Assembly: GCF_024138165.1 (NCBI RefSeq)
Contig: NZ_CP100000.1
Span: 620,001-684,000, forward strand
Direction: 5' to 3'
Source: Halorussus vallis
Lineage (GTDB): Archaea > Halobacteriota > Halobacteria > Halobacteriales > Haladaptataceae
Length of the DNA: 64,000 nucleotides
Part shown: in pieces, positions 1-64,000 of the stretch
Layout of the letters: the number at the start of each line of letters is the position of its first letter
Position numbering within the stretch: position 1 is the first letter of the stretch
Notes under the pieces: generated by a model
What the model was told of the DNA's origin: nothing
Databases searched by the model: none
Seen by the model: the letters and a program-made list of their open reading frames with translations, nothing else
Position numbers and translations under genes: made by a program

Positions 1-130
1 GGGCGGAATGGGCGGCGGCGACGTCGACCTCGAAGAGGCGCTCGAAGACGCCGACATCGACGAGGACGAGATCGTCGAGGAACTCGAAGCCGAAGGCGAG
101 GGTGAGGACGCCGAGGAAACCGAGGAGTAA
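1..130 (+). CDS. C-terminal end of an unidentified acidic protein
   Basis: The window opens inside a reading frame that ends in TAA at 128-130. The visible 42 residues begin with a glycine/methionine-rich stretch (GGMGGG) and continue as an almost purely Glu/Asp tail. Such tails are common at the C-terminus of haloarchaeal chaperones and RNA- or protein-binding proteins. The part that would identify the protein lies upstream of the window, so no function is assigned. The frame is open from base 2, and the composition agrees with haloarchaeal coding sequence. Confidence 0.6.
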   Translation, partial: GGMGGGDVDLEEALEDADIDEDEIVEELEAEGEGEDAEETEE

Positions 131-258
131 GTCTCCGCGAGGCCGTCGCGCCGAACCGACCGCGATCCCGATTCCGATTCGAATTTTTCGCGTCCGCCGC
201 TTTCGAGCGACTTCTCCGCTTTCCGAACTGCTTTCTCTCCCGGCGACGACGAGCGCGC

Positions 259-984
259 ATGCAGAAACCGGAAACCAGGCTCTTTCACCTCCACTACAAC
301 GTCCCCGACCCGTCGGCCGCCGGGCGAGCGTTAGCCGACGAGGGAATCCCGCTCCGGCGACGGTTCGGCCGCGTCCGGGACGAGTCGGTCGCGCTCGCCC
401 CGGGCGACCCCGAACCCGAGGGTTTCCGCTTTCGCCTCCGGACCCACCAGCGCGGGTACGTGAACATCACGCTCGCGCCGGGGCGCAGACCGCGGTTCGA
501 CCACCTGGGGCTCTGCACGCGAGCGTTCGACGAGGTGCTGGCGCGCGCCGAGCGAGCGGGATGGCCGGTTCGCGACCCGGACGGGCGGCGGCCGTTCGTG
601 ACGACGCCGTGGGGGTTCCGGGTCGAACTCCACCGCGACGGGAGCGACGTCGAGTCGTCGCTGGGCGACTGGGACGACGCGCACCTCGACAAGGTGACCG
701 CGGTCGTTCCGAACCCCGAAGCCGTCCGGGACGGGTTTGCGGACGTCTTCGGACGCGTTCCGGGACTCGTCGTTCGGGGCGCGGACCACCTCGGGGAAAT
801 CGGCGAAACTCGGCGGCGGGGAACAAGTGCGACGGAGCGTGACGAACGAACCGGGGACGCGCGGCCGTCGGCCGCGGTGCCACGGTTCAGGGTCGCCGGC
901 CGCGCGTTCGACGGCGGCGGCCCGAACGCGGAAACCGACGAGGGGCGAACGATAGACGCCGAGGCGATAGTCGGCGAGCACTGA
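259..984 (+). CDS. VOC/glyoxalase-like protein
   Basis: A 241-residue soluble protein. Two repeated segments (about residues 6-70 and 75-125) have the look of vicinal-oxygen-chelate modules: an N-terminal LFHLHYNVPDPSAAGRAL strand-helix unit, then FDHLGLCTRAFDEVLARAERAGWPV and a closing WGFRVELHRDG strand. This layout is typical of glyoxalase/dioxygenase-superfamily proteins that bind a metal through His and Glu on the beta strands. Residues after about 160 are unlike the fold and contain a low-complexity Arg/Glu/Thr stretch (about 188-202) resembling the in-frame inserts described for purD here. The substrate is unknown. It is flanked by non-coding DNA, so it is probably transcribed alone. 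Confidence 0.65.
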   Translation: MQKPETRLFHLHYNVPDPSAAGRALADEGIPLRRRFGRVRDESVALAPGDPEPEGFRFRLRTHQRGYVNITLAPGRRPRFDHLGLCTRAFDEVLARAERAGWPVRDPDGRRPFVTTPWGFRVELHRDGSDVESSLGDWDDAHLDKVTAVVPNPEAVRDGFADVFGRVPGLVVRGADHLGEIGETRRRGTSATERDERTGDARPSAAVPRFRVAGRAFDGGGPNAETDEGRTIDAEAIVGEH

Positions 985-1458
985 CGGAATCGGTCGGCGG
1001 TGAGCTGCGGTCGAACCGCGAACTTTGCGATCCGTGAAAAACCGTCGAGCGACCGGAACGGCGTACGGCGTGGAGGGCCGAAACGGGACCGTCGGACGGA
1101 ACGTGGGGAGGGCCGAAACGACTTCGGGGGAGGACTCGGCGCGGTGCGCCGACCGCCAGCACAGCGGTCGGCGCGCCGCGGGCCGAAGATCAGCGGGATG
1201 TCAGAGGCGGAACCGGGGCAGTGCCATGCGTGACCCGGTTCCGTTTCGGGAGGAGGTTGATTCCAACCTCCACTTGTTCGTACCCCGGGAGGTGTATTCA
1301 GTACTATCAAGTTAGCGTCTGAACTATCAGAACAATCGATAGTATCAATACTATCTGTACTATCCGAAGCCGGACCTTTTTGCACGCGCGACTGAGAGAG
1401 GGGAGAACGAGGGGACGCGAAACCGAGAACGCTGACGGCAGGCCGCGGGCGACGACGG
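985..1458. other. Intergenic stretch without a convincing gene
   Basis: About 470 bases between two convergent genes. Frames here are shadows without a family signature. The only clear structure is the AT-richer cluster of ACTATC/GATAGT hexamers at 1303-1364, followed by a short T run (about 1377-1381) that could end transcription. Confidence 0.6.
1303..1364. repeat. Cluster of ACTATC / GATAGT hexamers
   Basis: ACTATC occurs at 1303, 1323, 1350 and 1359, and its reverse complement GATAGT at 1338, all within about 60 bases that are markedly AT-richer than their surroundings. It lies downstream of the regulator gene at 1459-2199. It may be a protein-binding array or a degenerate tandem repeat. 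Confidence 0.6.
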
Positions 1459-2199
1459 CTACCGGAGTTTGTGCCGGAACGCGTGCAGGGCGTCCTCGCC
1501 GGTGTCGGTCAGCGTCACCTGCTTGCGCCGCCCCACGTCCTCGACGGAGATGTACTGGTCTTCCAACAGCGGTTCGACGACGTTGGCGTTCAGCAGCGCG
1601 AACTTCGCCTTGTCGTTCGCCGGGTCGTTGTCGGCGACGAACGAGAGGCCGACCTCCTCGGCGTGGTCGATGATGTCCTTCTTCTTGACCGTGTAGGCGT
1701 CGGTGTTCGCTTCGGCGAGGTAGGCCATCACCGCGACCTGGTCGGTCGTGGGCGCTTCGATGGGGTAGGACGGAAGCACCTCGTCGTCGGCGTAGCCGTA
1801 GCTCTGGCGCTCCCGGCGGTCGGCGTAGGGGTAACCCTCCGGGTGGACGTAGTAGGCCGTCGCGTCGGTGCACATGCACGCGATGGCCGCGCCGACGGCC
1901 GACAGTTTCGTCCCGCTGGAGACGTTGACCCGCACGATGTCGTCTTCGTGTTCGGCGGTCAGGGTCGTCACCACGCCGAGCACGTCGTAGATGTCCATCA
2001 GGTCGACGTCCCGCGACCGGACCTCGACGCCGAGGTCGCGCAGTTCCTCGCGCAGGTCGTCGTGGTAGTCGGTCGCGGCGCTCGGACCCTCGTGTTCGAG
2101 CAGGTAGATGATGTCCACGCCGTACTTCCGTGCCGGGCCGAGGATGCGGTCGTACTCGTACCCCAACGGCGCGACGTGGACTTCGTCTATGGTGTTCAT
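1459..2199 (-). CDS. CARF-like / winged-helix transcriptional regulator (HFX_2341 type)
   Basis: A 246-residue protein of the haloarchaeal HFX_2341 (DUF6293) family. The N-terminal about 150 residues form a Rossmann-like domain: EVHVAPLGYEYDRI opens the first strand, and VNVSSGTKLSAVGAAIACM (about 91-109) matches the small-residue/Thr-Lys motif that CARF domains use to contact nucleotide ligands. The C-terminal part (about 155-246) is a winged helix ending in VGRRKQVTLTDTGEDALHAF. Family knowledge points to a ligand-responsive transcription regulator. The ligand is unknown, and cyclic oligoadenylate is only an analogy. No CRISPR-cas genes are nearby. It starts at the ATG at 2199, 99 bases from the divergent small membrane gene. 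Confidence 0.8.
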   Translation of the reverse strand: MNTIDEVHVAPLGYEYDRILGPARKYGVDIIYLLEHEGPSAATDYHDDLREELRDLGVEVRSRDVDLMDIYDVLGVVTTLTAEHEDDIVRVNVSSGTKLSAVGAAIACMCTDATAYYVHPEGYPYADRRERQSYGYADDEVLPSYPIEAPTTDQVAVMAYLAEANTDAYTVKKKDIIDHAEEVGLSFVADNDPANDKAKFALLNANVVEPLLEDQYISVEDVGRRKQVTLTDTGEDALHAFRHKLR

Positions 2200-2298
2200 G
2201 GCGGGCGTCGTCCGCGTGGTCCGAGCGCCGGCTATTAAGGCTCACCATCCGCTTCGCGGAGAAAGCGATTTAGGTTCCGGCCGCTTCTCGTAAGTCCA

Positions 2299-2502
2299 AT
2301 GTCCTGGGCGAGCGAACTCCTCGCGAACGCGACGGTCAAGGTGACGGGGTTCGGAGCGGCGGTGGTCCTGCTGGTCGTCGGACTGCTCGGTGCGACCTCC
2401 GTCACGGCGCTCGAACCGTACGCACCCTACCTCGTCGCCGCGGCGATTCTGATCGCACTGGCCTTCGTCGCCGACGGCCTGCTTGGCGGCGTGAGCGACT
2501 GA
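2299..2502 (+). CDS. Small two-helix membrane protein
   Basis: A 67-residue protein with two hydrophobic segments (about residues 16-36 and 44-62) separated by a short Leu/Glu/Tyr-containing turn. No catalytic motif is visible. It is divergent from the CARF-like regulator and ends just before the convergent RecA-like gene. Its function is unknown. The acidic C-terminus (GVSD) and GC-rich third codon positions support a real gene. Confidence 0.6.
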   Translation: MSWASELLANATVKVTGFGAAVVLLVVGLLGATSVTALEPYAPYLVAAAILIALAFVADGLLGGVSD

Positions 2503-2523
2503 CCGTCCGGAGGACGCTCGCTG

Positions 2524-3150
2524 TCAGGCGATGTCCCGACTGGTGTCGATGCGCACCGCCTCGGCGAGTTCGAGTTTGATGGTTTCGGGGAGCGCTCGAC
2601 CGCCGCGGAACTTCGGCACCGCGAGGCGATTCTCCACCGTGTCGCCCGATATCTCGGTGTGCAACTGGAACACCACGTCGGCGACGTGTTCGGTCGCGTC
2701 CCGGGCGGCCGGCACGTCGCGGCCGTCGAGACAGTGGAGGAAGGCGAGACTGCCGGTGTTCTGGAGGTGGTTCTGGAGGTCGTTGAGGAAGTTGCGATAC
2801 CGGCTCTCGGACTGGCGTTCGAGCAGGTCCACGGGGTCGACGATGAGGTTCGAGTCCTCCGGGAGACGCCGGAAGAGCCGCTGAGAGTGGTCTAGCGGCG
2901 CGTCGCCGGGGATTCGACGGATGTCGGGCGACCCGGTCCGGCCGGCCGCGCGCTCGAACCCCGCCGCGACCGCCGACTCGTCGCGGTTCGTCGAGAGGTA
3001 GAGCGTCTGACGCGCGGCCGTGAACTCGTAGAGCAGCAACTCGGCCTGGCTCGCCGGCGGCGCCGAGAGCGCGACGATGCTGCCCCGGGGAAGCCCGCCG
3101 TCGAGTTTCCTGTCTAACACGTCGATGCCGGTCGAGAGCCGTCGAGCCAC
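2524..3150 (-). CDS. RecA/KaiC-like protein with a lost Walker A motif (HTR-like)
   Basis: A 208-residue protein with the start of a RecA-superfamily ATPase: LSTGIDVLDRKLDGGLPRGS is the KaiC/RadA-type lead-in to the P-loop. Where a G-x-x-G-x-G-K-S/T loop should follow, residues 30-37 read APPASQAE, lacking the glycines, the lysine and the Ser/Thr. The Walker B-like strand NLIVDPVDLL (about 101-110) remains. ATP binding by the usual mechanism is therefore unlikely. The protein resembles the haloarchaeal HTR-like family, whose role is unknown. It lies 35 bases downstream of the truncated MinD-like gene and probably shares its transcript, or is served by the AT-rich sequence around 3155-3190. 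Confidence 0.65.
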   Translation of the reverse strand: MARRLSTGIDVLDRKLDGGLPRGSIVALSAPPASQAELLLYEFTAARQTLYLSTNRDESAVAAGFERAAGRTGSPDIRRIPGDAPLDHSQRLFRRLPEDSNLIVDPVDLLERQSESRYRNFLNDLQNHLQNTGSLAFLHCLDGRDVPAARDATEHVADVVFQLHTEISGDTVENRLAVPKFRGGRALPETIKLELAEAVRIDTSRDIA

Positions 3151-3185
3151 TATGTTTCACCGACTCAGGCATAGGTCATAAATAT

Positions 3186-3608
3186 TTAGGCCTGAGGGCT
3201 GACACGACCGCGTGGGCGCTCGTCCGCACGGAGCGGTGCGGCGGCGTCGGGTCCCGCGCCGGCCGGGCAGTCCAGCAGGACGACGTCGGCCCGTCCGGCG
3301 AGGCGGGCGTAGGTCGCCAGTCGGTGACCTACGCCCGCCTCGCGGACCGCCGGAAGCACGGCCACGCCGGACGCGACGCCCGCCGTCTTCGCCGACTGGG
3401 CGACCGCCAACGGGTCAGTCCCGGATTCCGCGCCCACCGCGTCGAGGCCCGGGTCGCGCTCGACGCCCGCCATCGCGTGGAGGTCAGGCATCTCCGGGTC
3501 GGCGTCGACCGCCAGCACCGACCGGCGCTGGCGCGCGAGCGCGCCCGCCAGCGCGAGCGTGGTCGTGGTCTTGCCGCATCCTCCCTTCCCGCCGGCGACT
3601 GCGAGCAT
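3186..3608 (-). pseudogene. Truncated MinD/ParA-family ATPase
   Basis: Reading from ATG 3608, the protein starts MLAVAGGKGGCGKTTTT with a perfect deviant Walker A (Lys8, Lys13). It keeps the VDADPEMPDLHAM switch region and the Walker B-like strand VVLLDCPAGAGPD (109-121). At about residue 127 it runs into RADERPRGRVSPQA and stops at 140 residues. MinD/ParA relatives are usually well over 200. In the next frame, residues such as HAVVSALRP resemble the beginning of the missing strand, which suggests a frameshift plus loss of the 3' third. I call it a decayed or deletion-truncated gene. A short functional form cannot be excluded. Confidence 0.65.
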
Positions 3609-3720
3609 TCGCCCCGGTGTTGTCCCGTTCCCGTACTTGAAGGTTCGGTGCGTCGGAATCGGCGGTCGAAATGGACGTCCGGTGCGTGCGGGAGTCGACA
3701 CGGCGGAGGCGATTCGCCAC

Positions 3721-3760
3721 GACGCGGACGGGCGACCCGGTCGGGTCGCCCGTCCGCGTC
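3721..3760. repeat. 18-4-18 perfect GC-rich hairpin
   Basis: Two 18-base arms (3721-3738 and 3743-3760) are exact reverse complements around GGTC. The hairpin lies between the divergent truncated MinD gene and purD, so it is not at a normal terminator position for either. Confidence 0.8.
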
Positions 3761-3846
3761 GAACGCCCGGGTTTTGGGCACGTTCGCGCATACTTCTGGC
3801 GCTCCCAAGAGCAACTTTTACACTCTCTTGCCTACACTCTCGGGAT

Positions 3847-5187
3847 ATGAGCGAGACAGTCCTGCTGGTCGGCGGCGGCGGCCGCGAACACGCCATCGCC
3901 CGCGCGCTGGGCGAGAGTGACGCGGACCTCTACGCCTGCGCTGGCAACCGAAACCCCGGCATCGCGGCGCTCGCCGAGGGCTTCGAGACGCTGGAGACGA
4001 CGAACCCGAAGGCGGTCGTCGCCTACGCCGAGGAGGTCGGCGCGACCCTGGCCGTCGTCGGCCCCGAGGGACCGCTGGCGGCGGGCGTGGCCGACGCGCT
4101 CGACGACGCCGGCATCTACGCCTTCGGGCCGAACGCCGACGAGGCCCGCATCGAGACCGACAAGGCGTTCCAGCGGCGGTTCATGCGCGAACACGACGTT
4201 CCGGGCTGTCCGGACTTCGCGACCTTCGACGATATGGAGGCCGCCTGCGAGTACATCGACGACTACGACGGCGACCTGGCGGTCAAGCCCGCGGGTCTGA
4301 CGGGCGGCAAGGGCGTCCGGGTGACGGGCGACCAGATTACCAAGGAGGAAGCCAAGGAGTACCTCCGGAACTCCGACTACGACCGCGTGGTCTTGGAGGA
4401 GCGCCTCGTCGGCGAGGAGTTCACCGTGCAGGCGCTCGTCGCCAACGGCGACCTCCGGGTGACGCCCGCGGTCCAGGACCACAAGCGGGCCTACGAGGGC
4501 GACGAGGGGCCGAACACCGGCGGCATGGGAAGCTACAGCGACGCCGGCCTCGCCCTGCCGTTCATGACCGAGGACGACTACCACGAGGCCGTCGACGTAC
4601 TCGAAGCCACCGTCGAGGCGCTCTCGGGGTTCAAGGGCGTGCTCTACGGCCAGTTCATGCTCACCGCCGACGGCGTGAAGGTCGTCGAGTTCAACGCCCG
4701 GTTCGGCGACCCCGAGGCGATGAACACCCTGCCGGTGCTCAACACCGACTTCCTCGACGTGCTGACGGCCGCCCGCGACGGCGAGTCCCTGCCCGAACTC
4801 TCGTTCGCCCCGAAGGCGACCGTCTGCAAGTACGCCGTGCCCGAAGGCTACCCCACCGACCCGAAGGCGGGTGCGAAGGTCGAGATAGACGAGGAGAGCG
4901 TGGCGCGGAGCGTCACGGAACGGTCGAGCGCGGAGACGCGAGACAGCGCGGGCGACGCGCTGCTGTTCTACGCCAGCGTCGACGAGCGCGACGACGGCAT
5001 CTACACCACGACCTCGCGGGCGTTCGCCGTGGTGGGCGTCGCCGACACCATCGCAGCGGCCGAGGAGATCGCCGAGGACGCCCTGTCGGTCGCGGGCGAG
5101 GAGGGACTCGACGTGCGCCACGACATCGGCAAGGCCGACCTCGTCCAGCGACGCATCGACCACGTGGACGAACTCCGCGGCGAGTAA
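3847..5187 (+). CDS. purD: Phosphoribosylamine--glycine ligase
   Basis: A 446-residue ATP-grasp enzyme that makes GAR from phosphoribosylamine, glycine and ATP in cytosolic purine synthesis. The N-terminal LLVGGGGREHAIARAL and AGNRNPGI, the ATP-grasp segment KPAGLTGGKGV, the glycine-rich PNTGGMGSYS and the metal site VVEFNARFGDPE are all present. The ATG at 3847 is chosen because it precedes the conserved ETVLLVGGGG strand; upstream in-frame codons are non-conserved. The C-terminal domain carries an unusual low-complexity insert, about residues 350-369 (VARSVTERSSAETRDSAG), between otherwise standard sequence. Confidence 0.95.
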   Translation: MSETVLLVGGGGREHAIARALGESDADLYACAGNRNPGIAALAEGFETLETTNPKAVVAYAEEVGATLAVVGPEGPLAAGVADALDDAGIYAFGPNADEARIETDKAFQRRFMREHDVPGCPDFATFDDMEAACEYIDDYDGDLAVKPAGLTGGKGVRVTGDQITKEEAKEYLRNSDYDRVVLEERLVGEEFTVQALVANGDLRVTPAVQDHKRAYEGDEGPNTGGMGSYSDAGLALPFMTEDDYHEAVDVLEATVEALSGFKGVLYGQFMLTADGVKVVEFNARFGDPEAMNTLPVLNTDFLDVLTAARDGESLPELSFAPKATVCKYAVPEGYPTDPKAGAKVEIDEESVARSVTERSSAETRDSAGDALLFYASVDERDDGIYTTTSRAFAVVGVADTIAAAEEIAEDALSVAGEEGLDVRHDIGKADLVQRRIDHVDELRGE

Positions 5188-5330
5188 GCCCGGGAACGTC
5201 GCCGTTCGCCTTCCCGACCGTTCCGCTCGGTCCCGCGGGAGAGTCGAACACGTTACGAGGAAATCGCTGAATAACAAAGGTCCGTCTCCCCGGGGTAGGT
5301 GACGTTCGCCACGTCGCGGACTGAGAACCA

Positions 5331-6554
5331 ATGAGTGACGCCTCAGTTTCGGATACCGACGACGCCTACGCGGTTCGTCTCTACGAACCGGACGACCGCG
5401 ACGCCTACCTCTCGTTGTATCGCCGCGTCTTCGGCGCGGCCGACGCGACGTGGTTCGACTGGAAGTACGCCGACAACCCGTACGTCGACCGCGTCCCGAT
5501 GACCGTCGCCGAGGCCGACGGCGAACTGGTCGCCGCCAAGCCGAGTCTCGCACTCCGACTCTCGACGCCCGACGGACCGGTCGTCGCCCTCCAGCCCTGC
5601 GACGTGATGGTCGACGCGGACCACCGGCGCCGTGGACTGTACTCCCGGACCACCGAACTGCTGGTCGAGGAGTACGCCGACCGCGACCCCGCGCTGTTCT
5701 TCAACTTCCCGAACGCCAAGACGCTGGCCGGCAGTCTCAAACACGGCTGGGAAATCGTCGAGGAGGTGACGACGTACTACCGGATACAGCATCCGAATCG
5801 ATATCTCGGCGCCGACGCCGGGGACGCGCTCGCGGCCCTCGGCGACCGCCTCCTGGACGGACTCCCGGTCGCCGAATCGCGGGCCGTCGACGCGACGGAA
5901 GTCGGCCGCGCGCTCGGCGAGCGCGCGGCCGGACCGGTGGTCGGCGGAGCGGAGGCGCTGGCGCGGGGGTATCTGAGCGTGCGCGACGCCCTCGCCGACT
6001 CGCCTTCCGACATCGCGGTTCGCCGCCACCGCGAGATTCCTGCCGAGACGTTCGCCGCGCTCTCGAACCCGGTCGCGGGCCGCCTCCACGCGGCCCGCGA
6101 CGAGACGTTCTTCGACTGGCGGTTCGAGAACCCCCGGTGGGAGTACACGGCCTACAGCGCCGCGGTCGCGTCGCCCCGCACCGACGCCGAACCCGTCGCC
6201 GGACTCGTGGTCGGTCGTCGGGAGCAGGGCGGCGCGACCGTCGCCAACGTCGTCGACGTGGTGCCGCTCGCGGGCGGTCGACGCCGCCGAGAAGCACTCT
6301 CGGCGCTGCTCTCGGCCGTCGTCGACGACCACGCCGACGCGAGCGCGATCACCTTCTCCGGGCGGGCGATTCCCCCCGACCTGCTGGCGGCCCACGGCTT
6401 CCACTCCGACGCCGACCCGCCGCTGTCGTGGGCGTCCGACCCCGCGACGATGGTCGCGAACGCCGTCGCGGGCGACGGCTGGCGGGTCGCCGGCCTTGAC
6501 GTGCGCGACCCCGGAAACTGGGCGACGACGTCCGCCGAGCTCGACACGAACTGA
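5331..6554 (+). CDS. GNAT-family N-acetyltransferase-like protein
   Basis: A 407-residue protein whose first about 140 residues form a GNAT domain: VRLYEPDDRDAYLSLYRRVF opens the fold, a tryptophan-rich FDWKYADNP follows, and VMVDADHRRRGLYSRTTELL is the acetyl-CoA pyrophosphate-binding R/Q-x-x-G-x-x region. A second half (about 170-400) has another FDWRFENPRWEY motif and GLVVGRREQGG strands, so it is probably a second degenerate GNAT-like unit, as in two-domain Eis- or FemAB-like acyltransferases. The acceptor is unknown. It lies downstream of purD with about 140 bases between and is probably transcribed alone. Confidence 0.75.
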   Translation: MSDASVSDTDDAYAVRLYEPDDRDAYLSLYRRVFGAADATWFDWKYADNPYVDRVPMTVAEADGELVAAKPSLALRLSTPDGPVVALQPCDVMVDADHRRRGLYSRTTELLVEEYADRDPALFFNFPNAKTLAGSLKHGWEIVEEVTTYYRIQHPNRYLGADAGDALAALGDRLLDGLPVAESRAVDATEVGRALGERAAGPVVGGAEALARGYLSVRDALADSPSDIAVRRHREIPAETFAALSNPVAGRLHAARDETFFDWRFENPRWEYTAYSAAVASPRTDAEPVAGLVVGRREQGGATVANVVDVVPLAGGRRRREALSALLSAVVDDHADASAITFSGRAIPPDLLAAHGFHSDADPPLSWASDPATMVANAVAGDGWRVAGLDVRDPGNWATTSAELDTN

Positions 6555-6708
6555 CCGCGTTCAGCCCTCGCTCGGACGAACTCGCCGGCTGAAAAACGTT
6601 CGCAACGAGGATTTCGACGGCCGGCGGTCGCCGACCGTCGACGCACGCCGGGATTGTCTACGTCGAAACCGACCCATAACAAAGATTGTACCGTCCGTGC
6701 GTTGCGCC

Positions 6709-8217
6709 ATGCCAGCCCTTTCCGACGTACGAGTTCTCGACCTGACGCGGGTTCTCGGCGGTCCCTACTGCACGATGCTGTTGGCCGACATGGGAGCCGA
6801 CGTGGTGAAGGTCGAACCGCCGGGCGGCGACCTCGTCCGGTCGACCCCGCCCTTCTGCGAGGACGAGGACGACGAGCCGTACGGGGGCTACTTCCAGAGC
6901 GTCAACCGAGGCAAGCGGAGCCTCGAACTCGACTTCGAGGACGACGACGACCGCGCGGCGTTCCTCGGCCTCGTGAGCCAGGCGGACGTCCTGGTCGAGA
7001 ACTTCCGGGCCGGGACGATGGAGAAGTTCGACCTCGCGTACGAGCGCCTGCGCGAGGAGAACCCCGAACTCGTCTACTCGTCCATCCGGGGGTTCGGCGA
7101 CCCCCGCACGGGCGAGACGGACCGCCAGGACCAACCGGCGTTCGACCTGGTCGCCCAGGCGCTGGGCGGCGTGATGCAACTCAACGGCCAGGCCGACAGC
7201 CCGCCGACGAAGGTCGGACTCGGCGTCGGCGACATCTTCACCGGCGTCGCGAACGCCGTGGGCGTTCTCGCCGCGCTCCACCACCGCGACCGGACCAGCG
7301 AGGGCCAGTTCGTCGACACCGCGATGTACGACTGCATGCTCAGCCTGGCCGAGCGCTCGGTGTACCAGCACTCCTACACCGGCGAGGTGCCCGAGCGCCG
7401 GGGCAACTCCCACCCGACGCTGTTCCCCTACGACGCCTTCGAAACCCGTGATGGCCACGTCGTGATAGCCGCGCTGGGCGACAACCACTGGACGGCGCTC
7501 TGTGCGGCGATGGACCGCCCGGACCTCGCCGCCGAGTACCCCGAGGCCAACGACCGACTGCGCGACCGCGAGCGCCTCGCCGAGGCGATAGCCGACTGGA
7601 CGGAGTCGCGGACGATCGAGGCGGTCTTGGACGCCCTCGAAGGCGACGTCCCCTGCGCTCGGGTCCAGGACGTCGAGGACGTCTTCGAGGACGACCACGT
7701 GACCGACCGCGACATGCTGCAGACGGTCGAACAACCAGGGGCCGACCGTGAGGTCGAGATCGCCGGCAATCCCATCAAGATGACCGAGACGCCGCCCGAA
7801 CCCGGCGGACGCGCGCCCCTGCTGGACGAGCACCGCGAGGAGGTGTGCGGCGGTGAGTGGAGCGCCGACCGCGTCCCGGCGTCGGTTTCCCGGAGCGACT
7901 CGTCGCACGCCGAGGAAGCGTTCGACCCATTCGACGATAGCGACCGGCGGCGCACGCTCGTCGCGCTCCGCCGAGTCGACGGCGCGGCGTCGCTGGACGA
8001 ACTCGCCGAGCACATCGTCGCGCTCGCCGGAGGCGTCGACCCCGGAGCCGTGACGACCGACCGGCGTGACCGGGCCGCGGCGGCGCTCCACTACTCGCAC
8101 CTGCCCGCGCTGGCGGATGCGGGCGTGGTGGAGTACGATCCGTCGGAGGGTCGAGTCGCACTGGCCGACCGCTATCACGACCCGGCGGCGCCCTTCGACG
8201 GGACGGGGGCGGAGTAA
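6709..8217 (+). CDS. CaiB/BaiF family III CoA-transferase fused to a DUF7344 winged-helix domain
   Basis: A 502-residue protein. Residues 1 to about 380 are a complete-looking family III CoA-transferase: LSDVRVLDLTRVLGGPYCTM, NRGKRSLELDF, the catalytic aspartate Asp146 in QPAFDLVAQALGG, RGNSHPTLFPYDAF, and the closing IKMTETPPEPGGRAPLLDEH. Haloarchaeal members of this subgroup include the succinyl-CoA:mesaconate transferase of the methylaspartate cycle, so that substrate is plausible but not proven. Where the enzyme normally ends, a Ser/Asp linker (about 385-402) leads to a roughly 90-residue DUF7344-type module (FDDSDRRRTLVALRRVDG, AAAALHYSHLPALADAGVVE). The frame is continuous. The start at 6709 matches the conserved N-terminus. 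Confidence 0.85.
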   Translation: MPALSDVRVLDLTRVLGGPYCTMLLADMGADVVKVEPPGGDLVRSTPPFCEDEDDEPYGGYFQSVNRGKRSLELDFEDDDDRAAFLGLVSQADVLVENFRAGTMEKFDLAYERLREENPELVYSSIRGFGDPRTGETDRQDQPAFDLVAQALGGVMQLNGQADSPPTKVGLGVGDIFTGVANAVGVLAALHHRDRTSEGQFVDTAMYDCMLSLAERSVYQHSYTGEVPERRGNSHPTLFPYDAFETRDGHVVIAALGDNHWTALCAAMDRPDLAAEYPEANDRLRDRERLAEAIADWTESRTIEAVLDALEGDVPCARVQDVEDVFEDDHVTDRDMLQTVEQPGADREVEIAGNPIKMTETPPEPGGRAPLLDEHREEVCGGEWSADRVPASVSRSDSSHAEEAFDPFDDSDRRRTLVALRRVDGAASLDELAEHIVALAGGVDPGAVTTDRRDRAAAALHYSHLPALADAGVVEYDPSEGRVALADRYHDPAAPFDGTGAE

Positions 8218-8277
8218 CGCGTCGTCGCTCGTCCGGGCTTAGCCACCTTCAAGACCGGACCCCTCGAACCCCCGCGC

Positions 8278-8823
8278 GTGCCAGACGACAGCGACGAGTC
8301 GGAACGGGACGCCGAGGCCGCCCGCCGCCACGACCGCATCGCCCGCCACGCCACGCCGGGACCGGGTAACTCGCTCCGGTCGTGGACGCGGGCGAAGAGT
8401 CCGCTGCGGGTCGCGCTCAACTACGTCGTCATCGTGCTCGCGCGCATCTCGCCGAGCCTGGTCCTGAAGAACTACCTCCTGCGGTCCATCGGCGTGACCG
8501 TCGGCGAGGGCGTCTCCTGGGGCCTCGAATCGACGCCGGACGTGTTCTGGCCCGAACTCGTCACCGTCGAGGACCACGCCATCGTCGGCTACGACGCGAC
8601 CATCCTCTGCCACGAGTTCCTCCAGGACGAGTACCGCACCGGCGAGGTGGTCGTCGGCGAGCGGGCGATGATCGGCGCGGGCGCGGTGATTCTGCCCGGC
8701 GTCGAAATCGGCGCGGGCGCGAGCGTCGCCGCGAACTCGCTGGTGACCCGCGACGTGCCGCCCGGCGAGACGGTTGCGGGCGTGCCCGCCAAGCCGATGA
8801 CTTCCGAAGAATCGCCGGACTGA
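8278..8823 (+). CDS. Hexapeptide-repeat acyltransferase
   Basis: A 181-residue protein from a GTG start (8278). After a charged N-terminus and a hydrophobic helix (about 42-63), residues 75-165 carry left-handed beta-helix hexapeptides: IGVTVGEGVSWG, LVTVEDHAIVGYDATI, GERAMIGAGAVILPGVEIGAG, ASVAANSLVTRDVPPGE, ending VAGVPAKP. This is the CysE/LacA/NodL-type acetyltransferase pattern; the acceptor is unknown. The hydrophobic stretch before the helix suggests membrane association. No good ATG precedes the homologous region, which is why GTG is chosen. It lies 60 bases behind the CoA-transferase fusion gene. Confidence 0.8.
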   Translation: MPDDSDESERDAEAARRHDRIARHATPGPGNSLRSWTRAKSPLRVALNYVVIVLARISPSLVLKNYLLRSIGVTVGEGVSWGLESTPDVFWPELVTVEDHAIVGYDATILCHEFLQDEYRTGEVVVGERAMIGAGAVILPGVEIGAGASVAANSLVTRDVPPGETVAGVPAKPMTSEESPD

Positions 8824-8836
8824 GTTCGTCGGTTTC

Positions 8837-9337
8837 TCAGACGCCGACGAGGTACCGGACGCTCGCCTCGGCGAGTGAGAGGGCGACGACGACGCCGAGT
8901 AGAACCGGGCCGAACGCGAACGGGTACAGGCCGAGGGGGTCGCTCTCGCCGCGGACGTGCGCGAACATCGAGAGCGTCACCCAGGCGGCGACGAATGCCC
9001 CTGCCATCGGAGCGAGAAATGCCCAACGAGCGTACAGGTAGTACGGAATCGCCACCTCCGCCCAGAGGAACACGGTAGCGACGAGCGAGACCCCGACGAA
9101 GCCGAGCGGTCGCTTCACTCGCATGTCGGCGAACGCGCCCGTCAGGACCCGCGCGCCGGTCCAGACGGTAAGACACGCGAGGGCGTACGCGACTCCGCCT
9201 GCGACCGCGAACGTCGCCGGATCGAGGGCAGTCGCGGAAAGCGCGTACGGAGCCGCCGCGAAGAACGCCGCCCCCGCGAGCGTCGCGGCGAGCGTGACCG
9301 CGTCGCTTCCGAGGGCCGACTCCGGAGTGCCGGGCAT
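8837..9337 (-). CDS. Multi-pass membrane protein of unknown function
   Basis: A 166-residue hydrophobic protein with about five predicted membrane segments (about residues 14-33, 40-62, 76-96, 103-122 and 135-158). The short basic loop DMRVKRPLGF between helices two and three would lie inside by the positive-inside rule. The arrangement recalls small Yip1-like membrane proteins, but no diagnostic motif is seen, so no function is proposed. It ends convergently with the acyltransferase gene and lies 45 bases downstream of the MscS gene on the same strand. Confidence 0.65.
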   Translation of the reverse strand: MPGTPESALGSDAVTLAATLAGAAFFAAAPYALSATALDPATFAVAGGVAYALACLTVWTGARVLTGAFADMRVKRPLGFVGVSLVATVFLWAEVAIPYYLYARWAFLAPMAGAFVAAWVTLSMFAHVRGESDPLGLYPFAFGPVLLGVVVALSLAEASVRYLVGV

Positions 9338-9382
9338 CTCGCGGACGTTCCGGCCGAAGTGTGAAAAAAGTAACCTCTCTCG

Positions 9383-10222
9383 TCAGTCCCGAATCCGGAC
9401 GATGCCTTCCCTGAACACCCGGCTGTTCGGGATGATGTGCTCCTCGCCGTCGCTCTCGACGTGGGTGACGAACATGTCGACCTCCTGGACGATGCCCGCG
9501 TCGTCGCCGACCCGGACCCGGTCGCCGATGCCGTAGGGCTGGTTCAACAGCAGGTAGATGCCCGCCGCCGACGAGCGCAGCAGGTCCCAGAACGCCACCG
9601 CGCCGAAGATGATGATGGCGAAGGCGTACACCCGGAGCAGGATGAGCAGGGCGTTCGTGGCGACGCCGACCTGCCCCAGCGCGATGAGCGCGGCGAGGTA
9701 GACGATGGTGTACTTGACCACCTTCGGGATGACGCCGACCTCCGGGAGTTTGACCGAGCGCAGGCGCTCGCCGACCACGAGTTCGGCCTTGTCGGCCACC
9801 ACGAAGCCGATGATGAACACCAGCACCGCGACGAACAGGTCGGGGATGAACCGGAGCACGCCCTCCCAGAACAGTCGCGCGTTCAGCAGGTCGGCGATGT
9901 TGAGCGCGATGAGGATGACGACGCCGTAGATGAACCACGAACTCAGGCGGGCGACCAACGAGACGGTGTCGGTGCCGAGGCTCTGGGCGGTGCGCTCGAA
10001 GGGCGTGCGCTCGACCGCCTCCGGCACCCCGGCGGCGACCAGCAGGCGCTTGTTGAGTCGGCCGATGACGTAGCCGCCGAGGCCGCCGGCGAGGAGGATG
10101 AGCAACGCCAGGAGGAACTGGAACTGTTCGGTGAGCAGGACGTTCCAGTCGGCCTGCAGCACGACGTTCCCCGCCCGGACCGGCGCGTCTCCGAGCGCCG
10201 ACGGCGCGTCCTCCGCGGACAT
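9383..10222 (-). CDS. MscS-family mechanosensitive channel
   Basis: A 279-residue small-conductance mechanosensitive channel. Membrane helices lie at about residues 33-55, 90-112, 122-145 and 165-195. The pore-lining TM3 and beta domain follow: VAFWDLLRSSAAGIYLLLNQPYGIGDRVRVGDDAGIVQEV, then a strand with HVESDGEEHIIPNSRVFREGIV, where PNS is the MscS-family signature. It would release solutes on hypo-osmotic shock. Its ATG overlaps the stop of dacZ by one base (TGATG), so the two are translationally coupled; see the finding on c-di-AMP. Confidence 0.85.
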   Translation of the reverse strand: MSAEDAPSALGDAPVRAGNVVLQADWNVLLTEQFQFLLALLILLAGGLGGYVIGRLNKRLLVAAGVPEAVERTPFERTAQSLGTDTVSLVARLSSWFIYGVVILIALNIADLLNARLFWEGVLRFIPDLFVAVLVFIIGFVVADKAELVVGERLRSVKLPEVGVIPKVVKYTIVYLAALIALGQVGVATNALLILLRVYAFAIIIFGAVAFWDLLRSSAAGIYLLLNQPYGIGDRVRVGDDAGIVQEVDMFVTHVESDGEEHIIPNSRVFREGIVRIRD

Positions 10223-11037
10223 CAGTACTCCTCCGGGTCGAGTTCGAGGACGAGTTCCCCGCCCTTGAACGCCCGGACGAGGCCGTCGCTCTCCGAGAGC
10301 ACGATGGCCGTGGCGTTCGTCTCGCGGGTGGTCGCGCCCGCTGCCATGTGGCGTGCGCCGAGGCCCTTCGGGATGTCGACGCCCTCCGCAGAGGGTTCGA
10401 GGTAGCGGTACGCCGAGACGATCTTGCCCGAGTCGGAGATGACGAACGCGCCGTCGAGCCTGGAGAACTCCTTCAACATCACGTTCACGATGGGGTCGCC
10501 GACGTGGACGTGGGACTTCTCGAACGGATTGTAGCTGAGCGGCCGAGACTTGTTCATCACCTTGCCGGCGTCGCCGACCACGAACAGCGCGCCGACCGGC
10601 TTGCCCTTCTGGCCCTTCTTGCCGAGTTCGATGGCGACCTCGAACACGTCGCGGATGACGCCGGGGTCGGCCCGCGAGTTGGCGAACAGGTCGTAGACGC
10701 CCGAGTGCATCGAGTCGTTCGCCCGGGCTCGCGTGACGGTGTCGGTGCCCTCCTCGAACATGCTGGTCGTACAGATTACGACGTCGCCGTCCTCTACGTA
10801 GCCGTGCTCCATCGCGCCCTCGATACCGAACCGGATGCGGTCGCGGACGTTCTCGAACTCCAGCGGGAGTTCGACGAACTCGTCGGCCCCGACGGTGTTC
10901 TCCGGCGCGACGACCACGACTTCCATGTCCCCTCCGAGGTCGGCGAACCGGTCGTAGTAAGAACCGCTCGGGGAGAACAAGAACGCGGCGTCGGCATCGT
11001 CAACGAGGTCCCCCAACAGGTCGCTCAAGTCAGCCAT
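10222..11037 (-). CDS. dacZ: Diadenylate cyclase (c-di-AMP synthase)
   Basis: A 271-residue protein matching the euryarchaeal DacZ family. The N-terminal about 115 residues form a pyruvate-kinase-like alpha/beta domain. The DisA_N catalytic domain follows, with KGKPVGALFVVGD, the metal/ATP motif DGA at 195-197 (RLDGAFVISDSG) and the GLGARHMAAGATT motif with Arg229-His230. It converts two ATP to cyclic di-AMP, a messenger for potassium and osmotic balance. In Haloferax its level affects osmotic behaviour. The one-base overlap with the MscS gene fits that role. Confidence 0.93.
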   Translation of the reverse strand: MADLSDLLGDLVDDADAAFLFSPSGSYYDRFADLGGDMEVVVVAPENTVGADEFVELPLEFENVRDRIRFGIEGAMEHGYVEDGDVVICTTSMFEEGTDTVTRARANDSMHSGVYDLFANSRADPGVIRDVFEVAIELGKKGQKGKPVGALFVVGDAGKVMNKSRPLSYNPFEKSHVHVGDPIVNVMLKEFSRLDGAFVISDSGKIVSAYRYLEPSAEGVDIPKGLGARHMAAGATTRETNATAIVLSESDGLVRAFKGGELVLELDPEEY

Positions 11038-11156
11038 TACTCGAAACGACTCATCGACCGGAGAAAAGGTTTGTGGGGGTATATGTCACCCGTCAGTCCG
11101 GTGTCTGACGCGCGTCGCCGTCCCTCCGCGTCGAAGCGTGTTCGAAACCCGAGGAG

Positions 11157-11717
11157 TTACTCCGCGTCGTCGAAAAAGCGCAGGTCGTCGTCCTCGGCGC
11201 CGCCGTCGGCGGTCGGCGCCGAGGGGCCGTCGCGGCGGGCGTCGGCGCCGCGACGCCGGTCTGCGTCGGTGACGGTGACCGCTTTGACGACCGACGGCGA
11301 CTCGCGCCCGGCGTTCCCGAGCGCGAAATCCGCCTGAAGGACGGCGAGGAGGCCGACGGCGTAGACGACGAGGGCCGGCCGCGGAAGCGCCGAGAGGTCG
11401 CCGCGCCACCCCGCCGGCAGGCCGACCCAGAACAGCGCGAGTCCCGCGCCGACCAAGACGACGCCCACCGCGACGACCGATCGGCCGCCGCGACCGAACG
11501 GCGTCGGAAGCGCGAGGAACGCCGCCGACAGCAACACGCCCGTCAACGTCGCCGAGAACTTCAGCGCGCTCGACAGCGAGACGCCGAACCCCGCCACGAG
11601 ACTCGTCGCCGCCGCCACGAACCCGACGGCGGCGACGATGCCGAGGAGGAACAGGCCGGCCGTCAGCGCGACGTGCCAGCGGCCGTCTCCCTCGTACACC
11701 TCCTCCAGGCTGGACAT
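11157..11717 (-). CDS. Haloarchaeal membrane protein with MSSLEEVYEG start
   Basis: A 186-residue protein. The chosen ATG (11717) gives the conserved-looking start SLEEVYEGDGRWH, also found at the head of a haloarchaea-specific membrane family (DUF7139-like). A longer frame upstream lacks coding character. Four hydrophobic segments follow (about residues 16-36, 43-66, 78-96 and 101-125), then a hydrophilic acidic C-terminal tail ending DDLRFFDDAE. No enzymatic motif is visible and its role is unknown. It is divergent from the spondin-domain gene, with an AT-rich TATA-like stretch around 11735-11755. Confidence 0.65.
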   Translation of the reverse strand: MSSLEEVYEGDGRWHVALTAGLFLLGIVAAVGFVAAATSLVAGFGVSLSSALKFSATLTGVLLSAAFLALPTPFGRGGRSVVAVGVVLVGAGLALFWVGLPAGWRGDLSALPRPALVVYAVGLLAVLQADFALGNAGRESPSVVKAVTVTDADRRRGADARRDGPSAPTADGGAEDDDLRFFDDAE

Positions 11718-11911
11718 ATCGTATTCCACACGGTTGATACATAAAAAGTATGTCGAATCGCGGAGGCGAAGCGGCCCGCGACCGGCATAGATTTCGGCCG
11801 AAGTTGGAAGAGAACGGGAGCGATTCGGAAAAGAGCCGGTAGAAACCTCGAAAAACGCATTTCCGGGAGTTCGGCGTCGGACTGTCTGTGCGCAGACGCG
11901 CACGAACGACC

Positions 11912-12757
11912 ATGCAACCGAACCGGACCACTGCAGACGGCACGGGCGAAACGGACGCGACGAACGCGAGCGAAACGACTGCCGACGCCGCCACCACCCG
12001 GCGGCGGTTTCTGGCCGGGTCGGCCGGGGCCGCCGCGGCGGTCGGCCTCTCGGGACTCGGCGCGGGGAGCGCCGTCGCGACCGGCGACGGGAGCGACGAC
12101 GCGACGACGTTCCACATTCGGGTCGAGAACGTCTCCGGGCCGAACACGCTGGAGACGTCGGCGAAGGGCGAGGCGAGAAAACAGCCGGTGCCGCTGTCGC
12201 CGGGCGCCTACGCGGTCCACGACGAACACGGACCCCTCTTCACCGTGGGTGAACCGGCCCGCGATAACGGACTGGAGGCGCTCGCGGAGGACGGCATGCC
12301 GGGCGACCTGGCCGCCGCGCTGTCCGAACGAGACGGCGTCTCCGACAGCGGGGCGTTCGCCGCGCCGGTCGGCGCCGACGACCCCGCGCCCATCGGTCCC
12401 GGCGGCGCCTACGAGTTCACCGTCGAGGCCGAACCCGGCGAGCGACTCTCGCTCGCCACGATGTTCGTCCAGTCGAACGACCTGTTCTACGCGCCCGAAG
12501 AGCGCGGTATCGCGCTGTTCGACGGCGACGAACCGCTGAGCGGCGACGTGACCCACGCCGTCGACCTCTGGGACGCCGGCACCGAGTGCAACCAGGAACC
12601 CGGCGTCGGCGCGGACCAGGCTCCCCGCCAGTCCGAATCGGGTGCCGGAATGGAGGAGAACGCGCCGGTGCGACCGATTACCGACGTGGGCGACGGGTAC
12701 AGCTATCCGTACGCTTCGGAGGTGATTCGGGTGACGCGGGAGGTGGAGATGGGATAG
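11912..12757 (+). CDS. Tat-exported spondin-domain protein
   Basis: A 281-residue secreted protein. After an acidic/threonine-rich N-terminus comes a Tat signal, TTRRRFLAGSAGAAAAVGL (about residues 28-46), with a probable cleavage or lipid-free anchor region after it. The mature part matches haloarchaeal spondin-N-like proteins: FHIRVENVSGPNTLE, PLSPGAYAVHDEHGPLF, SGAFAAPVGADDPAPIGPGG, LATMFVQSNDLFYAPEE and VTHAVDLWDAGTECNQEPG. The family is thought to act on the cell surface; its ligand is unknown in archaea. The ATG at 11912 is preferred over the upstream GTG (11888), since the Tat motif needs only a short leader. Confidence 0.85.
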   Translation: MQPNRTTADGTGETDATNASETTADAATTRRRFLAGSAGAAAAVGLSGLGAGSAVATGDGSDDATTFHIRVENVSGPNTLETSAKGEARKQPVPLSPGAYAVHDEHGPLFTVGEPARDNGLEALAEDGMPGDLAAALSERDGVSDSGAFAAPVGADDPAPIGPGGAYEFTVEAEPGERLSLATMFVQSNDLFYAPEERGIALFDGDEPLSGDVTHAVDLWDAGTECNQEPGVGADQAPRQSESGAGMEENAPVRPITDVGDGYSYPYASEVIRVTREVEMG

Positions 12758-12896
12758 CGGAAAGAGCGAACCCTGCTGACTTGCCGAGGCTCTCCACCGA
12801 GTAGTTCACAGAATCTACCGTTCGGAATCGGACTCGGACCGTGCGTAGGATTTCCTGCTCACACTCGTTTTTCGCTTCGCTCGAAAACGTTCTCAG

Positions 12897-12920
12897 TGCG
12901 CGGGACCGGATTCGAACCGG
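12897..12920 (-). repeat. Short tRNA-Leu 3'-end copy (att-like, third copy)
   Basis: 24 bases match the acceptor/T-arm end of the tRNA-Leu gene at 14432-14455 with one mismatch. This is probably a scar of an older integration nested outside the main one. Confidence 0.7.
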
Positions 12921-13016
12921 ACCAAGACGTTCCTGCTCGCGCCCTACGGTCGCTGCGCGGGCATGCGACTTGCAGGATTCAAATCGGTCCTGCTCTTCGC
13001 TCACTTCGTTCGCTCA

Positions 13017-13069
13017 TGCGCGGGACCAGATTTGAATCGGCGGACTCCCACGAGACAGCGTCCTAAGCG
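13017..13069 (-). repeat. Distal attachment-site copy of tRNA-Leu 3' half
   Basis: 53 bases match the 3' part of the tRNA-Leu gene (14432-14484), from the 3' end through the anticodon loop, at 50 of 53 positions and in the same orientation. A tRNA 3'-half duplication is the classic product of tyrosine-recombinase integration, here with the intact tRNA at the other end. Confidence 0.9.
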
Positions 13070-13239
13070 GCCGCCCCACGAAACGGCCTCAACCGGCGAA
13101 ATACGCCCGTTTCGCTCCCGATAAACTGGAATAAGTGGGCGAGAATTACAAAAATGGCTACGGCACAACGTCGACCGCTGTGAACGTTCTAGGAGAACCA
13201 CTTACTCCTACACACTGATAGCTGAGAACTGTGCCAAGA

Positions 13240-14208
13240 TTATCCGTGAAGTCCCATCGCCTCGATCTGTTCCTGGTAGCGGTTTCGGATGGTGACCTCG
13301 GTGACTTGGGCGACTTCGGAAACCTCGCGCTGGGTCTTCTTCTCGTTGCAGAGCAGTGACGCGGCGTATATCGCTGCTGCGGCGAAGCCCGTCGGTGATT
13401 TACCTGATAGGAGCCCCGCCTCGGCAGACTTGTCGATGATTTCGTTCGTCTTGGCCTGCACCTCCTCAGGGAGGTCCAGCTCCGAACAGAACCGGGGAAC
13501 GTACTGCTTGGGGTCGACGGGCACCATCTCTAACCCGAGTTCCTTCGAGATGTACCGATACGTGCGCCCGATCTCCTTTTGCTCGACACGCGAAACCGCT
13601 GTGACCTCTTCGAGTGACCGCGGAATCCCTTCCTTCCGACAGGCTGCATAGAGCGTGGCAGTGGCTACACCCTCGATCGACCGCCCACGGATGAGATCCT
13701 CGTTGAGTGCCCGTCGGTAGATGACGCTGGCGACTTCTCTGACTGATCGGGGGACACCCAACCCGGAGGCCATGCGGTCGGACTCCGAGAGCGCAAACTG
13801 GAGATTCCGTTCTCCCGCGTCCTTGGTTCGGATGCGGTTTTGCCACTTTCGGAGCCGGTTCATCTGACTGCGTTTTTCCGAGGAGAGCGAGTTCCCGTAG
13901 GCGTCCTTGTCCTTCCAGTCGATGGACGTCGTCAGCCCCTTATCGTGCATCGTGTTCGTGGTTGGGGCACCCACACGAGACTTCTCCTGCCGTTCGGCGT
14001 GGTTGAACGCTCGCCACTCCGGTCCCCGGTCGACGTTGGTTTCCTCGATAATGAGTCCACAGTCCTCACACGTGAGTTCAGTCCCGTCAGCGCTCTTGAC
14101 GAGGTTGGCAGCGTCGCATTCTGGACACGTTTGGCGTTGTTCAGCGTCCTGTTTCTGCTCTCGTTCTGCATGGTTCTCGTGGGGGTGACGCTGCCGGGTT
14201 CTCTCCAT
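13240..14208 (-). CDS. tfb: Transcription initiation factor TFB (TFIIB-like)
   Basis: A full-length 322-residue TFB. The N-terminal zinc ribbon has [15 protein letters not shown] and LTCEDCG (cysteines about 28, 31, 47, 50). The B-finger/linker reads [15 protein letters not shown], and two cyclin repeats follow: about 130-215 with [16 protein letters not shown], and 225-310 with [17 protein letters not shown]. The C-terminal HTH is [17 protein letters not shown] binds TBP and the BRE to recruit RNA polymerase. Haloarchaea keep several TFB paralogs, each favouring some promoters. This one lies inside the tRNA-bounded segment and has less GC-rich codon use than neighbouring genes, both signs of transfer. 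Confidence 0.95.
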
Positions 14209-14431
14209 GCCCTTTTTAGATGAGCCAGCGGGTATAACACTTGGGTGGAGGCAGCCATTCCCGCTCGTTGCTGAACCTGACTTCGGCGACCCATCGCACT
14301 GGACAGTCTTCGCGGTCGCAGTTGGTCACGCGCCCCCGCGCGGCGAACCCAGTGTTAACGTGCTCTTCCGGGATTCACCTACCCTCGCAGGGGAGGTGAC
14401 CTGATTAACGGCAAAATCGACTGAATCGGAG

Positions 14432-14515
14432 TGCGCGGGACCGGATTTGAACCGGCGGACTCCTACGAGACAGCGTCCTAAGCGCTGCGCCGTTTCCTGG
14501 CTTGGCTACCCGCGC
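14432..14515 (-). tRNA. tRNA-Leu (anticodon UAG)
   Basis: Read on the minus strand, 84 bases fold as a type II tRNA: acceptor stem GCGCGGG/CCCGCGC with discriminator A, D arm GCC...GGC, anticodon stem CAGCG/CGCTG with loop CTTAGGA (anticodon TAG), a long variable arm as expected for leucine, and T loop TTCAAAT. No CCA is encoded and no intron is seen. Its 3' half is the integration target for the TFB-carrying segment. Confidence 0.95.
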
Positions 14516-14574
14516 TCGCGTCCCAGAATTCAGCCGACGGCGATAAGAAGGTGTCGTCTCGGCTCCGAGCGTTT

Positions 14575-14931
14575 ATGTACGAAGACGCCCGAACAACTCG
14601 CGTGTACCGGGCACGCGACCAGATAGAGAACCGCCGCTGGCTCGCCCAGCTCCAGCAGACCGCCGACAGACTCGACCTCACCGCCGACGCCCGCTCGCGG
14701 GCGAACGACCTCTTTCTGACCACCGTCTCGCAGTGGGAAGACAGCGCGAGGGAGAACGCCGACTCCAAGCGCGCCGTGGTCGCCGCCAGCCTCTACGCCG
14801 GGGCGCTCATCGAGGGCGACCAGCGCTCGCAGGGGCAGGTCGCCGAGGCCGCGGGAGTCGCGCGGCTGACCATCCAGAAGCGCTGGAAGGACCTCCTCGA
14901 AGAAGCCGGGTTGGAACCGCCGTCGTGGTAG
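14575..14931 (+). CDS. Mini-TFB: stand-alone TFB cyclin/HTH domain protein
   Basis: A 118-residue protein resembling one cyclin repeat plus the C-terminal helix-turn-helix of TFB, without a zinc ribbon or B-finger. YRARDQIENRRWLAQLQQTADRLDL opens the helical bundle, RAVVAASLYAGALIEGDQRS is the cyclin repeat core, and VAEAAGVARLTIQKRWKDLL is the DNA-reading HTH. Relatives in haloarchaea are annotated as TFIIB-family proteins. It may compete with full TFBs at the BRE or bind TBP; this is inference. The ATG at 14575 is preferred over GTG 14551, and an AT-rich block lies upstream. It sits 60 bases beyond the tRNA-Leu gene. Confidence 0.75.
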   Translation: MYEDARTTRVYRARDQIENRRWLAQLQQTADRLDLTADARSRANDLFLTTVSQWEDSARENADSKRAVVAASLYAGALIEGDQRSQGQVAEAAGVARLTIQKRWKDLLEEAGLEPPSW

Positions 14932-14977
14932 GAGTCGGTGCGGAGGCCGAGTAGAACCCGAAACGTCCGTCCGACCG

Positions 14978-15469
14978 TCACTCGCGCACCGGACCGCGGC
15001 CCTCGCGGTCGGGCGTGAGGTTGCCGTGCTCGTCTATCTCGCCGTTGACGATGCGCGTGCTGGAGATGATGTCGCCGTCCTCGGCCTCGACGTGGTCGAC
15101 CACCTCGATTCGGAGGGGGTCGTGGCCGCGCTCCTCGCGAATCTCGTTGATGCGCTCGGCGCCGTCGACCGTCTCGGGCGAAACCACCAGCGCATCGAAC
15201 TGCGCTTCGGTGGCGATGCCGGTCGGCTCCTCCAGTTCGCGGACTTCGAACTCGCGGTCGAACTCGTCGGCAAACTCCGACAACACGGCTTCGAGGTCGC
15301 GCTTTCGCTCCTCGAACGGACGGACGTAGCGGTCCACGTGCCGGGTCTTCGGCGCGAGGTCGTCGCTCGTCAGGCCGACGGTCACGTCGCCGAGTTCGAA
15401 CGCGCGCTCGAACAGCGCGCGGTGTCCGTCGTGGACCGGGTCGAACGTCCCGCCCAGGGCAACCCTCAT
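14978..15469 (-). CDS. coaD: Phosphopantetheine adenylyltransferase (archaeal type)
   Basis: A 163-residue nucleotidyltransferase of coenzyme A synthesis that joins 4'-phosphopantetheine and ATP to give dephospho-CoA. The HxGH-superfamily signature is GGTFDPVHDGHRALF (6-20). KTRHVDRYVRPFEER binds substrate, DALVVSPETV is the central strand, and DIISSTRIVNGEID holds the ISSTR motif that closes over ATP. The short acidic C-terminus and overall length fit the archaeal PPAT family. It has its own transcription unit, with the HTH regulator upstream on the same strand. Confidence 0.92.
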   Translation of the reverse strand: MRVALGGTFDPVHDGHRALFERAFELGDVTVGLTSDDLAPKTRHVDRYVRPFEERKRDLEAVLSEFADEFDREFEVRELEEPTGIATEAQFDALVVSPETVDGAERINEIREERGHDPLRIEVVDHVEAEDGDIISSTRIVNGEIDEHGNLTPDREGRGPVRE

Positions 15470-15510
15470 ACCCTCGCGAAGGGTTCCCCGCGGCTTAGTG
15501 CCTTCGAAAA

Positions 15511-16242
15511 TTACTCCTCGTCGGTTTCACCAGATTCGTCGCGCTCCGACGACGACTCCTCGTCCGAACCGTCGCCACCGGTCGCGTCGTCGTCCTCAAC
15601 CTCGATGCTCACCGGTTCGCTGGTCGTCCCGAGATCCTCGTCGGGACCGCCGCGCTGGAGGTGGTCGTCCAGGTTGAACACCGTGTTGAGTTCGTCCTGG
15701 ATCTGGCCGACGATGCCCCCGACGAGGTCGCTCGGCGCGATGGCGGTGTACTCGTAGGGGTTGTTGCCCGCGCCCTCGCTCTCGCGCTTACGGCGCTCGA
15801 CCTTCGCTTCGTCGTGGAGTTCAGCCAGCGACTCCCGAACGGTGCTCGGGTACAGGCCGGTCCCCTCGGCGATCTCCTCGCTCGTGCTGTAGGGCTGTTG
15901 GCGAAGGAAGACGTAGATGCGCGCCCGGGTTTCGGTGTCGAGCACCCACGACAGCAGGTCGACGATGCCCTGGTCGAACTGGTCGACCGCCCTGTCGGCC
16001 TCCTCTTCGAGGCGTTCGCGCCCCTTGGAGATGCGGTTGGACTCGTCGGTTTCGACGTCCTGTTCGACCGACAGTTTCTCCTCGCCACCCTCCTCGACGG
16101 TCAACTCCTCGGTCACGGCTCCGTCGTCGTCGACCGACAGTTCCTCTTCGACGGTTACGTCGTCGTCGGCCTCGATTTCCGACTCCTCGACCGCGTCGTC
16201 GTCGACGTTCACGTCTCGGTCGTCTGCATTTTCCCCGGACAT
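15511..16242 (-). CDS. Winged-helix transcriptional regulator with acidic tails
   Basis: A 243-residue protein. Residues 1-70 are an extreme Asp/Glu/Val tail with EEEL-VDDD-like repeats (EELSVDDD, EELTVEEG). A compact winged helix spans about 90-165: LLSWVLDTETRARIYVFLRQ, YSTSEEIAEGTGLYPSTVRESLAEL (recognition helix), then a wing with VERRKRESEG. After DLVGGIVGQIQDELNTVFNL, a possible dimerisation helix, the C-terminus is again acidic. The type is widespread in haloarchaea; its targets are unknown. It is preceded by a TATA-like AAAA-containing region near 16275. Confidence 0.75.
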   Translation of the reverse strand: MSGENADDRDVNVDDDAVEESEIEADDDVTVEEELSVDDDGAVTEELTVEEGGEEKLSVEQDVETDESNRISKGRERLEEEADRAVDQFDQGIVDLLSWVLDTETRARIYVFLRQQPYSTSEEIAEGTGLYPSTVRESLAELHDEAKVERRKRESEGAGNNPYEYTAIAPSDLVGGIVGQIQDELNTVFNLDDHLQRGGPDEDLGTTSEPVSIEVEDDDATGGDGSDEESSSERDESGETDEE

Positions 16243-16349
16243 GTCCTCTCTGCGGGGACAAAAGCCGCGCTCGGGTAAAAACCTTGCTTACGGTACACGA
16301 GACGTGCCTCTGCGCGAAGCGAAGCCGACGAGGTGAATTCGTCCCGAGT

Positions 16350-17477
16350 TCACCCGCGGAGCACCAGCGACTCGAAGAGGGCCTCGACCCCCTCCTCGTC
16401 TCTGATTCGGCGCTGGCGCGCCGCACCGCTCTCGGCCTCGTAGAGGTCGCGGATGCCCGAGACGCCGAGGCGCTCGCACTCGCGGTCGACCACTTCGCCG
16501 AGGCTGATTTCGCCCTCCCGGTCCCGACGAACGAACGAGGCGTCCCGACCGTACCGGATGGCACGCCACTTGTTCTCGTCCAGCAGTTCGCGGCGGTGGT
16601 TGTAGGCCGGGTCGCCCGCCCGCGGACGCGACCCGCTTCGGTACGCCGACCACGGGTCGGCGCTGTCCTCGTAGCGGGTCGCGAGGTCGGTCACGAGCGC
16701 GTGGGTGTACTCGGCGAACGCCAGCACGCGCTCGGGGTCGGCCTGGCCGTCGGGCGTCCGGACCTCGACGGTGCCGTGGCCGCTGTGGGGTCGGACGTCG
16801 TACCAGAGTTCCCCGCGGTCGTTGATGGCGTTCGTCTCGATCATCGTCCGTTCGAAGGCGTCGAATTCGTCGTAGGAGTCGAAACTCGTCGGCATCCCGG
16901 TGTTGGGCAGCGCCTCGAATATCTTCGCCCTGGCCGACTGGAGGCCGGTGTCGTAGCCGTTCCAGTACGGCGAGTTCGCAGACAGCGCGAGCATCACCGG
17001 CAGGTACCACCGAATCTCGTTGGCGACCCAGACCGCCTTGTCGGCGTCGTCCACGCCGACGTGGACGTGCAGGCCCGCGGTCGTGTTCCGTTGCTGGGGG
17101 TACTGAATCCGGTCCAACTGGGCGCGGTAGCGCTCCTTCTGGGCGTGTTCGAGTTCTCGCCACTTCGCGCCGGGGTGCAGGCCCGCGGCCGCGATGCGGT
17201 AGCCGCCGGCCTCGGCGTGGTCGACCAGCGCCTCCCGGACCGAAAGCAGGTTCTGGCGGGCCTCGTCGAGGCGCTCGATTTTGGGCGTCTGGGTTTCGAT
17301 GACGCACTTGAACAGTTCGTGGTCGAGTCGCCCTTCGAGTATCTCGGGCGGGTCGCGCTCGTAGACGAGTTCGTCGGTGCCCGACGTCGGGCGGCCCCGC
17401 TCGTCGACGACGTAGAACTCCTCTTCGATGCCCAGCGTTCCCATCTCCGCGAAGTTCTCGGCCGAACCCGTGTCCAT
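16350..17477 (-). CDS. gshA: Glutamate--cysteine ligase (GCS2 type)
   Basis: A 375-residue carboxylate-amine ligase that makes gamma-glutamylcysteine, the main low-molecular-weight thiol of halophilic archaea. [17 protein letters not shown] holds the metal/substrate glutamates. [40 protein letters not shown] and the C-terminal [17 protein letters not shown] are GCS2 signatures. The ATG at 17477 starts just ahead of the conserved MGTLGIEEE strand; the longer upstream frame is not conserved-looking. In Haloferax the equivalent gene also lies next to fibrillarin and nop5 genes, as here. Confidence 0.93.
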
Positions 17478-17889
17478 CGGCCGGGAGTTCGCAATCCGAG
17501 ATGTAAATAGTTCCGGCACCGGCCAGACGAGAGCCTCGACGACGGGGAGAATGTGGCTGCACCCATGAAGACTTCGAGAGCCCTGAAAGGTTTCCGCGAA
17601 CGACAGCAGCGATGGAGGACGTAACCGCTTCGAAAGCCCCCGTCCGCTCGCGGTCGCTCTGCAGGATATTCGGTTCACGTCTTGCGACGTTCACCGAATA
17701 CTCGCCTGCAGAGACGACTGAATTGAACGCGAGCGGACGGCCCCTTTCAGTCCACCGTCGGACCTTCGGTCCGACGAGCTCTCGTTCGCTCCGCTCACGA
17801 GAACCACCCTGTCGGTTGTGTCGCCGGGCACTTCCGGTGGTTCGTGTCACCGAGCGCCTTCGTCGGCTGGTCGACCGAGCGTCGTTGTC
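17478..17889. other. Intergenic region holding palindromic element copy A
   Basis: About 410 bases between flpA (ends 17890) and gshA (starts 17477), both on the minus strand. It contains the 116-bp palindromic element at 17632-17747. The rest has short TCG/CTC-rich direct repeats around 17770-17800 and no credible gene. The gshA promoter must lie in its lower half. Confidence 0.65.
17632..17747. repeat. Palindromic element, copy A
   Basis: Outer inverted arms GAAAGCCCC... (17632-17653) and ...CCCCTTTC (17728-17747), an intermediate pair CTCTGCAGG / CCTGCAGAG, and an inner arm TATTCGGT...ACCGAATA. The left and right outer arms differ in the C/G run after GAAAG, as in copy C. Confidence 0.8.
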
Positions 17890-18525
17890 TCACTTTGGCG
17901 TCGCCACCACGCCGAGGTGGTCGTCGTGGTACGGTTCGAGTCGTTCGGTTTCCAGCACTTCGTAGGCCGCCTCTAAATCGGCGAGTGCGTCGGCGAACAC
18001 GTCCTCGGGGTCGCGGGTCACGTCCTCGCTCCGAGCTTTGACGGCCGCCAGCAGGCGACCGTCGTCGCCGAGGAACTCGCGGTTCTCGACCGCCACGCGG
18101 GCCTGGCCACGGGTCGCCACGTCCTGGACCACCACGTCAACGTCGGCCTCTACGACGTGGGCGTAGGTGTCGGGCTTGCGGGCGTCTTTGAGGAGCGGGA
18201 AGAGGTTCTCGCGTTCCTCGGCGACGCCCACGAGGTCCCGAACCGGCCGCGGGGCGAACTCCACCGCGTAGGTCGGTCCGGCGAAGTCGGCGACGTGGCT
18301 GACCGTCGTGCCGCTGGCCGCCCCGAGGTAGAGGACGGTTTCGCCGCCCGCGAGGCCGGTGTCCATCCCGAGTTCGACCATCGCGCCGAGTTTCGACCGC
18401 CCGGCGTCCCAGACGCGCCACTCGCCGTCGGTCGGTTCGCCGTAGACCGGCGCGCCGCGGGTCGCCAAGCGGTCCCGGCCGTCGAACGACCGGCGCTCGA
18501 CGCCGTCGGGGAGATTCTCGGTCAT
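17890..18525 (-). CDS. flpA: Fibrillarin-like rRNA/tRNA 2'-O-methyltransferase
   Basis: A 211-residue SAM-dependent methyltransferase, the catalytic subunit of box C/D sRNP. Motif I is VLYLGAASGTTVSHVAD (about 64-80). TYAVEFAPRPVRDLVG holds the acidic SAM-binding residue, and VEADVDVVVQDVA is motif IV. The AAVKARSEDVTRDPEDV segment carries the catalytic-tetrad lysine region. It acts with Nop5 and L7Ae on guide RNAs to modify rRNA and tRNA. Its ATG overlaps the nop5 stop by four bases (ATGA), the usual archaeal nop5-flpA pairing. Confidence 0.95.
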   Translation of the reverse strand: MTENLPDGVERRSFDGRDRLATRGAPVYGEPTDGEWRVWDAGRSKLGAMVELGMDTGLAGGETVLYLGAASGTTVSHVADFAGPTYAVEFAPRPVRDLVGVAEERENLFPLLKDARKPDTYAHVVEADVDVVVQDVATRGQARVAVENREFLGDDGRLLAAVKARSEDVTRDPEDVFADALADLEAAYEVLETERLEPYHDDHLGVVATPK

Positions 18526-19448
18526 TCCGAGCCCTCCGTACCGCCACCGCCTCTGATCTGCTCCATTCTCGCTCGAAGCTCCTCGTCGAGCTCGGGCTTT
18601 CGCTTGCCCGAGTAGTGGTCGATTCGAGCCGCGATGGCCAGCTTTCCGGAGAGGGTGCGCGCCGCCGACCCGCGCTTCTCGGGGCGAGTCCCGCGGACGT
18701 ACTCGTGGACGTAGATGACGCCGTGTTTGGGCGAGGGCGCCCGGCCGCGCAGGTGGGCGAACAGCGCGTCCTCGGCGCCGAGGACCTGGACGGTCCCGGC
18801 GGGTTTCTTCGCCAGCGGTTCGAGGCCGCCCGCCAGCGAGACGAGTCGCGCCGCGAGCGTCGGGCCGGCGAGCGCCGCCAGGTTCGGCGCGACCTCCGGC
18901 GTCTCGCGCTCGATGAACGCCCGCATCGCGTCGCTCTCGTCGGCGAGGTCGGCGGTGCGACGGGCGAGCGAGACGAGTCGGTCGTCGACGGGCGACTCCG
19001 GTTCGCGGGCCGCGAGTTCGCGGGCGTACTCGACGCCCGTGCCGGCGTCGGGGTAGCGACTCCCCGCCCACTCGGCGACCCGCTCGGCGAGTTCGTTCGC
19101 CTGCGCCGCGAGGTCGTCCATCGCGCGGACCGCGTGGACCAGTTGCTGGTCGTCGGCGCGCTCGCGCTCGGCCGCGGCCTCGCGGGCCGCGGCCACCGCG
19201 GCGTCGTGGAGTTTCGCGTAGTAGTCGACCTCGTCGTCGGCGAACCCCGATTCGACGGCGCGTTCCGGCCAGTCGGCCGAGGCGTCGGCCCGGCCCTCGC
19301 GGATGCGGGTCGCCCCGCCCGCGGGGTCGTCGGACTCGACGCCTTCGAACCACCCCGCCGACGCCCCCGACGCGCCGGACGCTCCCGACGCCTCGGCGTC
19401 GGGAGCGTCGGCGGTCTCGGGGGTCCGGCGGTTCCCTTGGTCGGTCAT
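18522..19448 (-). CDS. nop5: Nop5/Nop56-family C/D sRNP scaffold protein
   Basis: A 308-residue protein. The N-terminal about 75 residues are short and variable, with Ala/Ser/Gly repeats (ASGASGASGAS), and take the place of the usual fibrillarin-binding domain. A coiled-coil helix region follows (about 75-165), then the NOP RNA/L7Ae-binding domain: APNLAALAGPTLAARLVSLAGGLEPLAKKPAGTVQVLGAEDALF and GVIYVHEYVRGTRPEKRG. The C-terminus keeps the basic SGKRKPELDEEL helix. It bridges fibrillarin and L7Ae on C/D guide RNAs. It is translationally coupled with flpA. Confidence 0.93.
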   Translation of the reverse strand: MTDQGNRRTPETADAPDAEASGASGASGASAGWFEGVESDDPAGGATRIREGRADASADWPERAVESGFADDEVDYYAKLHDAAVAAAREAAAERERADDQQLVHAVRAMDDLAAQANELAERVAEWAGSRYPDAGTGVEYARELAAREPESPVDDRLVSLARRTADLADESDAMRAFIERETPEVAPNLAALAGPTLAARLVSLAGGLEPLAKKPAGTVQVLGAEDALFAHLRGRAPSPKHGVIYVHEYVRGTRPEKRGSAARTLSGKLAIAARIDHYSGKRKPELDEELRARMEQIRGGGGTEGSE

Positions 19449-19620
19449 ACCCCTGGCTTGCGCGTCTTGGCGTTTAAACCTACGTTCTGCGGTCGGCCGC
19501 GGCGCTCCGGTTCCGGAGCACCGCGGCCGGACCGTCCCGGAGGACCGTCTTCCGGGCGCGTGCCTCGCGTCGGCGGGAGCGCTTATGCTCTCGGGCGTCG
19601 CCCGCTACGTGGGTGAAACC

Positions 19621-20022
19621 ATGCCACGAGGAACTAGACCGTCGAAACGACGCGGTCGACGCCCCCGCGAGTCGGAGCGCGCCGCCGCGATTCCGATAGA
19701 CGTCGCCGAGCGCGGCGACGAGTACGTCCTCACCGCCGACGTCCCGGGCCTCCGCAAGCAGGACATCGACGTTCGGGTCCGGAAGAACCGGGTCCAAATC
19801 GTCGTCGACCCGGCGGAGCGCGACGACGGCGAAACCGAAGGCGAGCGCGCCGAGAACCGGGGACCGTTCGCTCGACGGGCGCGAAGACGTGGGCCGGTTT
19901 CCCGCACCGTCGAACTGCCCCGGTGGGTCGACGAGGAGCGGACCAACGCCGAATACCAAAACGGGTCGCTCAAGGTGACTCTGCCGAAGCGCAGGCGCGG
20001 ACGGTCGGTCGAGATACGATAG
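19621..20022 (+). CDS. Hsp20/alpha-crystallin small heat-shock protein
   Basis: A 133-residue protein with a short basic N-terminus and an alpha-crystallin domain: AAIPIDVAERGDEYVLTADVPGLRKQDIDVRVRKNRVQIVV (about 22-62), and RTVELPRWVDEERTNAEYQNGSLKVTLPK with the conserved NGSLKVTLPK strand. An acidic loop with a basic RRARRRG patch (about 75-90) replaces the usual dimerisation loop. It acts as an ATP-independent holdase. The ATG at 19621 is chosen over 19585 because the domain spacing fits and an AT-rich GCTTATG lies upstream. Confidence 0.85.
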   Translation: MPRGTRPSKRRGRRPRESERAAAIPIDVAERGDEYVLTADVPGLRKQDIDVRVRKNRVQIVVDPAERDDGETEGERAENRGPFARRARRRGPVSRTVELPRWVDEERTNAEYQNGSLKVTLPKRRRGRSVEIR

Positions 20023-20131
20023 GACGGCCGAATTGCGGGAGGAAGCCCAAACGACGGCGAGGCGGTCAAGTTCGGGGGTTCCGGTCGCGGGGACCGAAAT
20101 CGGGAAGTCGGCTCCCTCCCTCCCTCCGTCC

Positions 20132-20527
20132 ATGAACGTCGAGGTCCGCGGCCGAACCGTCGAGATAGACGAACGCCGAATCGACGCCTCCGAGCGCGAA
20201 ATCCGCGAGCAAGTCGCCGCGTACGACGCGGGTGACCGTCGAACGTTCGACCTGCCCGTCGACATCTCGGACGACTTCGTCGGGTCGGTGATGGACGCGA
20301 TGGCCGCGATTCCGTACGGCGAGACGAGAACCTACGGCGACCTCGCGGAGACGCTGGACACCGCGCCGGTCGCCGTCGGGAGCGCCTGCGGCCGGAACCC
20401 GGTGCCGATAGTCGTACCGTGCCACCGCGTGGTCGGCGCCGACTCGCTGGGCGGCTATTCGGCCGCCGACGGACTCGCGCTGAAAGAAGAACTTCTCGCG
20501 TTCGAACGCGACCGAGCGGAGGGGTAA
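20132..20527 (+). CDS. ogt: Methylated-DNA--protein-cysteine methyltransferase
   Basis: A 131-residue suicide DNA-repair protein that accepts the methyl group of O6-methylguanine on its own cysteine. The active site is PIVVPCHRVVGADSLGGYSA, with the nucleophile in PCHRVV, preceded by the DNA-binding winged helix (IPYGETRTYGDLAETLD, ACGRNPVP with the arginine finger). The N-terminal domain is reduced to about 45 residues, shorter than in E. coli Ada/Ogt but usual in haloarchaea. The ATG at 20132 directly precedes the conserved part. Confidence 0.92.
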   Translation: MNVEVRGRTVEIDERRIDASEREIREQVAAYDAGDRRTFDLPVDISDDFVGSVMDAMAAIPYGETRTYGDLAETLDTAPVAVGSACGRNPVPIVVPCHRVVGADSLGGYSAADGLALKEELLAFERDRAEG

Positions 20528-20529
20528 GT

Positions 20530-20742
20530 CTACTCGTCGGAGGCGACCCGGACGACCCGTCCGGTCACGCCCGACTGGAGTTCGACCTCGATACCCTCGG
20601 GGTGGCTGTGCTCGTCGGTGAGTACCTGCCGAATCTCGCCCGTTATCGGTTCGGTTCCGTCGGCGTTGTCGGCCCCCGTCTGCTCTACCTCGACGGTCAT
20701 TCCGCGCTGGAGACTCTCTTTCGTCGGACGGTCGCCTGACAT
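20530..20742 (-). CDS. YwbE-family protein (DUF2196)
   Basis: A 70-residue protein of the YwbE type: RPTKESLQRGMTVEVEQT, then TGEIRQVLTDEHSHPEGIEVELQSGVTGRVVRV, a small beta-barrel (KOW/SH3-like) unit. Its biochemical role is unknown in all organisms; the fold suggests nucleic-acid or protein binding. The second ATG (20742) is chosen because conserved sequence starts right after it. It is convergent with ogt, with only two bases between the stop codons. Confidence 0.8.
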   Translation of the reverse strand: MSGDRPTKESLQRGMTVEVEQTGADNADGTEPITGEIRQVLTDEHSHPEGIEVELQSGVTGRVVRVASDE

Positions 20743-21047
20743 ACCTGCACCTGCGTCCGAATCGGGCAAAAGGGTGCTGGCCGACCCGCCGAGGCGACTA
20801 TATTTTTCAATTCCCGGCCATAAAAACTATGGCGCTGAGGTATCATGACTCAGATGCGGTTGCGCCGCGATGTCATCCGCGACCTGTACGCCGCCCGTGG
20901 TCACTGTCACGCGGCCCGTACCGTGCCATCCGAGTGCGGGCCGACGGCGAAACGTCGAGTTCCATCCCGCCCTCCATTCGGTATCTGTCACTCGAAGCCG
21001 GCCGCAGTCGCCGAGCGGGCGACCGTATCCACCTCGTCCGCTTTCGG

Positions 21048-21221
21048 TCACTCGAACTTCTCGAACGGCTGTTCACAGTCGTTGCAGTAGTGCATCGACC
21101 GACAGAGCGACGGCCCTTTCGGGTGTTCGCGCTCGGTCCGGGTCGAACCGCAGTAGGGACACTCGGCGCCGCTGTCCTCGCCGGTCGTGTCCACGCTGGG
21201 GTCGAGGCTTCTCCGTCGCAT
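21048..21221 (-). CDS. PaaD-like zinc-ribbon protein (detached C-terminal part of PaaD)
   Basis: A 57-residue protein carrying a zinc ribbon: CPYCGSTRTEREHPKGPSLC and MHYCNDCEQPFEKFE. The CxxC...CxxC spacing and the closing EQPFEKF match the C-terminal part of bacterial PaaD, where it follows the DUF59 domain in the same chain. Here it is a separate gene starting two bases after the paaD stop codon, so the two proteins are surely co-translated. It probably joins PaaD in maturing or assembling the phenylacetyl-CoA epoxygenase. The order paaA-B-C-D-ribbon suggests one operon. Confidence 0.8.
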   Translation of the reverse strand: MRRRSLDPSVDTTGEDSGAECPYCGSTRTEREHPKGPSLCRSMHYCNDCEQPFEKFE

Positions 21222-21223
21222 GA

Positions 21224-21703
21224 TCAGACGCTCAGTCCGAATTCGCGCAGGTCGTCCTTTCCTCGCTCGGTCACCATCTCGATGGACCACTCGGGGCTCC
21301 AGACGAGTCGCAGGTCGACCGACTCGACGCCCTCGACCGAGGCCACAGTTTCCTCTATCTCCTCGGTCAGCATCTTCCGGGCGGGACAGCCGGTGTACGT
21401 CAGGGTCATCTCCACGTCGGCGTGACCTTCCTGGTCCACCGCCACGCCGTAGATCAGCCCCAGATCCACGACCGAAACGGGCATCTCGGGGTCCTCTATC
21501 TCGTAGAGGGCGTCCCAGACGCGCTCCTCGACGCCTTCCGCGCCCTCGCCGGTCGCGGGGAGGTCCTCGGGGTCGGTCCCGCTCGGCGAGTAGTCGGTGT
21601 ACGCGCACGCCGAGGGGCGTTCCATCGGGTCGACGTCCGCGACGTCGGTGCAATCGTCGGTCCCGGACTCCAGGTTCGGGTCGAAGTCGGTGTCGAAACT
21701 CAT
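21224..21703 (-). CDS. paaD: PaaD-like DUF59/MIP18 protein of the phenylacetyl-CoA epoxygenase operon
   Basis: A 159-residue protein. After an acidic N-terminal extension (about 1-50) comes a DUF59 (MIP18) domain: RVWDALYEIEDPEMPVSVVDLGLIYGVAV, VEMTLTYTGCPARKMLTEEIEETV with the conserved cysteine, and SVDLRLVWSPEWSIEMVTERGKDDL. DUF59 proteins take part in iron-sulfur or diiron-centre assembly. PaaD is needed for an active PaaABC(E) complex but is not part of the final enzyme. The bacterial C-terminal zinc ribbon is missing from this chain and encoded separately just downstream. Confidence 0.88.
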   Translation of the reverse strand: MSFDTDFDPNLESGTDDCTDVADVDPMERPSACAYTDYSPSGTDPEDLPATGEGAEGVEERVWDALYEIEDPEMPVSVVDLGLIYGVAVDQEGHADVEMTLTYTGCPARKMLTEEIEETVASVEGVESVDLRLVWSPEWSIEMVTERGKDDLREFGLSV

Positions 21704-21716
21704 GGTGTACTCGAGG

Positions 21717-22586
21717 TCATTCCGCGTCGTCCGGGTCGGGCATTATCTTGTGGGCCTCCGTCCGACCGAGTTCGCGGTAGGTGTGGGTCATCTCCTCGTG
21801 GAGCGCGGACCAGTCGTCGGTGTGCTCGCCGTTCCGTCCCACCTTCTCGGGCAGGAACTCCTGGGGGTCCTCGCGCAGGCCTTCGGGCGTGTCGAGGCCG
21901 AGCGACCGCAGGAACGGGACCACGGTGTCGAACCACTGCTCGCGCATCGAATCGAGCGACTCGGTCCGAATGCCGAGGTCGTCGATACGAGCCTCGACTT
22001 CGTCGTCCACCGGCTCCCAGAGAGTCAACGCGGCGGGGAGCAGACGGTCGACCGCGTCCTGTAGCTTCCCGTGGCTCTCGTCTTCGCCGGCCAGTCGCTC
22101 CAGCCAGTTCTGGGCGTGCTCGCGGTGGTAGTCCTCCTCGCCGAGCACCTTGCCGACGCGGTCGGCGATGCGGGGGTAGGTGGTACCTTCGAGCGCTTCC
22201 AGGCGGATGGCTTCGGCGACGTCGTAGAGGTACGACCGGACGATCGCGTCGGCCCAGTCGCCCTCCTCGAACGCCAGTTCGACCAGCGTCGCGTGGCGGA
22301 AGTCGGCCGGGTCGCGCTCGAAGATGAGGTCGGCCTCGTCGGCGCCGAAGTCCTGGAGCAGGTCGTACCACAGGCGGGCGTGGCCGAACTCGTCCTGGGC
22401 GATGTTCGCCAGCGCGAGGTCGGATTCGAGGGTGGGCGCCCGGACCTGCCACTCGGTGTAGCGCTCGCCGAGGACGAGTTCGTCGTCCGCGAGTCGGAAG
22501 AGTAACGCCTCGACCGCCTCGCGTTCCTCGTCACTCAGTTCGTCGGGCATCCCGAGTTCGGACGGTTCCGGCTGTTCGGTCGCCAT
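21717..22586 (-). CDS. paaC: Phenylacetyl-CoA epoxygenase structural subunit PaaC
   Basis: A 289-residue ferritin-like helical protein, the non-catalytic partner of PaaA. LFRLADDELVLGERYTEWQVRAPTLESDLALANIAQDEFGHARLWYDLL has the family's DEFGHAR helix, and KVLGEEDYHREHAQNWLERL is the second helix pair. The metal-ligand set is incomplete compared with PaaA, as expected for PaaC. Its ATG overlaps the paaB stop by one base (TGATG). The complex oxidises phenylacetyl-CoA to the ring-1,2-epoxide using O2. Confidence 0.92.
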   Translation of the reverse strand: MATEQPEPSELGMPDELSDEEREAVEALLFRLADDELVLGERYTEWQVRAPTLESDLALANIAQDEFGHARLWYDLLQDFGADEADLIFERDPADFRHATLVELAFEEGDWADAIVRSYLYDVAEAIRLEALEGTTYPRIADRVGKVLGEEDYHREHAQNWLERLAGEDESHGKLQDAVDRLLPAALTLWEPVDDEVEARIDDLGIRTESLDSMREQWFDTVVPFLRSLGLDTPEGLREDPQEFLPEKVGRNGEHTDDWSALHEEMTHTYRELGRTEAHKIMPDPDDAE

Positions 22587-22921
22587 CAGTCGTCGCCCTC
22601 CTGTGCGGCCTCGCGCCGCCGGGCGTCGGCCTCCTGTTCGTTCTCCGAATCTGCGATTTCCTGGGCGAACGCCGCGTCGAGGTCCTTGTACCCCATCACC
22701 CAGCGGTAGGACTTGTCGGTCGTCCCGCCGAACTTCGCGTCCTCGGTGTCGACCTCGCCGATTTCCTCTTTCGGGACGACCCAGATGCTGTTGGTCGGCT
22801 TGCGCCGGCCGTGCTGAATCTGGGCGAACAGTTTCGCCATCTCGCGGTCGGGGGCGTGGACGTTTCCGCAGTGGGTGTGGTACTGTCCGGACTCCTCCTG
22901 TCGGAACACTTCCCAGATCAT
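22586..22921 (-). CDS. paaB: Phenylacetyl-CoA epoxygenase subunit PaaB
   Basis: A 111-residue protein of the PaaB/EthD-like family: MIWEVFRQEESGQYHTHCGNVHAPDREMAKLFAQIQHGRR, then NSIWVVPKEEIGEV and DKSYRWVMGYKDLDAAFA. PaaB bridges PaaAC heterodimers in the epoxygenase complex. Its ATG lies inside the paaA stop (ATGA overlap, four bases), and its own stop overlaps the paaC start, so the three subunits are translated as one coupled set. The acidic C-terminal 25 residues look like a halophilic extension. Confidence 0.9.
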   Translation of the reverse strand: MIWEVFRQEESGQYHTHCGNVHAPDREMAKLFAQIQHGRRKPTNSIWVVPKEEIGEVDTEDAKFGGTTDKSYRWVMGYKDLDAAFAQEIADSENEQEADARRREAAQEGDD

Positions 22922-23865
22922 GGGCAGTCGGCCGCCTGCGGGGTCGTGCCCGCACCTTTCGATTCCCAGTCGTCCATGCTGTCGCGGACCCACTCGACCG
23001 CCGCCTGGGTGCGCTCGCGCTTGCCGATCTGCTCGTAGCTCCCCGGCGCGTCGTTCTTCGCGATGGTGAAGAACTCGTCCCAGTCGAGGTCGTCCTCGAC
23101 GACCTCGTAGGTGCCGTCGTCGTTCTTCGAGATGCGCGGCTCCTCCGGAATCTCGAGGCCGTACTTCTTCGCCTTCGGCACGTAGGCGTTGAGGAACGCG
23201 TTGCGGAGTTCGTCGTTGGTCATCGTCTTCAGGCCGACGTCGGCCGAGAAGTCGTGGTGGGTCGACTTGTCGTTGGTCGGGCCGAAGAACTGGATGATGC
23301 GGGGCCACCACTCGTCGAAGGCGTCCTGGAGCATCTCCTGTTCCTTTTTCGACCCGGTGGCGAGTTCGCGCATGATGTCCTCGCCGTGTTTGACGTGGAA
23401 TCCCTCCTCGAAGCACACCTTGTCCATCGCGTGGGCGTAGGGCTCCCAACTGGTGCGCTTGAGCGTGGCCTGCCGGCGCATCGCCGCCCCGTCGACGAAG
23501 AACGCGATCATCGGCACCTCGGCCCACGATTCCATCGGGTAGTGGAAGCAGTTGAGGAACTTCCCCTCCCCGTTGGCCAACTCGTCTAGCATCTGCTCGC
23601 GGGTCTTGACGCCGAGCGACTCGGCCGCCCGGTAGAGCAGTTGGCCGTGGCCGATCTCGTCCTGGACCTTCGCGGAGAACGCCAGTTTCCGGTCGAGGCT
23701 GGGCGCCTGCCGGATGAACGGGCGTTCGAGGTACGCCCCCATTATCTCGCTGTTCGCGTGGAACTGTATCATCCGGGTCGCGGCCTTCCGGTACTCCTCC
23801 GGTAGGTCGTCCTTCGGACTGAACTCGCGCGGCCCCGCGCGCGCTTTGACCTCTTCTACGTCCAT
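22918..23865 (-). CDS. paaA: Phenylacetyl-CoA epoxygenase catalytic subunit PaaA
   Basis: A 315-residue diiron oxygenase subunit. Four-helix-bundle metal-ligand helices are visible: FHANSEIMGAYLERPFIRQAP, KVQDEIGHGQLLYRAAESLG, VCFEEGFHVKHGEDIMRELA with the E-x-x-H ligands, and WWPRIIQFFGPTNDKS. The ATG at 23865 precedes the usual EFSPKDDLPEEYRK start; ATGs at 23892-23919 give N-terminal additions with no family likeness. A strong TATA-like TTATAA lies at about 23928-23934. It is the first gene of the paaABCD-ribbon operon. Confidence 0.92.
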   Translation of the reverse strand: MDVEEVKARAGPREFSPKDDLPEEYRKAATRMIQFHANSEIMGAYLERPFIRQAPSLDRKLAFSAKVQDEIGHGQLLYRAAESLGVKTREQMLDELANGEGKFLNCFHYPMESWAEVPMIAFFVDGAAMRRQATLKRTSWEPYAHAMDKVCFEEGFHVKHGEDIMRELATGSKKEQEMLQDAFDEWWPRIIQFFGPTNDKSTHHDFSADVGLKTMTNDELRNAFLNAYVPKAKKYGLEIPEEPRISKNDDGTYEVVEDDLDWDEFFTIAKNDAPGSYEQIGKRERTQAAVEWVRDSMDDWESKGAGTTPQAADCP

Positions 23866-24285
23866 GCGGCAAAATTGGCCCCGGTTCACCATACCGGTTA
23901 ACCCGTCCATAGACTGCATTTATAAGCTTCAGTTGCGAAAGACCGTTATGAACCCGAACCGACCGCCGACCCCCCGACCGCGGCGCTCGGCCGGCCGAGC
24001 CACCGGAAACGCCCGGCGAGACGAACCATCCGAAAGCGCTTGGGTATACAGTCCGCCGGAAACGCTCGGTGATACTTTCTCCACGGGCGGGACTGAAAGC
24101 CCCCGCCCGCTCGCGGCCGAAGGCCGTGGTCGCCTCCGACGGGCCACTATTCGGTGCTCGCCGACGGCGAGCACCGAATATCCCGCGGAGCGACCGCGAG
24201 CGGGCGGGGGCTTTCGAGGCAGTCCCAACGTTCTCGGCGATGCGGATCTCCACGAGAACAGCTCCACGGTCGAACATCCAGAGCG
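23866..24285. other. Divergent promoter region of the paa operon with palindromic element copy B
   Basis: 420 bases between paaA (minus) and the HTH gene (plus). It holds the paaA TATA-like box near 23930 and the 121-bp palindromic element at 24095-24215. It contains no gene. Confidence 0.7.
24095..24215. repeat. Palindromic element, copy B (most perfect)
   Basis: 22-base outer arms (24095-24116 and 24194-24215) are exact reverse complements. An inner 15-3-15 perfect hairpin lies at 24148-24180 (TATTCGGTGCTCGCC and its complement around GAC). The spacer arms are unpaired. Confidence 0.9.
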
Positions 24286-24927
24286 ATGATAGACGAGTGT
24301 CTGGTCGTCGAGTTCTCCGTCACTGGCGACGACTGCCCGCTCGCGGAGGCGACCCGCGAAACCGGAACCACCGTCGACGCCCGACCCCCGCAACTCCGCC
24401 ACGACGACAACGCCTTGCTCCGATTCAGCGCCGGCGACGACGCCGACGAACTCGCGGCCGCGCTCGACGCCGACGACCGCATCCGCTACCTCCACGTCTC
24501 TCGGACCGACAGCCGAGCCAACTTCCGGTGTCTCTCGAAACACCCCTGCGTGGTCCACCGACTCACCGACGCGGGGTTCATGGCCGAGTCGCTCCAGTAC
24601 CGCCACGGCACCGAGCGCCACGCCGGCGCGGTGGTCGGCCACGACGTGCTCCAGGGCGTCCTCGAAGCCGCCGCCGAGACGGTCGGCGTCTCGCTCGAAC
24701 GCGTCTTCCCGCTCGGCGGCGAGGACGACGAGGCGGTCGCCCAGCGCTGGGACGTGACGCCGGCCCAGGAGTCGGCGCTCCGGACCGCGCTGGCGATGGG
24801 CTACTTCGAGGTGCCGAAGGGCGCCACCGCCAAGGAAGTGGCCGAGGAGTTGGGAATCAGCAAGTCGGCGTTCTTGGAGCGTCTGCGGCGCGGCGAGTCG
24901 AAGCTGTTCGGGCAGGTGTTCGGGTAG
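24286..24927 (+). CDS. Bat-type helix-turn-helix regulator, candidate paa regulator
   Basis: A 213-residue protein of the haloarchaeal HTH_10 (bacterio-opsin-activator-like) kind. The N-terminal about 150 residues form a variable sensor region (MIDECLVVEFSVTGDDCPLA, DDRIRYLHVSRTDSRANFRC). The C-terminal HTH spans about 155-213: VTPAQESALRTALAMGYFEVPKGATAKEVAEELGISKSAFLERLRRGE. It is divergent from paaA and separated from it only by the palindromic element. Regulation of phenylacetate degradation is therefore likely but inferred from position. The ATG at 24286 fits the family's short N-terminus. Confidence 0.85.
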   Translation: MIDECLVVEFSVTGDDCPLAEATRETGTTVDARPPQLRHDDNALLRFSAGDDADELAAALDADDRIRYLHVSRTDSRANFRCLSKHPCVVHRLTDAGFMAESLQYRHGTERHAGAVVGHDVLQGVLEAAAETVGVSLERVFPLGGEDDEAVAQRWDVTPAQESALRTALAMGYFEVPKGATAKEVAEELGISKSAFLERLRRGESKLFGQVFG

Positions 24928-24928
24928 A

Positions 24929-25147
24929 CTAGTTCGGCGCCTCTTCGGACGAGTCCGAGTCGTCCTCCCGTTCGAGGTGGGCGTTCCACGCCTCCAAACC
25001 GAGGAGACTCGCGAGAAACCCCACGACGACCAGCGTCGCGAGGTACTGCAGGCCACCGACCGCGGCGACGACTCCGACGAGAAGCAACGCGATGGCCGCG
25101 AGCAGGGCGACGATGGCGTCGAGTCGCTTCCGGAGGGCGTCGTCCAT
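24929..25147 (-). CDS. Small two-helix membrane protein
   Basis: A 72-residue protein with hydrophobic segments at about 12-30 and 34-51, a short amphipathic N-terminus (MDDALRKRLDAI) and a strongly acidic tail (EREDDSDSSEEAPN). No motif indicates function. Its stop codon lies one base after that of the HTH gene on the opposite strand, so the two genes are convergent. Confidence 0.6.
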   Translation of the reverse strand: MDDALRKRLDAIVALLAAIALLLVGVVAAVGGLQYLATLVVVGFLASLLGLEAWNAHLEREDDSDSSEEAPN

Positions 25148-25326
25148 GGTCGGGGCGACTCGCGGTACCTCGAAGTAAGTTGTGGAAGAACTATCACCTT
25201 CGCCTTCGACGTATCCGGTGTGTCTCGTCCGTTGGACTCACGTCGAAACAGGTCGGACAGGTCGGGTAGGCCGGGAACCGACGTCCAGTAGTTAGACTCT
25301 TGTAACGTTGGCCGAACGCAGGAGGT

Positions 25327-25530
25327 ATGTCTCCGTCCGACCCCGAATCTGCGCCCGCGGGCGTCCACCGGACCCTCCGGAACCTCCACCGAACGCTCAA
25401 ACTCGTCGCCTTCCTGCTCGCCGCGCTCGTCCTCCAGAACGGCGGAACGATAGGAATTCTCGTTGGCGGGGGTGCGGCGCTCCTCCTCGCGTACGACGCC
25501 TTCTCGGACCTGTTCGACGGAAACCGATAG
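25327..25530 (+). CDS. Small membrane protein
   Basis: A 67-residue protein with two hydrophobic segments (about 27-40 and 43-57) preceded by basic residues (HRTLRNLHRTLK), so the N-terminus should lie inside. It ends in DLFDGNR. No family is recognised. It is convergent with the 5'-nucleotidase-like gene. It is credible because of an upstream GGAGGT six bases before the ATG. Confidence 0.55.
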   Translation: MSPSDPESAPAGVHRTLRNLHRTLKLVAFLLAALVLQNGGTIGILVGGGAALLLAYDAFSDLFDGNR

Positions 25531-25583
25531 TCCGTAACCACCCGCAAGTCGTTCGACACGCACGAAAACGGAACGACGAGACG

Positions 25584-26963
25584 CTACTCCGCGACCTCGA
25601 TTCGCCCGTCGAGTTCGGCCCGTACGCCGACCGCCCTGGCATACTCGACCAACGCGTCGTACTGGACGCCCCAGGCCTCCTCGGCGTCCGCCAGCGAGAC
25701 GGCCGGAAACTCGTCGGACCAGAGGACGTACCCGGTGGTCGCCAGCGAGTACTCGGCCTCGGGGTCCAGCGGTTCGCCATCGACGCGAATCTCCCGGACC
25801 GCCTCCGCGTCGCGGTCCCAGACGACTGCCATTCCGGCGAAGTGGCCCCACCATAACTCCTCGCCGGCAACCCGGTCGGCGCGTTCGTCGGTGAGCACGG
25901 CCTCTTCGACGAGCGTCCCGAGCGTCTCGCCCGACACCGACGCGACGCGGAGGTCCGCCGCGAACGGCGCGAGGCCGCGGAGGTCGGCGACGGTCACCTC
26001 GCCCGAGAGCGGCGGCCCCTCCCTCAGCATCGCGGCGTCGAAGAAACTCGCGTCGGCGCCGGTCGCCCAGCGGTACGCGTCGGCCACGAAGTTGGTGACG
26101 CGGCGCTCCCCGGCGAACCACTCCCGACGTTCGCGTTCGATAGGCACCGTCGCACGTCCGACGACCTCGGCGAGTCCGGTCGCCGCCATCCGGTCGCGGA
26201 GTCGCTCGGCGACCGTCTCGTCCACCGGGGCGTCGGCGGTTTCGAGTCGCGCGGCTTCGACCGTCTCGCCGAGTTCGACCTCCCAGACGACCCGGCCGTT
26301 CGCGCCCGGCCGGACGACGAGCGTCCCCTCGATTCGGTCGCGGCGCTCGCCGTGGACGTGGCCCGCCAGTACGGCGTCGACGCCGGGGACGGCCGCGACG
26401 TCGCGCAGGCGTCGGTCGGGGACGTGGGCGAGCGCGACGACCCGGTCGACGCCCCGGTCCCGCAAGTCGTCGGTCGCCTCCCGGACCGCCTCGACGGGGT
26501 CGGTCACGGTCAGCGAGTCGGGGACCGACGACTCGGGGTCGGTCACGCCCGCGAACCCGACCGACTCGCCGCCGCGCTCGACGACCGTCGTCGGAGCGGC
26601 GTCGGCGAACCGTTCGCCGACGCGAACCTCGTCCGCCGTCTCCCTCGCGGTTTCGGCACTCTCTCTGACATTCGCGCTGGTCCACACCTGCGGGGACTCC
26701 CGGACGATTTTCCGAGTCGCGTCAAGGCCGTAGTCGAAGTCGTGGTTGCCGAACGTCTCGACGTCGGGGGCGACGGCGCGGAAGAAGTCCAGCGACTGGC
26801 GGCCGTCGGTCTCCATCGACAGCACGCTCGGACCGAGGTCGTCGCCGGTGCCGACGACGATGGTTTCGTCGTCCCGGTAAGCCTCCAGGAGACCGGCGAG
26901 CCGTCCCGCGCGCTCCGGACGGTCGTAGACGTTCTCGATGTCGGAGTAGTGGAGGAGTCGCAT
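25584..26963 (-). CDS. 5'-nucleotidase/UshA-type metallophosphoesterase
   Basis: A 459-residue two-domain protein. The N-terminal calcineurin-like domain has LLHYSDIENV (first metal Asp; the more usual form is HTND), GTGDDLGPS, FGNHDFDYGLDATR, VVALAHVPD and LAGHVHGERR. The C-terminal 5'-nucleotidase domain starts about residue 255 with RREWFAGERRVTNFVADAYRWATGADASFF. The enzyme would split a nucleotide or other phosphate ester. No signal peptide is visible, so it is probably cytosolic, unlike bacterial UshA. The ATG at 26963 directly precedes the catalytic strand. Confidence 0.87.
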   Translation of the reverse strand: MRLLHYSDIENVYDRPERAGRLAGLLEAYRDDETIVVGTGDDLGPSVLSMETDGRQSLDFFRAVAPDVETFGNHDFDYGLDATRKIVRESPQVWTSANVRESAETARETADEVRVGERFADAAPTTVVERGGESVGFAGVTDPESSVPDSLTVTDPVEAVREATDDLRDRGVDRVVALAHVPDRRLRDVAAVPGVDAVLAGHVHGERRDRIEGTLVVRPGANGRVVWEVELGETVEAARLETADAPVDETVAERLRDRMAATGLAEVVGRATVPIERERREWFAGERRVTNFVADAYRWATGADASFFDAAMLREGPPLSGEVTVADLRGLAPFAADLRVASVSGETLGTLVEEAVLTDERADRVAGEELWWGHFAGMAVVWDRDAEAVREIRVDGEPLDPEAEYSLATTGYVLWSDEFPAVSLADAEEAWGVQYDALVEYARAVGVRAELDGRIEVAE

Positions 26964-26988
26964 GCGTCGTCTGTCGGGGACCGGGGCG

Positions 26989-27372
26989 CTACCCCGTCTT
27001 GTACACGCCGCGAGCGTCGGCGACTTCGGTGCCGTCCTCGGCCGACACCGTCACGTCGACGACGCCCACGTCGCTCCCACACCGGACCACGTCGGCTTCC
27101 GCCCGCAGGTCGCCGGTGCCGGCTTCGAGGTAGTCGATGCGCATGTCGATGGTCGGTACGGGCTGGTCGACCAGCGAAACCAGCGCCGCGCCGCCCACCG
27201 TGTCGGCGAGCGTGAACGTGACTCCGCCGTGGGCCATCATCCGGTCGGCGTTCCACGAGAGCTCCTCGCGCATCTCGATTCGGCCCTCGGCGTGGCCGTC
27301 GGCGACGTCGGTGACCTCGACGCCGAGCAGGTCGGCGAACGGCATCTCCTCGAAGAACTCCTCTACGTCCAT
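26989..27372 (-). CDS. PaaI-type hotdog thioesterase
   Basis: A 127-residue hotdog-fold acyl-CoA thioesterase: MPFADLLGVEVTDVADGHAEGRIEM, then NADRMMAHGGVTFTLADTVGGAA with the family's HGG signature and catalytic acidic residue in LADTVGG, and MRIDYLEAGTGDLRAEADVV. The ATG at 27372 is chosen because a TATA-like TTATAC lies centred about 27 bases upstream, giving a leaderless transcript. The ATG at 27387 is the alternative. PaaI-like enzymes release CoA from dead-end hydroxyphenylacetyl-CoA, fitting the nearby paa operon. Confidence 0.87.
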   Translation of the reverse strand: MDVEEFFEEMPFADLLGVEVTDVADGHAEGRIEMREELSWNADRMMAHGGVTFTLADTVGGAALVSLVDQPVPTIDMRIDYLEAGTGDLRAEADVVRCGSDVGVVDVTVSAEDGTEVADARGVYKTG

Positions 27373-27396
27373 ACCGGTGACTTGCATTCGGTAGCA

Positions 27397-27402
27397 GTAT
27401 AA
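27397..27402 (-). promoter_or_regulatory. TATA-like box of the PaaI-type thioesterase
   Basis: TTATAC on the minus strand is centred about 27 bases before the ATG at 27372. This is the distance expected for a leaderless haloarchaeal start and decides between the two possible ATGs. Confidence 0.55.
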
Positions 27403-27550
27403 GGGTACTTCTTCGGAGGGTGAAGTCCGAGAAACGGACCGCACTGTAGAACAGAATCACTTTCATTCACGTCGTCGCAGTCTCTCGGCGATACATCGAC
27501 AACGCAGACCGCGACTTGCACGAATCAAATGAGTAACCCCACCGCGACAG

Positions 27551-27788
27551 CCACGCCCTCCCCAGCCGATTCCGTCGCGCCCTGCGGGCGCTCAGTCATC
27601 CCTCGCACGAGATTGTCGCCGCATAAAGCGGCGACCGCGCGCGCCGAGGGGACTATGGAGATAAGCGATACCGAATTGGGGTCACGGCGCGCACTGGCGC
27701 GACCTCGTGTCGCGCCCTCGTTGCGCGAGGGATGACCGAACGAGCGCCGGCAGGCGCGAGTGAGCGAATCGGCTGGGGAGGCGTGTGG
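27551..27788. repeat. Inverted-repeat element of a second family (complete copy)
   Basis: Ends CTCCCCAGCCGATTC (within 27551-27572) and GAATCGGCTGGGGAG (within 27766-27788) are exact complements. Homology of the arms continues inward over about 60 bases, including CATCCCTCGC on the left and GCGAGGGATG on the right. The centre has further short GC hairpins and no credible gene, giving a MITE-like layout. Confidence 0.75.
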
Positions 27789-27817
27789 TTTGCGGTGGCG
27801 TTGCTGGTCGGGTGGAT

Positions 27818-27930
27818 GAAAGGGGCCGCCCGCTCGCGCTTGCGTGGTCGTCTGGGCGGGCACTATTCTCGCCGAGCGTCAGCGAGGCGCGAATATCCCG
27901 GCCAGCGACCGCGAGCGGGCGGGGGCTTTC
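27818..27930. repeat. Palindromic element, copy C
   Basis: Arms GAAAGGGGCCGCCCGCTCGC (27818-27837) and GCGAGCGGGCGGGGGCTTTC (27911-27930) pair imperfectly. The inner part has TATTC...GAATA as in copies A and B. It lies only 30 bases from the other inverted-repeat element. Confidence 0.8.
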
Positions 27931-28063
27931 GAGACGTTCACGTCACCTGTTTCCACTGAAACTCATCACGAACAGGTAGAAACGTTCGAGAAACCCACCG
28001 TCTCGAAATCATCGATTCCATCGGTCAGATATCCTTATCCCGATAGCCCGAAACCCTGAAGGC

Positions 28064-28828
28064 ATGCACGTCACCGACGAGGACGGCGTCCGCACCGTCA
28101 CCTTCGACCGCCCGGAAGTGATGAACGCCTTCGACCTCGACGTCGCCGAGGAACTGGCAGACACCATCGCCGACTGCGACCCCGGTGAGCACGACGCCGT
28201 GGTCCTGACCGGCGAGGGCGACGCCTTCTCCGCGGGCGGGGACATCCAGGCGATGGCCGAGCGCGAGGAGACGGCCGACGACGCCTACCAACGAGTCACC
28301 GAGACGTTCGGTCGTGTCGTCGAAGAAACCCTCTCGGCGCGCGTCCCCGTCGTCGCGAAGGTCAACGGCGACGCGGTGGGCGCGGGCCTCGCGGTCGCGG
28401 CCGTCAGCGACTTCGCCTACGCCGCCGAGTCGGCGACGTTCAGTTGCGCGTTCGTCCGCGTCGGCCTCATCCCCGACACGGGCGGGACGTTCATCCTGCC
28501 GCGCCTCGTGGGGCTTCGAACCGCCAAGCGACTCGCGTTCACCGGGGAGTTCTTCGGCGCGGCCGAGGCCGCCGAGATGGGACTCATCGACGAGGCCGTC
28601 CCGGACGACGAACTCGACGCAGCGGTCGCGGACCTGCTCGACACCCTGCGAAAGCGGCCGACGCGGACCATCTGCCTCGCAAAGCGCGCCATCCACGAGA
28701 ACCTGGGCCGGGGCTGGCGCGAGGCACTCGACTACGAGAACGTGGTCCAGTCGCAGGCCTACGACACCCCCGAGCACGAGGAGGGCGTCGCGGCCTTCCT
28801 GGAGGGCCGAGAGCCCGAGTTCGAGTGA
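28064..28828 (+). CDS. Enoyl-CoA hydratase/isomerase family protein
   Basis: A 254-residue crotonase-fold enzyme: DGVRTVTFDRPEVMNAFDLDVAEEL, GEGDAFSAGGDIQAM (first oxyanion-hole segment), VAKVNGDAVGAGLAVAAVSDF (second), and RVGLIPDTGGTFILPRLVG in the region of the catalytic glutamates. The second catalytic glutamate region reads PDTGG rather than PEGG-like, so isomerase or another crotonase reaction is as possible as hydration (PaaG or PaaF role). A TATA-like TATCCTTATC lies about 30 bases upstream of the ATG. Confidence 0.88.
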   Translation: MHVTDEDGVRTVTFDRPEVMNAFDLDVAEELADTIADCDPGEHDAVVLTGEGDAFSAGGDIQAMAEREETADDAYQRVTETFGRVVEETLSARVPVVAKVNGDAVGAGLAVAAVSDFAYAAESATFSCAFVRVGLIPDTGGTFILPRLVGLRTAKRLAFTGEFFGAAEAAEMGLIDEAVPDDELDAAVADLLDTLRKRPTRTICLAKRAIHENLGRGWREALDYENVVQSQAYDTPEHEEGVAAFLEGREPEFE

Positions 28829-28907
28829 CGGTGACGACCCGCTGCACTCCGCGACGTTCCACCGAGCCCCCACCACGCCCAAGGGGTTCACGCCACTACG
28901 TCCGACG

Positions 28908-29771
28908 ATGACTCCGCGTCAGGTGATCGGCCACCAGCTCGGCGACGCGATCCGCGAAGCGATTCCGCCGGCGTTGCTTCCAGTGTTCGTCGCCATCACC
29001 CGGCTCGGCAATCCGCTGTTCTTCCTGGTGGTGTTCGTCCTCGACTACTGGTTCCGCGACCACGAGCGAGGCGCCCACGCACTCGGACTCGCCGTCGGCG
29101 GGATGGCGGTCGTCACCGCCCTCAAGACCCTCTTCGACGCGCCGCGTCCGCCGCCGGCCGTCAACGCCATCCCGATATCGGGATTCAGCTTCCCGAGCGG
29201 GCACGCGACTGGCGCGACCGTCGGCTACGGCATTCTGGCGTACGACCTGAAGCTGGGGTCGAAGCGCTCGCGGTTCGCGGTCGCCGGCGCGCTCGTCACC
29301 CTCGTCTCGCTGTCGCGGGTCGTCCTCGGGGTCCACTACGTCCGGGACGTGGTCGCGGGGATGGCCGTCGGCGTGCTCTTCCTCGCGGCCGCGTTCTGGC
29401 TGACCGAACACGACCCGAAGCCAGCCTTCGTGCTGGCGGTGGCGACGGGCGCGGCCGCGTTCGTCATCAGCGGCGCGAGCCACGACGGCGCGGCCGTCTT
29501 CGGGGGAGCGTTCGGCGCCGCCCTGACCTGGGACCGGCTCGGTCCGGTCCCGCCGGTCGAGTCGCTCCGCAGTCGAATCGTACTGCTCGGCGGTTTCCTG
29601 CCGATCCTCGGCGGGTTGGCGTACGCTGCCACCGTGATGGAACTGCCCCCTCGGGTGGTGTTCCCGCTCAACGCCCTGCTGTTGGCGGCCGTCCTGGCGT
29701 CGCCCCACGCCGTCGACCGCCTCGTCGGAGCGCGACGCGACTCGCGCCGCACCGCGAACGTCGACGGATAG
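28908..29771 (+). CDS. PAP2-family membrane phosphatase
   Basis: A 287-residue membrane enzyme. The three acid-phosphatase motifs are present: KTLFDAPRPPP (about 69-79), SFPSGHATG (about 93-101) and SRVVLGVHYVRDVVAG (about 131-146). They lie between six or more hydrophobic helices. PAP2 enzymes remove phosphate from lipid phosphates such as polyprenyl diphosphate or phosphatidic acid on the outer membrane face. The substrate is not fixed by sequence. The ATG at 28908 gives the short amphipathic start TPRQVIGHQLGDAIREAIP. Confidence 0.87.
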   Translation: MTPRQVIGHQLGDAIREAIPPALLPVFVAITRLGNPLFFLVVFVLDYWFRDHERGAHALGLAVGGMAVVTALKTLFDAPRPPPAVNAIPISGFSFPSGHATGATVGYGILAYDLKLGSKRSRFAVAGALVTLVSLSRVVLGVHYVRDVVAGMAVGVLFLAAAFWLTEHDPKPAFVLAVATGAAAFVISGASHDGAAVFGGAFGAALTWDRLGPVPPVESLRSRIVLLGGFLPILGGLAYAATVMELPPRVVFPLNALLLAAVLASPHAVDRLVGARRDSRRTANVDG

Positions 29772-29794
29772 GTGGTTCACGGAGCCTCGAGCCG

Positions 29795-30520
29795 TCAAGC
29801 GAACAGCCGCCGGAAGAACGCGTCGGGCATCGCGTCCAGGAACAGCGCGACCGCGCGCCACCGCCGCGGGACGTAAGCACGGGCCTTCTCCTTCCGGATG
29901 GCCGCCGCAATCTGTGCGGCCGCGACCTCGGCCGACACCTCCCAGAACCGACCCTCGTTGGTCGCCATCTCGGTGTCGACGTAGCCCGGAATCATGTCGG
30001 CGACGACGACCTCGGCGTCCCGGCCGGCCGCGCGGTACCGCAGGCCGTCGAGGTAGTTCGAGACGAACGCCTTCGAGGCGCTGTAGGCCGGCACCGCGCC
30101 GTTGCCGAACCGCCCGGCGACCGACGAGACGCCGACGAGGTGGCCCGCCCCGCGTTCCTCGAAGTGGCGCATCGCCACGTTGGCCATCGCGGCGAACCCC
30201 CGAACGTTCACGTCGATGGTTTGGCGCTCGGGTTCCCAGTCGAGCGCCTCGTTCTCGATGCCGACGCCCGCGTTCAGCACTATCAGGTCCGCCCCGTGCA
30301 TCGCGTCGAGGAGTCGTCGGAGACGGTCCATGGCCTCCTCGGTCTCGGCGACGTCGATTCTGGCGACGTAGCTCTTCGTCGGTAGCTCCTCGCCGAGGGC
30401 TTTCAGTCGGTCGAGTCGCCGCGCGACGAGGCCGACCTCGTACCCCTCCGCCGCGAGTTCGCGGGCCAGCGCCGCCCCGATGCCCGAGGAGGCACCGACC
30501 ACGATGGCGCGTTTCGTCAC
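29795..30520 (-). CDS. Short-chain dehydrogenase/reductase
   Basis: A 241-residue NAD(P)-dependent oxidoreductase: TKRAIVVGASSGIGAALARELAAEGY (Rossmann TGxxxGxG-type motif), VARRLDRL for NADP preference, LNAGVG (NAG motif), and the catalytic Ser-Tyr-Lys set in GVSSVAGRFGNGAVPAYSASKAF. The start is a GTG at 30520, since the conserved strand begins immediately after it. A TTTAGC box lies about 27 bases upstream, supporting a leaderless GTG start. The substrate is unknown. It is convergent with the PAP2 gene. Confidence 0.87.
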   Translation of the reverse strand: MTKRAIVVGASSGIGAALARELAAEGYEVGLVARRLDRLKALGEELPTKSYVARIDVAETEEAMDRLRRLLDAMHGADLIVLNAGVGIENEALDWEPERQTIDVNVRGFAAMANVAMRHFEERGAGHLVGVSSVAGRFGNGAVPAYSASKAFVSNYLDGLRYRAAGRDAEVVVADMIPGYVDTEMATNEGRFWEVSAEVAAAQIAAAIRKEKARAYVPRRWRAVALFLDAMPDAFFRRLFA

Positions 30521-30596
30521 GTCCGGACCGTCGGTCGGCGGCGTGCTAAACGTTGGGTGACCGGGGCGAAACGCGTCGAAAGGAATCACCGACGAC

Positions 30597-31475
30597 TCAG
30601 AGCCCGAGGAACTCCTCGGCGTTCTCCCACAGAATCTTGCGCTGGACCTCCTCGGGGAAGTCGAGTTCCTCGAACTGGTCGAGCCACTTCCCGGGCGAAA
30701 TCATCGGGTAGTCGGTGCCGAACATCACCTTGTCCTGGAGCAGACTCTTCGCGTAGTGGAGAACCTGGTCGTCGATGTACCGGGGCATCCACCCCGAGAG
30801 GTCCATCGAGACGTTGCCCTTCTGCTGGCAGATGGCGAGTTGCTCCTTCTCCCACGGGAAGGCGGGGTGGGCGAGCAGAATTTGCAGGTCGGGGTGTTCG
30901 GCCGCCACGTCGTCTATCAGCATCGGATTTCCGTACTTGATCTTCAGGCCGCGGCCGCCCGGCGCGCCTGCCCCGAGCGTGGAGTTACCGCCGTGGAAGA
31001 CGCACGGGACGCCGAGGCTCTCGATGGTGTCCCAGAGGTCCTCGTGCTCGGGGTCGCTCGGGTCGAAGCCCTGGGCGATCTGCTGGAACTTGAACCCCGA
31101 GAGGTCGAGGTCCTTCACCGCGCGTTCGGCCTCCTCGACGCAGTCGTCCTTCAGCGGGTCGACGCTGGCGAACCCGACGAAGAAGTCATCGTACTCGTCG
31201 CGAACTTCCGCCACGTAGTCGTTGGGCACGGGCGGGTTGCCGGTGTTCGTCTCGGCGTCCCACCCCAGCAGCACTGCCCTGCCGATGCCGCAGTCGTGGT
31301 ACTCCTCGATGAGGTTGTCGTAGGTGTCGGTCTCCATCGTCGCGCCGAACTTGTTCGCGGCGTCCCGCATCATCTGCCCGCCGGCGTCGTGGAGGAACTC
31401 CTCTGTCGGCTGGTGGCAGTGGGTGTCGATGATCGGGTAGTCGTCCTCGTGGTCGGCGACGACGTCGAGTGCCAT
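30597..31475 (-). CDS. Amidohydrolase-family metal-dependent hydrolase/decarboxylase
   Basis: A 292-residue TIM-barrel enzyme of the amidohydrolase-2 type: YPIIDTHCHQPTEE (HxH metal site, His19 and His21), GFKFQQIAQGFDPSDPEHEDLWD, VPCVFHGGNST, LLAHPAFPWEKEQLAI and MFGTDYPMISPGKWL with the final metal aspartate. Relatives include aromatic-ring decarboxylases such as ACMS- and gamma-resorcylate-type enzymes, which would suit an aromatic catabolism neighbourhood, but the substrate is open. The ATG at 31475 is favoured over upstream starts because the family starts close to the HxH strand. Confidence 0.82.
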   Translation of the reverse strand: MALDVVADHEDDYPIIDTHCHQPTEEFLHDAGGQMMRDAANKFGATMETDTYDNLIEEYHDCGIGRAVLLGWDAETNTGNPPVPNDYVAEVRDEYDDFFVGFASVDPLKDDCVEEAERAVKDLDLSGFKFQQIAQGFDPSDPEHEDLWDTIESLGVPCVFHGGNSTLGAGAPGGRGLKIKYGNPMLIDDVAAEHPDLQILLAHPAFPWEKEQLAICQQKGNVSMDLSGWMPRYIDDQVLHYAKSLLQDKVMFGTDYPMISPGKWLDQFEELDFPEEVQRKILWENAEEFLGL

Positions 31476-31616
31476 GACCCGGTGTACGCGGCCCCGAGGA
31501 AAAATACCGCCGATTCGTACCATCCCGCGGACGAAACCTCGGACCTATCTATCCGTATTCGTACGTGTCACCATCACGGATATTCAAGTAGTGTCGGTCT
31601 ACAGAGAACGGTAGTC

Positions 31617-32210
31617 ATGGTCGGATTCACGACAGTGCTGGTGCTGTTCGCCGCACTGCTGGCGGTCTACAGCGTCGTCAAGTATCTCGGGTCCGCGCAC
31701 AACAACCTCGTTGAGGCCCGCGAGCGATGCGAGAAGGCCTGGAGCGACGTCGACGTGTTGCTCGAACGACGTGCCGAGGAGGTCGGCAACCTCGTCGACG
31801 TGACGCGCGAACACGTCTCCCACGAGCGCGAACTACTGCAGGACGTGATGGACGCCCGCGAGCGGGTCGTCGAGGCACAGCGCCCCGAGCAGGCGACCGA
31901 GGCGGTCGTCGCGATGCAGGACTCCCTCGACGAGGTGTACGCGCTCTCCGGGGAGTACCCCGAACTCGCCTCCAACGAGCGGTTCGACGAACTCACCGAC
32001 AGCATCCGGACGCTCGAGAGTCGCATCGAGACGCGGCGCGAGCAGTACAACGACGCCGTGGGCACGTACAACGCCCGACTCCAGCGACTGCCCGAGCGGT
32101 ACGTCGCCGACTACCGCGGGTTCGACCGCCGGATTCCGTTCGTCGCGTCGGCGGACGCCCGCGACGGCATCGACGTGAGCGAGCGACTGTCGCCGTCCGC
32201 CGACGACTGA
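31617..32210 (+). CDS. LemA-family protein
   Basis: A 197-residue protein with one N-terminal membrane helix (about 5-24, TTVLVLFAALLAVYSVVKYL) and a long helical bundle typical of LemA: NNLVEARERCEKAWSDVDVLLERRAEEVGNLVDV and SRIETRREQYNDAVGTYNARLQRLPE. The helical domain lies on one side of the membrane and is predicted to pack as antiparallel coiled helices. The biochemical role is unknown. Its stop overlaps the start of the next gene by one base (TGATG), indicating a functional pair. Confidence 0.85.
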   Translation: MVGFTTVLVLFAALLAVYSVVKYLGSAHNNLVEARERCEKAWSDVDVLLERRAEEVGNLVDVTREHVSHERELLQDVMDARERVVEAQRPEQATEAVVAMQDSLDEVYALSGEYPELASNERFDELTDSIRTLESRIETRREQYNDAVGTYNARLQRLPERYVADYRGFDRRIPFVASADARDGIDVSERLSPSADD

Positions 32211-32962
32211 TGGTGTTCGGATACGTCGTCTACCTCGGTTTCCTCGTCGTCTCCGGCGGCGCCGTCCTGGTCGGCGTCGGCCTCGTCAGGGACGGCTTCC
32301 GCGAGTGGCGGGAGTTCAACGCGCTCGTGGACGTGCCGGTCGCGTCGCTCGACGCCGTCGCCGTCGGCGAAGCGGCGGTGGCCGGGACGATACGTCCGCG
32401 AGGTTCGCCGACGACCGTGCCGGTGGGCGAGGGGTACTGCGTCTGTTACGAGGTCAGCGTCTCCGATAGCACCGACGCCACGGCCGTCCACGAGGAGCGC
32501 GACCACGTTCCGTGCGAGGTAGACGACGGCGACGGAAGCATCCGACTCGACCCGAGCGACTTCGCGTTCGACCTGACCGACGACCGAACCGAGTCGTTCG
32601 CGTTCAAGAGCTACGACGAGATTCCGGCGCGGGCGCGCGACTTCCACGAGACGCGCGACCTCCCCGACAGGGGGATGCGCCGCGACCGGACCGTCGAGTA
32701 CGCGTACCTCCGACCCGGCGACGAGGTGTACGCCTACGGCCGTGTCCGCCCGGACGAAAAACCAACCGACGGCGACGAGAAAGCGGTCGTGCTGACCGGG
32801 GGCGAGTCGGGGTTCCTCTCGAACAAGTCGCGGGAGGACCTCCGGAGCGAGCGCCGGTACGCGCTCGGGAAGGCCGCCACGACCGGCGTGGTCGTGTCGA
32901 CGCTCGGTCTGGGCGGGTTCCTCTGGCTCTCGGGGTTCGCCCAGTTGTTCCTCGGCGCGTGA
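32210..32962 (+). CDS. GIDE/MUL1-like membrane protein paired with LemA
   Basis: A 250-residue protein with an N-terminal helix (about 4-27) and a C-terminal helix (about 225-247), enclosing a soluble beta-rich domain. The domain reads VAVGEAAVAGTIRPRGSPTTVPVGEGYCVCYEVSVSD, then EVDDGDGSIRLDPSDFAFDL and YAYLRPGDEVYAYGRVR. This order (two helices around a domain with a VxGxxRP-like start and a GDxVYxxGxV ending) resembles the GIDE domain of mitochondrial MUL1 and prokaryotic relatives found beside LemA. The RING finger is absent, so no ubiquitin-ligase activity is implied. The assignment is moderate. Confidence 0.6.
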   Translation: MVFGYVVYLGFLVVSGGAVLVGVGLVRDGFREWREFNALVDVPVASLDAVAVGEAAVAGTIRPRGSPTTVPVGEGYCVCYEVSVSDSTDATAVHEERDHVPCEVDDGDGSIRLDPSDFAFDLTDDRTESFAFKSYDEIPARARDFHETRDLPDRGMRRDRTVEYAYLRPGDEVYAYGRVRPDEKPTDGDEKAVVLTGGESGFLSNKSREDLRSERRYALGKAATTGVVVSTLGLGGFLWLSGFAQLFLGA

Positions 32963-32983
32963 TTCGGGTCGTCGCGGTCGCTC

Positions 32984-33973
32984 TCACTCCTCTGCGCGCA
33001 GTCCCTCGCGCGTTCCCTCCGCGGCGCCGACGAAGAGTCCGGCCGCAATACCGCGTACGACGAGGTGGACCACCAGCGCGACCGGCAGTCCGAGAATCGC
33101 GACGCCCCACGTCACGACGTCGGACGGGGCGCTCCCGGTGACGGCCTCGTACCCGCGAAAGCCGCCGGCGACGACGAGGACGAACGTCGCGAAGTACGTC
33201 AGGACGAGGACCCAGAACCGTATCGTCCGGTAAGACTCGTGGACGAACGCCCGCACCGACCGCGGGACCGACAGGTCCGTCACGCTCGTCAACGCCGACC
33301 CAACGCGTTCGAGCGTGACGACGAGCCACCCGAGCGCGATGATGGGGTACTCGGCGAGACGAACGTCGCCCTCGGCCCACCGCCGGGCCGTCCGGAACTC
33401 CTCGAGTTCTGTCGTCACGACGCGCCACTTCGGCGGTTCGGGGGCGGTGTCGGGGTCGGCGAGTCGCCGGGTGCAGTCGTCGCAGAACGTCGCCGGGCGG
33501 TCGTCGAGTTCCGCGAGCATGTTCGCCGACTGCATCACGCAGCCGTCGTGGGTTTCGAAGCCGAACAGGCCGCCGACCGCGTAGAGGCAGAGTTTCGCCA
33601 GCCGACGGCGGGCCTCGTCGTCGAACGACTCCCCGTCGAGAACGCGGTCCGTCGAGACGACGGCGAGCCGTCCGCCCCTGTTCGTCACGCCGAAGAGTCC
33701 GAACTGGTCGGCGGTCCGGACTGGGACGTCGGTGACGCCGATAGCGAGGTCGAAGTCCTCTCCCACCGGGTCGGCGGTTCGCGCGAACAGGTTGTCCGCC
33801 TCGACTGGACCGCCGTCGTGCTCCGGGTCCGGAGTGGACTGCGATTCGAAGACCGTCGACGCGACGCCCAGTTCCCGTTCGAGCGTGTCGCCCGCACACC
33901 GGACCGCCGTCTCCGACGGGCCGCCGACCGGGACGACGGCGACGCGCGGCGCGCCGTGAGGTAAGAGTGACAT
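32984..33973 (-). CDS. Archaemetzincin-like pseudoenzyme fused to a membrane domain
   Basis: A 329-residue protein. Residues 1 to about 175 follow the archaemetzincin order: RVAVVPVGGPS, DLAIGVTDVPVRTADQFGLFG, GGRLAVVSTDRV and CVMQSANMLAELDDRPATFCDDCTRRL. The zinc-protease motif HExxHxxGxxHC should lie at 131-142 but reads YAVGGLFGFETH, so all three metal histidines and the catalytic glutamate are gone. Cys145, Cys164, Cys167 and perhaps His142 could still form the structural zinc site. Residues about 205-329 contain two to three membrane helices. It is probably a membrane-anchored binding protein. ATG 33973 is preferred over GTG 33991. Confidence 0.7.
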   Translation of the reverse strand: MSLLPHGAPRVAVVPVGGPSETAVRCAGDTLERELGVASTVFESQSTPDPEHDGGPVEADNLFARTADPVGEDFDLAIGVTDVPVRTADQFGLFGVTNRGGRLAVVSTDRVLDGESFDDEARRRLAKLCLYAVGGLFGFETHDGCVMQSANMLAELDDRPATFCDDCTRRLADPDTAPEPPKWRVVTTELEEFRTARRWAEGDVRLAEYPIIALGWLVVTLERVGSALTSVTDLSVPRSVRAFVHESYRTIRFWVLVLTYFATFVLVVAGGFRGYEAVTGSAPSDVVTWGVAILGLPVALVVHLVVRGIAAGLFVGAAEGTREGLRAEE

Positions 33974-34063
33974 GTCTGTCGAGGACGACACGGCTCCGGG
34001 ACTACTTTGTTTCGGACGCTATCATGTCTGAGAACGAGAAGTCGGGACCGTCGGTCGGCGGAA

Positions 34064-34528
34064 CTACGCTTCCTTCTTCTTGATGAGGAACTTCATGTCG
34101 CCCTCGAAGACGACGGTGTCCTCCTGGTTGGTCATCACGGTGTCGATGACGACCAGGCCGGAGTCGTCCCGACTGCTGATGTCCTTCTTCTCGACGACTT
34201 CCATGTCGAGGCTGATAGTGTCGTCCATGTAGACGGGGTTCGGGATGTCCATGTAGTTCATCCCGAGGAAGGCGAGGACGGTCCGCTCCAGGAAGCCACA
34301 GCGATAGACGAACCCAGTGGCGAGGACGAACGTCATCGGGCCGTGGGCGACGCGCTCGCCGAAGTACTCGTCTTCGGCGTACTCCTTGTTGGTGTGGAGT
34401 TCGGTCCAGTCGCCCGCGAACGCCGAGTGCTGGACGAAGTCGTACTCGGTGACGGTGCGACCCACGCTCTCGAAGGTCTGGCCCTCCTCGAAGTCCTCGA
34501 AGTGGTGCGGCGTGTAGCTGTAGGGCAT
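34064..34528 (-). CDS. MaoC-family hydratase (hotdog fold)
   Basis: A 154-residue R-specific enoyl-CoA hydratase-like protein: YTPHHFEDFEEGQTFESVGRTVTEYDFVQHSAFAGDWTELHTN, then YFGERVAHGPMTFVLATGFVYR with the HGP segment near the catalytic loop. It closes with DTISLDMEVVEKKDISSRDDSGLVV and FEGDMKFLIKK. In the canonical MaoC motif the catalytic pair is Asp/His in a D-x-N-P-x-H context; here GDWTELH occupies it. It could hydrate a ring-opened or unsaturated CoA ester of phenylacetate breakdown, an inference from neighbours. It is probably transcribed alone. Confidence 0.85.
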   Translation of the reverse strand: MPYSYTPHHFEDFEEGQTFESVGRTVTEYDFVQHSAFAGDWTELHTNKEYAEDEYFGERVAHGPMTFVLATGFVYRCGFLERTVLAFLGMNYMDIPNPVYMDDTISLDMEVVEKKDISSRDDSGLVVIDTVMTNQEDTVVFEGDMKFLIKKKEA

Positions 34529-34777
34529 ACTCCTTCCTTCTGTCGGTCGGGGTAAAATTCTATGGTATTCGAGGTTCGGGCAGCGCGTGCGTTCCGCGTG
34601 GGGTGAATTCGGTGTTCCGGGCGTGCTTTCACAAACGGGAACGCACCTTCGAGGGGACACCATTCCGGAAAATCCTCCTCTGGTTCTCATACGATACAGA
34701 CGAAACCGCAACTACAACAGTAACCGCGACCGCTACTCGCACGACACAACTGAGTGACCGCACCGCAACCACAACCG

Positions 34778-34838
34778 CCACACGCCTCCCCAGCCGATTC
34801 GCTCACTCGCTTCGCTCGTTCGCTCATCCCTCGCACGA
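34778..34838. repeat. Half copy of the second inverted-repeat family
   Basis: CCACACGCCTCCCCAGCCGA and the following bases, ending near CATCCCTCGCAC, match the reversed right arm of the element at 27551-27788 nearly base for base. The opposite arm is missing. Confidence 0.7.
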
Positions 34839-34924
34839 CGAAGGCGCGGCACAGGGCCGCGCCAGCGCGTGCCGGCTTCCTTCCGGAGATTCCCCGCTAC
34901 CACCAAACCCCGACCGAGCGCGGA

Positions 34925-34930
34925 TTTATA
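34925..34930 (+). promoter_or_regulatory. TATA-like box of the second PaaI-type thioesterase
   Basis: TTTATA is centred about 28 bases upstream of the ATG at 34956, which fits a leaderless transcript. Confidence 0.6.
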
Positions 34931-34955
34931 AGTGAAGGCGCGACCAAGTCACCCC

Positions 34956-35351
34956 ATGGCAGACGTCTCCGACGACCAGCGCAAGAAGATCGCCGCCGAC
35001 CCGTTCTGCGAGACGCTCGGCATCGAACTCGCGGACCTGGGTCCGGGCACCGCGACGACCGAACTCGTCGTCACCGAGGACCTGCTGAACTTCCACGGAA
35101 CGCCCCACGGCGGCGCCGTCTACTCGCTCGCCGACGCCGCGTTCGCGGCCGCCTCGAACGCCGAGGGTGACGCGGCGCTGGCGATGGAGACGAACGTCTC
35201 GTACTTCGAGGCGGTCGAGGTCGGCGACACGTTGACCGCCGAAGCCGAACGAATCCACGAGCGCGGGCGGACCGCGTCCTACCGGGTCGACGTCACCGCG
35301 GAAGGCGGCGACAGCGTCGCCGCCTTCCGCGGTCGGGTGTACCTCCCCTGA
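34956..35351 (+). CDS. PaaI-type hotdog thioesterase
   Basis: A 131-residue hotdog thioesterase: DPFCETLGIELADLGPGTATTELVV, LLNFHGTPHGGAVYSLADAAFAAASN (the HGG motif and the catalytic aspartate of LADAAF), then METNVSYFEAVEVGDTLTAEAERI and TASYRVDVTAEGGDSVAAFRGRVY. It has more of the PaaI signature than the protein at 26989-27372. The likely task is releasing CoA from blocked intermediates when phenylacetyl-CoA or its hydroxylated forms accumulate. Its stop is two bases from that of the convergent small gene. Confidence 0.9.
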   Translation: MADVSDDQRKKIAADPFCETLGIELADLGPGTATTELVVTEDLLNFHGTPHGGAVYSLADAAFAAASNAEGDAALAMETNVSYFEAVEVGDTLTAEAERIHERGRTASYRVDVTAEGGDSVAAFRGRVYLP

Positions 35352-35352
35352 G

Positions 35353-35556
35353 CTACCGCTGCCTACCTCCAGGTGACCCCGGACTACCCTCCGGGCCGAG
35401 ACGCACCACGGCGTCCCGCTCGAACTCGTAGACGCCGGTTCCGTCGTTGGCGGTCACGTAGACGTTTCCCTCGACCTTGTCGGTCACGGTGCCGACCAGC
35501 GTCTCGCCGGTCGGGAACGAACAGCGGACGGTGTCGCCGTCCTCGATTGTGGCCAT
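35353..35556 (-). CDS. Small beta-barrel protein of unknown function
   Basis: A 67-residue protein: TIEDGDTVRCSFPTGETLVGTVTDKVEGNVYVTANDGTGVYEFERDAVVRL, followed by a Gly/Ser/Pro tail. The strand pattern (charged start, GxVTDKxxGNVYVT, YEFERDAVVRL) is like small SH3/KOW-type barrels that bind RNA or protein. No named family is recognised. The ATG at 35556 is chosen because upstream frame residues are non-conserved and basic. Confidence 0.6.
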   Translation of the reverse strand: MATIEDGDTVRCSFPTGETLVGTVTDKVEGNVYVTANDGTGVYEFERDAVVRLGPEGSPGSPGGRQR

Positions 35557-35719
35557 CTTGTGGTCCGGTCCCACACCCGGGTTATCAAGGTTTCTCTCAC
35601 GTCGCCCGCGAGTTCGATTCGCCCGCGCCGCGGCCGAACAGTTCGGGGAGTGTCCCCCGGCGGCCCCGTCAACCCGAATCCGCCGGTGAGGTGAAGGGAC
35701 TGGGACCCCTCTTCTCCGT

Positions 35720-35863
35720 ATGACGTATCGAACGACCCTCGGCTGGTCGCTGGTGTCCTCGGGCATCGTCACACTGCTCATCGACTTCTTCCCCGGCGAC
35801 TCGGTGTGGTGGGGAATCGGCTTCCTCGTCCTGGGTGCCATCCTCCTCTACGTCCGGCAGTGA
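35720..35863 (+). CDS. 47-residue membrane protein
   Basis: A short frame, ATG 35720 to TGA 35861-35863, reading MTYRTTLGWSLVSSGIVTLL, then an IDFFPGDSVWW turn and a second hydrophobic segment ending LLYVRQ. It gives two membrane helices and a tryptophan-rich turn, with high third-position GC. No family is recognised. It is supported only by composition and its hydrophobic pattern. Confidence 0.45.
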   Translation: MTYRTTLGWSLVSSGIVTLLIDFFPGDSVWWGIGFLVLGAILLYVRQ

Positions 35864-35958
35864 CGGAGCGGACAGGCGATACCGCGAGCGCCGCGGATGA
35901 TTGAAACGCCGCTTTCGGTTATCCACACGCTTTTGGTACCGGCGACTCGTTAGCCGGT

Positions 35959-37266
35959 ATGAAGCGCCGCCCGTTCCTCCACTCGCTGGCCGCCGCCGGC
36001 GTCCTCGGCGCCGGCTGTCTCGGTGCGACCGACGCCCCGCCCGATTCGGCGCTGGCGAGCGACGCCCGGACGACCGACGGTTCGACCGCCGGAACGTCCG
36101 ACCCAGCCGGCAGCGACGCCGCCATGACTGTCGAATCCGTCGAGACGTTCGAGTACGTGATCCGACTCAACGACCTGGGGAGCGACCCGGGCGGCGGCGT
36201 CACCGCCTACTCGGACCTCAAGTCCCGAGAGCGAGCGGTCGTGGACGCCGCCCTCGACGGCGGCTACGAAACCGACAACCCGCCCGAGTGGCTGACGAGG
36301 TTCGCCGGCGGGACTCCGATGGTGCGCCGGGACGGCGCGTACTACCGACTGAACCACACGCTCCCGACCACGACCATCGAGGCGAAGGCGGTCGGCGAAA
36401 GCGCGGTGTCCGGGGCGGTCGCCACCTACGAGGAGTACGAAGCGGCCGTGACCCACGACGGCGTCGTGAGCAGCGGACTGCTCCGAATCGCCCAGAAGGG
36501 AGGGGTCGACCTCACTTACGTCTGGCCCGCGCTCCGGAAGTTCCTCGACGCCTACGACGCCGTGAAGTACCACGGAGAAGTCGTCGACTTCTCCGTAACC
36601 GTCGAGGACGCCGGGGCGCCGTACACCGTCTCCGCCGCGGAGATATCGACATCCGAGGCCGTCGGCGGGTCGGTCTGGAACGCGTCGAACGCCTCCGCGG
36701 AAACCCGACGGCTGGTCCGCGCGGCCGGGAACGCCTCGGGGACCTACGGGTTCGGCGACGCGCCCGCCGGTTTCATCGAGAACCTCGACGCCCACGAGTA
36801 CGTCTACCTCGACGGGACCTTCTACACGGCCTACGTCGAGAAACGCGAGTCACTACCCGTCTCGGTTTCGGCGGCGTTCGCGGACGCGACGACGGCGAGC
36901 GGTGGCGAACTCCGACTCGCGCTCCGCAACGACGGCGACAGCGAAGTTCGAATCACCTGCGGCGCGCCGAAACCGTTCGGCGTGCTCCACTTCCGCCCGA
37001 AGGGAGACACCGACGGGAAGCAGCGACGCCTCCTCTGGACCGACGCCTACGAGGAGAGCCAGTACGTCAACACCGACGGCCGCGAGGTGACGTCGATTCT
37101 CGACATCGGCCTCGCCACGAAACTCGGCCCCGGCGAGGAGGCGACTCGAACCTTCGAACTCCCCGCCGACCTGCCGAGCGGCGAGTACGTCGTCGAGGAT
37201 TCGCTCGGCGTCGACGCCGAAAACGGCGGGACGCTCAGGTATCGCGTGACGTTCCGCGTCTCGTAG
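35959..37266 (+). CDS. Tat-exported lipoprotein of unknown function
   Basis: A 435-residue protein. The start MKRRPFLHSLAAAGVLGAGC carries an Arg-Arg pair, a hydrophobic stretch and a lipobox (LGAGC, Cys20), typical of haloarchaeal Tat-dependent lipoproteins. A Thr/Ser/Asp/Gly-rich linker follows (about 22-55). The mature part has two regions: about 60-290 with alternating alpha/beta character and YVIRLNDLGSDPGGG, and about 295-435, which looks Ig-like (LRLALRNDGDSEVRITCGAPKPFGVLHF, LGPGEEATRTFELPADLPSGEYVV). The second resembles haloarchaeal surface domains that stabilise extracellular modules. Function is unknown. Confidence 0.7.
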   Translation: MKRRPFLHSLAAAGVLGAGCLGATDAPPDSALASDARTTDGSTAGTSDPAGSDAAMTVESVETFEYVIRLNDLGSDPGGGVTAYSDLKSRERAVVDAALDGGYETDNPPEWLTRFAGGTPMVRRDGAYYRLNHTLPTTTIEAKAVGESAVSGAVATYEEYEAAVTHDGVVSSGLLRIAQKGGVDLTYVWPALRKFLDAYDAVKYHGEVVDFSVTVEDAGAPYTVSAAEISTSEAVGGSVWNASNASAETRRLVRAAGNASGTYGFGDAPAGFIENLDAHEYVYLDGTFYTAYVEKRESLPVSVSAAFADATTASGGELRLALRNDGDSEVRITCGAPKPFGVLHFRPKGDTDGKQRRLLWTDAYEESQYVNTDGREVTSILDIGLATKLGPGEEATRTFELPADLPSGEYVVEDSLGVDAENGGTLRYRVTFRVS

Positions 37267-37285
37267 GCCCGTGCGACCGACTCGC

Positions 37286-37318
37286 TCGCCGGCGCGGCCC
37301 GTCGGGCCGCGCCGGCGA
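37286..37318. terminator. GC-rich hairpin between convergent genes
   Basis: 15-base arms pair exactly around GTC. It lies 20 bases after the lipoprotein stop and before the convergent membrane gene, so it is probably a shared transcription end signal or RNA stabiliser. Confidence 0.6.
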
Positions 37319-37383
37319 ATAGTTCTCGTGACAGGCTATCGTTCGTTGCGAGCGATTCTGTAGCCAAGGGTATCGCGTCGGGT

Positions 37384-37728
37384 CTACCGAAGCGACGACC
37401 CGAGCGCGCCCAGTACCGCGAGACTCCAGCCGAGCAGTCCGAGTCCGTAGAACAGGAGCCTCTCGCGCACCGGCATGTCGGACGACCCCGGCGAAAGTTG
37501 CATGCCTTCGACCGTCCCGCCGATTTCCGCGGACTCGGCGTTACCGGTTCCCGCGGCGCTCACCGGACCCGTAGTCGCGGCGCCGAGGACGACGAGGAGG
37601 ACGCCCGCCCCGGCGAGCAGAAGCATCACCAGTCCCGACCGGGTGGCGAAGTACGCGATGCCGACCGTGACGAGCGCCCACAGACCGGTGTAGACGGCCA
37701 TCGGTCGCGCGAGCGGAGCGAGGTTCAT
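37384..37728 (-). CDS. Small membrane protein (DUF7541-like)
   Basis: A 114-residue protein with three hydrophobic segments (about 10-27, 31-51 and 88-110). The middle loop is polar and contains GGTVEGMQLSPGSSDMPVRERLLFYGLGL. The loop-then-RERLLFYGLGL pattern recalls a haloarchaeal small membrane family, with low certainty. It has its own promoter region, divergent from nothing and upstream of the PaaK stop. Confidence 0.6.
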   Translation of the reverse strand: MNLAPLARPMAVYTGLWALVTVGIAYFATRSGLVMLLLAGAGVLLVVLGAATTGPVSAAGTGNAESAEIGGTVEGMQLSPGSSDMPVRERLLFYGLGLLGWSLAVLGALGSSLR

Positions 37729-37792
37729 GGTTTTGGACGACTCTCCGTCGGCGAGATAAGCTTTGTGTCCGCCGTGAGACGACCGACCCCGC

Positions 37793-39079
37793 TCAGCGGT
37801 GGTCGTAGACGCGTTTGACCTTCCCGACCTCGGTGCGTTCGAGTTCGCCCGGTTCGACCACCTCGACCTCGTCGGGTTTGACCTCCAGGACCTCCCGGAG
37901 CTTCCCCTCTATTTTCTCGCGGAGTTCCTCGGGCGACCCCTTCAGCCCCTCGTGGTGCTCGACGGTGATCTCCATCCGGTCCAAGTTGTCCTCGCGGTAG
38001 AGGTCGATGCGGTAGTGTGGCGCCACGTCGCCCAGCCCCAGCATGACCTCCTCTATCTGGCTCGGGTAGACGTTGACCCCGCGGACGATGAGCAGGTCGT
38101 CGGCCCGGCCCATCACGTTGTCCATCCGGACCGCGGTCCGGCCGCACTCGCACTCCTCGTAGTTCAGCGAGGTGATGTCGCCGGTCCGGTAGCGCAGGAC
38201 GGGCAGAGCCTCCTTCGTGAGGGTCGTCAGGACGAGCTCACCCTCCTCGCCCTCCGGCAACGGTTCGCCGGTCTGGGGGTCGACGACCTCGGGGTAGAAG
38301 TGGTCCTCCCAGACGTGCAGGCCCTCCTGGGCGTCCTCGCACTCGATGGAGACGCCCGGGCCGATGATCTCGGAGAGACCGTAGACGTCCACCGCGGTCA
38401 CGCCGAGCGCGCGCTCTATCTCCTCGCGCATCGGGTCGGTGAACGGTTCGGCGCCGATGACGACCCGCGACAGCGGGAGGTCCCGGACGTCTATCATCCT
38501 ATCTTCGGCGGCCTCCGCGACGTAGAGGCAGTAGGAGGGCGTGCAGGCCAGCGCGTCGCTGTCCAGGTCCCGGAGCATGTCGAGTTGGCGGGCGGTGTTG
38601 CCCCCGCCGGTCGGGATGACGCAGGCGCCCAGTTCCTCGACGCCGTCGTGGAAGCCTAGGCCGCCTGTGAACAGCCCGTAGCCGTAGGCGTTCTGGACGG
38701 TGTCGTCCTCCCGGATGCCGGCGGCGTACAGCGACCGGGCCATGACCTCGTTCCAGACGTTGAGGTCGCCCTCGGTGTAGGCGACGATTTTGGGCTTGCC
38801 GGTGGTGCCCGAGGAGGCGTGGATTCGGCGCACGTCCTCGTGGTCCACGGCGAACAGGCCGTCGGGATACTCCTCGCGGAAGTCCTCCTTGCGGGTGAAC
38901 GGGAGCTTCGAGACGTCGTCGACGCTCCGGATATCGTCGGGCGAGACGCCCGCCTCGTCGAGCGCCTCGCGGTAGAAGTCGACGTTCTCGTAGGCGTACC
39001 GCACCGTCTCGGCGAGTCGTTCGTCCTGGAGGTTTCGGAGTTCGTCGCGGGAGGCCGTCTCGATTTCGCTGTAGGCCAT
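37793..39079 (-). CDS. paaK: Phenylacetate--CoA ligase
   Basis: A 428-residue adenylate-forming enzyme that activates phenylacetate with CoA and ATP, the first step of the pathway. The P-loop-like HASSGTTGKPKIVAYT (87-102) has the AMP-binding signature. GYGLFTGGLGFHDGVEELG, VYGLSEIIGPGVSIEC (Y-x-x-x-E motif), LRYRTGDITSL and the hinge/C-terminal GRADDLLIVRGVNVYPSQIEEVML follow, then GKVKRVYD with the late lysine. The ATG at 39079 is used because the extra N-terminal ten residues are not part of the family. It supplies substrate to PaaABC. Confidence 0.93.
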   Translation of the reverse strand: MAYSEIETASRDELRNLQDERLAETVRYAYENVDFYREALDEAGVSPDDIRSVDDVSKLPFTRKEDFREEYPDGLFAVDHEDVRRIHASSGTTGKPKIVAYTEGDLNVWNEVMARSLYAAGIREDDTVQNAYGYGLFTGGLGFHDGVEELGACVIPTGGGNTARQLDMLRDLDSDALACTPSYCLYVAEAAEDRMIDVRDLPLSRVVIGAEPFTDPMREEIERALGVTAVDVYGLSEIIGPGVSIECEDAQEGLHVWEDHFYPEVVDPQTGEPLPEGEEGELVLTTLTKEALPVLRYRTGDITSLNYEECECGRTAVRMDNVMGRADDLLIVRGVNVYPSQIEEVMLGLGDVAPHYRIDLYREDNLDRMEITVEHHEGLKGSPEELREKIEGKLREVLEVKPDEVEVVEPGELERTEVGKVKRVYDHR

Positions 39080-39190
39080 GCTATCCGTTGGTTTGTCAGA
39101 AGGTATCAAAACTGTTTGGCCGGGCGCGGGCGTCGGAGATTCCCTCCGACGTCGGGTCGAACGACGCCTGCGGAAACCGACGCCGCCGCC

Positions 39191-40243
39191 TTAGAAGCCG
39201 ACCCGAGCGACGACCAGCGAAACCGCGCCGACCAGGAGGAGCGTCAGCGCGAGCAATGCGACCGGCCCCGTTCCGGCGTTCCGGAGGTCCTCGACCGCGA
39301 TGGTCGTGCCGAGACCCGCGAACGCGACGAGAAAGAGCCAGTCGTACGCCGACTCGACGACGGCGACTTGCGACGGCGTGAAGGTTCCGGCGGCGGTCAG
39401 GACGACCATCGCGACGAACCCGAGGACGAACGTGGGGAACCCGTCCCAGACCCGCCGGAGCGTCGCCGTCGTTCGGACCGATTCGACCGACTCGCCCGCG
39501 TCGACCGACGCGGGCGAATCGGCGTACGCGAAGGAGTAGACGACCACGAGCGCGCCCAACAGCGCGTTTCTGGTCAGTTTCGTCACCGTGGCCCACTGTC
39601 CGGCGACCTCTGAGTAGGCGAACCCGGCGGCCGTGACCGGACCGGTGCTGAACATGCTGAGGCCGGCCCAGACGCCGAACGCGCGGTCCGAGAGCCCGAG
39701 GGCGTGACCGACCGCCGGAAAGGCGAAGAGCGTGAGCGCGTCGAATAGCAGAATCGCGCTGGTCGCGTAGACGACGTGGTCCTCGTCGGCCCGGACGCTC
39801 CCCGCGACGGCGACGACGGCCGAGACGCCGCAGACGCTCGCGCCGGCCGCGACCAGCGACCCGAGTCGGCGGTCCAGTCCGAGGAGGTAGCGCGAGCACG
39901 TCTCGGCGACGACGAGCGAGAGCGCGACGACGCCGACCACGGCGAGCGCGAGCGGGACGCCGGCGGCAAGCACCGAGTCGAGCGAGATTCGCACGCCCAT
40001 TAGCACGATGCCGGCTTCGAGCAGGCGGTCGTACGTCCGGACGCCCGGTTCGAAGACGGACGGGACGCCGACGACGTTCGCGACGACCGCGCCGAGGACG
40101 ACGGCGGCCAGGAGCGGGTGGAGGGGAGCGACGGCTCCGACAGCCCGGGCGAGTGCGCCGACGGCCACGAGGAAGACGAGTCCGGGAAGCAAGACGAAAC
40201 CAGGGAGCGAGACGAAACCGGGCGGGACGCGGCGGTCCGTCAT
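39191..40243 (-). CDS. YeiH-family (UPF0324) membrane transporter
   Basis: A 350-residue protein with about ten membrane helices. The family signature is visible: VVANVVGVPSVFEPGVRTYDRLLEAGIVLMGVRISL, GASVCGVSAVVAVAGSVRAD with the motif region between helices, and SMFSTGPVTAAGFAYS followed by ATVTKLTRNALLGALVVV. YeiH relatives have been linked to sulfate or sulfonate export in bacteria; direct evidence in archaea is lacking. It lies between paaK and the thiolase gene, divergent from the thiolase. Confidence 0.85.
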   Translation of the reverse strand: MTDRRVPPGFVSLPGFVLLPGLVFLVAVGALARAVGAVAPLHPLLAAVVLGAVVANVVGVPSVFEPGVRTYDRLLEAGIVLMGVRISLDSVLAAGVPLALAVVGVVALSLVVAETCSRYLLGLDRRLGSLVAAGASVCGVSAVVAVAGSVRADEDHVVYATSAILLFDALTLFAFPAVGHALGLSDRAFGVWAGLSMFSTGPVTAAGFAYSEVAGQWATVTKLTRNALLGALVVVYSFAYADSPASVDAGESVESVRTTATLRRVWDGFPTFVLGFVAMVVLTAAGTFTPSQVAVVESAYDWLFLVAFAGLGTTIAVEDLRNAGTGPVALLALTLLLVGAVSLVVARVGF

Positions 40244-40426
40244 CGCGACGGGGTGCGCTTGGGAGTTGACCGGTATCGGCGCGGTCGGGCGGCGAACTCG
40301 GTCGGGGACGACGGACCTGCCATCTCGTTAGAAGCGTCGTCCGGGGCCGTGATGAGACTTTCCAAATTCGCGAGCGATTCGCCCCGCGACGGCACATATT
40401 TCCCGACCCGGGCGGAATGGTTTCGC

Positions 40427-41656
40427 ATGCGCGACGCCTACCTCGTCGGCGCGGCCCAGACCGACTTCGGGTCGTTCCCCGACGAAAGCTACCGGTCGCT
40501 GTTCCGCACCGCCTTCGAGGGTGCAGTCGAGTCCGTCCCCGACGGACTCGACCCCGACGACGTCGAGGAGGCGTTCGTCGGCACGCTCGGCGTCGGCGGT
40601 CGTCAGTTAGGACTGTCGGGTCCCGCAGCCACCGAACACGTCGGCCTCCACGGCATCCCCACCACGCGCGTCGAGAACGCCTGCGCGGCCTCGGGGTACG
40701 CCGTCAGACAGGCCGTCCAAGCGGTCAAGAGCGGGATGGCCGACGTGGTGCTCGCGGGCGGCGTCGAGATAATGACCGACGCCTCCAGCGACGCCACCAA
40801 GTACTGGCTCGGCGTCTCGGGCGAAACCGAGTGGGAGCGGCTCTCGGGCACCACGTTCGCCGGCGTCTACGCCCAGATGGCCGACGCCCACATGGCCGAG
40901 TACGGGACCACGAGCGAGCAACTCTCGCACGTCGCGGTGAAGAACCACCGGAACGGCGCGAAGAACCCCCACGCCCAACTGGGCTTCGAGTGTTCGCTGG
41001 AGGACGCCGAGTCGGCCCAGACCGTCGCCGACCCGCTGACGCTGTATCACTGCTGTCCGACCACCGACGGCGCGGCCGCCGCGCTGGTCGTCAGCGAGGA
41101 CGTGGTGGACGACTACACCGACGACCCCATCCGGGTCGCGGGCGTCGGCGCCGCGAGCGACGCCGTGGGCCTGTTCCAGCGCGACAGCTACACCGGCATC
41201 GAGGCCTCCCAGCGGGCGGCCGAAATCGCCTACGAGCGGGCCGGCGTCTCGCCCGAGGACGTCGACTTCGCGGAGGTCCACGACTGCTTCTCCATCGCCG
41301 AGATTCTGGCCTACGAGGACCTCGGCTTCTGCGAACCGGGCGAGGGCGGCCGACTGGCCGAGTCGGGCGCGACCGCGCTCGACGGTGACCTGCCGGTTAA
41401 CACCTCCGGCGGCCTCAAGTCGAAGGGCCACCCCATCGGCGCGACCGGCGCGGGCCAGGTCGTCGAGGCGTTCAAACAGCTCTCGTGCGACGCGGGCGAC
41501 CGGCAGGTCGAGGGTGCGACCCGCGGGCTGACCCACAACGTCGGCGGGAGCGGCGGGGCCGCGGTCGTCCACGTCTTCGAGCGCGAGGCGCGAAGCGCCT
41601 CGGACGGGTCGAGCGCACGCAGTGCGCGAGACGGCGAATCGGAGGTGGCGGAATGA
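40427..41656 (+). CDS. Thiolase (SCP-x-like acetyl-CoA acetyltransferase)
   Basis: A 409-residue thiolase: RVENACAASGYAVRQAVQAV with nucleophile Cys86, VDFAEVHDCFSIAEIL with the catalytic His/Asp-Cys segment, and SKGHPIGATGAGQVVEAFKQL. The archaeal SCP-x-like branch works in acetoacetyl-CoA synthesis or beta-ketoacyl-CoA cleavage; near paa genes the latter is likely. The C-terminus, after VVHVFERE, is a low-complexity tail (ARSASDGSSARSARDGESEVAE) not expected for the family. Its stop overlaps the next start by four bases, so the products probably form a complex. Confidence 0.87.
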   Translation: MRDAYLVGAAQTDFGSFPDESYRSLFRTAFEGAVESVPDGLDPDDVEEAFVGTLGVGGRQLGLSGPAATEHVGLHGIPTTRVENACAASGYAVRQAVQAVKSGMADVVLAGGVEIMTDASSDATKYWLGVSGETEWERLSGTTFAGVYAQMADAHMAEYGTTSEQLSHVAVKNHRNGAKNPHAQLGFECSLEDAESAQTVADPLTLYHCCPTTDGAAAALVVSEDVVDDYTDDPIRVAGVGAASDAVGLFQRDSYTGIEASQRAAEIAYERAGVSPEDVDFAEVHDCFSIAEILAYEDLGFCEPGEGGRLAESGATALDGDLPVNTSGGLKSKGHPIGATGAGQVVEAFKQLSCDAGDRQVEGATRGLTHNVGGSGGAAVVHVFEREARSASDGSSARSARDGESEVAE

Positions 41657-43128
41657 CGGAAGCGCCCAGAATCGAGGCCGTCGGCGCGTACGCCCCTCGA
41701 TTCCGTATCTCCGCCGAGGCGTTCGAGGAGGCGTGGGGGCAGTTCCACGCCGCGGGCGTGAACTCGAAGGCGGTGCCGGACGCCGACGAGGACGCCGTGA
41801 CCATGGCCTACGAGGCCGCGACCCGCGCGCTCGGCGCCGCCGAGCGCGCGGGCGAGGAGGTCGCGTTCCTCGCGTTCGCCTCGACCACGCCCCCGCTCGC
41901 GGAGGAGGACCTGACCGTCCGCCTCGGCGGGATGCTGGGCGTCCCCGCGGACGCGACCCGGCACGTCTTCACCGGAAGCACGCGGGCCGGGACGCGGGCG
42001 CTCGAAGCGGCGTTCTCGGCCGGGCCGTGGCGCGCGAGGGGTGACCAGAAAGAAGTGCGCGACGACCAGGCCGACGCCGTCGGCCTGGTCGTCGCGGCCG
42101 ACTGTCCCCGGGGCGAACTCGACAGCGCGGAGGACCACGCCGCCGGCACGGGCGCGGCCGCGTTCGTCCTCTCGGAGTCGGGCGACGCGGAGGTCGTCTC
42201 GCGGGCGGAGTACGCCGCCGAGTACCCTGGCACACGCTTCCGGCGGGCGGGCGGCGACGCGGTCGAAGGACTCGGGGTCACCAGCTACGACCGGCAGGCG
42301 TTCACCGAGGCGCTCGCCGGCGCCGTCACCCAGTTCGAGGGCGTCGGCGCCGACCTTGACGCCGCGGCGGTCCAGGCCCCCGACGGGAAACTCCCCTACC
42401 GGGCGGCGGGCGCGCTCGGGGTCGAAACCGAGACCATCCAGCGGGCGGCGACCGTCCACGAACTCGGCGACACCGGCGCGGCGAGCGTCCCGCTCGGACT
42501 GGCGAAAGCGCTGGCGCAGGGCGACCGGCGCGTGCTGGCGGCGTCGTTCGGCAGCGGCGCGGGCGCCGACGCCCTGCTGGTCGAGGTCGCGGGAGACGGC
42601 GTAGCGAGCGAACTCGCGATCGACGGCGGCGACGCCGTGAGCTACGCCGAGTACCTCCGCAAGCGCGGCGAGGTCACCTCGGGGCCGCCGTCGGGCGGCG
42701 GCGCGTACGTCAGCGTCCCGTCGTGGCGGCGGAGCCTCGACCAGCGCCACCGCTTGGTGGCCGGGCGGTGTCCCGAGTGCGGCGCACTCAACTTCCCGCC
42801 GGAGGGCGCGTGCAACGCCTGCAAGACCCTCGTCGAGGAGTACGAGGACGTGCGGTTGACCGGCGAGGGCACCGTCGAGGCGGCGACGGTCATCTCGCAG
42901 GGCGGCGCGCCCCCGGAATTCGCCGAACAGCAGGCCCAGTCGGGCGACTTCGGCGTCGTGGTTGTCGCGCTGGAGGGTCCCGACGGTGATTCCGCGAGCG
43001 TTCCCGCCCAGGTCGTCGGGCCGGCATCGGAGTCGCTGGACATCGGCGACCGCGTCGAGACGACGATGCGACGCATCTACACCCAGGAGGGCGTGACGCG
43101 GTACGGATTCAAGGTCAGGCCGACGTGA
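41653..43128 (+). CDS. HMG-CoA-synthase-like domain fused to DUF35 (zinc ribbon/OB)
   Basis: A 491-residue fusion. Residues 1 to about 325 resemble the HMG-CoA synthase/thiolase fold: YAPRFRISAEAFEEAWGQ, KAVPDADEDAVTMAYEAATRAL and VFTGSTRAGTRALEAAF. In that last motif active enzymes have Cys in a CKAGT-like context; here the position is Thr110 (TRAGT), so acyl-enzyme chemistry is probably lost. Residues about 350-491 are DUF35: zinc ribbon Cys373, 376, 387 and 390 (CPECGALNFPPEGACNAC), then an OB fold. In archaea, thiolase, HMG-CoA synthase and DUF35 proteins form a complex passing the intermediate. This fusion with the coupled thiolase would be a variant. Confidence 0.8.
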   Translation: MTEAPRIEAVGAYAPRFRISAEAFEEAWGQFHAAGVNSKAVPDADEDAVTMAYEAATRALGAAERAGEEVAFLAFASTTPPLAEEDLTVRLGGMLGVPADATRHVFTGSTRAGTRALEAAFSAGPWRARGDQKEVRDDQADAVGLVVAADCPRGELDSAEDHAAGTGAAAFVLSESGDAEVVSRAEYAAEYPGTRFRRAGGDAVEGLGVTSYDRQAFTEALAGAVTQFEGVGADLDAAAVQAPDGKLPYRAAGALGVETETIQRAATVHELGDTGAASVPLGLAKALAQGDRRVLAASFGSGAGADALLVEVAGDGVASELAIDGGDAVSYAEYLRKRGEVTSGPPSGGGAYVSVPSWRRSLDQRHRLVAGRCPECGALNFPPEGACNACKTLVEEYEDVRLTGEGTVEAATVISQGGAPPEFAEQQAQSGDFGVVVVALEGPDGDSASVPAQVVGPASESLDIGDRVETTMRRIYTQEGVTRYGFKVRPT

Positions 43129-43140
43129 GTCGGGGACACC

Positions 43141-43689
43141 TCAGTCGCGCTGGGTCGGCGGACGCGGTTCGAGTTCAGTCTCGGCCGTCACGACCACGAT
43201 ACCGTCGGGGTCAGTCTCCACGACCGGGACGGCGATGGCACTCGTGTCGGAGCCCTCCTTGCGGTACGCCGACAGCCTCGTTCCGGCGAGTGTAAGCGTC
43301 CCGAGCGGATTCTCCTTCGTCACCATCGAGCGGACCTCCGGTGCGATACCCGACGGCAGTCGCTCGTAGGCGACCCGATCAGCCGGCGCCGGCGACGCCG
43401 GTCGAACACGGACTTCCCGACCGGTGAAATCGTCCTCGTTCGAGTCGAGAAACCAGTCGAAGTCGACGTACACCTCCCCGGGGTTCGCGTCGTCACTGGT
43501 CGACGGGCTCTCGTTGGCCGGGTAAGCAAACACCGCGATCGACCCTTCGTGGCACTCGATCTCGACCGGCTCGCCGGGCGAGAGTCCGAGTCGGTTCATC
43601 ACCTCGCGATGGAGGCGACAGCGACCGCGCGCCGAGTCGGAGACGTACTGCTCGGCGACCCGAAGAGTGGCAGCCTCTCCAGAATCCAT
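43141..43689 (-). CDS. Stand-alone Cdc48 N-domain-like protein
   Basis: A 182-residue protein without ATPase motifs. TLRVAEQYVSDSARGRCRLHREVMNRLGLSPGEPVEIECHEGSIAVF (8-54) matches the double-psi-barrel Cdc48 N-terminal domain, whose usual form is LRVAEAY-x-x-DVGRGIARLDPE with LGLSPGDVVEI. VYVDFDWFLDSNEDDFTGREVRVRPASPAPADRVAYERLP (about 73-112) matches its second half. The rest resembles the following small Cdc48_2 domain, with LAGTRLSAYRK. The N domain binds adaptors or substrates of the Cdc48 unfoldase. Alone it could act as a competitor or adaptor. Third-position GC is somewhat lower than in neighbours. Confidence 0.65.
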   Translation of the reverse strand: MDSGEAATLRVAEQYVSDSARGRCRLHREVMNRLGLSPGEPVEIECHEGSIAVFAYPANESPSTSDDANPGEVYVDFDWFLDSNEDDFTGREVRVRPASPAPADRVAYERLPSGIAPEVRSMVTKENPLGTLTLAGTRLSAYRKEGSDTSAIAVPVVETDPDGIVVVTAETELEPRPPTQRD

Positions 43690-43889
43690 ATCGTTAGTAT
43701 CGACGCGATATCGTAAAAATCGGTCCCTGAGCGGGTTCAGCGTCTCGACACGAGGTTTCGGAGCACACGGCGCAACCCGTCTCGCAACCGGACGACGCGT
43801 TCTCGGGACTGGCAGTTGGTCGCGGCCGACCCCGGTGAGCGGCGGGAAGTAAACGCTTAACCGCTCACCGGACGCCGTTTCACCCGATC

Positions 43890-44777
43890 ATGAAAGTCGC
43901 CGTACTAGGCGCCGGCACCATGGGTCACGGCATCGCCCAGGTCTCGGCGATGGCGGGCCACGACGTGACGATTCGGGACATAGAGGCCGAGTTCGTCGAG
44001 GACGGCATCGACGCCATCGAGGAGAACCTCCGGGGCGGCGTCGAGCGCGAGAAGGTCACCGAGGACGAGATGGCCGACGCGCTCGAACGCATCTCCGGAA
44101 CGACGGACCTCGCGGAGGCCGTCTCGGATGCCGACCTCGTGGTCGAGGCGGTGCCCGAGGATATGGACCTCAAGAAGGAGACGTTCGAGGAAGTCGAGGC
44201 CAACGCCCCCGGCGACGCGGTCATCGCCTCCAACACCTCCTCGATGTCCGTGACGGAGATCGTCTCGGCGCTCGACGACCCGAGTCGGGGAATCGGCCTG
44301 CACTTCTTCAACCCGGTCCACATCATGCAACTCGTCGAGGTGGTCGTGGGCGAGCAGACCGGCGAAGAGACCGTCGCGTTCGCGACCGACTTCGTCGACG
44401 ATATCGGCAAGACCGCCGTCGAGGTGCAAGACGCGCCGGGGTTCGCCTCTTCGCGGCTGGGCGTCGCGCTCGGCGTCGAGGCCGTCCGAATGGTCCAGGA
44501 GGGCGTCGCCAGTCCGCGGGACATCGACGCCGCGATGGAACTGGGGTACAACCACCCGATGGGTCCCATCGAGTTGGGCGACGTGGTCGGCCTGGACGTG
44601 CGCCTCGACATCCTCGAACACCTCCGCGAGGAACTGGGCGAGCGGTTCCGGCCGCCCCAACTCCTCCGGAAGAAGGTCCGGGCCGGAAAGCTCGGCAAGA
44701 AGACCGGCGAGGGGTTCTACGTCTGGGAGGACGGCGAAATCGTGGGAACCTCCGGCGACTGGGGTGACGAAGAATGA
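43890..44777 (+). CDS. hbd: 3-Hydroxyacyl-CoA dehydrogenase
   Basis: A 295-residue NAD-dependent enzyme: VAVLGAGTMGHGIAQVSAMAGHDV (Rossmann GxGxxG), SDADLVVEAVPEDMDLKKETF, ASNTSSMSVTEI, GLHFFNPVHIMQLVEVV with the catalytic His, and a C-terminal domain LGYNHPMGPIELGDVVGLDVRLDIL. It oxidises 3-hydroxyacyl-CoA to the 3-keto form in beta-oxidation or the phenylacetate pathway (PaaH role). Its stop overlaps the enoyl-CoA hydratase start (ATGA), so hydration and oxidation are coupled. Confidence 0.93.
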   Translation: MKVAVLGAGTMGHGIAQVSAMAGHDVTIRDIEAEFVEDGIDAIEENLRGGVEREKVTEDEMADALERISGTTDLAEAVSDADLVVEAVPEDMDLKKETFEEVEANAPGDAVIASNTSSMSVTEIVSALDDPSRGIGLHFFNPVHIMQLVEVVVGEQTGEETVAFATDFVDDIGKTAVEVQDAPGFASSRLGVALGVEAVRMVQEGVASPRDIDAAMELGYNHPMGPIELGDVVGLDVRLDILEHLREELGERFRPPQLLRKKVRAGKLGKKTGEGFYVWEDGEIVGTSGDWGDEE

Positions 44778-45631
44778 GCGAGGACGGCGAACCGGCCGAC
44801 GACCAAACCGACTCCGCGCCGGGGAGTCCCCAGGCGGTTGGCGCGGAGTGCGAAACCGTCGATGTCGCGGTCGGCGACCGGGTAGAGGGCGTCGCCACCG
44901 TCACCATCTCGCGACCCGACGCCCGGAACGCCCTGAACGCCCAGGTCCGCGCGGAACTCAAGGACGTGCTGGACGCCATCGAAGCGAGTGACGTACGCGT
45001 GGTCGTCCTCACCGGTTCGGAGGAGTCCGGCGCGTTCGTCGCGGGCGCCGACGTGAACGAACTCCGCGAGCGCGGCCCCTTCGAACAGCGCGAAGCGAGC
45101 AAGCGCCCGCGAGTCTACGAGTACGTCGACGACCTCCGACAGCCAGTCATCGGTGCCATCAACGGCCACGCGCTCGGCGGAGGTTGCGAACTCGCCCAGG
45201 CCTGCGACACCCGCATCGCCCGCGAGGACGCCAAACTCGGCCAGCCCGAGATCAACCTGGGAATCATGCCGGGCGGCGGCGGCACCCAGCGACTCCCCCG
45301 ACTCGTCGGGGAGGGCCAGGCGATGCGGCTGATACTGTCGGGCGAGATCATCGACGCCGCGGAGGCTCACGACATCGGCCTCGTCGACGAGGTCCGCGAG
45401 GAGGACGACTTCGAAGACCGGGTCTACGAACTCGCGGGCCGGATGGCCGACAAGAGCCCGCTCGCGCTGGAGTTCGCCAAGAAGGCGGTGAAGGCGAGCA
45501 GCCGAACCGACCTCGAACGCGGCATCGAGTACGAGGCCGAACTGTTCGCCCAGTTGTTCGCCTCGGAGGATAAGAACGAGGGCATCGACGCCTTCTTCGA
45601 GGACCGCGACCCCGAGTGGCAAGGTAAGTAG
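44774..45631 (+). CDS. Enoyl-CoA hydratase
   Basis: A 285-residue crotonase. After a roughly 35-residue acidic leader: VATVTISRPDARNALNAQV, GAFVAGADVNELRERGPF (oxyanion hole 1), PVIGAINGHALGGGCELAQACD (oxyanion hole 2 with catalytic glutamate), GQPEINLGIMPGGGGTQRLPRLVG (second catalytic glutamate), and AKKAVKASSRTDLERGIEYEAELFAQLFASEDKNEGIDAFFE. Both catalytic glutamate contexts are canonical, so hydratase activity is likely (PaaF role). It is translationally coupled with the dehydrogenase. Confidence 0.93.
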   Translation: MSEDGEPADDQTDSAPGSPQAVGAECETVDVAVGDRVEGVATVTISRPDARNALNAQVRAELKDVLDAIEASDVRVVVLTGSEESGAFVAGADVNELRERGPFEQREASKRPRVYEYVDDLRQPVIGAINGHALGGGCELAQACDTRIAREDAKLGQPEINLGIMPGGGGTQRLPRLVGEGQAMRLILSGEIIDAAEAHDIGLVDEVREEDDFEDRVYELAGRMADKSPLALEFAKKAVKASSRTDLERGIEYEAELFAQLFASEDKNEGIDAFFEDRDPEWQGK

Positions 45632-45669
45632 CCCGAGCTCGAACGGGAAACGGGGAACGGGCGGGGCAA

Positions 45670-45709
45670 ACTCCCGACGCGACCGCGGCGCCGCGGTCGC
45701 GTCGGGAGT
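45670..45709. terminator. Perfect 40-bp palindrome between convergent genes
   Basis: 20 bases and their exact reverse complement meet without a loop. The palindrome lies between the enoyl-CoA hydratase stop (45631) and the convergent regulator stop (45714), a bidirectional end-signal position. Confidence 0.6.
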
Positions 45710-45713
45710 CGGC

Positions 45714-46529
45714 TTACTCCAGTTCGATGCGCTCCGCTGTGGCGGCGTACCGCTCGTAGGTGTCCCGTCCCCATTCGAGCGCCGCCGGCGCGTCGTTGAC
45801 GGCGACGCCCCGGAGTTCGCCCCCCTGGGTGTAGACGATGAGGCCGACGGCGTCGGCGGCGCCAACGCCGACGCCGTCGGCCTCGCCGTCCCGGTCGACC
45901 AGTATCAGTCCGAACGGTAGCGTCTCGTCGGTCCCGTAGACCGAGAGGCGGCCGGTCGCGGCCGCCTCGGAGAACTGGTCCGGAAAGTCGGTTTCCAGGT
46001 ACTCGACCACCGGGCGTTCGAGGACGATTTCGGCGGTCATCCCCGAGAGAATCTCCTCGTAGAAGAGGTCGACGTACCGGGGGAGCGCGACGGGCGCGAG
46101 CGCCCACGCCCGGTCCACGCCCCTGACCAGTTCCTCGATGCGACTCACCGGGAGATTCGGTGCGTGCCGTTCCGTGAGCACGAGGTCGGCCCCCTGGAGG
46201 GCGTCGGTCGTCATGGGCGCGTTCGGCGGGAGCACCGACAGCAGAGGTTCGTACCGGCGCACGTCGTCGACCAGTTCGACGAACGACCGGTAGCGCTCGG
46301 TGAGCAGTCGTCCGACCAGCGTGAGACGCGGGCCGGCGTCAGTCTCCTCGACCAGCCCCGCCGATTCGAGTTCGCGGACCGCCTTGTACACCGTCGAGCG
46401 CGAAACCTCCAGGTCGTCGCGCAGGTCGCGCTTGCTGGTCGGGCCGGCCGCCAGTCGGTCGAGGAGCGTCCAGCGCTTTCCTATCGTCCGTATCGTCTCG
46501 CCGTCGTCGGAGTCGTTCTCGTCGCTCAT
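45714..46529 (-). CDS. Winged-helix regulator with FilR1-like middle domain
   Basis: A 271-residue protein. The N-terminal winged helix spans 10-75: IGKRWTLLDRLAAGPTSKRDLRDDLEVSRSTVYKAVRELESAGLVEET. A larger domain follows (about 90-260): VLTERHAPNLPVSRIEELVRGVDRAWALAPVALPRYVDLF and GTDETLPFGLILVD, resembling the FilR1/DUF1724 region of methanogen regulators and their haloarchaeal relatives. It likely senses a small ligand. It may control the adjacent hbd/hydratase or thiolase genes by position, which is only inference. The stop lies five bases from the palindrome. Confidence 0.8.
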   Translation of the reverse strand: MSDENDSDDGETIRTIGKRWTLLDRLAAGPTSKRDLRDDLEVSRSTVYKAVRELESAGLVEETDAGPRLTLVGRLLTERYRSFVELVDDVRRYEPLLSVLPPNAPMTTDALQGADLVLTERHAPNLPVSRIEELVRGVDRAWALAPVALPRYVDLFYEEILSGMTAEIVLERPVVEYLETDFPDQFSEAAATGRLSVYGTDETLPFGLILVDRDGEADGVGVGAADAVGLIVYTQGGELRGVAVNDAPAALEWGRDTYERYAATAERIELE

Positions 46530-46744
46530 TGGCCCCTCCCCGTTCTCGGAGCGTTTCTTCCAGTTGTTATATCGCTACGACCGTATGTGTTGTGCCTAGA
46601 CGAGTTTCGCCGACGTGAACGCGTTTCGACCGTCGAAACGCGTCCGATTCCATCGCCGCTCGGTTCGCACCCGAAACGTGTTCGGGTAGTTACAGTCAAA
46701 CGTACCCGTGACTACCACCCAGTGTAGCCACCGGGAGGAGGACC

Positions 46745-47113
46745 ATGATCGGAAACAAAGACGGACGAACCGCACCGCGCTCGCCCGCACCGACGACCGA
46801 GGAGGCCACGGAAGACCTGCTGTCGACGCTCGCGCATCCGATTCGACGGTGCGCGTTGTCGGCGCTCGAATCCGAGACGGGACGGATCGCCGTCACGGAC
46901 CTCGCTCGGCGAATCGACGACCGAACCCCCAGCGGCGCTTCTACGGGCGGAGACGAGAGCGAACGCCTGGCTCTCGCGCTCCACCACAATCACCTGCCCC
47001 GGCTCTCGGCCGTCGGACTGATAGAATACGACGCCGACCGAAACGTCGTCACCGGGACCGACGAGGCGCTCCTCGGCGCGTGCCTCGACGCGGTGGAGCG
47101 ATTCGAACCGTAA
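46745..47113 (+). CDS. DUF7344 domain protein
   Basis: A 122-residue protein consisting of a DUF7344 winged-helix module: EDLLSTLAHPIRRCALSALESETGRIAVTDLARRI, then ALALHHNHLPRLSAVGLIEYDADRNVVTGTDEAL. The helix-HNHLP-LsavGLIEYD block is the family hallmark, with the same layout as the C-terminal part of the CoA-transferase fusion at 6709-8217. Members are presumed DNA-binding regulators. The targets are unknown. Confidence 0.8.
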   Translation: MIGNKDGRTAPRSPAPTTEEATEDLLSTLAHPIRRCALSALESETGRIAVTDLARRIDDRTPSGASTGGDESERLALALHHNHLPRLSAVGLIEYDADRNVVTGTDEALLGACLDAVERFEP

Positions 47114-47221
47114 CGGCCCCTCGCGCGGCGGTTCGCCGTCGGACGAGAGCGGCGTGGCAGCGCGGGCGCTCGCGCTCGCGTGACCTTCGGGCTTATGTTC
47201 GGGGCGCGTCATTCGGGCAGT

Positions 47222-47899
47222 ATGACCGAGCGCGACGGTTCTCGCCGCCCCGAATCCGAGTCCGGTTTCGCGGCGACCCCCGGCCGCAACCCCGATTCCG
47301 ATGCCGCGGCGATATCCGGCCCCGAATCCCGGGCCGACGCCGAGTCGGCGTCGGACGAATCGCCCGGTATGGACGACCTGTTCGAGGAACTCGAGGCGCT
47401 GGCGGAGACGGTCGACACGCCCGCCGAGCGCCGGCAGGTCCGCGAGACGATGCGGGTCGCCCGCGAGGTCGAGCGACCGAGCGCGTTCGGCCGGGTCATC
47501 CGAGGGTTCGACCGTCACGACGCCGCCGAGGCGCTGGTCGGGAGCGTCCTCGTCGGCGTCCCCATGGCGACAGAGGGCGGCACCTACGAGATCGGGACGT
47601 TCCTCGCGTCCAACCCGCTCGCGCTCGGTGTCACGCTCGTCGCCACCGTCGCGGTGGTCGTGGGCGTGCTCTACGTCGCCGACATACAGCAGGTCGAGAT
47701 ACACCGCCCGTACTTCGGGGTCGTCCCCCGGCGACTGCTCGGCGTGACCGTCATCTCGTTTCTCACCGCGGTCGGGATGCTGACGGTCTGGGGCCGGGTC
47801 GACTGGGCCGACCCCTGGCTGGCGGTCTGCCACTCGTCGGTGGCGTTCGCGCCGATGGCCGTCGGGGCGGCGCTGGGCGACATCCTCCCTGGGTCGTGA
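47222..47899 (+). CDS. DUF2391-family integral membrane protein
   Basis: A 225-residue protein. The first about 60 residues are acidic and low-complexity. They are followed by a short charged helix (GMDDLFEELEALAETVDTPAERRQVRETMRVAREVERPSAFGRVIRGFDRHDAAEALVGS) and four to five membrane helices with a VADIQQVEIHRPYFGVVPRRLLGVTVISFLTA core. This matches the haloarchaeal DUF2391/TIGR02587-like membrane family. Function is unknown. The ATG at 47222 is the first after the AT-richer GCGCGTCATTCGGGCAGT leader. Confidence 0.75.
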   Translation: MTERDGSRRPESESGFAATPGRNPDSDAAAISGPESRADAESASDESPGMDDLFEELEALAETVDTPAERRQVRETMRVAREVERPSAFGRVIRGFDRHDAAEALVGSVLVGVPMATEGGTYEIGTFLASNPLALGVTLVATVAVVVGVLYVADIQQVEIHRPYFGVVPRRLLGVTVISFLTAVGMLTVWGRVDWADPWLAVCHSSVAFAPMAVGAALGDILPGS

Positions 47900-47922
47900 A
47901 CCGGAGAGTTCCGGGTTCTCGG

Positions 47923-47953
47923 GACGTATGGCCCGCAAAGGGGGCCATACGTC
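47923..47953. terminator. Hairpin downstream of the DUF2391 gene
   Basis: Arms GACGTATGGCCC and GGGCCATACGTC are exact complements with a purine-rich seven-base loop. It starts 24 bases after the stop codon. Confidence 0.6.
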
Positions 47954-47961
47954 GGGGTCGC

Positions 47962-47987
47962 GGCCGAGGCGCGGGCGCGCCTCGGCC
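47962..47987. repeat. Second hairpin in tandem
   Basis: GGCCGAGGCGC and GCGCCTCGGCC pair exactly around GGGC, nine bases after the previous hairpin. The two may act together as a strong end signal. Confidence 0.55.
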
Positions 47988-48091
47988 ACGATTCTACGAA
48001 GGTGACGGCGGTCCGACGCGAACCGACACAAAGTATATCACGCGGGTTAGTCTATTGTTACCTGTTCGCATAGAACATTGGGTGAGACGTA

Positions 48092-48247
48092 ATGCAGGAA
48101 TGTCCACACTGTGGCTCGGAACTGAGTCGGCGGACCAACTCGCAGATGCGCCGGAACGGCGACCCGCTCGGCGGGAAAAGCACCGGCGCAGAACTCGTCT
48201 CCTGTCCGGACTGCGACGGCATAATCGACGGTTTCTCGGCGCACTGA
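48092..48247 (+). CDS. 51-residue zinc-knuckle protein
   Basis: A short frame from ATG 48092 to TGA 48245-48247: MQECPHCGSELSRRTNSQMR and, about 30 residues on, LVSCPDCDGIIDGFSAH. The two CPxC knuckles (Cys4, Cys7 and Cys38, Cys41) should bind one zinc ion, a common form of haloarchaeal small regulatory zinc protein. A GGTGAG ribosome-binding-like sequence and AT-rich AAAGTATATC upstream support expression. Base composition is less GC-rich than in the neighbours. Confidence 0.65.
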   Translation: MQECPHCGSELSRRTNSQMRRNGDPLGGKSTGAELVSCPDCDGIIDGFSAH

Positions 48248-48286
48248 CCCGCCGACGACCGATTCTTTTTCGGCCGAGCGCGACGC

Positions 48287-48715
48287 TCAGCGCAGTTCCG
48301 AGAGCGTCTCGCGCGCGTTCTCGACCGCCTTCTCCTTCTTGGCGGGGTAGGCTTCGACCTTCGCGCGGAGCGTGATGCCCTCGCCGAGCGCGACCTGGCC
48401 CCGGTAGGCCGCCTGCTTGTCCAGGCGCAGGAACAGCGAGCAGTTGTCGTCGACGCGGTCGTCGAGTTCGTCGAGCACCGACTCGACGTCGGGGAGGTCG
48501 GCGAGTTTCGAGAGGACGTGGCGCATCTCGTCGGCGCGTTCGACCCGCGCGGAGAAGACGACGATGCGGTCGCCGTGGTGGCCCTCGCTCTCGGTGCGCT
48601 CGACTTCGAACTCCTCCGGAAGGAAGGTTCGAAGCGCCTGCTCAACGCGCTTGTCGTCCTCGGTGGCGTAGCAGAACGTCCGCAGGTCCACGTAGTGAAA
48701 CGGAATCTCGGCCAT
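48287..48715 (-). CDS. Archaeal RNA-binding protein (UPF/COG1325 type)
   Basis: A 142-residue protein with the order IPFHYVDLRTFCYATEDDKRVEQALRTFLPEEFEVERTESEGHHGDRIVVFSARV, then LDKQAAYRGQVALGEGITLRAKVEAYPAKKEKAV. It matches the archaeal RNA-binding family annotated as exosome-associated or DUF54-like. It likely takes part in RNA processing; the details are unknown. The alpha/beta repeat resembles two ferredoxin-like halves. It is convergent with the small zinc protein. Confidence 0.8.
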   Translation of the reverse strand: MAEIPFHYVDLRTFCYATEDDKRVEQALRTFLPEEFEVERTESEGHHGDRIVVFSARVERADEMRHVLSKLADLPDVESVLDELDDRVDDNCSLFLRLDKQAAYRGQVALGEGITLRAKVEAYPAKKEKAVENARETLSELR

Positions 48716-48845
48716 TGGGCGAGCGTAGGACGGCCGCCCTGAAAAAGACGTTCCGTTGGGTCGGCCGCGGTCCCGCCGATTCCGACCGGCACTCGGTCGA
48801 CCGCCGAGATTCGAACGAGGCGCTCGGTCGAGCGGTAGAAGCGAA

Positions 48846-49034
48846 CTACTCCTCGTCTTCGGCGGCCTCGAGCGAATCCTCGGGGATGCCGGTTTCCTGA
48901 CCGTCCTCGAAGCTGACGGAGTAGGTGGCGTCGCCGAACATGTTCTCCATGACCTGGGTAACCGTCCCCTCCTCGCCGTCGTACTCGCTGTGCTCGTCGT
49001 GCAGGATGACGCGGTCGTCTTCCTCGAAGCTCAT
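48846..49034 (-). CDS. DUF1918-like small protein
   Basis: A 62-residue protein: SFEEDDRVILHDEHSEYDGEEGTVTQVMENMFGDATYSVSFEDGQETGIPEDSLEAAEDEE. The GDRVxxxxxxxxxGxxGxVxxV start and the closing FEDGQETG strand fit small SH3-like barrels such as DUF1918. Its partner is unknown. The acidic end is typical of halophiles. Confidence 0.7.
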   Translation of the reverse strand: MSFEEDDRVILHDEHSEYDGEEGTVTQVMENMFGDATYSVSFEDGQETGIPEDSLEAAEDEE

Positions 49035-49356
49035 GCGTCGAGATACCCCCGCGGGTCGTAAAAGCGACCCGATTCTCGGTCGCCCGTGGGCGTTCCGGTC
49101 ACGACGTGGGTCGTCCAGTCGTGCTGTTCGTCCGGGTCACTGCCGGAGTCGTCCGGTCACCGCCGAGGGACAGGGTCGCCGCCGCGGGCGTGTCGACACG
49201 CCCGCGGCGGCGACTCTGCGACTCGATTTGCGTTCCATTCCACTCGACCGAAGGCTTATTCCAGCGGCCGTACAACCCCCGGAATATGACACTTCGGCAC
49301 GTTCCGCGTCCCCCTCTCCGCTCGCCCCCGGTCGCTCGCACTCCGCCGACGGCGCG
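49035..49356. other. Divergent intergenic region with a perfect palindrome
   Basis: About 320 bases between the DUF1918-like gene (minus) and the Nudix gene (plus). It contains the 40-bp palindrome at 49175-49214 and a TTATTCC/GGAATA pair (about 49257-49288). No gene is credible. Confidence 0.6.
49175..49214. repeat. Perfect 40-bp palindrome
   Basis: Two 20-base halves are exact complements without a loop, centred on TGTCGACA. Unlike the one at 45670 it lies between divergent genes, so it is more like an operator or a mobile palindrome than a terminator. Confidence 0.75.
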
Positions 49357-49920
49357 ATGACGACGCTCGACGACCTCTGGTATCTCGCGACGCGGGCCGA
49401 ACAGCAGGCCGAGCGGACCTACCACCGGTTGGCCGACGACCACGGCGACTTCCTCGACCGGACGCACGTCGACCGCGTCTCACGGCCCCGGTTCCGGACG
49501 CTCGCCGAGCGAGTGCGCGAAACCGGCGCGCCCTACGGCGCCCACTCCGTCGTCCACCGGCCGTCGGGCGAACTCCTGCTCGTCTGGCACGAGGGCGTCG
49601 AAATGTGGGTCGTCCCCGGCGGCGGCGTCCGACCCGAGGAGTCGCTGCGGGAGGCCGCCGAGCGGGAACTCCGGGAGGAGGCGGGCGTCGAGGCGACCTT
49701 CGACGGCCTGGCGATGGCGATTCGGGTCGTCGTCGAGTGCGCGGACTACTCGACGTGGGGCGTCCTCCCGCTGTTCGAGGCCCGGACCGAGGCGGCCGTC
49801 GCGCCGACCGTCGCCGACCCCGACGGCGAGATAACCGACGCCGGGTGGTTCGCGGAACTCCCGGAGAACACCCGGGACCGGGAGGACCTGTTGGCGTGGC
49901 GAGAGCACGTCGTGGGGTAA
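49357..49920 (+). CDS. Nudix hydrolase
   Basis: A 187-residue protein with a helical N-terminal part (about 1-65) and a Nudix fold. The Nudix box GGGVRPEESLREAAERELREEAGVE (about 90-114) has the full GX5EX7REUXEEXGU pattern for magnesium binding. Nudix enzymes split nucleoside diphosphates linked to another group; the substrate is undetermined. The ATG at 49357 directly starts TTLDDLWYLATRAEQQAER, the usual start of this haloarchaeal subgroup. Confidence 0.9.
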   Translation: MTTLDDLWYLATRAEQQAERTYHRLADDHGDFLDRTHVDRVSRPRFRTLAERVRETGAPYGAHSVVHRPSGELLLVWHEGVEMWVVPGGGVRPEESLREAAERELREEAGVEATFDGLAMAIRVVVECADYSTWGVLPLFEARTEAAVAPTVADPDGEITDAGWFAELPENTRDREDLLAWREHVVG

Positions 49921-50054
49921 TCCACGGAATTTATCTTCCCGGAAACTGTCGTAGCGACCAACGAACGCGGGTCACGCCGTCACCGACCGCATACTTCCGC
50001 CGGCGGACTCGTGGTGGTCGTTCGTCCGTAAGACAGAACACCCAGAGAAAAACG

Positions 50055-50375
50055 ATGGACGAAAGTATTCATCTCTCGGCCGACATCGACGTCACGCACG
50101 ACGAATCGAGCGGTGTCTACAGGGCGACGTACGCCCGAGATTGTGACGAGTCGTTGAGTACCGTCGTCGTGAGTATCGTCGCCGCTATCGCCGAAGTCGA
50201 TCCGCTCGACCTCGAACCGCTGCGAAACCACCTCGACCCGGACGCGCTAGACGACCTGTTCACGCCCACCCACAGCGGGTGCGAGCGTCCGGCGGGCGAG
50301 GTTCGATTTCCGTTCGCGGGCCATCGCGTCTCTGTCTCCGCGAACGGGGACATCGAGATTCGACCGCAGGAGTGA
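50055..50375 (+). CDS. HalOD1 output-domain protein
   Basis: A 106-residue protein consisting almost only of a HalOD1 domain: GVYRATYARDCDESLSTVVVSIVAAIAEVDPLDLEPLRNHLDPDALDDLF, then VRFPFAGHRVSVSANGDIEIRP. In haloarchaea HalOD1 is found at the end of two-component regulators or alone; its mechanism is unknown. It starts 30 bases after AT-rich sequence and ends near the hairpin at 50413. Confidence 0.85.
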   Translation: MDESIHLSADIDVTHDESSGVYRATYARDCDESLSTVVVSIVAAIAEVDPLDLEPLRNHLDPDALDDLFTPTHSGCERPAGEVRFPFAGHRVSVSANGDIEIRPQE

Positions 50376-50412
50376 ACCGTCGTCCGACTCGGGCGACCGT
50401 CGCCAGTGATAG

Positions 50413-50446
50413 CCGGGTCGCCGGTCCGTCCGGACCGGCGACCCGG
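50413..50446. terminator. GC-rich hairpin between convergent genes
   Basis: 15-base arms pair exactly around GTCC. It lies 38 bases after the HalOD1 stop and 44 before the opposite gene's stop. Confidence 0.6.
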
Positions 50447-50489
50447 TAGCCGCAGGTAGGTCCGTTCGTCGGGCCGCTCTTCGGTTCTC

Positions 50490-51320
50490 TCAGTCCGGGC
50501 CGCCGTGCGAGACGCCCTCGCGCGCGTCGGCCCGCATCCGCCGGAGCGCGGCCCGGGCGTTGCTGGCGTCGTAGCCGAACAGCACGTTCTCGCCGTAGGC
50601 GTCGGCGACCTCGGCGGCGTGAATCAGGTCGTCGACGTCCACGTCGACCGCGTAGAGTTCGACGCTGAACGGCGCGTCCAGCGCGTCTTCGAATCCGCTG
50701 GCGATGACTTCGAGCCAGTAGGTCGTCGAGTACGCCATGTCGTACAGCGGGACGACGAACTCGTCGACGTACTCCGTCAGCGCGTCGAGGTCAAGTCCGG
50801 CGCGCTCGTGGAGGTGGCCCGGGTACGGGTCGGGGTAGAGCGTGAGGTAGGTCCGACCCGGAATCCGGTCGGCCGCCTCGGCGACGAACTCCGTGATGAC
50901 GTCGGCGCGCCACTCGAAGCGGTCGTCGTACTCGCTCGCTTCGAACCGTTCCCGACACCGCTCGCAGTAACAGTACTCTTGGCGCGGGAATCCGACGTCG
51001 TCGAGACGCACGTCGGGGTTGACCGCGGCGCAGTCCTCGACGATTTCGAGGAGGCCCGCCCGGTAGTCGTCGTGGGTCGGACAGACGTACGCCCAGTCGA
51101 AGTAGGGTCGCTCACGGGTCGCGGGCGCGCCCACGTCGCTGACCGGCGCGAGCGACGGGTCGCGTTCGACCGCGGCGTTGTCACCGAAACACGAAACCAT
51201 GTTGACCCCCGATTCGAGGGGTTCCGCGGCCCGGCCGGTGACGTCCTTGACCTCGTAGAACCCCAGGTCGAACTCCGACCACTCCGTCTCCTCCTCGTTT
51301 CGCGTCACGACGCCGTACAT
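50490..51320 (-). CDS. TIM-barrel glycoside-hydrolase-like protein (putative)
   Basis: A 276-residue protein without a signal peptide. RPYFDWAYVCPTHDDYRAGLLEIVEDCAAVNPDVRLDDVGFPRQEYCYCERCRERF resembles the central part of glycoside-hydrolase-like barrels, in which an aspartate-rich strand is followed by a CxCxxC segment (Cys123, 125, 128 or nearby). YLTLYPDPYPGHLHERAGLDL, VDEFVVPLYDMAYST and FSVELYAVDVD look like further barrel strands. I cannot confirm an active site or substrate; the family is widespread in haloarchaea without known function. The ATG is at 51320. Confidence 0.5.
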   Translation of the reverse strand: MYGVVTRNEEETEWSEFDLGFYEVKDVTGRAAEPLESGVNMVSCFGDNAAVERDPSLAPVSDVGAPATRERPYFDWAYVCPTHDDYRAGLLEIVEDCAAVNPDVRLDDVGFPRQEYCYCERCRERFEASEYDDRFEWRADVITEFVAEAADRIPGRTYLTLYPDPYPGHLHERAGLDLDALTEYVDEFVVPLYDMAYSTTYWLEVIASGFEDALDAPFSVELYAVDVDVDDLIHAAEVADAYGENVLFGYDASNARAALRRMRADAREGVSHGGPD

Positions 51321-51408
51321 GCACGCTCGTTAGAAACGGGGCGGGGTAAGTCGTTCGCTCTCTGAACCGCGGGCGGCCGGCCGTCGCCCGACCGCCGGAC
51401 CGCGGGCG

Positions 51409-52155
51409 CTATCCGCGGTTGCACCCCTGGGGCAGACTCACGTTCGCGGTGGTTCCCCCCGAGATGGAGCCGACCGACCACTTGCTCACGTGACCCTTGA
51501 TGACCAGCGCCTCGCCGACCTGGCCTCCTTTCACCGTGATGTCGGGCTTGTCTCCGCTCGTGGTGGGGTCGAAGGCGGCGCTGTCGTTCGCCCGCGGCCC
51601 GATAGTCATGTTCCCGCACCGTATGGCGTCCTCGACGACCATGGTGTCGATGACGACGCCCGAGACGGTCTTGTTCTTCGTCCAGTGGCGGTCGATGGTC
51701 CGGTTCTGGACGTTCGGGTCGATGAACTGCCCGCCGGGCACGCTCAGCACCGACTTGTTGCGGACGACGAGCGTCCGGGCGGTGACGTTCTTGAGTCGGG
51801 CGCGTTCGAGTTCGAACTCCCCGATGGTCACGTTCCGGAGCGTGACGTTCCGCTGGACCCCGTTCGGCGTGGTGGCGTTCCGGACGACGACCTTCCGGAC
51901 CGTGACGTTCAGGACCGTCGAGTTCCGGAGGAGCCACGTCTTGATGGTGACGTTGTCGAGCGACACTTTGTACTGCAACGGTCGTTGTACCGGCGAGTCG
52001 TCTACCGCTGTCGGGCGGTCGGCCTGGACCCGACCCGGACGCTCGTCCGAGAACGGACGCTCGAGGTCGGCGGCCGGCGCGCCGCCGACCGGGGCGACGC
52101 CGGCCAGCAGGACCAGCGCCGACAGGACGACTGCGGCGGTTGCTCGTGCGTGCAT
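51409..52155 (-). CDS. Exported pentapeptide-repeat protein rich in N-glycosylation sequons
   Basis: A 248-residue secreted protein: MHARATAAVVLSALVLLAGV (signal peptide, probable cleavage near GGAPAADL), an acidic spacer, then about 62-135 in pentads of the form hydrophobic-x-N-(V/A/S)-T/S, for example LDNVT, LRNST, VLNVT, VRNAT, QRNVT, LRNVT, LKNVT, VRNKS. Asparagines at 68, 78, 83, 93, 103, 108, 123 and 133 all keep a five-residue register, as in pentapeptide-repeat beta-helices. Thirteen N-x-S/T sequons occur in all (also 151, 161, 182, 190, 238). A Cys pair (180, 245) may close the C-terminal part. It is probably a surface protein. Confidence 0.7.
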   Translation of the reverse strand: MHARATAAVVLSALVLLAGVAPVGGAPAADLERPFSDERPGRVQADRPTAVDDSPVQRPLQYKVSLDNVTIKTWLLRNSTVLNVTVRKVVVRNATTPNGVQRNVTLRNVTIGEFELERARLKNVTARTLVVRNKSVLSVPGGQFIDPNVQNRTIDRHWTKNKTVSGVVIDTMVVEDAIRCGNMTIGPRANDSAAFDPTTSGDKPDITVKGGQVGEALVIKGHVSKWSVGSISGGTTANVSLPQGCNRG

Positions 52156-52328
52156 TTCCTCGCAAAGTACGGCGCGGCGAAGAATAAACGAACGCGACCG
52201 TTCCGACCGTTTTCGCGCGAAACCCCGCGTTTCGAGGCGGGTAGCCGATACTTATTCGGCCGCTCGGCGCGCGTTCGGCCGCTCGACGTGCATTCTCCCA
52301 GCCGACGCACGCTCCACCAATCGACGCA

Positions 52329-52353
52329 CGTGCGGCCGCCGGGCGGCCGCACG
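52329..52353. terminator. GC-rich hairpin downstream of pyrI
   Basis: CGTGCGGCCGCC and GGCGGCCGCACG pair exactly around one G. It lies 20 bases downstream of the pyrI stop and is likely an end signal for the pyrBI transcript. Confidence 0.6.
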
Positions 52354-52372
52354 CGCGTCGACCCGACCGACG

Positions 52373-52834
52373 CTACTCGACGCTGATGTGGGCCGCGAGG
52401 TCCTCGCGGACGATGGTTTCGCAGTACTCGCAGCGAACGCCGTCGTCGAGCACCTCGAACTTCGTCTCGACCGGTTCGTCGGCGTTCGTGATGCAGTTGC
52501 GGTTCGGACACGACAGCACGCCGACGACGCGGTCGGGGCGTTCGAGTTGCTGCTTCTCGACCACCTCGTACTCCCGGACGATGTTGATGGTCGCCTCGGG
52601 CGCGATGAGCGACAGCACGTCGACCTCGTTCTGGCTGAGTTCCTTGCCCTCGACCTTCACGATGTCCTTGCGGCGCATCCGGTCGCTTGGGACGTTCATC
52701 CCGACGCTGACCGCCTCGCCCTTCGACCCGTCGATGCCGAGGATGGCCAGGACGTTGAGCGCCTGGCCGGCGCGGACGTGGTCGATGACGGTGCCGTTTC
52801 GGATCTTGCTCACGCGGAGTTGGTGGTCGCTCAT
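52373..52834 (-). CDS. pyrI: Aspartate carbamoyltransferase regulatory subunit
   Basis: A 153-residue subunit. The nucleotide-binding N-terminal domain reads [51 protein letters not shown] and [23 protein letters not shown]. The C-terminal zinc domain has [12 protein letters not shown] and CEYCE (four cysteines, zinc bound at the interface with PyrB). It gives the PyrB trimer its allosteric response to ATP and CTP. Its start overlaps the pyrB stop (ATGA). Confidence 0.95.
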
Positions 52835-53751
52835 CGGTCTTCCTCCTGCTCCAGCATCAGGTCGAGCAGCGCCATCCGGACGGGGACGCCGTTGTGGGCC
52901 TGTTCGAAGTACTTCGCGTAGGCGGTGTCGTCCACCTCGGAGGCGATCTCGTCGACCCGCGGGAGCGGGTGCATCACGGTCAGGTCGTCCTTCGCGTCCT
53001 CCAGGGTTTCGAGGTCGATGCCGTACTCGCCCGCGATGGCGTGGTACTCGTTCTCGTCGGGGAAGCGCTCGCGCTGGATGCGCGTGACGTAGAGCACGTC
53101 GAGCGACGGGAGCACCTCGTCGAGGTCTGTGTGCTCGCGGACGTTCGCGCCGCGCTCGTGGAGGTCGTAGCGGACGCTCCGGGGGAGCTTCAGGCTCTCG
53201 GGGCTGACGAAGTGCTGCTGGGCGTCGAAGTTGGTCAGCGCGTGGGCGAGCGAGTGGACCGTCCGGCCGTACTTCAGGTCGCCCATGATGCCGATGTTCA
53301 GTCCGTCGAGACCCGACGACTCACGGATGGTGTAGAGGTCGAGCAGGGTCTGGGTCGGGTGGTGGCCCGCCCCATCGCCCGCGTTCAGGAGGGGCACGTC
53401 GACGAACTCGCTGACCATCTTGGCCGCGCCCTGACTGGGGTGGCGCAACACCAGAGCGTCGGCGTACCCCTCGATGACCCGGGCGGTGTCGGCGAGGCTC
53501 TCGCCCTTCTTCACCGACGAGGAGTCGACGGGACCCATGTCCACGGCGTCGCCGCCGAGGCGCTTGATGGCCGTCTCGAAGCTCATCTTCGTGCGCGTGC
53601 TCGGCTCGTAGAACATCAGTCCGAGCACCGTGTCCTCGCGACGGTCGGCGAACGCGCCGAGGTCGGCGTCGATCTCGGCCGCGCGGTCGAGGACCTCCTC
53701 GATGTCGGGTCGAGAGAGTTGTTTTGCGGTAATGAGGTGGTCGTGCCGCAT
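52831..53751 (-). CDS. pyrB: Aspartate carbamoyltransferase catalytic subunit
   Basis: A 306-residue transcarbamoylase, the second step of pyrimidine synthesis: [25 protein letters not shown] (carbamoyl-phosphate motif STRT), [53 protein letters not shown] and [17 protein letters not shown]. All active-site residues are visible. It pairs with the overlapping pyrI to form the allosteric enzyme. Confidence 0.96.
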
Positions 53752-53870
53752 CAGTAGAGTGTGGGTGGCCCGGCGTTATTGAATCTCCCGGACTACACCG
53801 AGAGCGAGTAACGTGTCGGGAGAGCGATATCGGCGTGAGATTCATCCGGATACAGCCCAACGTAGTGTCG

Positions 53871-55208
53871 ATGAGTTCCTCACCGCCCGGCCCGAAGGGC
53901 GAGCCGTTGTTCGGTAGCAGTCGCCGGTACGCCCGCGACCCGTTTCGCTTCCTGTCTGCCTGCGAACAGGCGTACGGGGACGTCGTCCGATTCGACCTCG
54001 GGCCGCTCGACACCTACCTCCTGACCGACCCCGCCGACGTCGAGCGGGTGCTGGTTTCGGAGGCCGAGAAGTTCCGCAAGCCCGACTTCCAGGACGACGC
54101 GCTCGGCGACCTGCTCGGCAAGGGCCTCCTGCTCAGCGAGGGCCAGACCTGGCGCGACCAGCGCGAACTCGCCAATCCGGCGTTCCGGGCGAGTCGGCTG
54201 ACGGGGTTCGCCGACGACATCGTCGCCCACAGCGACGACCTGCTGGCCGGCTGGTCGGACGGCGCGGAGGTCGACGTCGAACTGGACATGACCCAGGTGA
54301 CGCTCGCGGTCATCGTCGACCTGATGCTGGGCACCGACCTCGACGACCGGCGGGTCCGGACCATCCGCGAGGCGCTGGAACCGCTGGGTGCCCGGTTCGA
54401 ACCCGACCCCGTCCGGTTCGCCGCACCGCAGTGGCTCCCGATGCCCGGTGACGGCGAGTACGCCGACGCGGTCGAGACGATGGAGGGCGTCATCGACGAC
54501 ATCGTCGCCGAACGCCGGGGCACCCACGGCGACGCGACGACCGACGAGGGGCCGGACGACCTGCTGTCGATTCTGCTCCGGGCGCAGGACCGCGGCGAGC
54601 AGTCCGACCGCATGATCCGCGACGAGGTGATGACGATGCTGCTGGCGGGCCACGACACCACCGCGCTCACCCTGACCTACGCGTGGTATCTGCTCTCGCA
54701 GCACCCCGAGGTCGAACGACGGGTCCACGAGGAGGTCGACGCGGTGCTCGGCGACGACCCGCCGACGATGGCCGACGTCGGGAACCTCGACCTCGTCGGG
54801 CGGGTCGTCGACGAGTCGATGCGGCTCTACCCGCCGGTGTACACGATGTTCCGCGAGCCGAAGGGCCCTGTGGAACTAGGCGGATACCGGATTCCGGAGG
54901 ACGCCGCGGTCATGCTCTCGCAGTGGGCGATCCACCGCTCGGAGCGGTACTGGGACGCCCCCGACGAGTTCGACCCCGACCGGTGGTCGCGCGAGGTCGA
55001 CCGGCCGCGGTTCGCGTACTTCCCGTTCGGCGGGGGGCCGCGCCACTGCATCGGCAAACACCTCGCCACATTGGAGGCGAAACTCATCCTCGCCCGGACC
55101 GCCCAGCGGTACCGCCTCGAGTACGCCCGAGAGCGCGACCCGGAACTCAGGCCGACCCTGACGATGCACCCCAGGGACGGGATGCCGATGCGGGTCCACG
55201 AGCGGTGA
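53871..55208 (+). CDS. Cytochrome P450
   Basis: A 445-residue P450. Helix I holds AGHDTT (259-264) for oxygen activation. Glu315-Ser-Met-Arg318 is the ExxR motif of helix K, and FPFGGGPRHCIGKH contains the heme cysteine Cys393. A WRDQREL segment near 94-100 contacts the heme propionate. It resembles bacterial CYP102/CYP120-like soluble forms without a reductase domain; redox partners must be elsewhere, and the substrate is unknown. The ATG at 53871 is preferred over 53835 since PPGPKGEPLFGSS is the usual proline-rich start. Confidence 0.9.
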   Translation: MSSSPPGPKGEPLFGSSRRYARDPFRFLSACEQAYGDVVRFDLGPLDTYLLTDPADVERVLVSEAEKFRKPDFQDDALGDLLGKGLLLSEGQTWRDQRELANPAFRASRLTGFADDIVAHSDDLLAGWSDGAEVDVELDMTQVTLAVIVDLMLGTDLDDRRVRTIREALEPLGARFEPDPVRFAAPQWLPMPGDGEYADAVETMEGVIDDIVAERRGTHGDATTDEGPDDLLSILLRAQDRGEQSDRMIRDEVMTMLLAGHDTTALTLTYAWYLLSQHPEVERRVHEEVDAVLGDDPPTMADVGNLDLVGRVVDESMRLYPPVYTMFREPKGPVELGGYRIPEDAAVMLSQWAIHRSERYWDAPDEFDPDRWSREVDRPRFAYFPFGGGPRHCIGKHLATLEAKLILARTAQRYRLEYARERDPELRPTLTMHPRDGMPMRVHER

Positions 55209-55308
55209 GGGCCGAGCCGGCGAAATCGCGTCGAGCGACGCAGAGATTCCGGTCACAGTGTTCCGCGGTGCCACGGAGTATTTCTCTCAGGAAGACGGAG
55301 ACGGAGGT

Positions 55309-55611
55309 GTGCCGACTGCCTACATCACCGCCCCGCCAGACGCCGCGGGGAACATCGCCGAGTTGCTGGTCGAGGAACGCCTCGCGGCCTGCGTCAACCG
55401 TTTCCCCTGCGTCTCGGTCTACCGGTGGGACGACGAGATTCAGCGCGACGACGAGGTGGTCCTGCTGGCGAAGACGACCGAGGAGGCGTACGACCGCCTC
55501 GCAGAACGAGTCGAGGAGGTCCACCCTTACGACGTACCGTGCATCGAGCGGTTCGAGGAGACGGACCTGCTGGCGTCGTTCGCCGAGTGGCGCGCGGAGG
55601 CGGTCGAGTGA
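55309..55611 (+). CDS. cutA: CutA-like divalent-cation tolerance protein
   Basis: A 100-residue protein from a GTG start (55309): PTAYITAPPDAAGNIAELLVEERLAACVNRFPCVSVYRWDDEIQRDDEVVLLAKTT, then VEEVHPYDVPCIERFEE. The LAACVN, YRWxxEI and HPYDVPCI blocks are the CutA signature, and the protein should form a trimer of PII-like folds. The role in copper tolerance known in bacteria is not established in archaea. The GTG codon is chosen since no ATG lies near the conserved start. Confidence 0.88.
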   Translation: MPTAYITAPPDAAGNIAELLVEERLAACVNRFPCVSVYRWDDEIQRDDEVVLLAKTTEEAYDRLAERVEEVHPYDVPCIERFEETDLLASFAEWRAEAVE

Positions 55612-55727
55612 CCCGGAATCGAAATCGCCAGCGCGGCCCGTGGGCGCTAGTGGTCGGCGTCCTGCTGGTGGCGCTCGCCGCCATCGCCCGCGGCGCGCTC
55701 CGGCGACTCCGGCGGCGGAGTCGGTAG
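55608..55727 (+). CDS. 39-residue membrane protein overlapping cutA
   Basis: A frame beginning with GTG at 55608 that overlaps the cutA stop (GTGA). It reads a basic start (TRNRNRQRGPW), one hydrophobic helix (ALVVGVLLVALAAIA) and an arginine-rich end (RRLRRRSR). The coupling to cutA and the clear membrane helix favour a real small protein. The arginine-rich flanks are unusual for acidic haloarchaeal proteins. No function is assigned. Confidence 0.45.
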   Translation: MTRNRNRQRGPWALVVGVLLVALAAIARGALRRLRRRSR

Positions 55728-55728
55728 T

Positions 55729-56403
55729 TTAACTCCGCGCTCGGAGTTCGTCCAGCACCGCGAGCGTCCCGTCGGAGTACGACCGCTCCAGCACCACGTC
55801 GGCGGCGCGCTTGGCCTTCTCGTCGGCGTTCGCCACCGCGTAGGACTCCCCGGCGACGCCGAACGTCGAGACGTCGTTCTCCGAGTCGCCGACGGCGACG
55901 AACTCCGCGGGGTCCCGGTCGAGCAGTCGCGCGACCGACTTCAGCCCCTGGCCCTTGCCGATGCCGGCCGACTTGACGTGGTAGGCGTAGCCGGTGTCGA
56001 CGACCTCCAGGCCGTGCTCGTCGGCCAGTTCTTCGAGCGGGGCGAGCGGTTGGTCGCGGGCGACCGCGATTTCGGTTTCGCGCCAGCGGTTGGTCAGGTC
56101 GCTCTTTCCCCAGCCGAGGTCGTAGCCCGCCGCGACGTACTCCTCGGCGACCCGGCGGGCCGCCTCGCCGTCGGCGTTCTTCGTCACCTCGTCGCGCGCC
56201 AAGACGATGCCGCCGTTCTCGGCGATGACGTTCTGCTCGACGTACATGAAGTGACAGAGCGCGACCGGGTAGGGGAACGCCTTGCCGGTCGCCACGACGA
56301 CCGGCGCCTCCCACCGGGGGAGCACGTCGAAGAAGCGCGGGTCGATGGAGTCGTCGGGCCGGGTGAGCGTGCCGTCGATGTCGAGGACGAGCGGCGGAAC
56401 CAT
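55729..56403 (-). CDS. HAD-type phosphoglycolate phosphatase
   Basis: A 224-residue HAD-superfamily hydrolase of the archaeal PGP type: VLDIDGTLTRPDDSID (DxDGT nucleophile motif), VVATGKAFPYPVALCHFM (motif II threonine), KGQGLKSVARLL (motif III lysine), and FVAVGDSENDVSTFGVAG (GDSxND motif IV). The cap domain lies between about 85 and 155. It probably removes phosphate from 2-phosphoglycolate; sugar phosphates are alternatives for the Cof-like branch. It is convergent with the 39-residue frame. Confidence 0.87.
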   Translation of the reverse strand: MVPPLVLDIDGTLTRPDDSIDPRFFDVLPRWEAPVVVATGKAFPYPVALCHFMYVEQNVIAENGGIVLARDEVTKNADGEAARRVAEEYVAAGYDLGWGKSDLTNRWRETEIAVARDQPLAPLEELADEHGLEVVDTGYAYHVKSAGIGKGQGLKSVARLLDRDPAEFVAVGDSENDVSTFGVAGESYAVANADEKAKRAADVVLERSYSDGTLAVLDELRARS

Positions 56404-56449
56404 GGCTCACCGTCGGGGAGTCGCGCACAAAAAGCGGTCGTTCCAGGTT

Positions 56450-56485
56450 GCGTTCGACGCCTCGCCGCCGCGAGGCGTCGAACGC
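56450..56485. terminator. GC-rich hairpin after the putative glycerol transporter gene
   Basis: 15-base arms (56450-56464 and 56471-56485) pair exactly around a six-base loop, 24 bases downstream of the transporter gene stop. It is probably the end of the glpK transcript. Confidence 0.6.
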
Positions 56486-56509
56486 GCGAACTATCGCGCC
56501 GCCGGTCGC

Positions 56510-57637
56510 TCAGAACGTCGGCACCCAGACGCTCTGGGGGAACACGCCGACCATCGCGAGCACCGCGATGAGGAACGTCCCGACCACGATGGCCGCCGCG
56601 GGCGGGTCGAAGTGGGTGTCGGCGTGGGCGTAGAACACTCGCTGGATGGCTTCGCCCGCGAGCGCGCAGATCACGCCGAAGACGCCGCCGACCACCAGCG
56701 CCGAGAGCAGCGGAATCGCGGCCGCCACCTCCGACGGCGGGGCCTGCGAGACGGCCATCCCGGCCGGCGCGAGCGCGAGCGCCGCCGTGCTCGCCGGAAG
56801 ACTGATGTGGTGGGTGACCGGAATCTGTTCGACCCCGCAGTTCAGGAACACCAGGCTCGCGGCGCTGATGCCGAACGCGAGGAACGGACTGCCGGTCTTG
56901 TACGCGATGAACGCCGCGAGGATGCCGACCACGAAACCGATGGTCGCCACGTTCGCCCACCTGTACTGGTGGGGGAGCCACGGTTCGACCACGAACCGAC
57001 CGTCGGCGGTCCCGCCGTCGGCGGTCGGTTCGCCGGGTTCGGCGCCGTCCTCCGTCGCGGCCTCGCCGATGATGCGGCGTTCGCCGTCCTCGAACGGCGA
57101 CATGTCGAAGATGCCGCCGCTGGTGTCGCCGATGAGGTCGTAGCCGAAGACGAGGCGGTGGGCGACCGCCGAGAGCACGACGCCCATCGCGATGGGGTCG
57201 TAGGGCATCCCGAACGTCGACGAGAGGACCGTCAGCCAGTAGCCGAGGATACCGAACGCGCCGCCGACCGCGAGCACGTCGGGTTTCGTCCCCTGCGCGA
57301 ACGCGATGTCCTTCGCGTTGTGGTAGTCGAAGCCCGACTCCATGTAGCCCTTCTTGGCGGCGTAGGCGGCCGCGGCGGCCCCGCCGGCGAAACTGATGGC
57401 CGGCGAGAACGGCGCGCCGAACGCGATGGAACCGGTGATGCCGACCGCCGCGAGTTCGCTCGCGGGACCGGAGGTCGCGCCGGCGACCGACTTGCCGATG
57501 ATGTTCGCCGACTCGCCGGCGATGACCATGAAGCCGGTGAAGATGAACGCCGGGAGCGCGCCGAGCGCCGCGCCGAACGCCCCGCCCGCGAACGCGGCGA
57601 TGAGCAGTTCGAGCGCCCAGAGGTCCGCGAGCGCCAT
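56510..57637 (-). CDS. Putative glycerol transporter (haloarchaeal GlpX-type membrane protein)
   Basis: A 375-residue membrane protein with eight to nine hydrophobic helices and one acidic hydrophilic loop (about 190-225, EDGERRIIGEAATEDGAEPGEPT). Glycine-rich helices such as ELLIAAFAGGAFGAALGALPAFIFTGFMVI and GITGSIAFGAPFSPAISFAGGAAAAAY suggest tight helix packing. It directly follows glpK (the glpK start is far upstream; the gene boundary is a one-base TGATG overlap at 57637). In Haloferax a similar gene lies behind glpK and is proposed as the glycerol uptake protein; transport has not been shown from sequence. Confidence 0.7.
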   Translation of the reverse strand: MALADLWALELLIAAFAGGAFGAALGALPAFIFTGFMVIAGESANIIGKSVAGATSGPASELAAVGITGSIAFGAPFSPAISFAGGAAAAAYAAKKGYMESGFDYHNAKDIAFAQGTKPDVLAVGGAFGILGYWLTVLSSTFGMPYDPIAMGVVLSAVAHRLVFGYDLIGDTSGGIFDMSPFEDGERRIIGEAATEDGAEPGEPTADGGTADGRFVVEPWLPHQYRWANVATIGFVVGILAAFIAYKTGSPFLAFGISAASLVFLNCGVEQIPVTHHISLPASTAALALAPAGMAVSQAPPSEVAAAIPLLSALVVGGVFGVICALAGEAIQRVFYAHADTHFDPPAAAIVVGTFLIAVLAMVGVFPQSVWVPTF

Positions 57638-59181
57638 CAGCTCTCACCCTCGTCGCGGGCCCAGTCGCGCGAGCGTTCGACCGCCTCGGCCCAGCGGTCG
57701 TACATCTCGTCGGCCTCCGCGGGGGCCATCTCGGGTTCGAACTCGCGGTCGACCCGCCAGTTGTTCCGGAGTTCCTCGGGGTCGTCCCAGTAGCCGACGG
57801 CGAGTCCGGCGGCGTAGGCCGACCCGAGCGCGGTCGTCTCGTCGACCTCCGGCCGGGCGATCTCGGTGCCGATGATGTCGGCCTGAAGCTGACAGAGGAA
57901 GTTGTTCTTGACCGCGCCGCCGTCGACTTTCAGGCTCTCTATCTCGATGTCGCTGTCGGCGACCATCGCCTCGGCCACGTCGCGGGTCTGGTAGGCGATG
58001 GATTCGAGGGTCGCGCGCACGACGTGTTCGCGCCGGGTGCCGCGGGTCATCCCGACGATGGTGCCGCGAGCGCGCTGGTCCCAGTGGGGCGCGCCGAGGC
58101 CGGTGAACGCCGGGACGACGTAGACGCCGTCGGTCGAGTCGACGCTCCGGGCCAGCCCCTCGGTTTCGCCGGCGTCGTCGATGAGCGTCATGTCCTCGAG
58201 CCACTCGATGGCCGCGCCCGTGACGAAGATTGCGCCTTCGAGGGCGTACTGGACGGGTTCGCCCGACCGCTGGAAACCGACGGTGGTGAGCAACCCGTGG
58301 TCGCTGTCGACGGCCTCGTTGCCCGTGTTCATCAGGAAGAACGACCCGGTGCCGTAGGTGTTCTTGGCGTCGCCGGCGTCGAAGCAGGTCTGGCCGAACA
58401 GCGCGGCCTGCTGGTCGCCGAGCGCGCCCGCGACCGGAATCTCGGCGCCGAGGAAGCCCTCGGAGTCGGTGGTGCCGTAGTAGTTTTCGTCGCTGGACGG
58501 TCGTACTTCGGGCAGGCACGCCTCGGGGACGCCGAACTCCGCGAGCAGTTCGTCGTCCCAGTCCATCTCGTGGATGTTGAACAGCATCGTCCGCGAGGCG
58601 TTGGTCACGTCGGTGACGTGCTCGCCCGTGAGGTTGTAGATGACCCACGAGTCGATGGTGCCGAACAGGATGTCGCCGTCGGCCGCCCGCTCTTCGAGGT
58701 CGGCGGGGCGGGCGCGCTGGGTCTTGATGGGGTCCGCGTTCTCCAGCAACCACTCGGCCTTGGTCGCCGAGAAGTAGGCGTCGGCCTCCAGCCCCGTCTT
58801 CTCGCGGATCTCTTCGACCTTGCCGGACTCCTCGAGTTGTTCGACGCGGTCGGTCGTCCGGCGGTCCTGCCAGACGATGGCGTTGTGGACCGGCTTGCCG
58901 GTGTCGGCGTCCCAGAACATCGTCGTCTCGCGCTGGTTGGTGACGCCGAGAGCCGCGAGTTGGTCGGCCGAGATGTCGGCCTTCGCGAGCGCCGACTGGA
59001 CGACGGTTTCGGTGTTGTCCCAGATCTCCAGCGGGTCGTGTTCGACCCAGCCGGGTTCGGGGTAGATCTGTTCGTGCTTCTCGTAGGCGTTGGCGACGAC
59101 GGTACCGTCGTGGTCGAAGACCATGAACCGGGTGCCCGTCGTCCCCTGGTCGATAGCGCCGACGTATGTTTCGTTCGTCAT
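57637..59181 (-). CDS. glpK: Glycerol kinase
   Basis: A 514-residue FGGY-family kinase that phosphorylates glycerol with ATP. YVGAIDQGTTGTRFMVFD (phosphate 1), GVTNQRETTMFWD, NAIVWQDRRT, KAEWLLEN, GTIDSWVIYNLTGEHVTDVTNASRT, GALGDQQAALFG, NTYGTGSFFLMNTG and YVVPAFTGLGAPHWD are all present. It lies upstream of the putative glycerol transporter and divergent from glpABC, the standard haloarchaeal glycerol locus. Its leader contains a TTTATAA box near 59281-59288, about 100 bases before the ATG. Confidence 0.96.
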   Translation of the reverse strand: MTNETYVGAIDQGTTGTRFMVFDHDGTVVANAYEKHEQIYPEPGWVEHDPLEIWDNTETVVQSALAKADISADQLAALGVTNQRETTMFWDADTGKPVHNAIVWQDRRTTDRVEQLEESGKVEEIREKTGLEADAYFSATKAEWLLENADPIKTQRARPADLEERAADGDILFGTIDSWVIYNLTGEHVTDVTNASRTMLFNIHEMDWDDELLAEFGVPEACLPEVRPSSDENYYGTTDSEGFLGAEIPVAGALGDQQAALFGQTCFDAGDAKNTYGTGSFFLMNTGNEAVDSDHGLLTTVGFQRSGEPVQYALEGAIFVTGAAIEWLEDMTLIDDAGETEGLARSVDSTDGVYVVPAFTGLGAPHWDQRARGTIVGMTRGTRREHVVRATLESIAYQTRDVAEAMVADSDIEIESLKVDGGAVKNNFLCQLQADIIGTEIARPEVDETTALGSAYAAGLAVGYWDDPEELRNNWRVDREFEPEMAPAEADEMYDRWAEAVERSRDWARDEGES

Positions 59182-59420
59182 GGATGCATCACCGTGGGGT
59201 AATCTTCCTGCCAGCCTGACGACACTGCACGCTGTTTACGCACGGTGCCGTTCTACCAGTAAACAATATTGACTTTCGTTATAAAACTTTCGCAGAACTG
59301 GTTTTTGGCGTGGAATATGGCCGGTGACACGTCCGAAAAGGACCGGCTCGACGACGTTTACTGAACAGTCGTGAATGGCGGTAAAGTAAAGTGGTCGCGC
59401 TCCGATTTCTGAGAAAACGG
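59182..59420. promoter_or_regulatory. Divergent glpK / glpA promoter region
   Basis: 239 AT-richer bases. They hold TATA-like TTATAAA (about 59280-59286) and TAAAGTAAA (59382-59390), a CTTTCG direct repeat, and an inverted pair CAGTAAAC (59257-59264) / GTTTACTG (59356-59363), with a further TGTTTACG at about 59233. The paired octamers are candidates for a common operator on both transcripts. Confidence 0.5.
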
Positions 59421-61181
59421 ATGACAGAAACGACGGACGTCCTGATTATCGGCGGGGGGTCGACCGGAGTCGGCATCGCCAGGGACCTGGCGATGCGGGG
59501 GGTCGACGTCACCCTCGTCGAGAAAGGGAATCTGACCCACGGGACGACCGGTCGGATGCACGGCCTGCTCCACAGCGGCGGGCGCTACGCCGTCTCGGAC
59601 CAGGCGAGCGCCCGCGAGTGCATGGAGGAGAACCGCGTCCTCCGGGACATCGCCGCCCACTGCGTCGAGGAAACCGGCGGCCAGTTCGTCCAGTTGGCCG
59701 GCGACCCCGACGAGTACTTCGAGGAGAAACTCGAAGGCTGTCGGGACTGCGACATCCCCGCCGAGGTCCTGAGCGCCGAGGAGGCCCGCGAGGAAGAGCC
59801 CTACCTCACGAAGGACGTCGAGCGCGCGATTCGGGTGCCCGACGGGGCGGTCGACCCGTTCCGCCTCTGCGTCGCGAACGCCGCGAGCGCCGTCGAACAC
59901 GGCGCTCGCGTCGAAACTCACGCCGAGGTGGTCGACGTGCTCCGCGACGGCGACCGGGTCCGCGGCGTCGCGGTGCGCCACGACTCCGGGCCGGGCAAGC
60001 GCGAACACCGGAAGGCCGGCGAGCGCGAGGAGATAACCGCCCGCCACGTCGTCAACGCGACCGGCGCGTGGGCCGGTCGCGTGGGCGAACTCGCCGGCGT
60101 CGACGTGGAGGTCAGGCCCTCGAAGGGCGCGATGGTCGTGATGAACTGCCGGCAGGTCGACACCGTGGTCAACCGGTGTCGGCCCAAGGGCGACGCCGAC
60201 ATCGTCGTGCCCCACGAAACCACCGCCATCCTGGGCACGACCGACGTGGAAGTCGACGACCCCGAGGACTACCCCGAGGAACAGTGGGAGGTCGACCTGA
60301 TGATAGACGAACTCTCGGAGTTGGTCCCCATCCTCCGGGAGGCCCGGACGGTCCGGTCGTTCTGGGGCGTCCGGCCGCTGTACGAACCGCCGGGCACCGG
60401 CACCCAGGACCCGACCGACATCACGCGGGACTTCTTCCTGCTCGACCACGCCGAGCGCGACGGCGTCGCCGACTTCACCAGCATCGTCGGCGGGAAGTTC
60501 ACCACCTACCGGCTGATGGCCGAGAAGATATCGGACCACGTCTGCGAGAAACTGGGCGTCTCTGCTGACTGCCGCACGGCCGACGAACCGCTCCCTGGAA
60601 GCGAGGACTTCTCGGTGCTCCGGGACTACATGGACGAGTTCGGCCTGCGGTCGCCGGTCGGCCGCCGGAGCGTCCAGCGGTTGGGCAGTCGGGCCGACGA
60701 GGTGCTGGGGACCGCGGAACCGAACCCGGTCGTCTGCGACTGCGAGGCCGTGACCCGGGCAGAGATTCGCGACGCGGTCAAGCAGTCGGGCACCGACCTC
60801 AACGCGGTCCGCATCCGGACCCGGGCGTCGATGGGCAACTGCCAGGGCGGCTTCTGCTGTCACCGGATGGCGGCCGAACTCCACCCCGACTACGACCAGA
60901 CCCAGGCGTACGCCGCGCTCGACGAACTGTTCGCCGAGCGCTGGAAGGGCGAGCGCCACGCCCTCTGGGGCGAACAGCTCTCGCAGGCCGCGCTCAACTA
61001 CGCGCTCCACGCGGCGACGATGAACCGGGACCGCGACCCCGCCGCGGTCTCGGACGCCGACGGCGACGAATCGTCGGACGTCGACTTCTCGGCGTTCGAT
61101 TCGGGCGAGCGAGCGGTCCCGAACCCCGCGACCGACGGCGGTCGCCGGCACGACGGCGACGGAGGCACCCGTGGCGATTGA
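59421..61181 (+). CDS. glpA: Anaerobic-type glycerol-3-phosphate dehydrogenase subunit A
   Basis: A 586-residue flavoprotein that oxidises glycerol-3-phosphate to dihydroxyacetone phosphate. [26 protein letters not shown] binds [50 protein letters not shown] and [17 protein letters not shown] follow. A C-terminal BFD-like [2Fe-2S] domain has [13 protein letters not shown] and [10 protein letters not shown]. The acidic tail after about 545 is a halophilic extension. The ATG at 59421 is preferred over 59391. It is the first gene of the overlapping glpABC set. Confidence 0.94.
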
Positions 61182-62493
61182 AGACGACGTGGTGGTGATC
61201 GGCGGGGGCATCGCCGGGATGACCGCCGCGCTGGCGGCCGCCCGCGAGGGTGCGGGCGTCCGCCTGCTCGCCCACAAGGAGTCGACGCTCCGGAGCGCGA
61301 GCGGACTGGTCGACGTGCTGGGCTACGACGCCGACGAGAACCTCCTGTCGGACCCCTTCGAGGCCGTCCCCGACCTGCCCGAGTCCCACCCCTACCGAAC
61401 TGTCGGCGTCGAGGGAATCCGCGACGCGCTCGCGCTCTTCGACGACGCGGTCGGCGACCGCTACCGCGGGGGCCACACCGACCGGAACGCGCTCGTGCCG
61501 ACCCACGGCGGGTCGGTCAAGCCGACCGCCCGCTACCCCGCGAGCGCGGCGGCCGGCCTGGCGAGCGACTCGCGGGACGCCCTGCTGGTCGGCTTCGAGA
61601 CGGTCACGGACTTCGACGCGCCGCTGGCGGCCGCCCACCTCGAATCGGCGGGCGTCCCGTTTTCGGTTCGGGGGACCGTGATTTCGTTCCCCGGCGACTT
61701 CCGGGTCGACGCCAAGGTGACGCGGTACGCCGACGCGCTCGACGCTGACGAGCGCGTCGAGGTCCGCGGCGACGGCTACAGCACGAAACTCCCCGTCCGC
61801 GAGGCGCTCGCGGAGGCGGTCAAGCCCCACCTCCGGGGCGCCGAGCGCGTGGGCTTTCCCGCGCTGCTCGGCCAGCACCGCCCGGCCGAGGTGCGCGAGT
61901 CGCTCGAAGCCGAACTCGGCGCGGCCGTCTTCGAGGTGCCGATGGGGCCGCCAAGCCTGCCGGGGATGCGCCTCGAAGGCGCGCTCCTGTCGGCCAGCCG
62001 TGAGGCGGGCGTGCGGTTCACGACCGGCAATCCGGTGGTGGACTACGAGACGGCGGACGACAGGGAGGGGACCGACCCGGACGGCCGCGTCGCGGCCGTC
62101 CGGGTCGAGCGCAACGGCGCGGCCATCCCGTTCCACGCCGACCAGTTCGTGCTGGCGACCGGCGGCCTCGTCGGCAAGGGTATCGATTCGGACCGCGAGG
62201 GCGTCGCGGAACCGATATTCGACTGCCGCGTGGCCCACCCGAGCGACCGGTACGACTGGTTCGCCGACGACGCCTTCGGCGACCATCCGTTCGCCCGGTT
62301 CGGGGTGGACGTCGACGACGACCTCCGACCCCTCGATTCGGCCGGAGACGCGGAGTTTGCGAACCTGCGCGCCGCCGGGGCGGTCCTCGGCGGCTACGAC
62401 CTCGCCGCGGAGAAGTCCGGGTCGGGCGTCTCGCTCGCCACCGGGCGGGCGGCCGGACTGGCCGCGGCGCGGGAGGTGACGAACTACTCATGA
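61171..62493 (+). CDS. glpB: Glycerol-3-phosphate dehydrogenase subunit B
   Basis: A 440-residue flavoprotein from a GTG start that overlaps glpA by 11 bases. [30 protein letters not shown] binds [29 protein letters not shown] and [29 protein letters not shown] are the family's second and third motifs. GlpB passes electrons from GlpA towards the membrane subunit GlpC. Its stop overlaps the glpC start (ATGA). Confidence 0.93.
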
Positions 62494-63833
62494 GTGACGC
62501 AGAACAGCCGATAGACCCGAACGACGCGAACGACGTGCGCGAAGAGGAGACGGTCGCGAACGACGAGTTCGAACCGGTGCAGGTGTTCCCCGAGAGCGAG
62601 GAGATGGACCTCCGGCCGGGGAGCGACGACTGCTACAAGTGTTCGACCTGCGACACCGAGTGTCCGGTCGCACAGGTCGACGACGACTTCCCCGGACCGA
62701 AGTTCCAGGGTCCCGAGCAGTGGCGGCTCAAGCGCAAGGAGGACCAGGACATCGACGATTCGGTGATGTCGTGTTCGAACTGCATGCGCTGTGACTCGGC
62801 GTGTCCCTCCGACGTGCCGCTGAGCCAGATGCACAACACCGCCCGCGGGGAGTACGTCGAAACCCAGATGGACAAACTCTCGCGGGAGTACGTCCGCAAC
62901 CGCATCCTGGCGAACTACCGGACGATGGCCGAGTTGGGCAGTAAGGTGCCGCGGCTCACCAACTTCGTGATGGGCCTGGACGTGACGAAGTGGTTCAACG
63001 AGACGGTGCTGGGCATCACGTCCGAGCGGGAGTTCCCCGAGTTCGCCGAGGAGACGTTTCGAGAGTGGTGGCGCGACCGCGGAGGCCCCGGGGTCCGCTC
63101 GGAGGACAAGCGCGTCGCGTACTTCCACGGCTGTTACTCGAACTACAACACCCCCGAAGTCGGCAAGGCGATGGTCGAGGTCTTCGAGGCGTTCGGCTAC
63201 GAGGTCGTCGTCCCGAAACAGCGCTGTTCGGGCACGCCGATGTTCGCCAACGGGATGCTGGAAGACGCCAAGCGCGCGGCGGGCATCAACGTCGAGAACT
63301 TCTCGGGGCTAATCGAGGAGGGCTACGACGTCATCGCCTCCTGCACGTCGTGTTCGATGTCGCTCCGCCAGGAGTACCCCGAACTGTTCAGCTACGACGG
63401 GACCGCGAGCGTCGCGGCCCACACCTACGAGGCCCTGGAGTACCTCCGCGTCCACGAGGACCTCGAAGGCGCGCTGGCTGAGAGCGAAGTCGACGCCGGG
63501 GAATTCGCCTATCACGCGCCCTGTCACGCCCGTAACCAGGGCCTCGACGGGCAGGCTGTCGAGTTGCTCGACCACCTCGACGGCGCGGACGCCGAGGACG
63601 TCGGGCCGTCGTGTTCGGGCATCTCGGGCACCTACGGCTGGAAGGACGAGAAGTACGAGACGTCGATGAAGATCGGGGCGGAGATGTTCGAACACATGGA
63701 GGCGGCCGACGCCGAGACGGGGATGACCGAGTGTCCGACCTGCGCGATGCAGATGGAACACGGTACCGGCTACGAGATCCGCCACCCGCTCGAAGTGCTG
63801 GCCGACGCGCTGGTCGACGAGAGGAGCGACTGA
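62490..63833 (+). CDS. glpC: Glycerol-3-phosphate dehydrogenase subunit C
   Basis: A 447-residue iron-sulfur protein. Two ferredoxin-type [4Fe-4S] motifs are present: CYKCSTCDTECPVAQ (about 48-62) and CSNCMRCDSACPSDVP (about 94-109). Two CCG-like domains follow (YFHGCYSNYNTPEVGKAM with CSGTPMFANGML, and YHAPCHARNQGLDG with CSGISGTYGWK). It anchors GlpAB to the respiratory chain and reduces quinone. Its acidic N-terminal leader is about 45 residues. It is followed within six bases by the Orc1/Cdc6-type gene. Confidence 0.94.
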   Translation: MSDAEQPIDPNDANDVREEETVANDEFEPVQVFPESEEMDLRPGSDDCYKCSTCDTECPVAQVDDDFPGPKFQGPEQWRLKRKEDQDIDDSVMSCSNCMRCDSACPSDVPLSQMHNTARGEYVETQMDKLSREYVRNRILANYRTMAELGSKVPRLTNFVMGLDVTKWFNETVLGITSEREFPEFAEETFREWWRDRGGPGVRSEDKRVAYFHGCYSNYNTPEVGKAMVEVFEAFGYEVVVPKQRCSGTPMFANGMLEDAKRAAGINVENFSGLIEEGYDVIASCTSCSMSLRQEYPELFSYDGTASVAAHTYEALEYLRVHEDLEGALAESEVDAGEFAYHAPCHARNQGLDGQAVELLDHLDGADAEDVGPSCSGISGTYGWKDEKYETSMKIGAEMFEHMEAADAETGMTECPTCAMQMEHGTGYEIRHPLEVLADALVDERSD

Positions 63834-63839
63834 GGAGCC

Positions 63840-64000
63840 ATGAACCTCGAAGAGCGAATCGCGCGACGACAGACCACGCGGGACGACGACCTGGTCGTCG
63901 ACCGGAACGTGCTGAACCCCGCGGTCCACCTGCCGGACCCGGTCGGCCGCGGCCCCGTCCTCGAACGACTGCTGGACGCGCTCGACCCGGTGTTCGACCG
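63840..64000 (+). CDS. Start of an Orc1/Cdc6-type AAA protein (partial)
   Basis: The first 53 residues run to the window end: MNLEERIARRQTTRDDDLVV, DRNVLNPAVHLPDPVGRGPV and LERLLDALDPVFDR. The lead-in with a basic R-R-Q-T-T segment, a V-N-P / L-P-x-P stretch, then V-G-R-G-x-V-x-x-L-L-D-x-L-x-P matches haloarchaeal Orc1/Cdc6 ATPases just ahead of the Walker A loop, which lies outside the window. The start is six bases after the glpC stop, with GAGGAGCC as a possible ribosome-binding site. The assignment is likely but rests on a short piece. Confidence 0.65.
   Translation, partial: MNLEERIARRQTTRDDDLVVDRNVLNPAVHLPDPVGRGPVLERLLDALDPVFD

Follow-up and report, generated by a model that had tools for sequence, protein, structure and literature searches.

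The window, a stretch of 64,000 nucleotides (C1:620001-684000 of the Halorussus genome G000), contains a tRNA-Leu gene at positions 14431–14515 of the minus strand, which proved valid when its structure was examined and has the anticodon UAG. The part of this gene that begins with the final two bases of the 5′ anticodon stem and extends up to the tRNA 3′ end (14432–14484) is present a second time at 13017–13069. Both copies have the same orientation, with a spacing of 1415, and are identical at 50 of 53 positions (94%; E=4e-19 within 20 kb). Repeat comparison confirmed in this way the repeated tRNA-Leu 3′ half that had been described in a sequence-only reading of this DNA. The only plausible gene between the two long copies is located at 13240–14208 on the minus strand and encodes a TFB (transcription factor B / TFIIB) of 322 amino acids. 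Its frame is uninterrupted and the intact protein comprises an N-terminal Zn-ribbon and two TFIIB (cyclin) repeats (Pfam PF08271 and two matches to PF00382), as is typical for archaeal TFBs. The gene is one of 11 full TFB genes of the G000 genome (5.05 Mb on five contigs), which in addition has a short TFB-like one. A putative promoter region (14209–14254, minus strand; GTGTTATACC) appears TATA-like and is conserved, by alignment, with the copy of the gene in genome G011. Promoter region and TFB together would represent a complete transcription unit, which is presumably expressed. Further outward lie two end pieces, a left end of 82 nt (13070–13151) and a right end of 177 nt (14255–14431) with a hairpin at 14370–14402.

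As had also been claimed from the sequence, the lone TFB is complete and less GC-rich than its surroundings, with a G+C content of 0.596 for the gene and 0.588 for the unit versus 0.682 for the window. The GC3 value of the gene is 0.72, while the eight other TFBs that were compared range from 0.79 to 0.89. On the branch leading to the unit 28 of 34 third-position changes were GC-to-AT, whereas host genes had 63 such changes out of 193 on that branch (Fisher p=6e-8); the polarising relied on diverged outgroups (dS about 1.1), and the comparison is noisy. This excess of GC-to-AT changes fits residence in another base-composition context. Comparison with the G011 copy yielded a dN of 0.022 and a dS of 0.39 and thus a dN/dS of about 0.06, which indicates that the TFB was retained under purifying selection.

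The sequence 12897–13069 corresponds to the original tRNA 3′ half and its native flank. Searches with positions 12880–13239 revealed identities of 74–90% to this sequence in about a dozen relatives, and the homology to their uninterrupted site ended exactly at 13069. When position 13069 was joined to 14485, which removes 1415 bp, ARAGORN called an intact tRNA-Leu, and in alignments with ten relatives the reconstructed empty site continued straight across the junction. In the sister genome G006 the tRNA-Leu is uninterrupted and no TFB is present at this locus. Since the match of the relatives stops at 13069 and the junction can be aligned, positions 13070–14484 are an insertion of 1415 bp into tRNA-Leu(UAG), with defined polarity and boundaries; the exact ends are ambiguous inside the 53-bp att core. 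According to the same evidence the copy at 14432–14484 (minus strand), which covers the anticodon stem/loop to the 3′ end, arrived with the unit and restores the tRNA, and only the 5′ part at 14485–14515 belongs to the host. The copy at 13017–13069 (minus strand) is the host's old tRNA half, now displaced and non-functional. The insertion at tRNA-Leu proposed by the sequence-only reading is therefore real, as are the empty sites in relatives for which it had suggested a comparison, and duplication of the tRNA alone is ruled out by the empty-site alignment. A regenerated tRNA at one end, a displaced 3′ fragment in the same orientation at the other end and an uninterrupted site in relatives are hallmarks of tRNA-targeted islands.

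The displaced copy alone carries the private substitutions behind all three differences between the tRNA halves, as expected of a copy that is freed and decaying. Three changes in 53 positions are a small number, but they suggest that the insertion occurred after the split from the sister G006; the synonymous difference between the two genomes amounts to 0.36–0.50 in flanking genes. The tRNA-Leu itself is syntenic in 18 of 18 genomes of the genus, but the TFB is present at this locus in only two of them and absent from the other 16. The TFB is consequently no ancestral ortholog kept at this place in all relatives, which the sequence-only reading had named as a finding that would refute it.

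A second element, and with it other cargo, was found in the same tRNA-Leu(UAG) of another Halorussus genome, G014 (G014:C9:22433-48998). This low-GC element of 26.5 kb possesses a PF00589 integrase gene starting at the tRNA, about 20 other ORFs and a displaced 50-nt 3′ half of the tRNA at its far end. Its att sequence of 50 nt has the same start at the tRNA 3′ end as the 53-nt att of the unit and stops 3 nt short of it, so that the unit and an element with its own integrase have concordant att edges. Thus, the two elements share the target tRNA, att ends within 3 nt of each other and a low GC content, but the G014 element shares no sequence with the unit ends and differs by its integrase and its many other ORFs. 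Integrases of the G014 type adjoin a tRNA at all 12 loci of the family. Homologs are located beside tRNA-Gly, tRNA-Glu, tRNA-Leu(UAA) and tRNA-Cys in other Halorussus genomes, and G000 itself has a full-length member beside tRNA-Gly. The element at the same att site and the homologs at tRNAs indicate that the genus has circulating integrases that can act on this site.

The coincidence of the repeat edge with an att site used by integrases of the genus also bears on the question whether a site-specific recombinase was needed at all. A transformed circle with the tRNA 3′ half and the TFB could have entered by homologous recombination, and such a Campbell insertion would yield the identical structure and would agree with the absence of an integrase. 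Homology of 53 bp is, however, short for homologous recombination, and together with the position of the edge this makes a recombinase-free entry hardly credible. Archaeal att sites are typically 40–50 bp long and located at tRNA 3′ ends, and IntSSV1 cuts at the anticodon loop (PMC8371274); the att position of the unit fits such archaeal tRNA integrases.

The absence of an integrase, another point of the sequence-only reading, was substantiated by a search of the window with the 12-locus Halorussus integrase family, which yielded no hit. Within the unit no integrase remnant or other element gene was detected above noise, so that the integrase gene usually found inside an island is missing here, and an integrase for tRNA-Leu(UAG) was not found in the G000 genome either. 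The unit ends had no counterpart in the genus genomes, in the plasmid collection or in the G014 element. A plasmid origin of the ends was rejected on account of the missing matches in the plasmid collection. A short coding-looking frame in the right end (VTNCDREDC...) had no homolog among 195 Halobacteriales genomes in a translated search and was dismissed as a gene. Haloarchaeal and rod-shaped viruses also have TFBs, but viral matches to the unit TFB, including those of the phage collection, are less than 30% identical. A virus origin was discarded for this reason and since neither an exact attP nor a relative of the TFB was present in viral contigs.

Because integrases for this site circulate and the unit has none, we read it as a remnant with a retained TFB: most probably, it is what deletion left of a larger tRNA-targeting element that had integrated site-specifically. 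A circular DNA with the TFB and a copy of the tRNA-Leu(UAG) 3′ half would have integrated into the host tRNA-Leu by a crossover in or near the anticodon loop, in the manner of tRNA-targeting tyrosine recombinases. The incoming 3′ half would have rebuilt the tRNA and displaced that of the host by 1.4 kb. Later the integrase and the remainder of the element would have been deleted, whereas selection preserved the TFB transcription unit alone, and the unit is probably immobile at present. Since neither a piece of an integrase nor any other gene of such an element survives in the unit, we infer its larger past and do not see it directly.

Like the tRNA-targeted islands described by Islander (PMC4383910) and for archaeal tyrosine recombinases (PMC8371274), the unit has a regenerated tRNA, a displaced 3′ fragment, an att sequence from the anticodon region to the 3′ end and empty sites in relatives. 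Unlike these islands it is only 1.4 kb long, with one gene and no integrase. A precedent for an integrase-less bracket with an imperfect tRNA 3′ copy is known from Haloquadratum walsbyi, where 6.7 kb are bracketed by a tRNA-Thr duplication (5 mismatches in 57 positions of the 3′ copy) with no integrase nearby, which its authors regarded as a prophage or integrative remnant (PMC3119063). That region contains mostly hypothetical genes and pseudogenes, whereas the sole cargo of the unit is an intact TFB. TFBs as cargo of mobile DNA are already known, e.g. TFIIB in thaumarchaeal integrated elements (PMC6563490), but those TFBs reside in multi-gene elements or viruses and the unit has its TFB alone. 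The TFB expansions of haloarchaea were attributed mostly to ancient duplications (PMC4230888). At the sequence level, the present locus is an example of an accessory TFB gained through site-specific insertion, for which ends, polarity and empty site are defined.

Instead of being a remnant, the 1.4-kb unit might itself be the mobile form, a non-autonomous TFB cassette moved in trans by an integrase encoded elsewhere. Such a cassette is possible, the positive evidence for it being the two intact att copies (94%); the seemingly complete transcription unit and the full-length integrase that this genome has at tRNA-Gly, a tRNA-targeting member of the G014 family, would be compatible with it. Nevertheless, independent copies at different sites or in different genomes, as expected of a non-autonomous unit, were not seen, since 392 Halobacteriales genomes contained no second copy. 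Furthermore, no tRNA-half bracket was present around 86 other TFB loci, a set that consists mostly of core TFBs and tests recurrence only weakly; the one locus with tRNAs nearby has a tRNA-Thr gene pair and no bracket. In view of these results, of the decayed displaced tRNA half and of the missing tRNA-Leu(UAG) integrase in this genome, movement in trans has a small though real chance of being correct. The more specific idea of a minimal mobile regulatory cassette, in which TFB and promoter lie between tRNA att sites and are excised and spread by such an integrase, is unlikely. If it were true, a single step would suffice to acquire or lose a change of general transcription factor.

Phylogenetic analysis of 126 TFBs placed the unit TFB and the G011 TFB in one clade (support 100/100), and within a group of five members restricted to Halorussus (99/97). 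The TFB thus belongs to a patchy, Halorussus-only clade. The other three members of the group (in G009, G008 and G005) are not near tRNAs. The G011 TFB is the nearest relative with 95% identity, the block 13152–14254 is 88.5% identical to G011, and no other TFB in the 392 Halobacteriales genomes exceeded 86% identity to that of the unit. In G011 the gene lies at most 3.3 kb from the same tRNA-Leu and in the same orientation. The native flank and two further genes separate it from the tRNA, it is not bracketed by tRNA halves, and an att remnant was undetectable there, as the best local score equalled that of shuffles. The dS of the TFB pair (0.39) equals that of flanking orthologs (0.33–0.60) and of the core TFB (0.46). 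This is divergence at species level, and G011 is therefore no recent donor. G011 was accordingly rejected as the source, and no other recent donor was found. Ordinary genes of G000, too, have drifted from GC to AT at third positions when compared with G011 (28 vs 5 changes in four flanking genes).

The G011 arrangement raises the question whether the TFB was ancestral near the tRNA and became enclosed in G000 by a local rearrangement that duplicated the tRNA 3′ half in tandem and involved deletions. The sole other close TFB relative is indeed found near this tRNA and has the same orientation, and the dS of the TFB matches the divergence of the species. On the other hand, G000 and G011 are not sisters in the tree, and with the TFB absent from 16 of 18 genomes vertical descent requires many losses. 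Moreover, G000 has no native-flank sequence between tRNA and TFB and no TFB beyond the native flank, and the repeat edge is no more than 3 nt away from the att edge of G014. A rearrangement of this kind is very unlikely. The remnant reading does not explain why the nearest TFB stands beside the same tRNA yet outside the att interval; a possibility is an element lineage linked to tRNA-Leu, which would account for the same accessory TFB occurring near this tRNA twice. The sequence-only reading had suggested the unit as a vehicle that would move regulatory programs between haloarchaea. With a single instance, no cognate integrase in the genome, species-level divergence, and neither a recent donor nor another tRNA-bracketed TFB in 392 genomes and at 86 TFB loci, this transfer is not supported.

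A third piece of the tRNA-Leu 3′ end, 24 nt at 12897–12920 (minus strand; measured as 26 nt at 12895–12920), had been counted among the repeats of the unit. It is a real tRNA copy, but since most relatives have it but lack the TFB unit it belongs to the ancestral flank and was ruled out as an end of the unit. The piece closes a hairpin unit, R1, whose copy at 12908–12985 (minus strand, 78 nt) likewise lies in the native flank. A covariance model of R1 had matches in 44 of 59 Halobacteriales genomes, with up to 27 copies each, and the 17 genomes with matches in a 120-genome sample of the phylum were all Halobacteriales. Among 29 copies checked, 28 start 33–211 nt downstream of a tRNA gene on the same strand (Leu, Phe, Ile, Gly, Arg, Ala, Met, Ser or Val), 25 have at least 16 nt (mostly 21–25) of the 3′ end of their own tRNA repeated downstream, and tandem copies are common. 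The predicted stem is supported by covariation, with double changes in 14 of 19 pairs and a score of 0.278 versus 0.02–0.07 for slid versions, although the underlying alignment had been fitted to the model and a few weak matches on the opposite strand are among its sequences. In Rfam the region gave only tRNAs and no family for the hairpin, and no description was found in the open-access literature, so R1 looks undescribed. Because the copied acceptor end varies with each tRNA, one mobile element with a fixed att is a poor simple fit; insertion resembling target-site duplication and a co-evolving RNA-processing element are two possible readings. This Halobacteriales-wide structured repeat behind tRNA genes may matter more than the TFB unit.

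On the other side of the tRNA-Leu the host flank encodes a TFB-like protein of 126 amino acids (14551–14931, plus strand) with one TFIIB repeat and no Zn-ribbon. It is syntenic in all 18 genus genomes, the aligned frame has one or two stops in several of them, and the order mini-TFB / tRNA-Leu / coaD is shared in the genus. Downstream of the tRNA-Leu, between the native flank and g11157, the cargo differs among Halorussus genomes and, as labelled by eye, consists of a long peptidase-like ORF, a PQQ-like ORF, a restriction-like ORF of 1300 amino acids, or a TFB and two genes.
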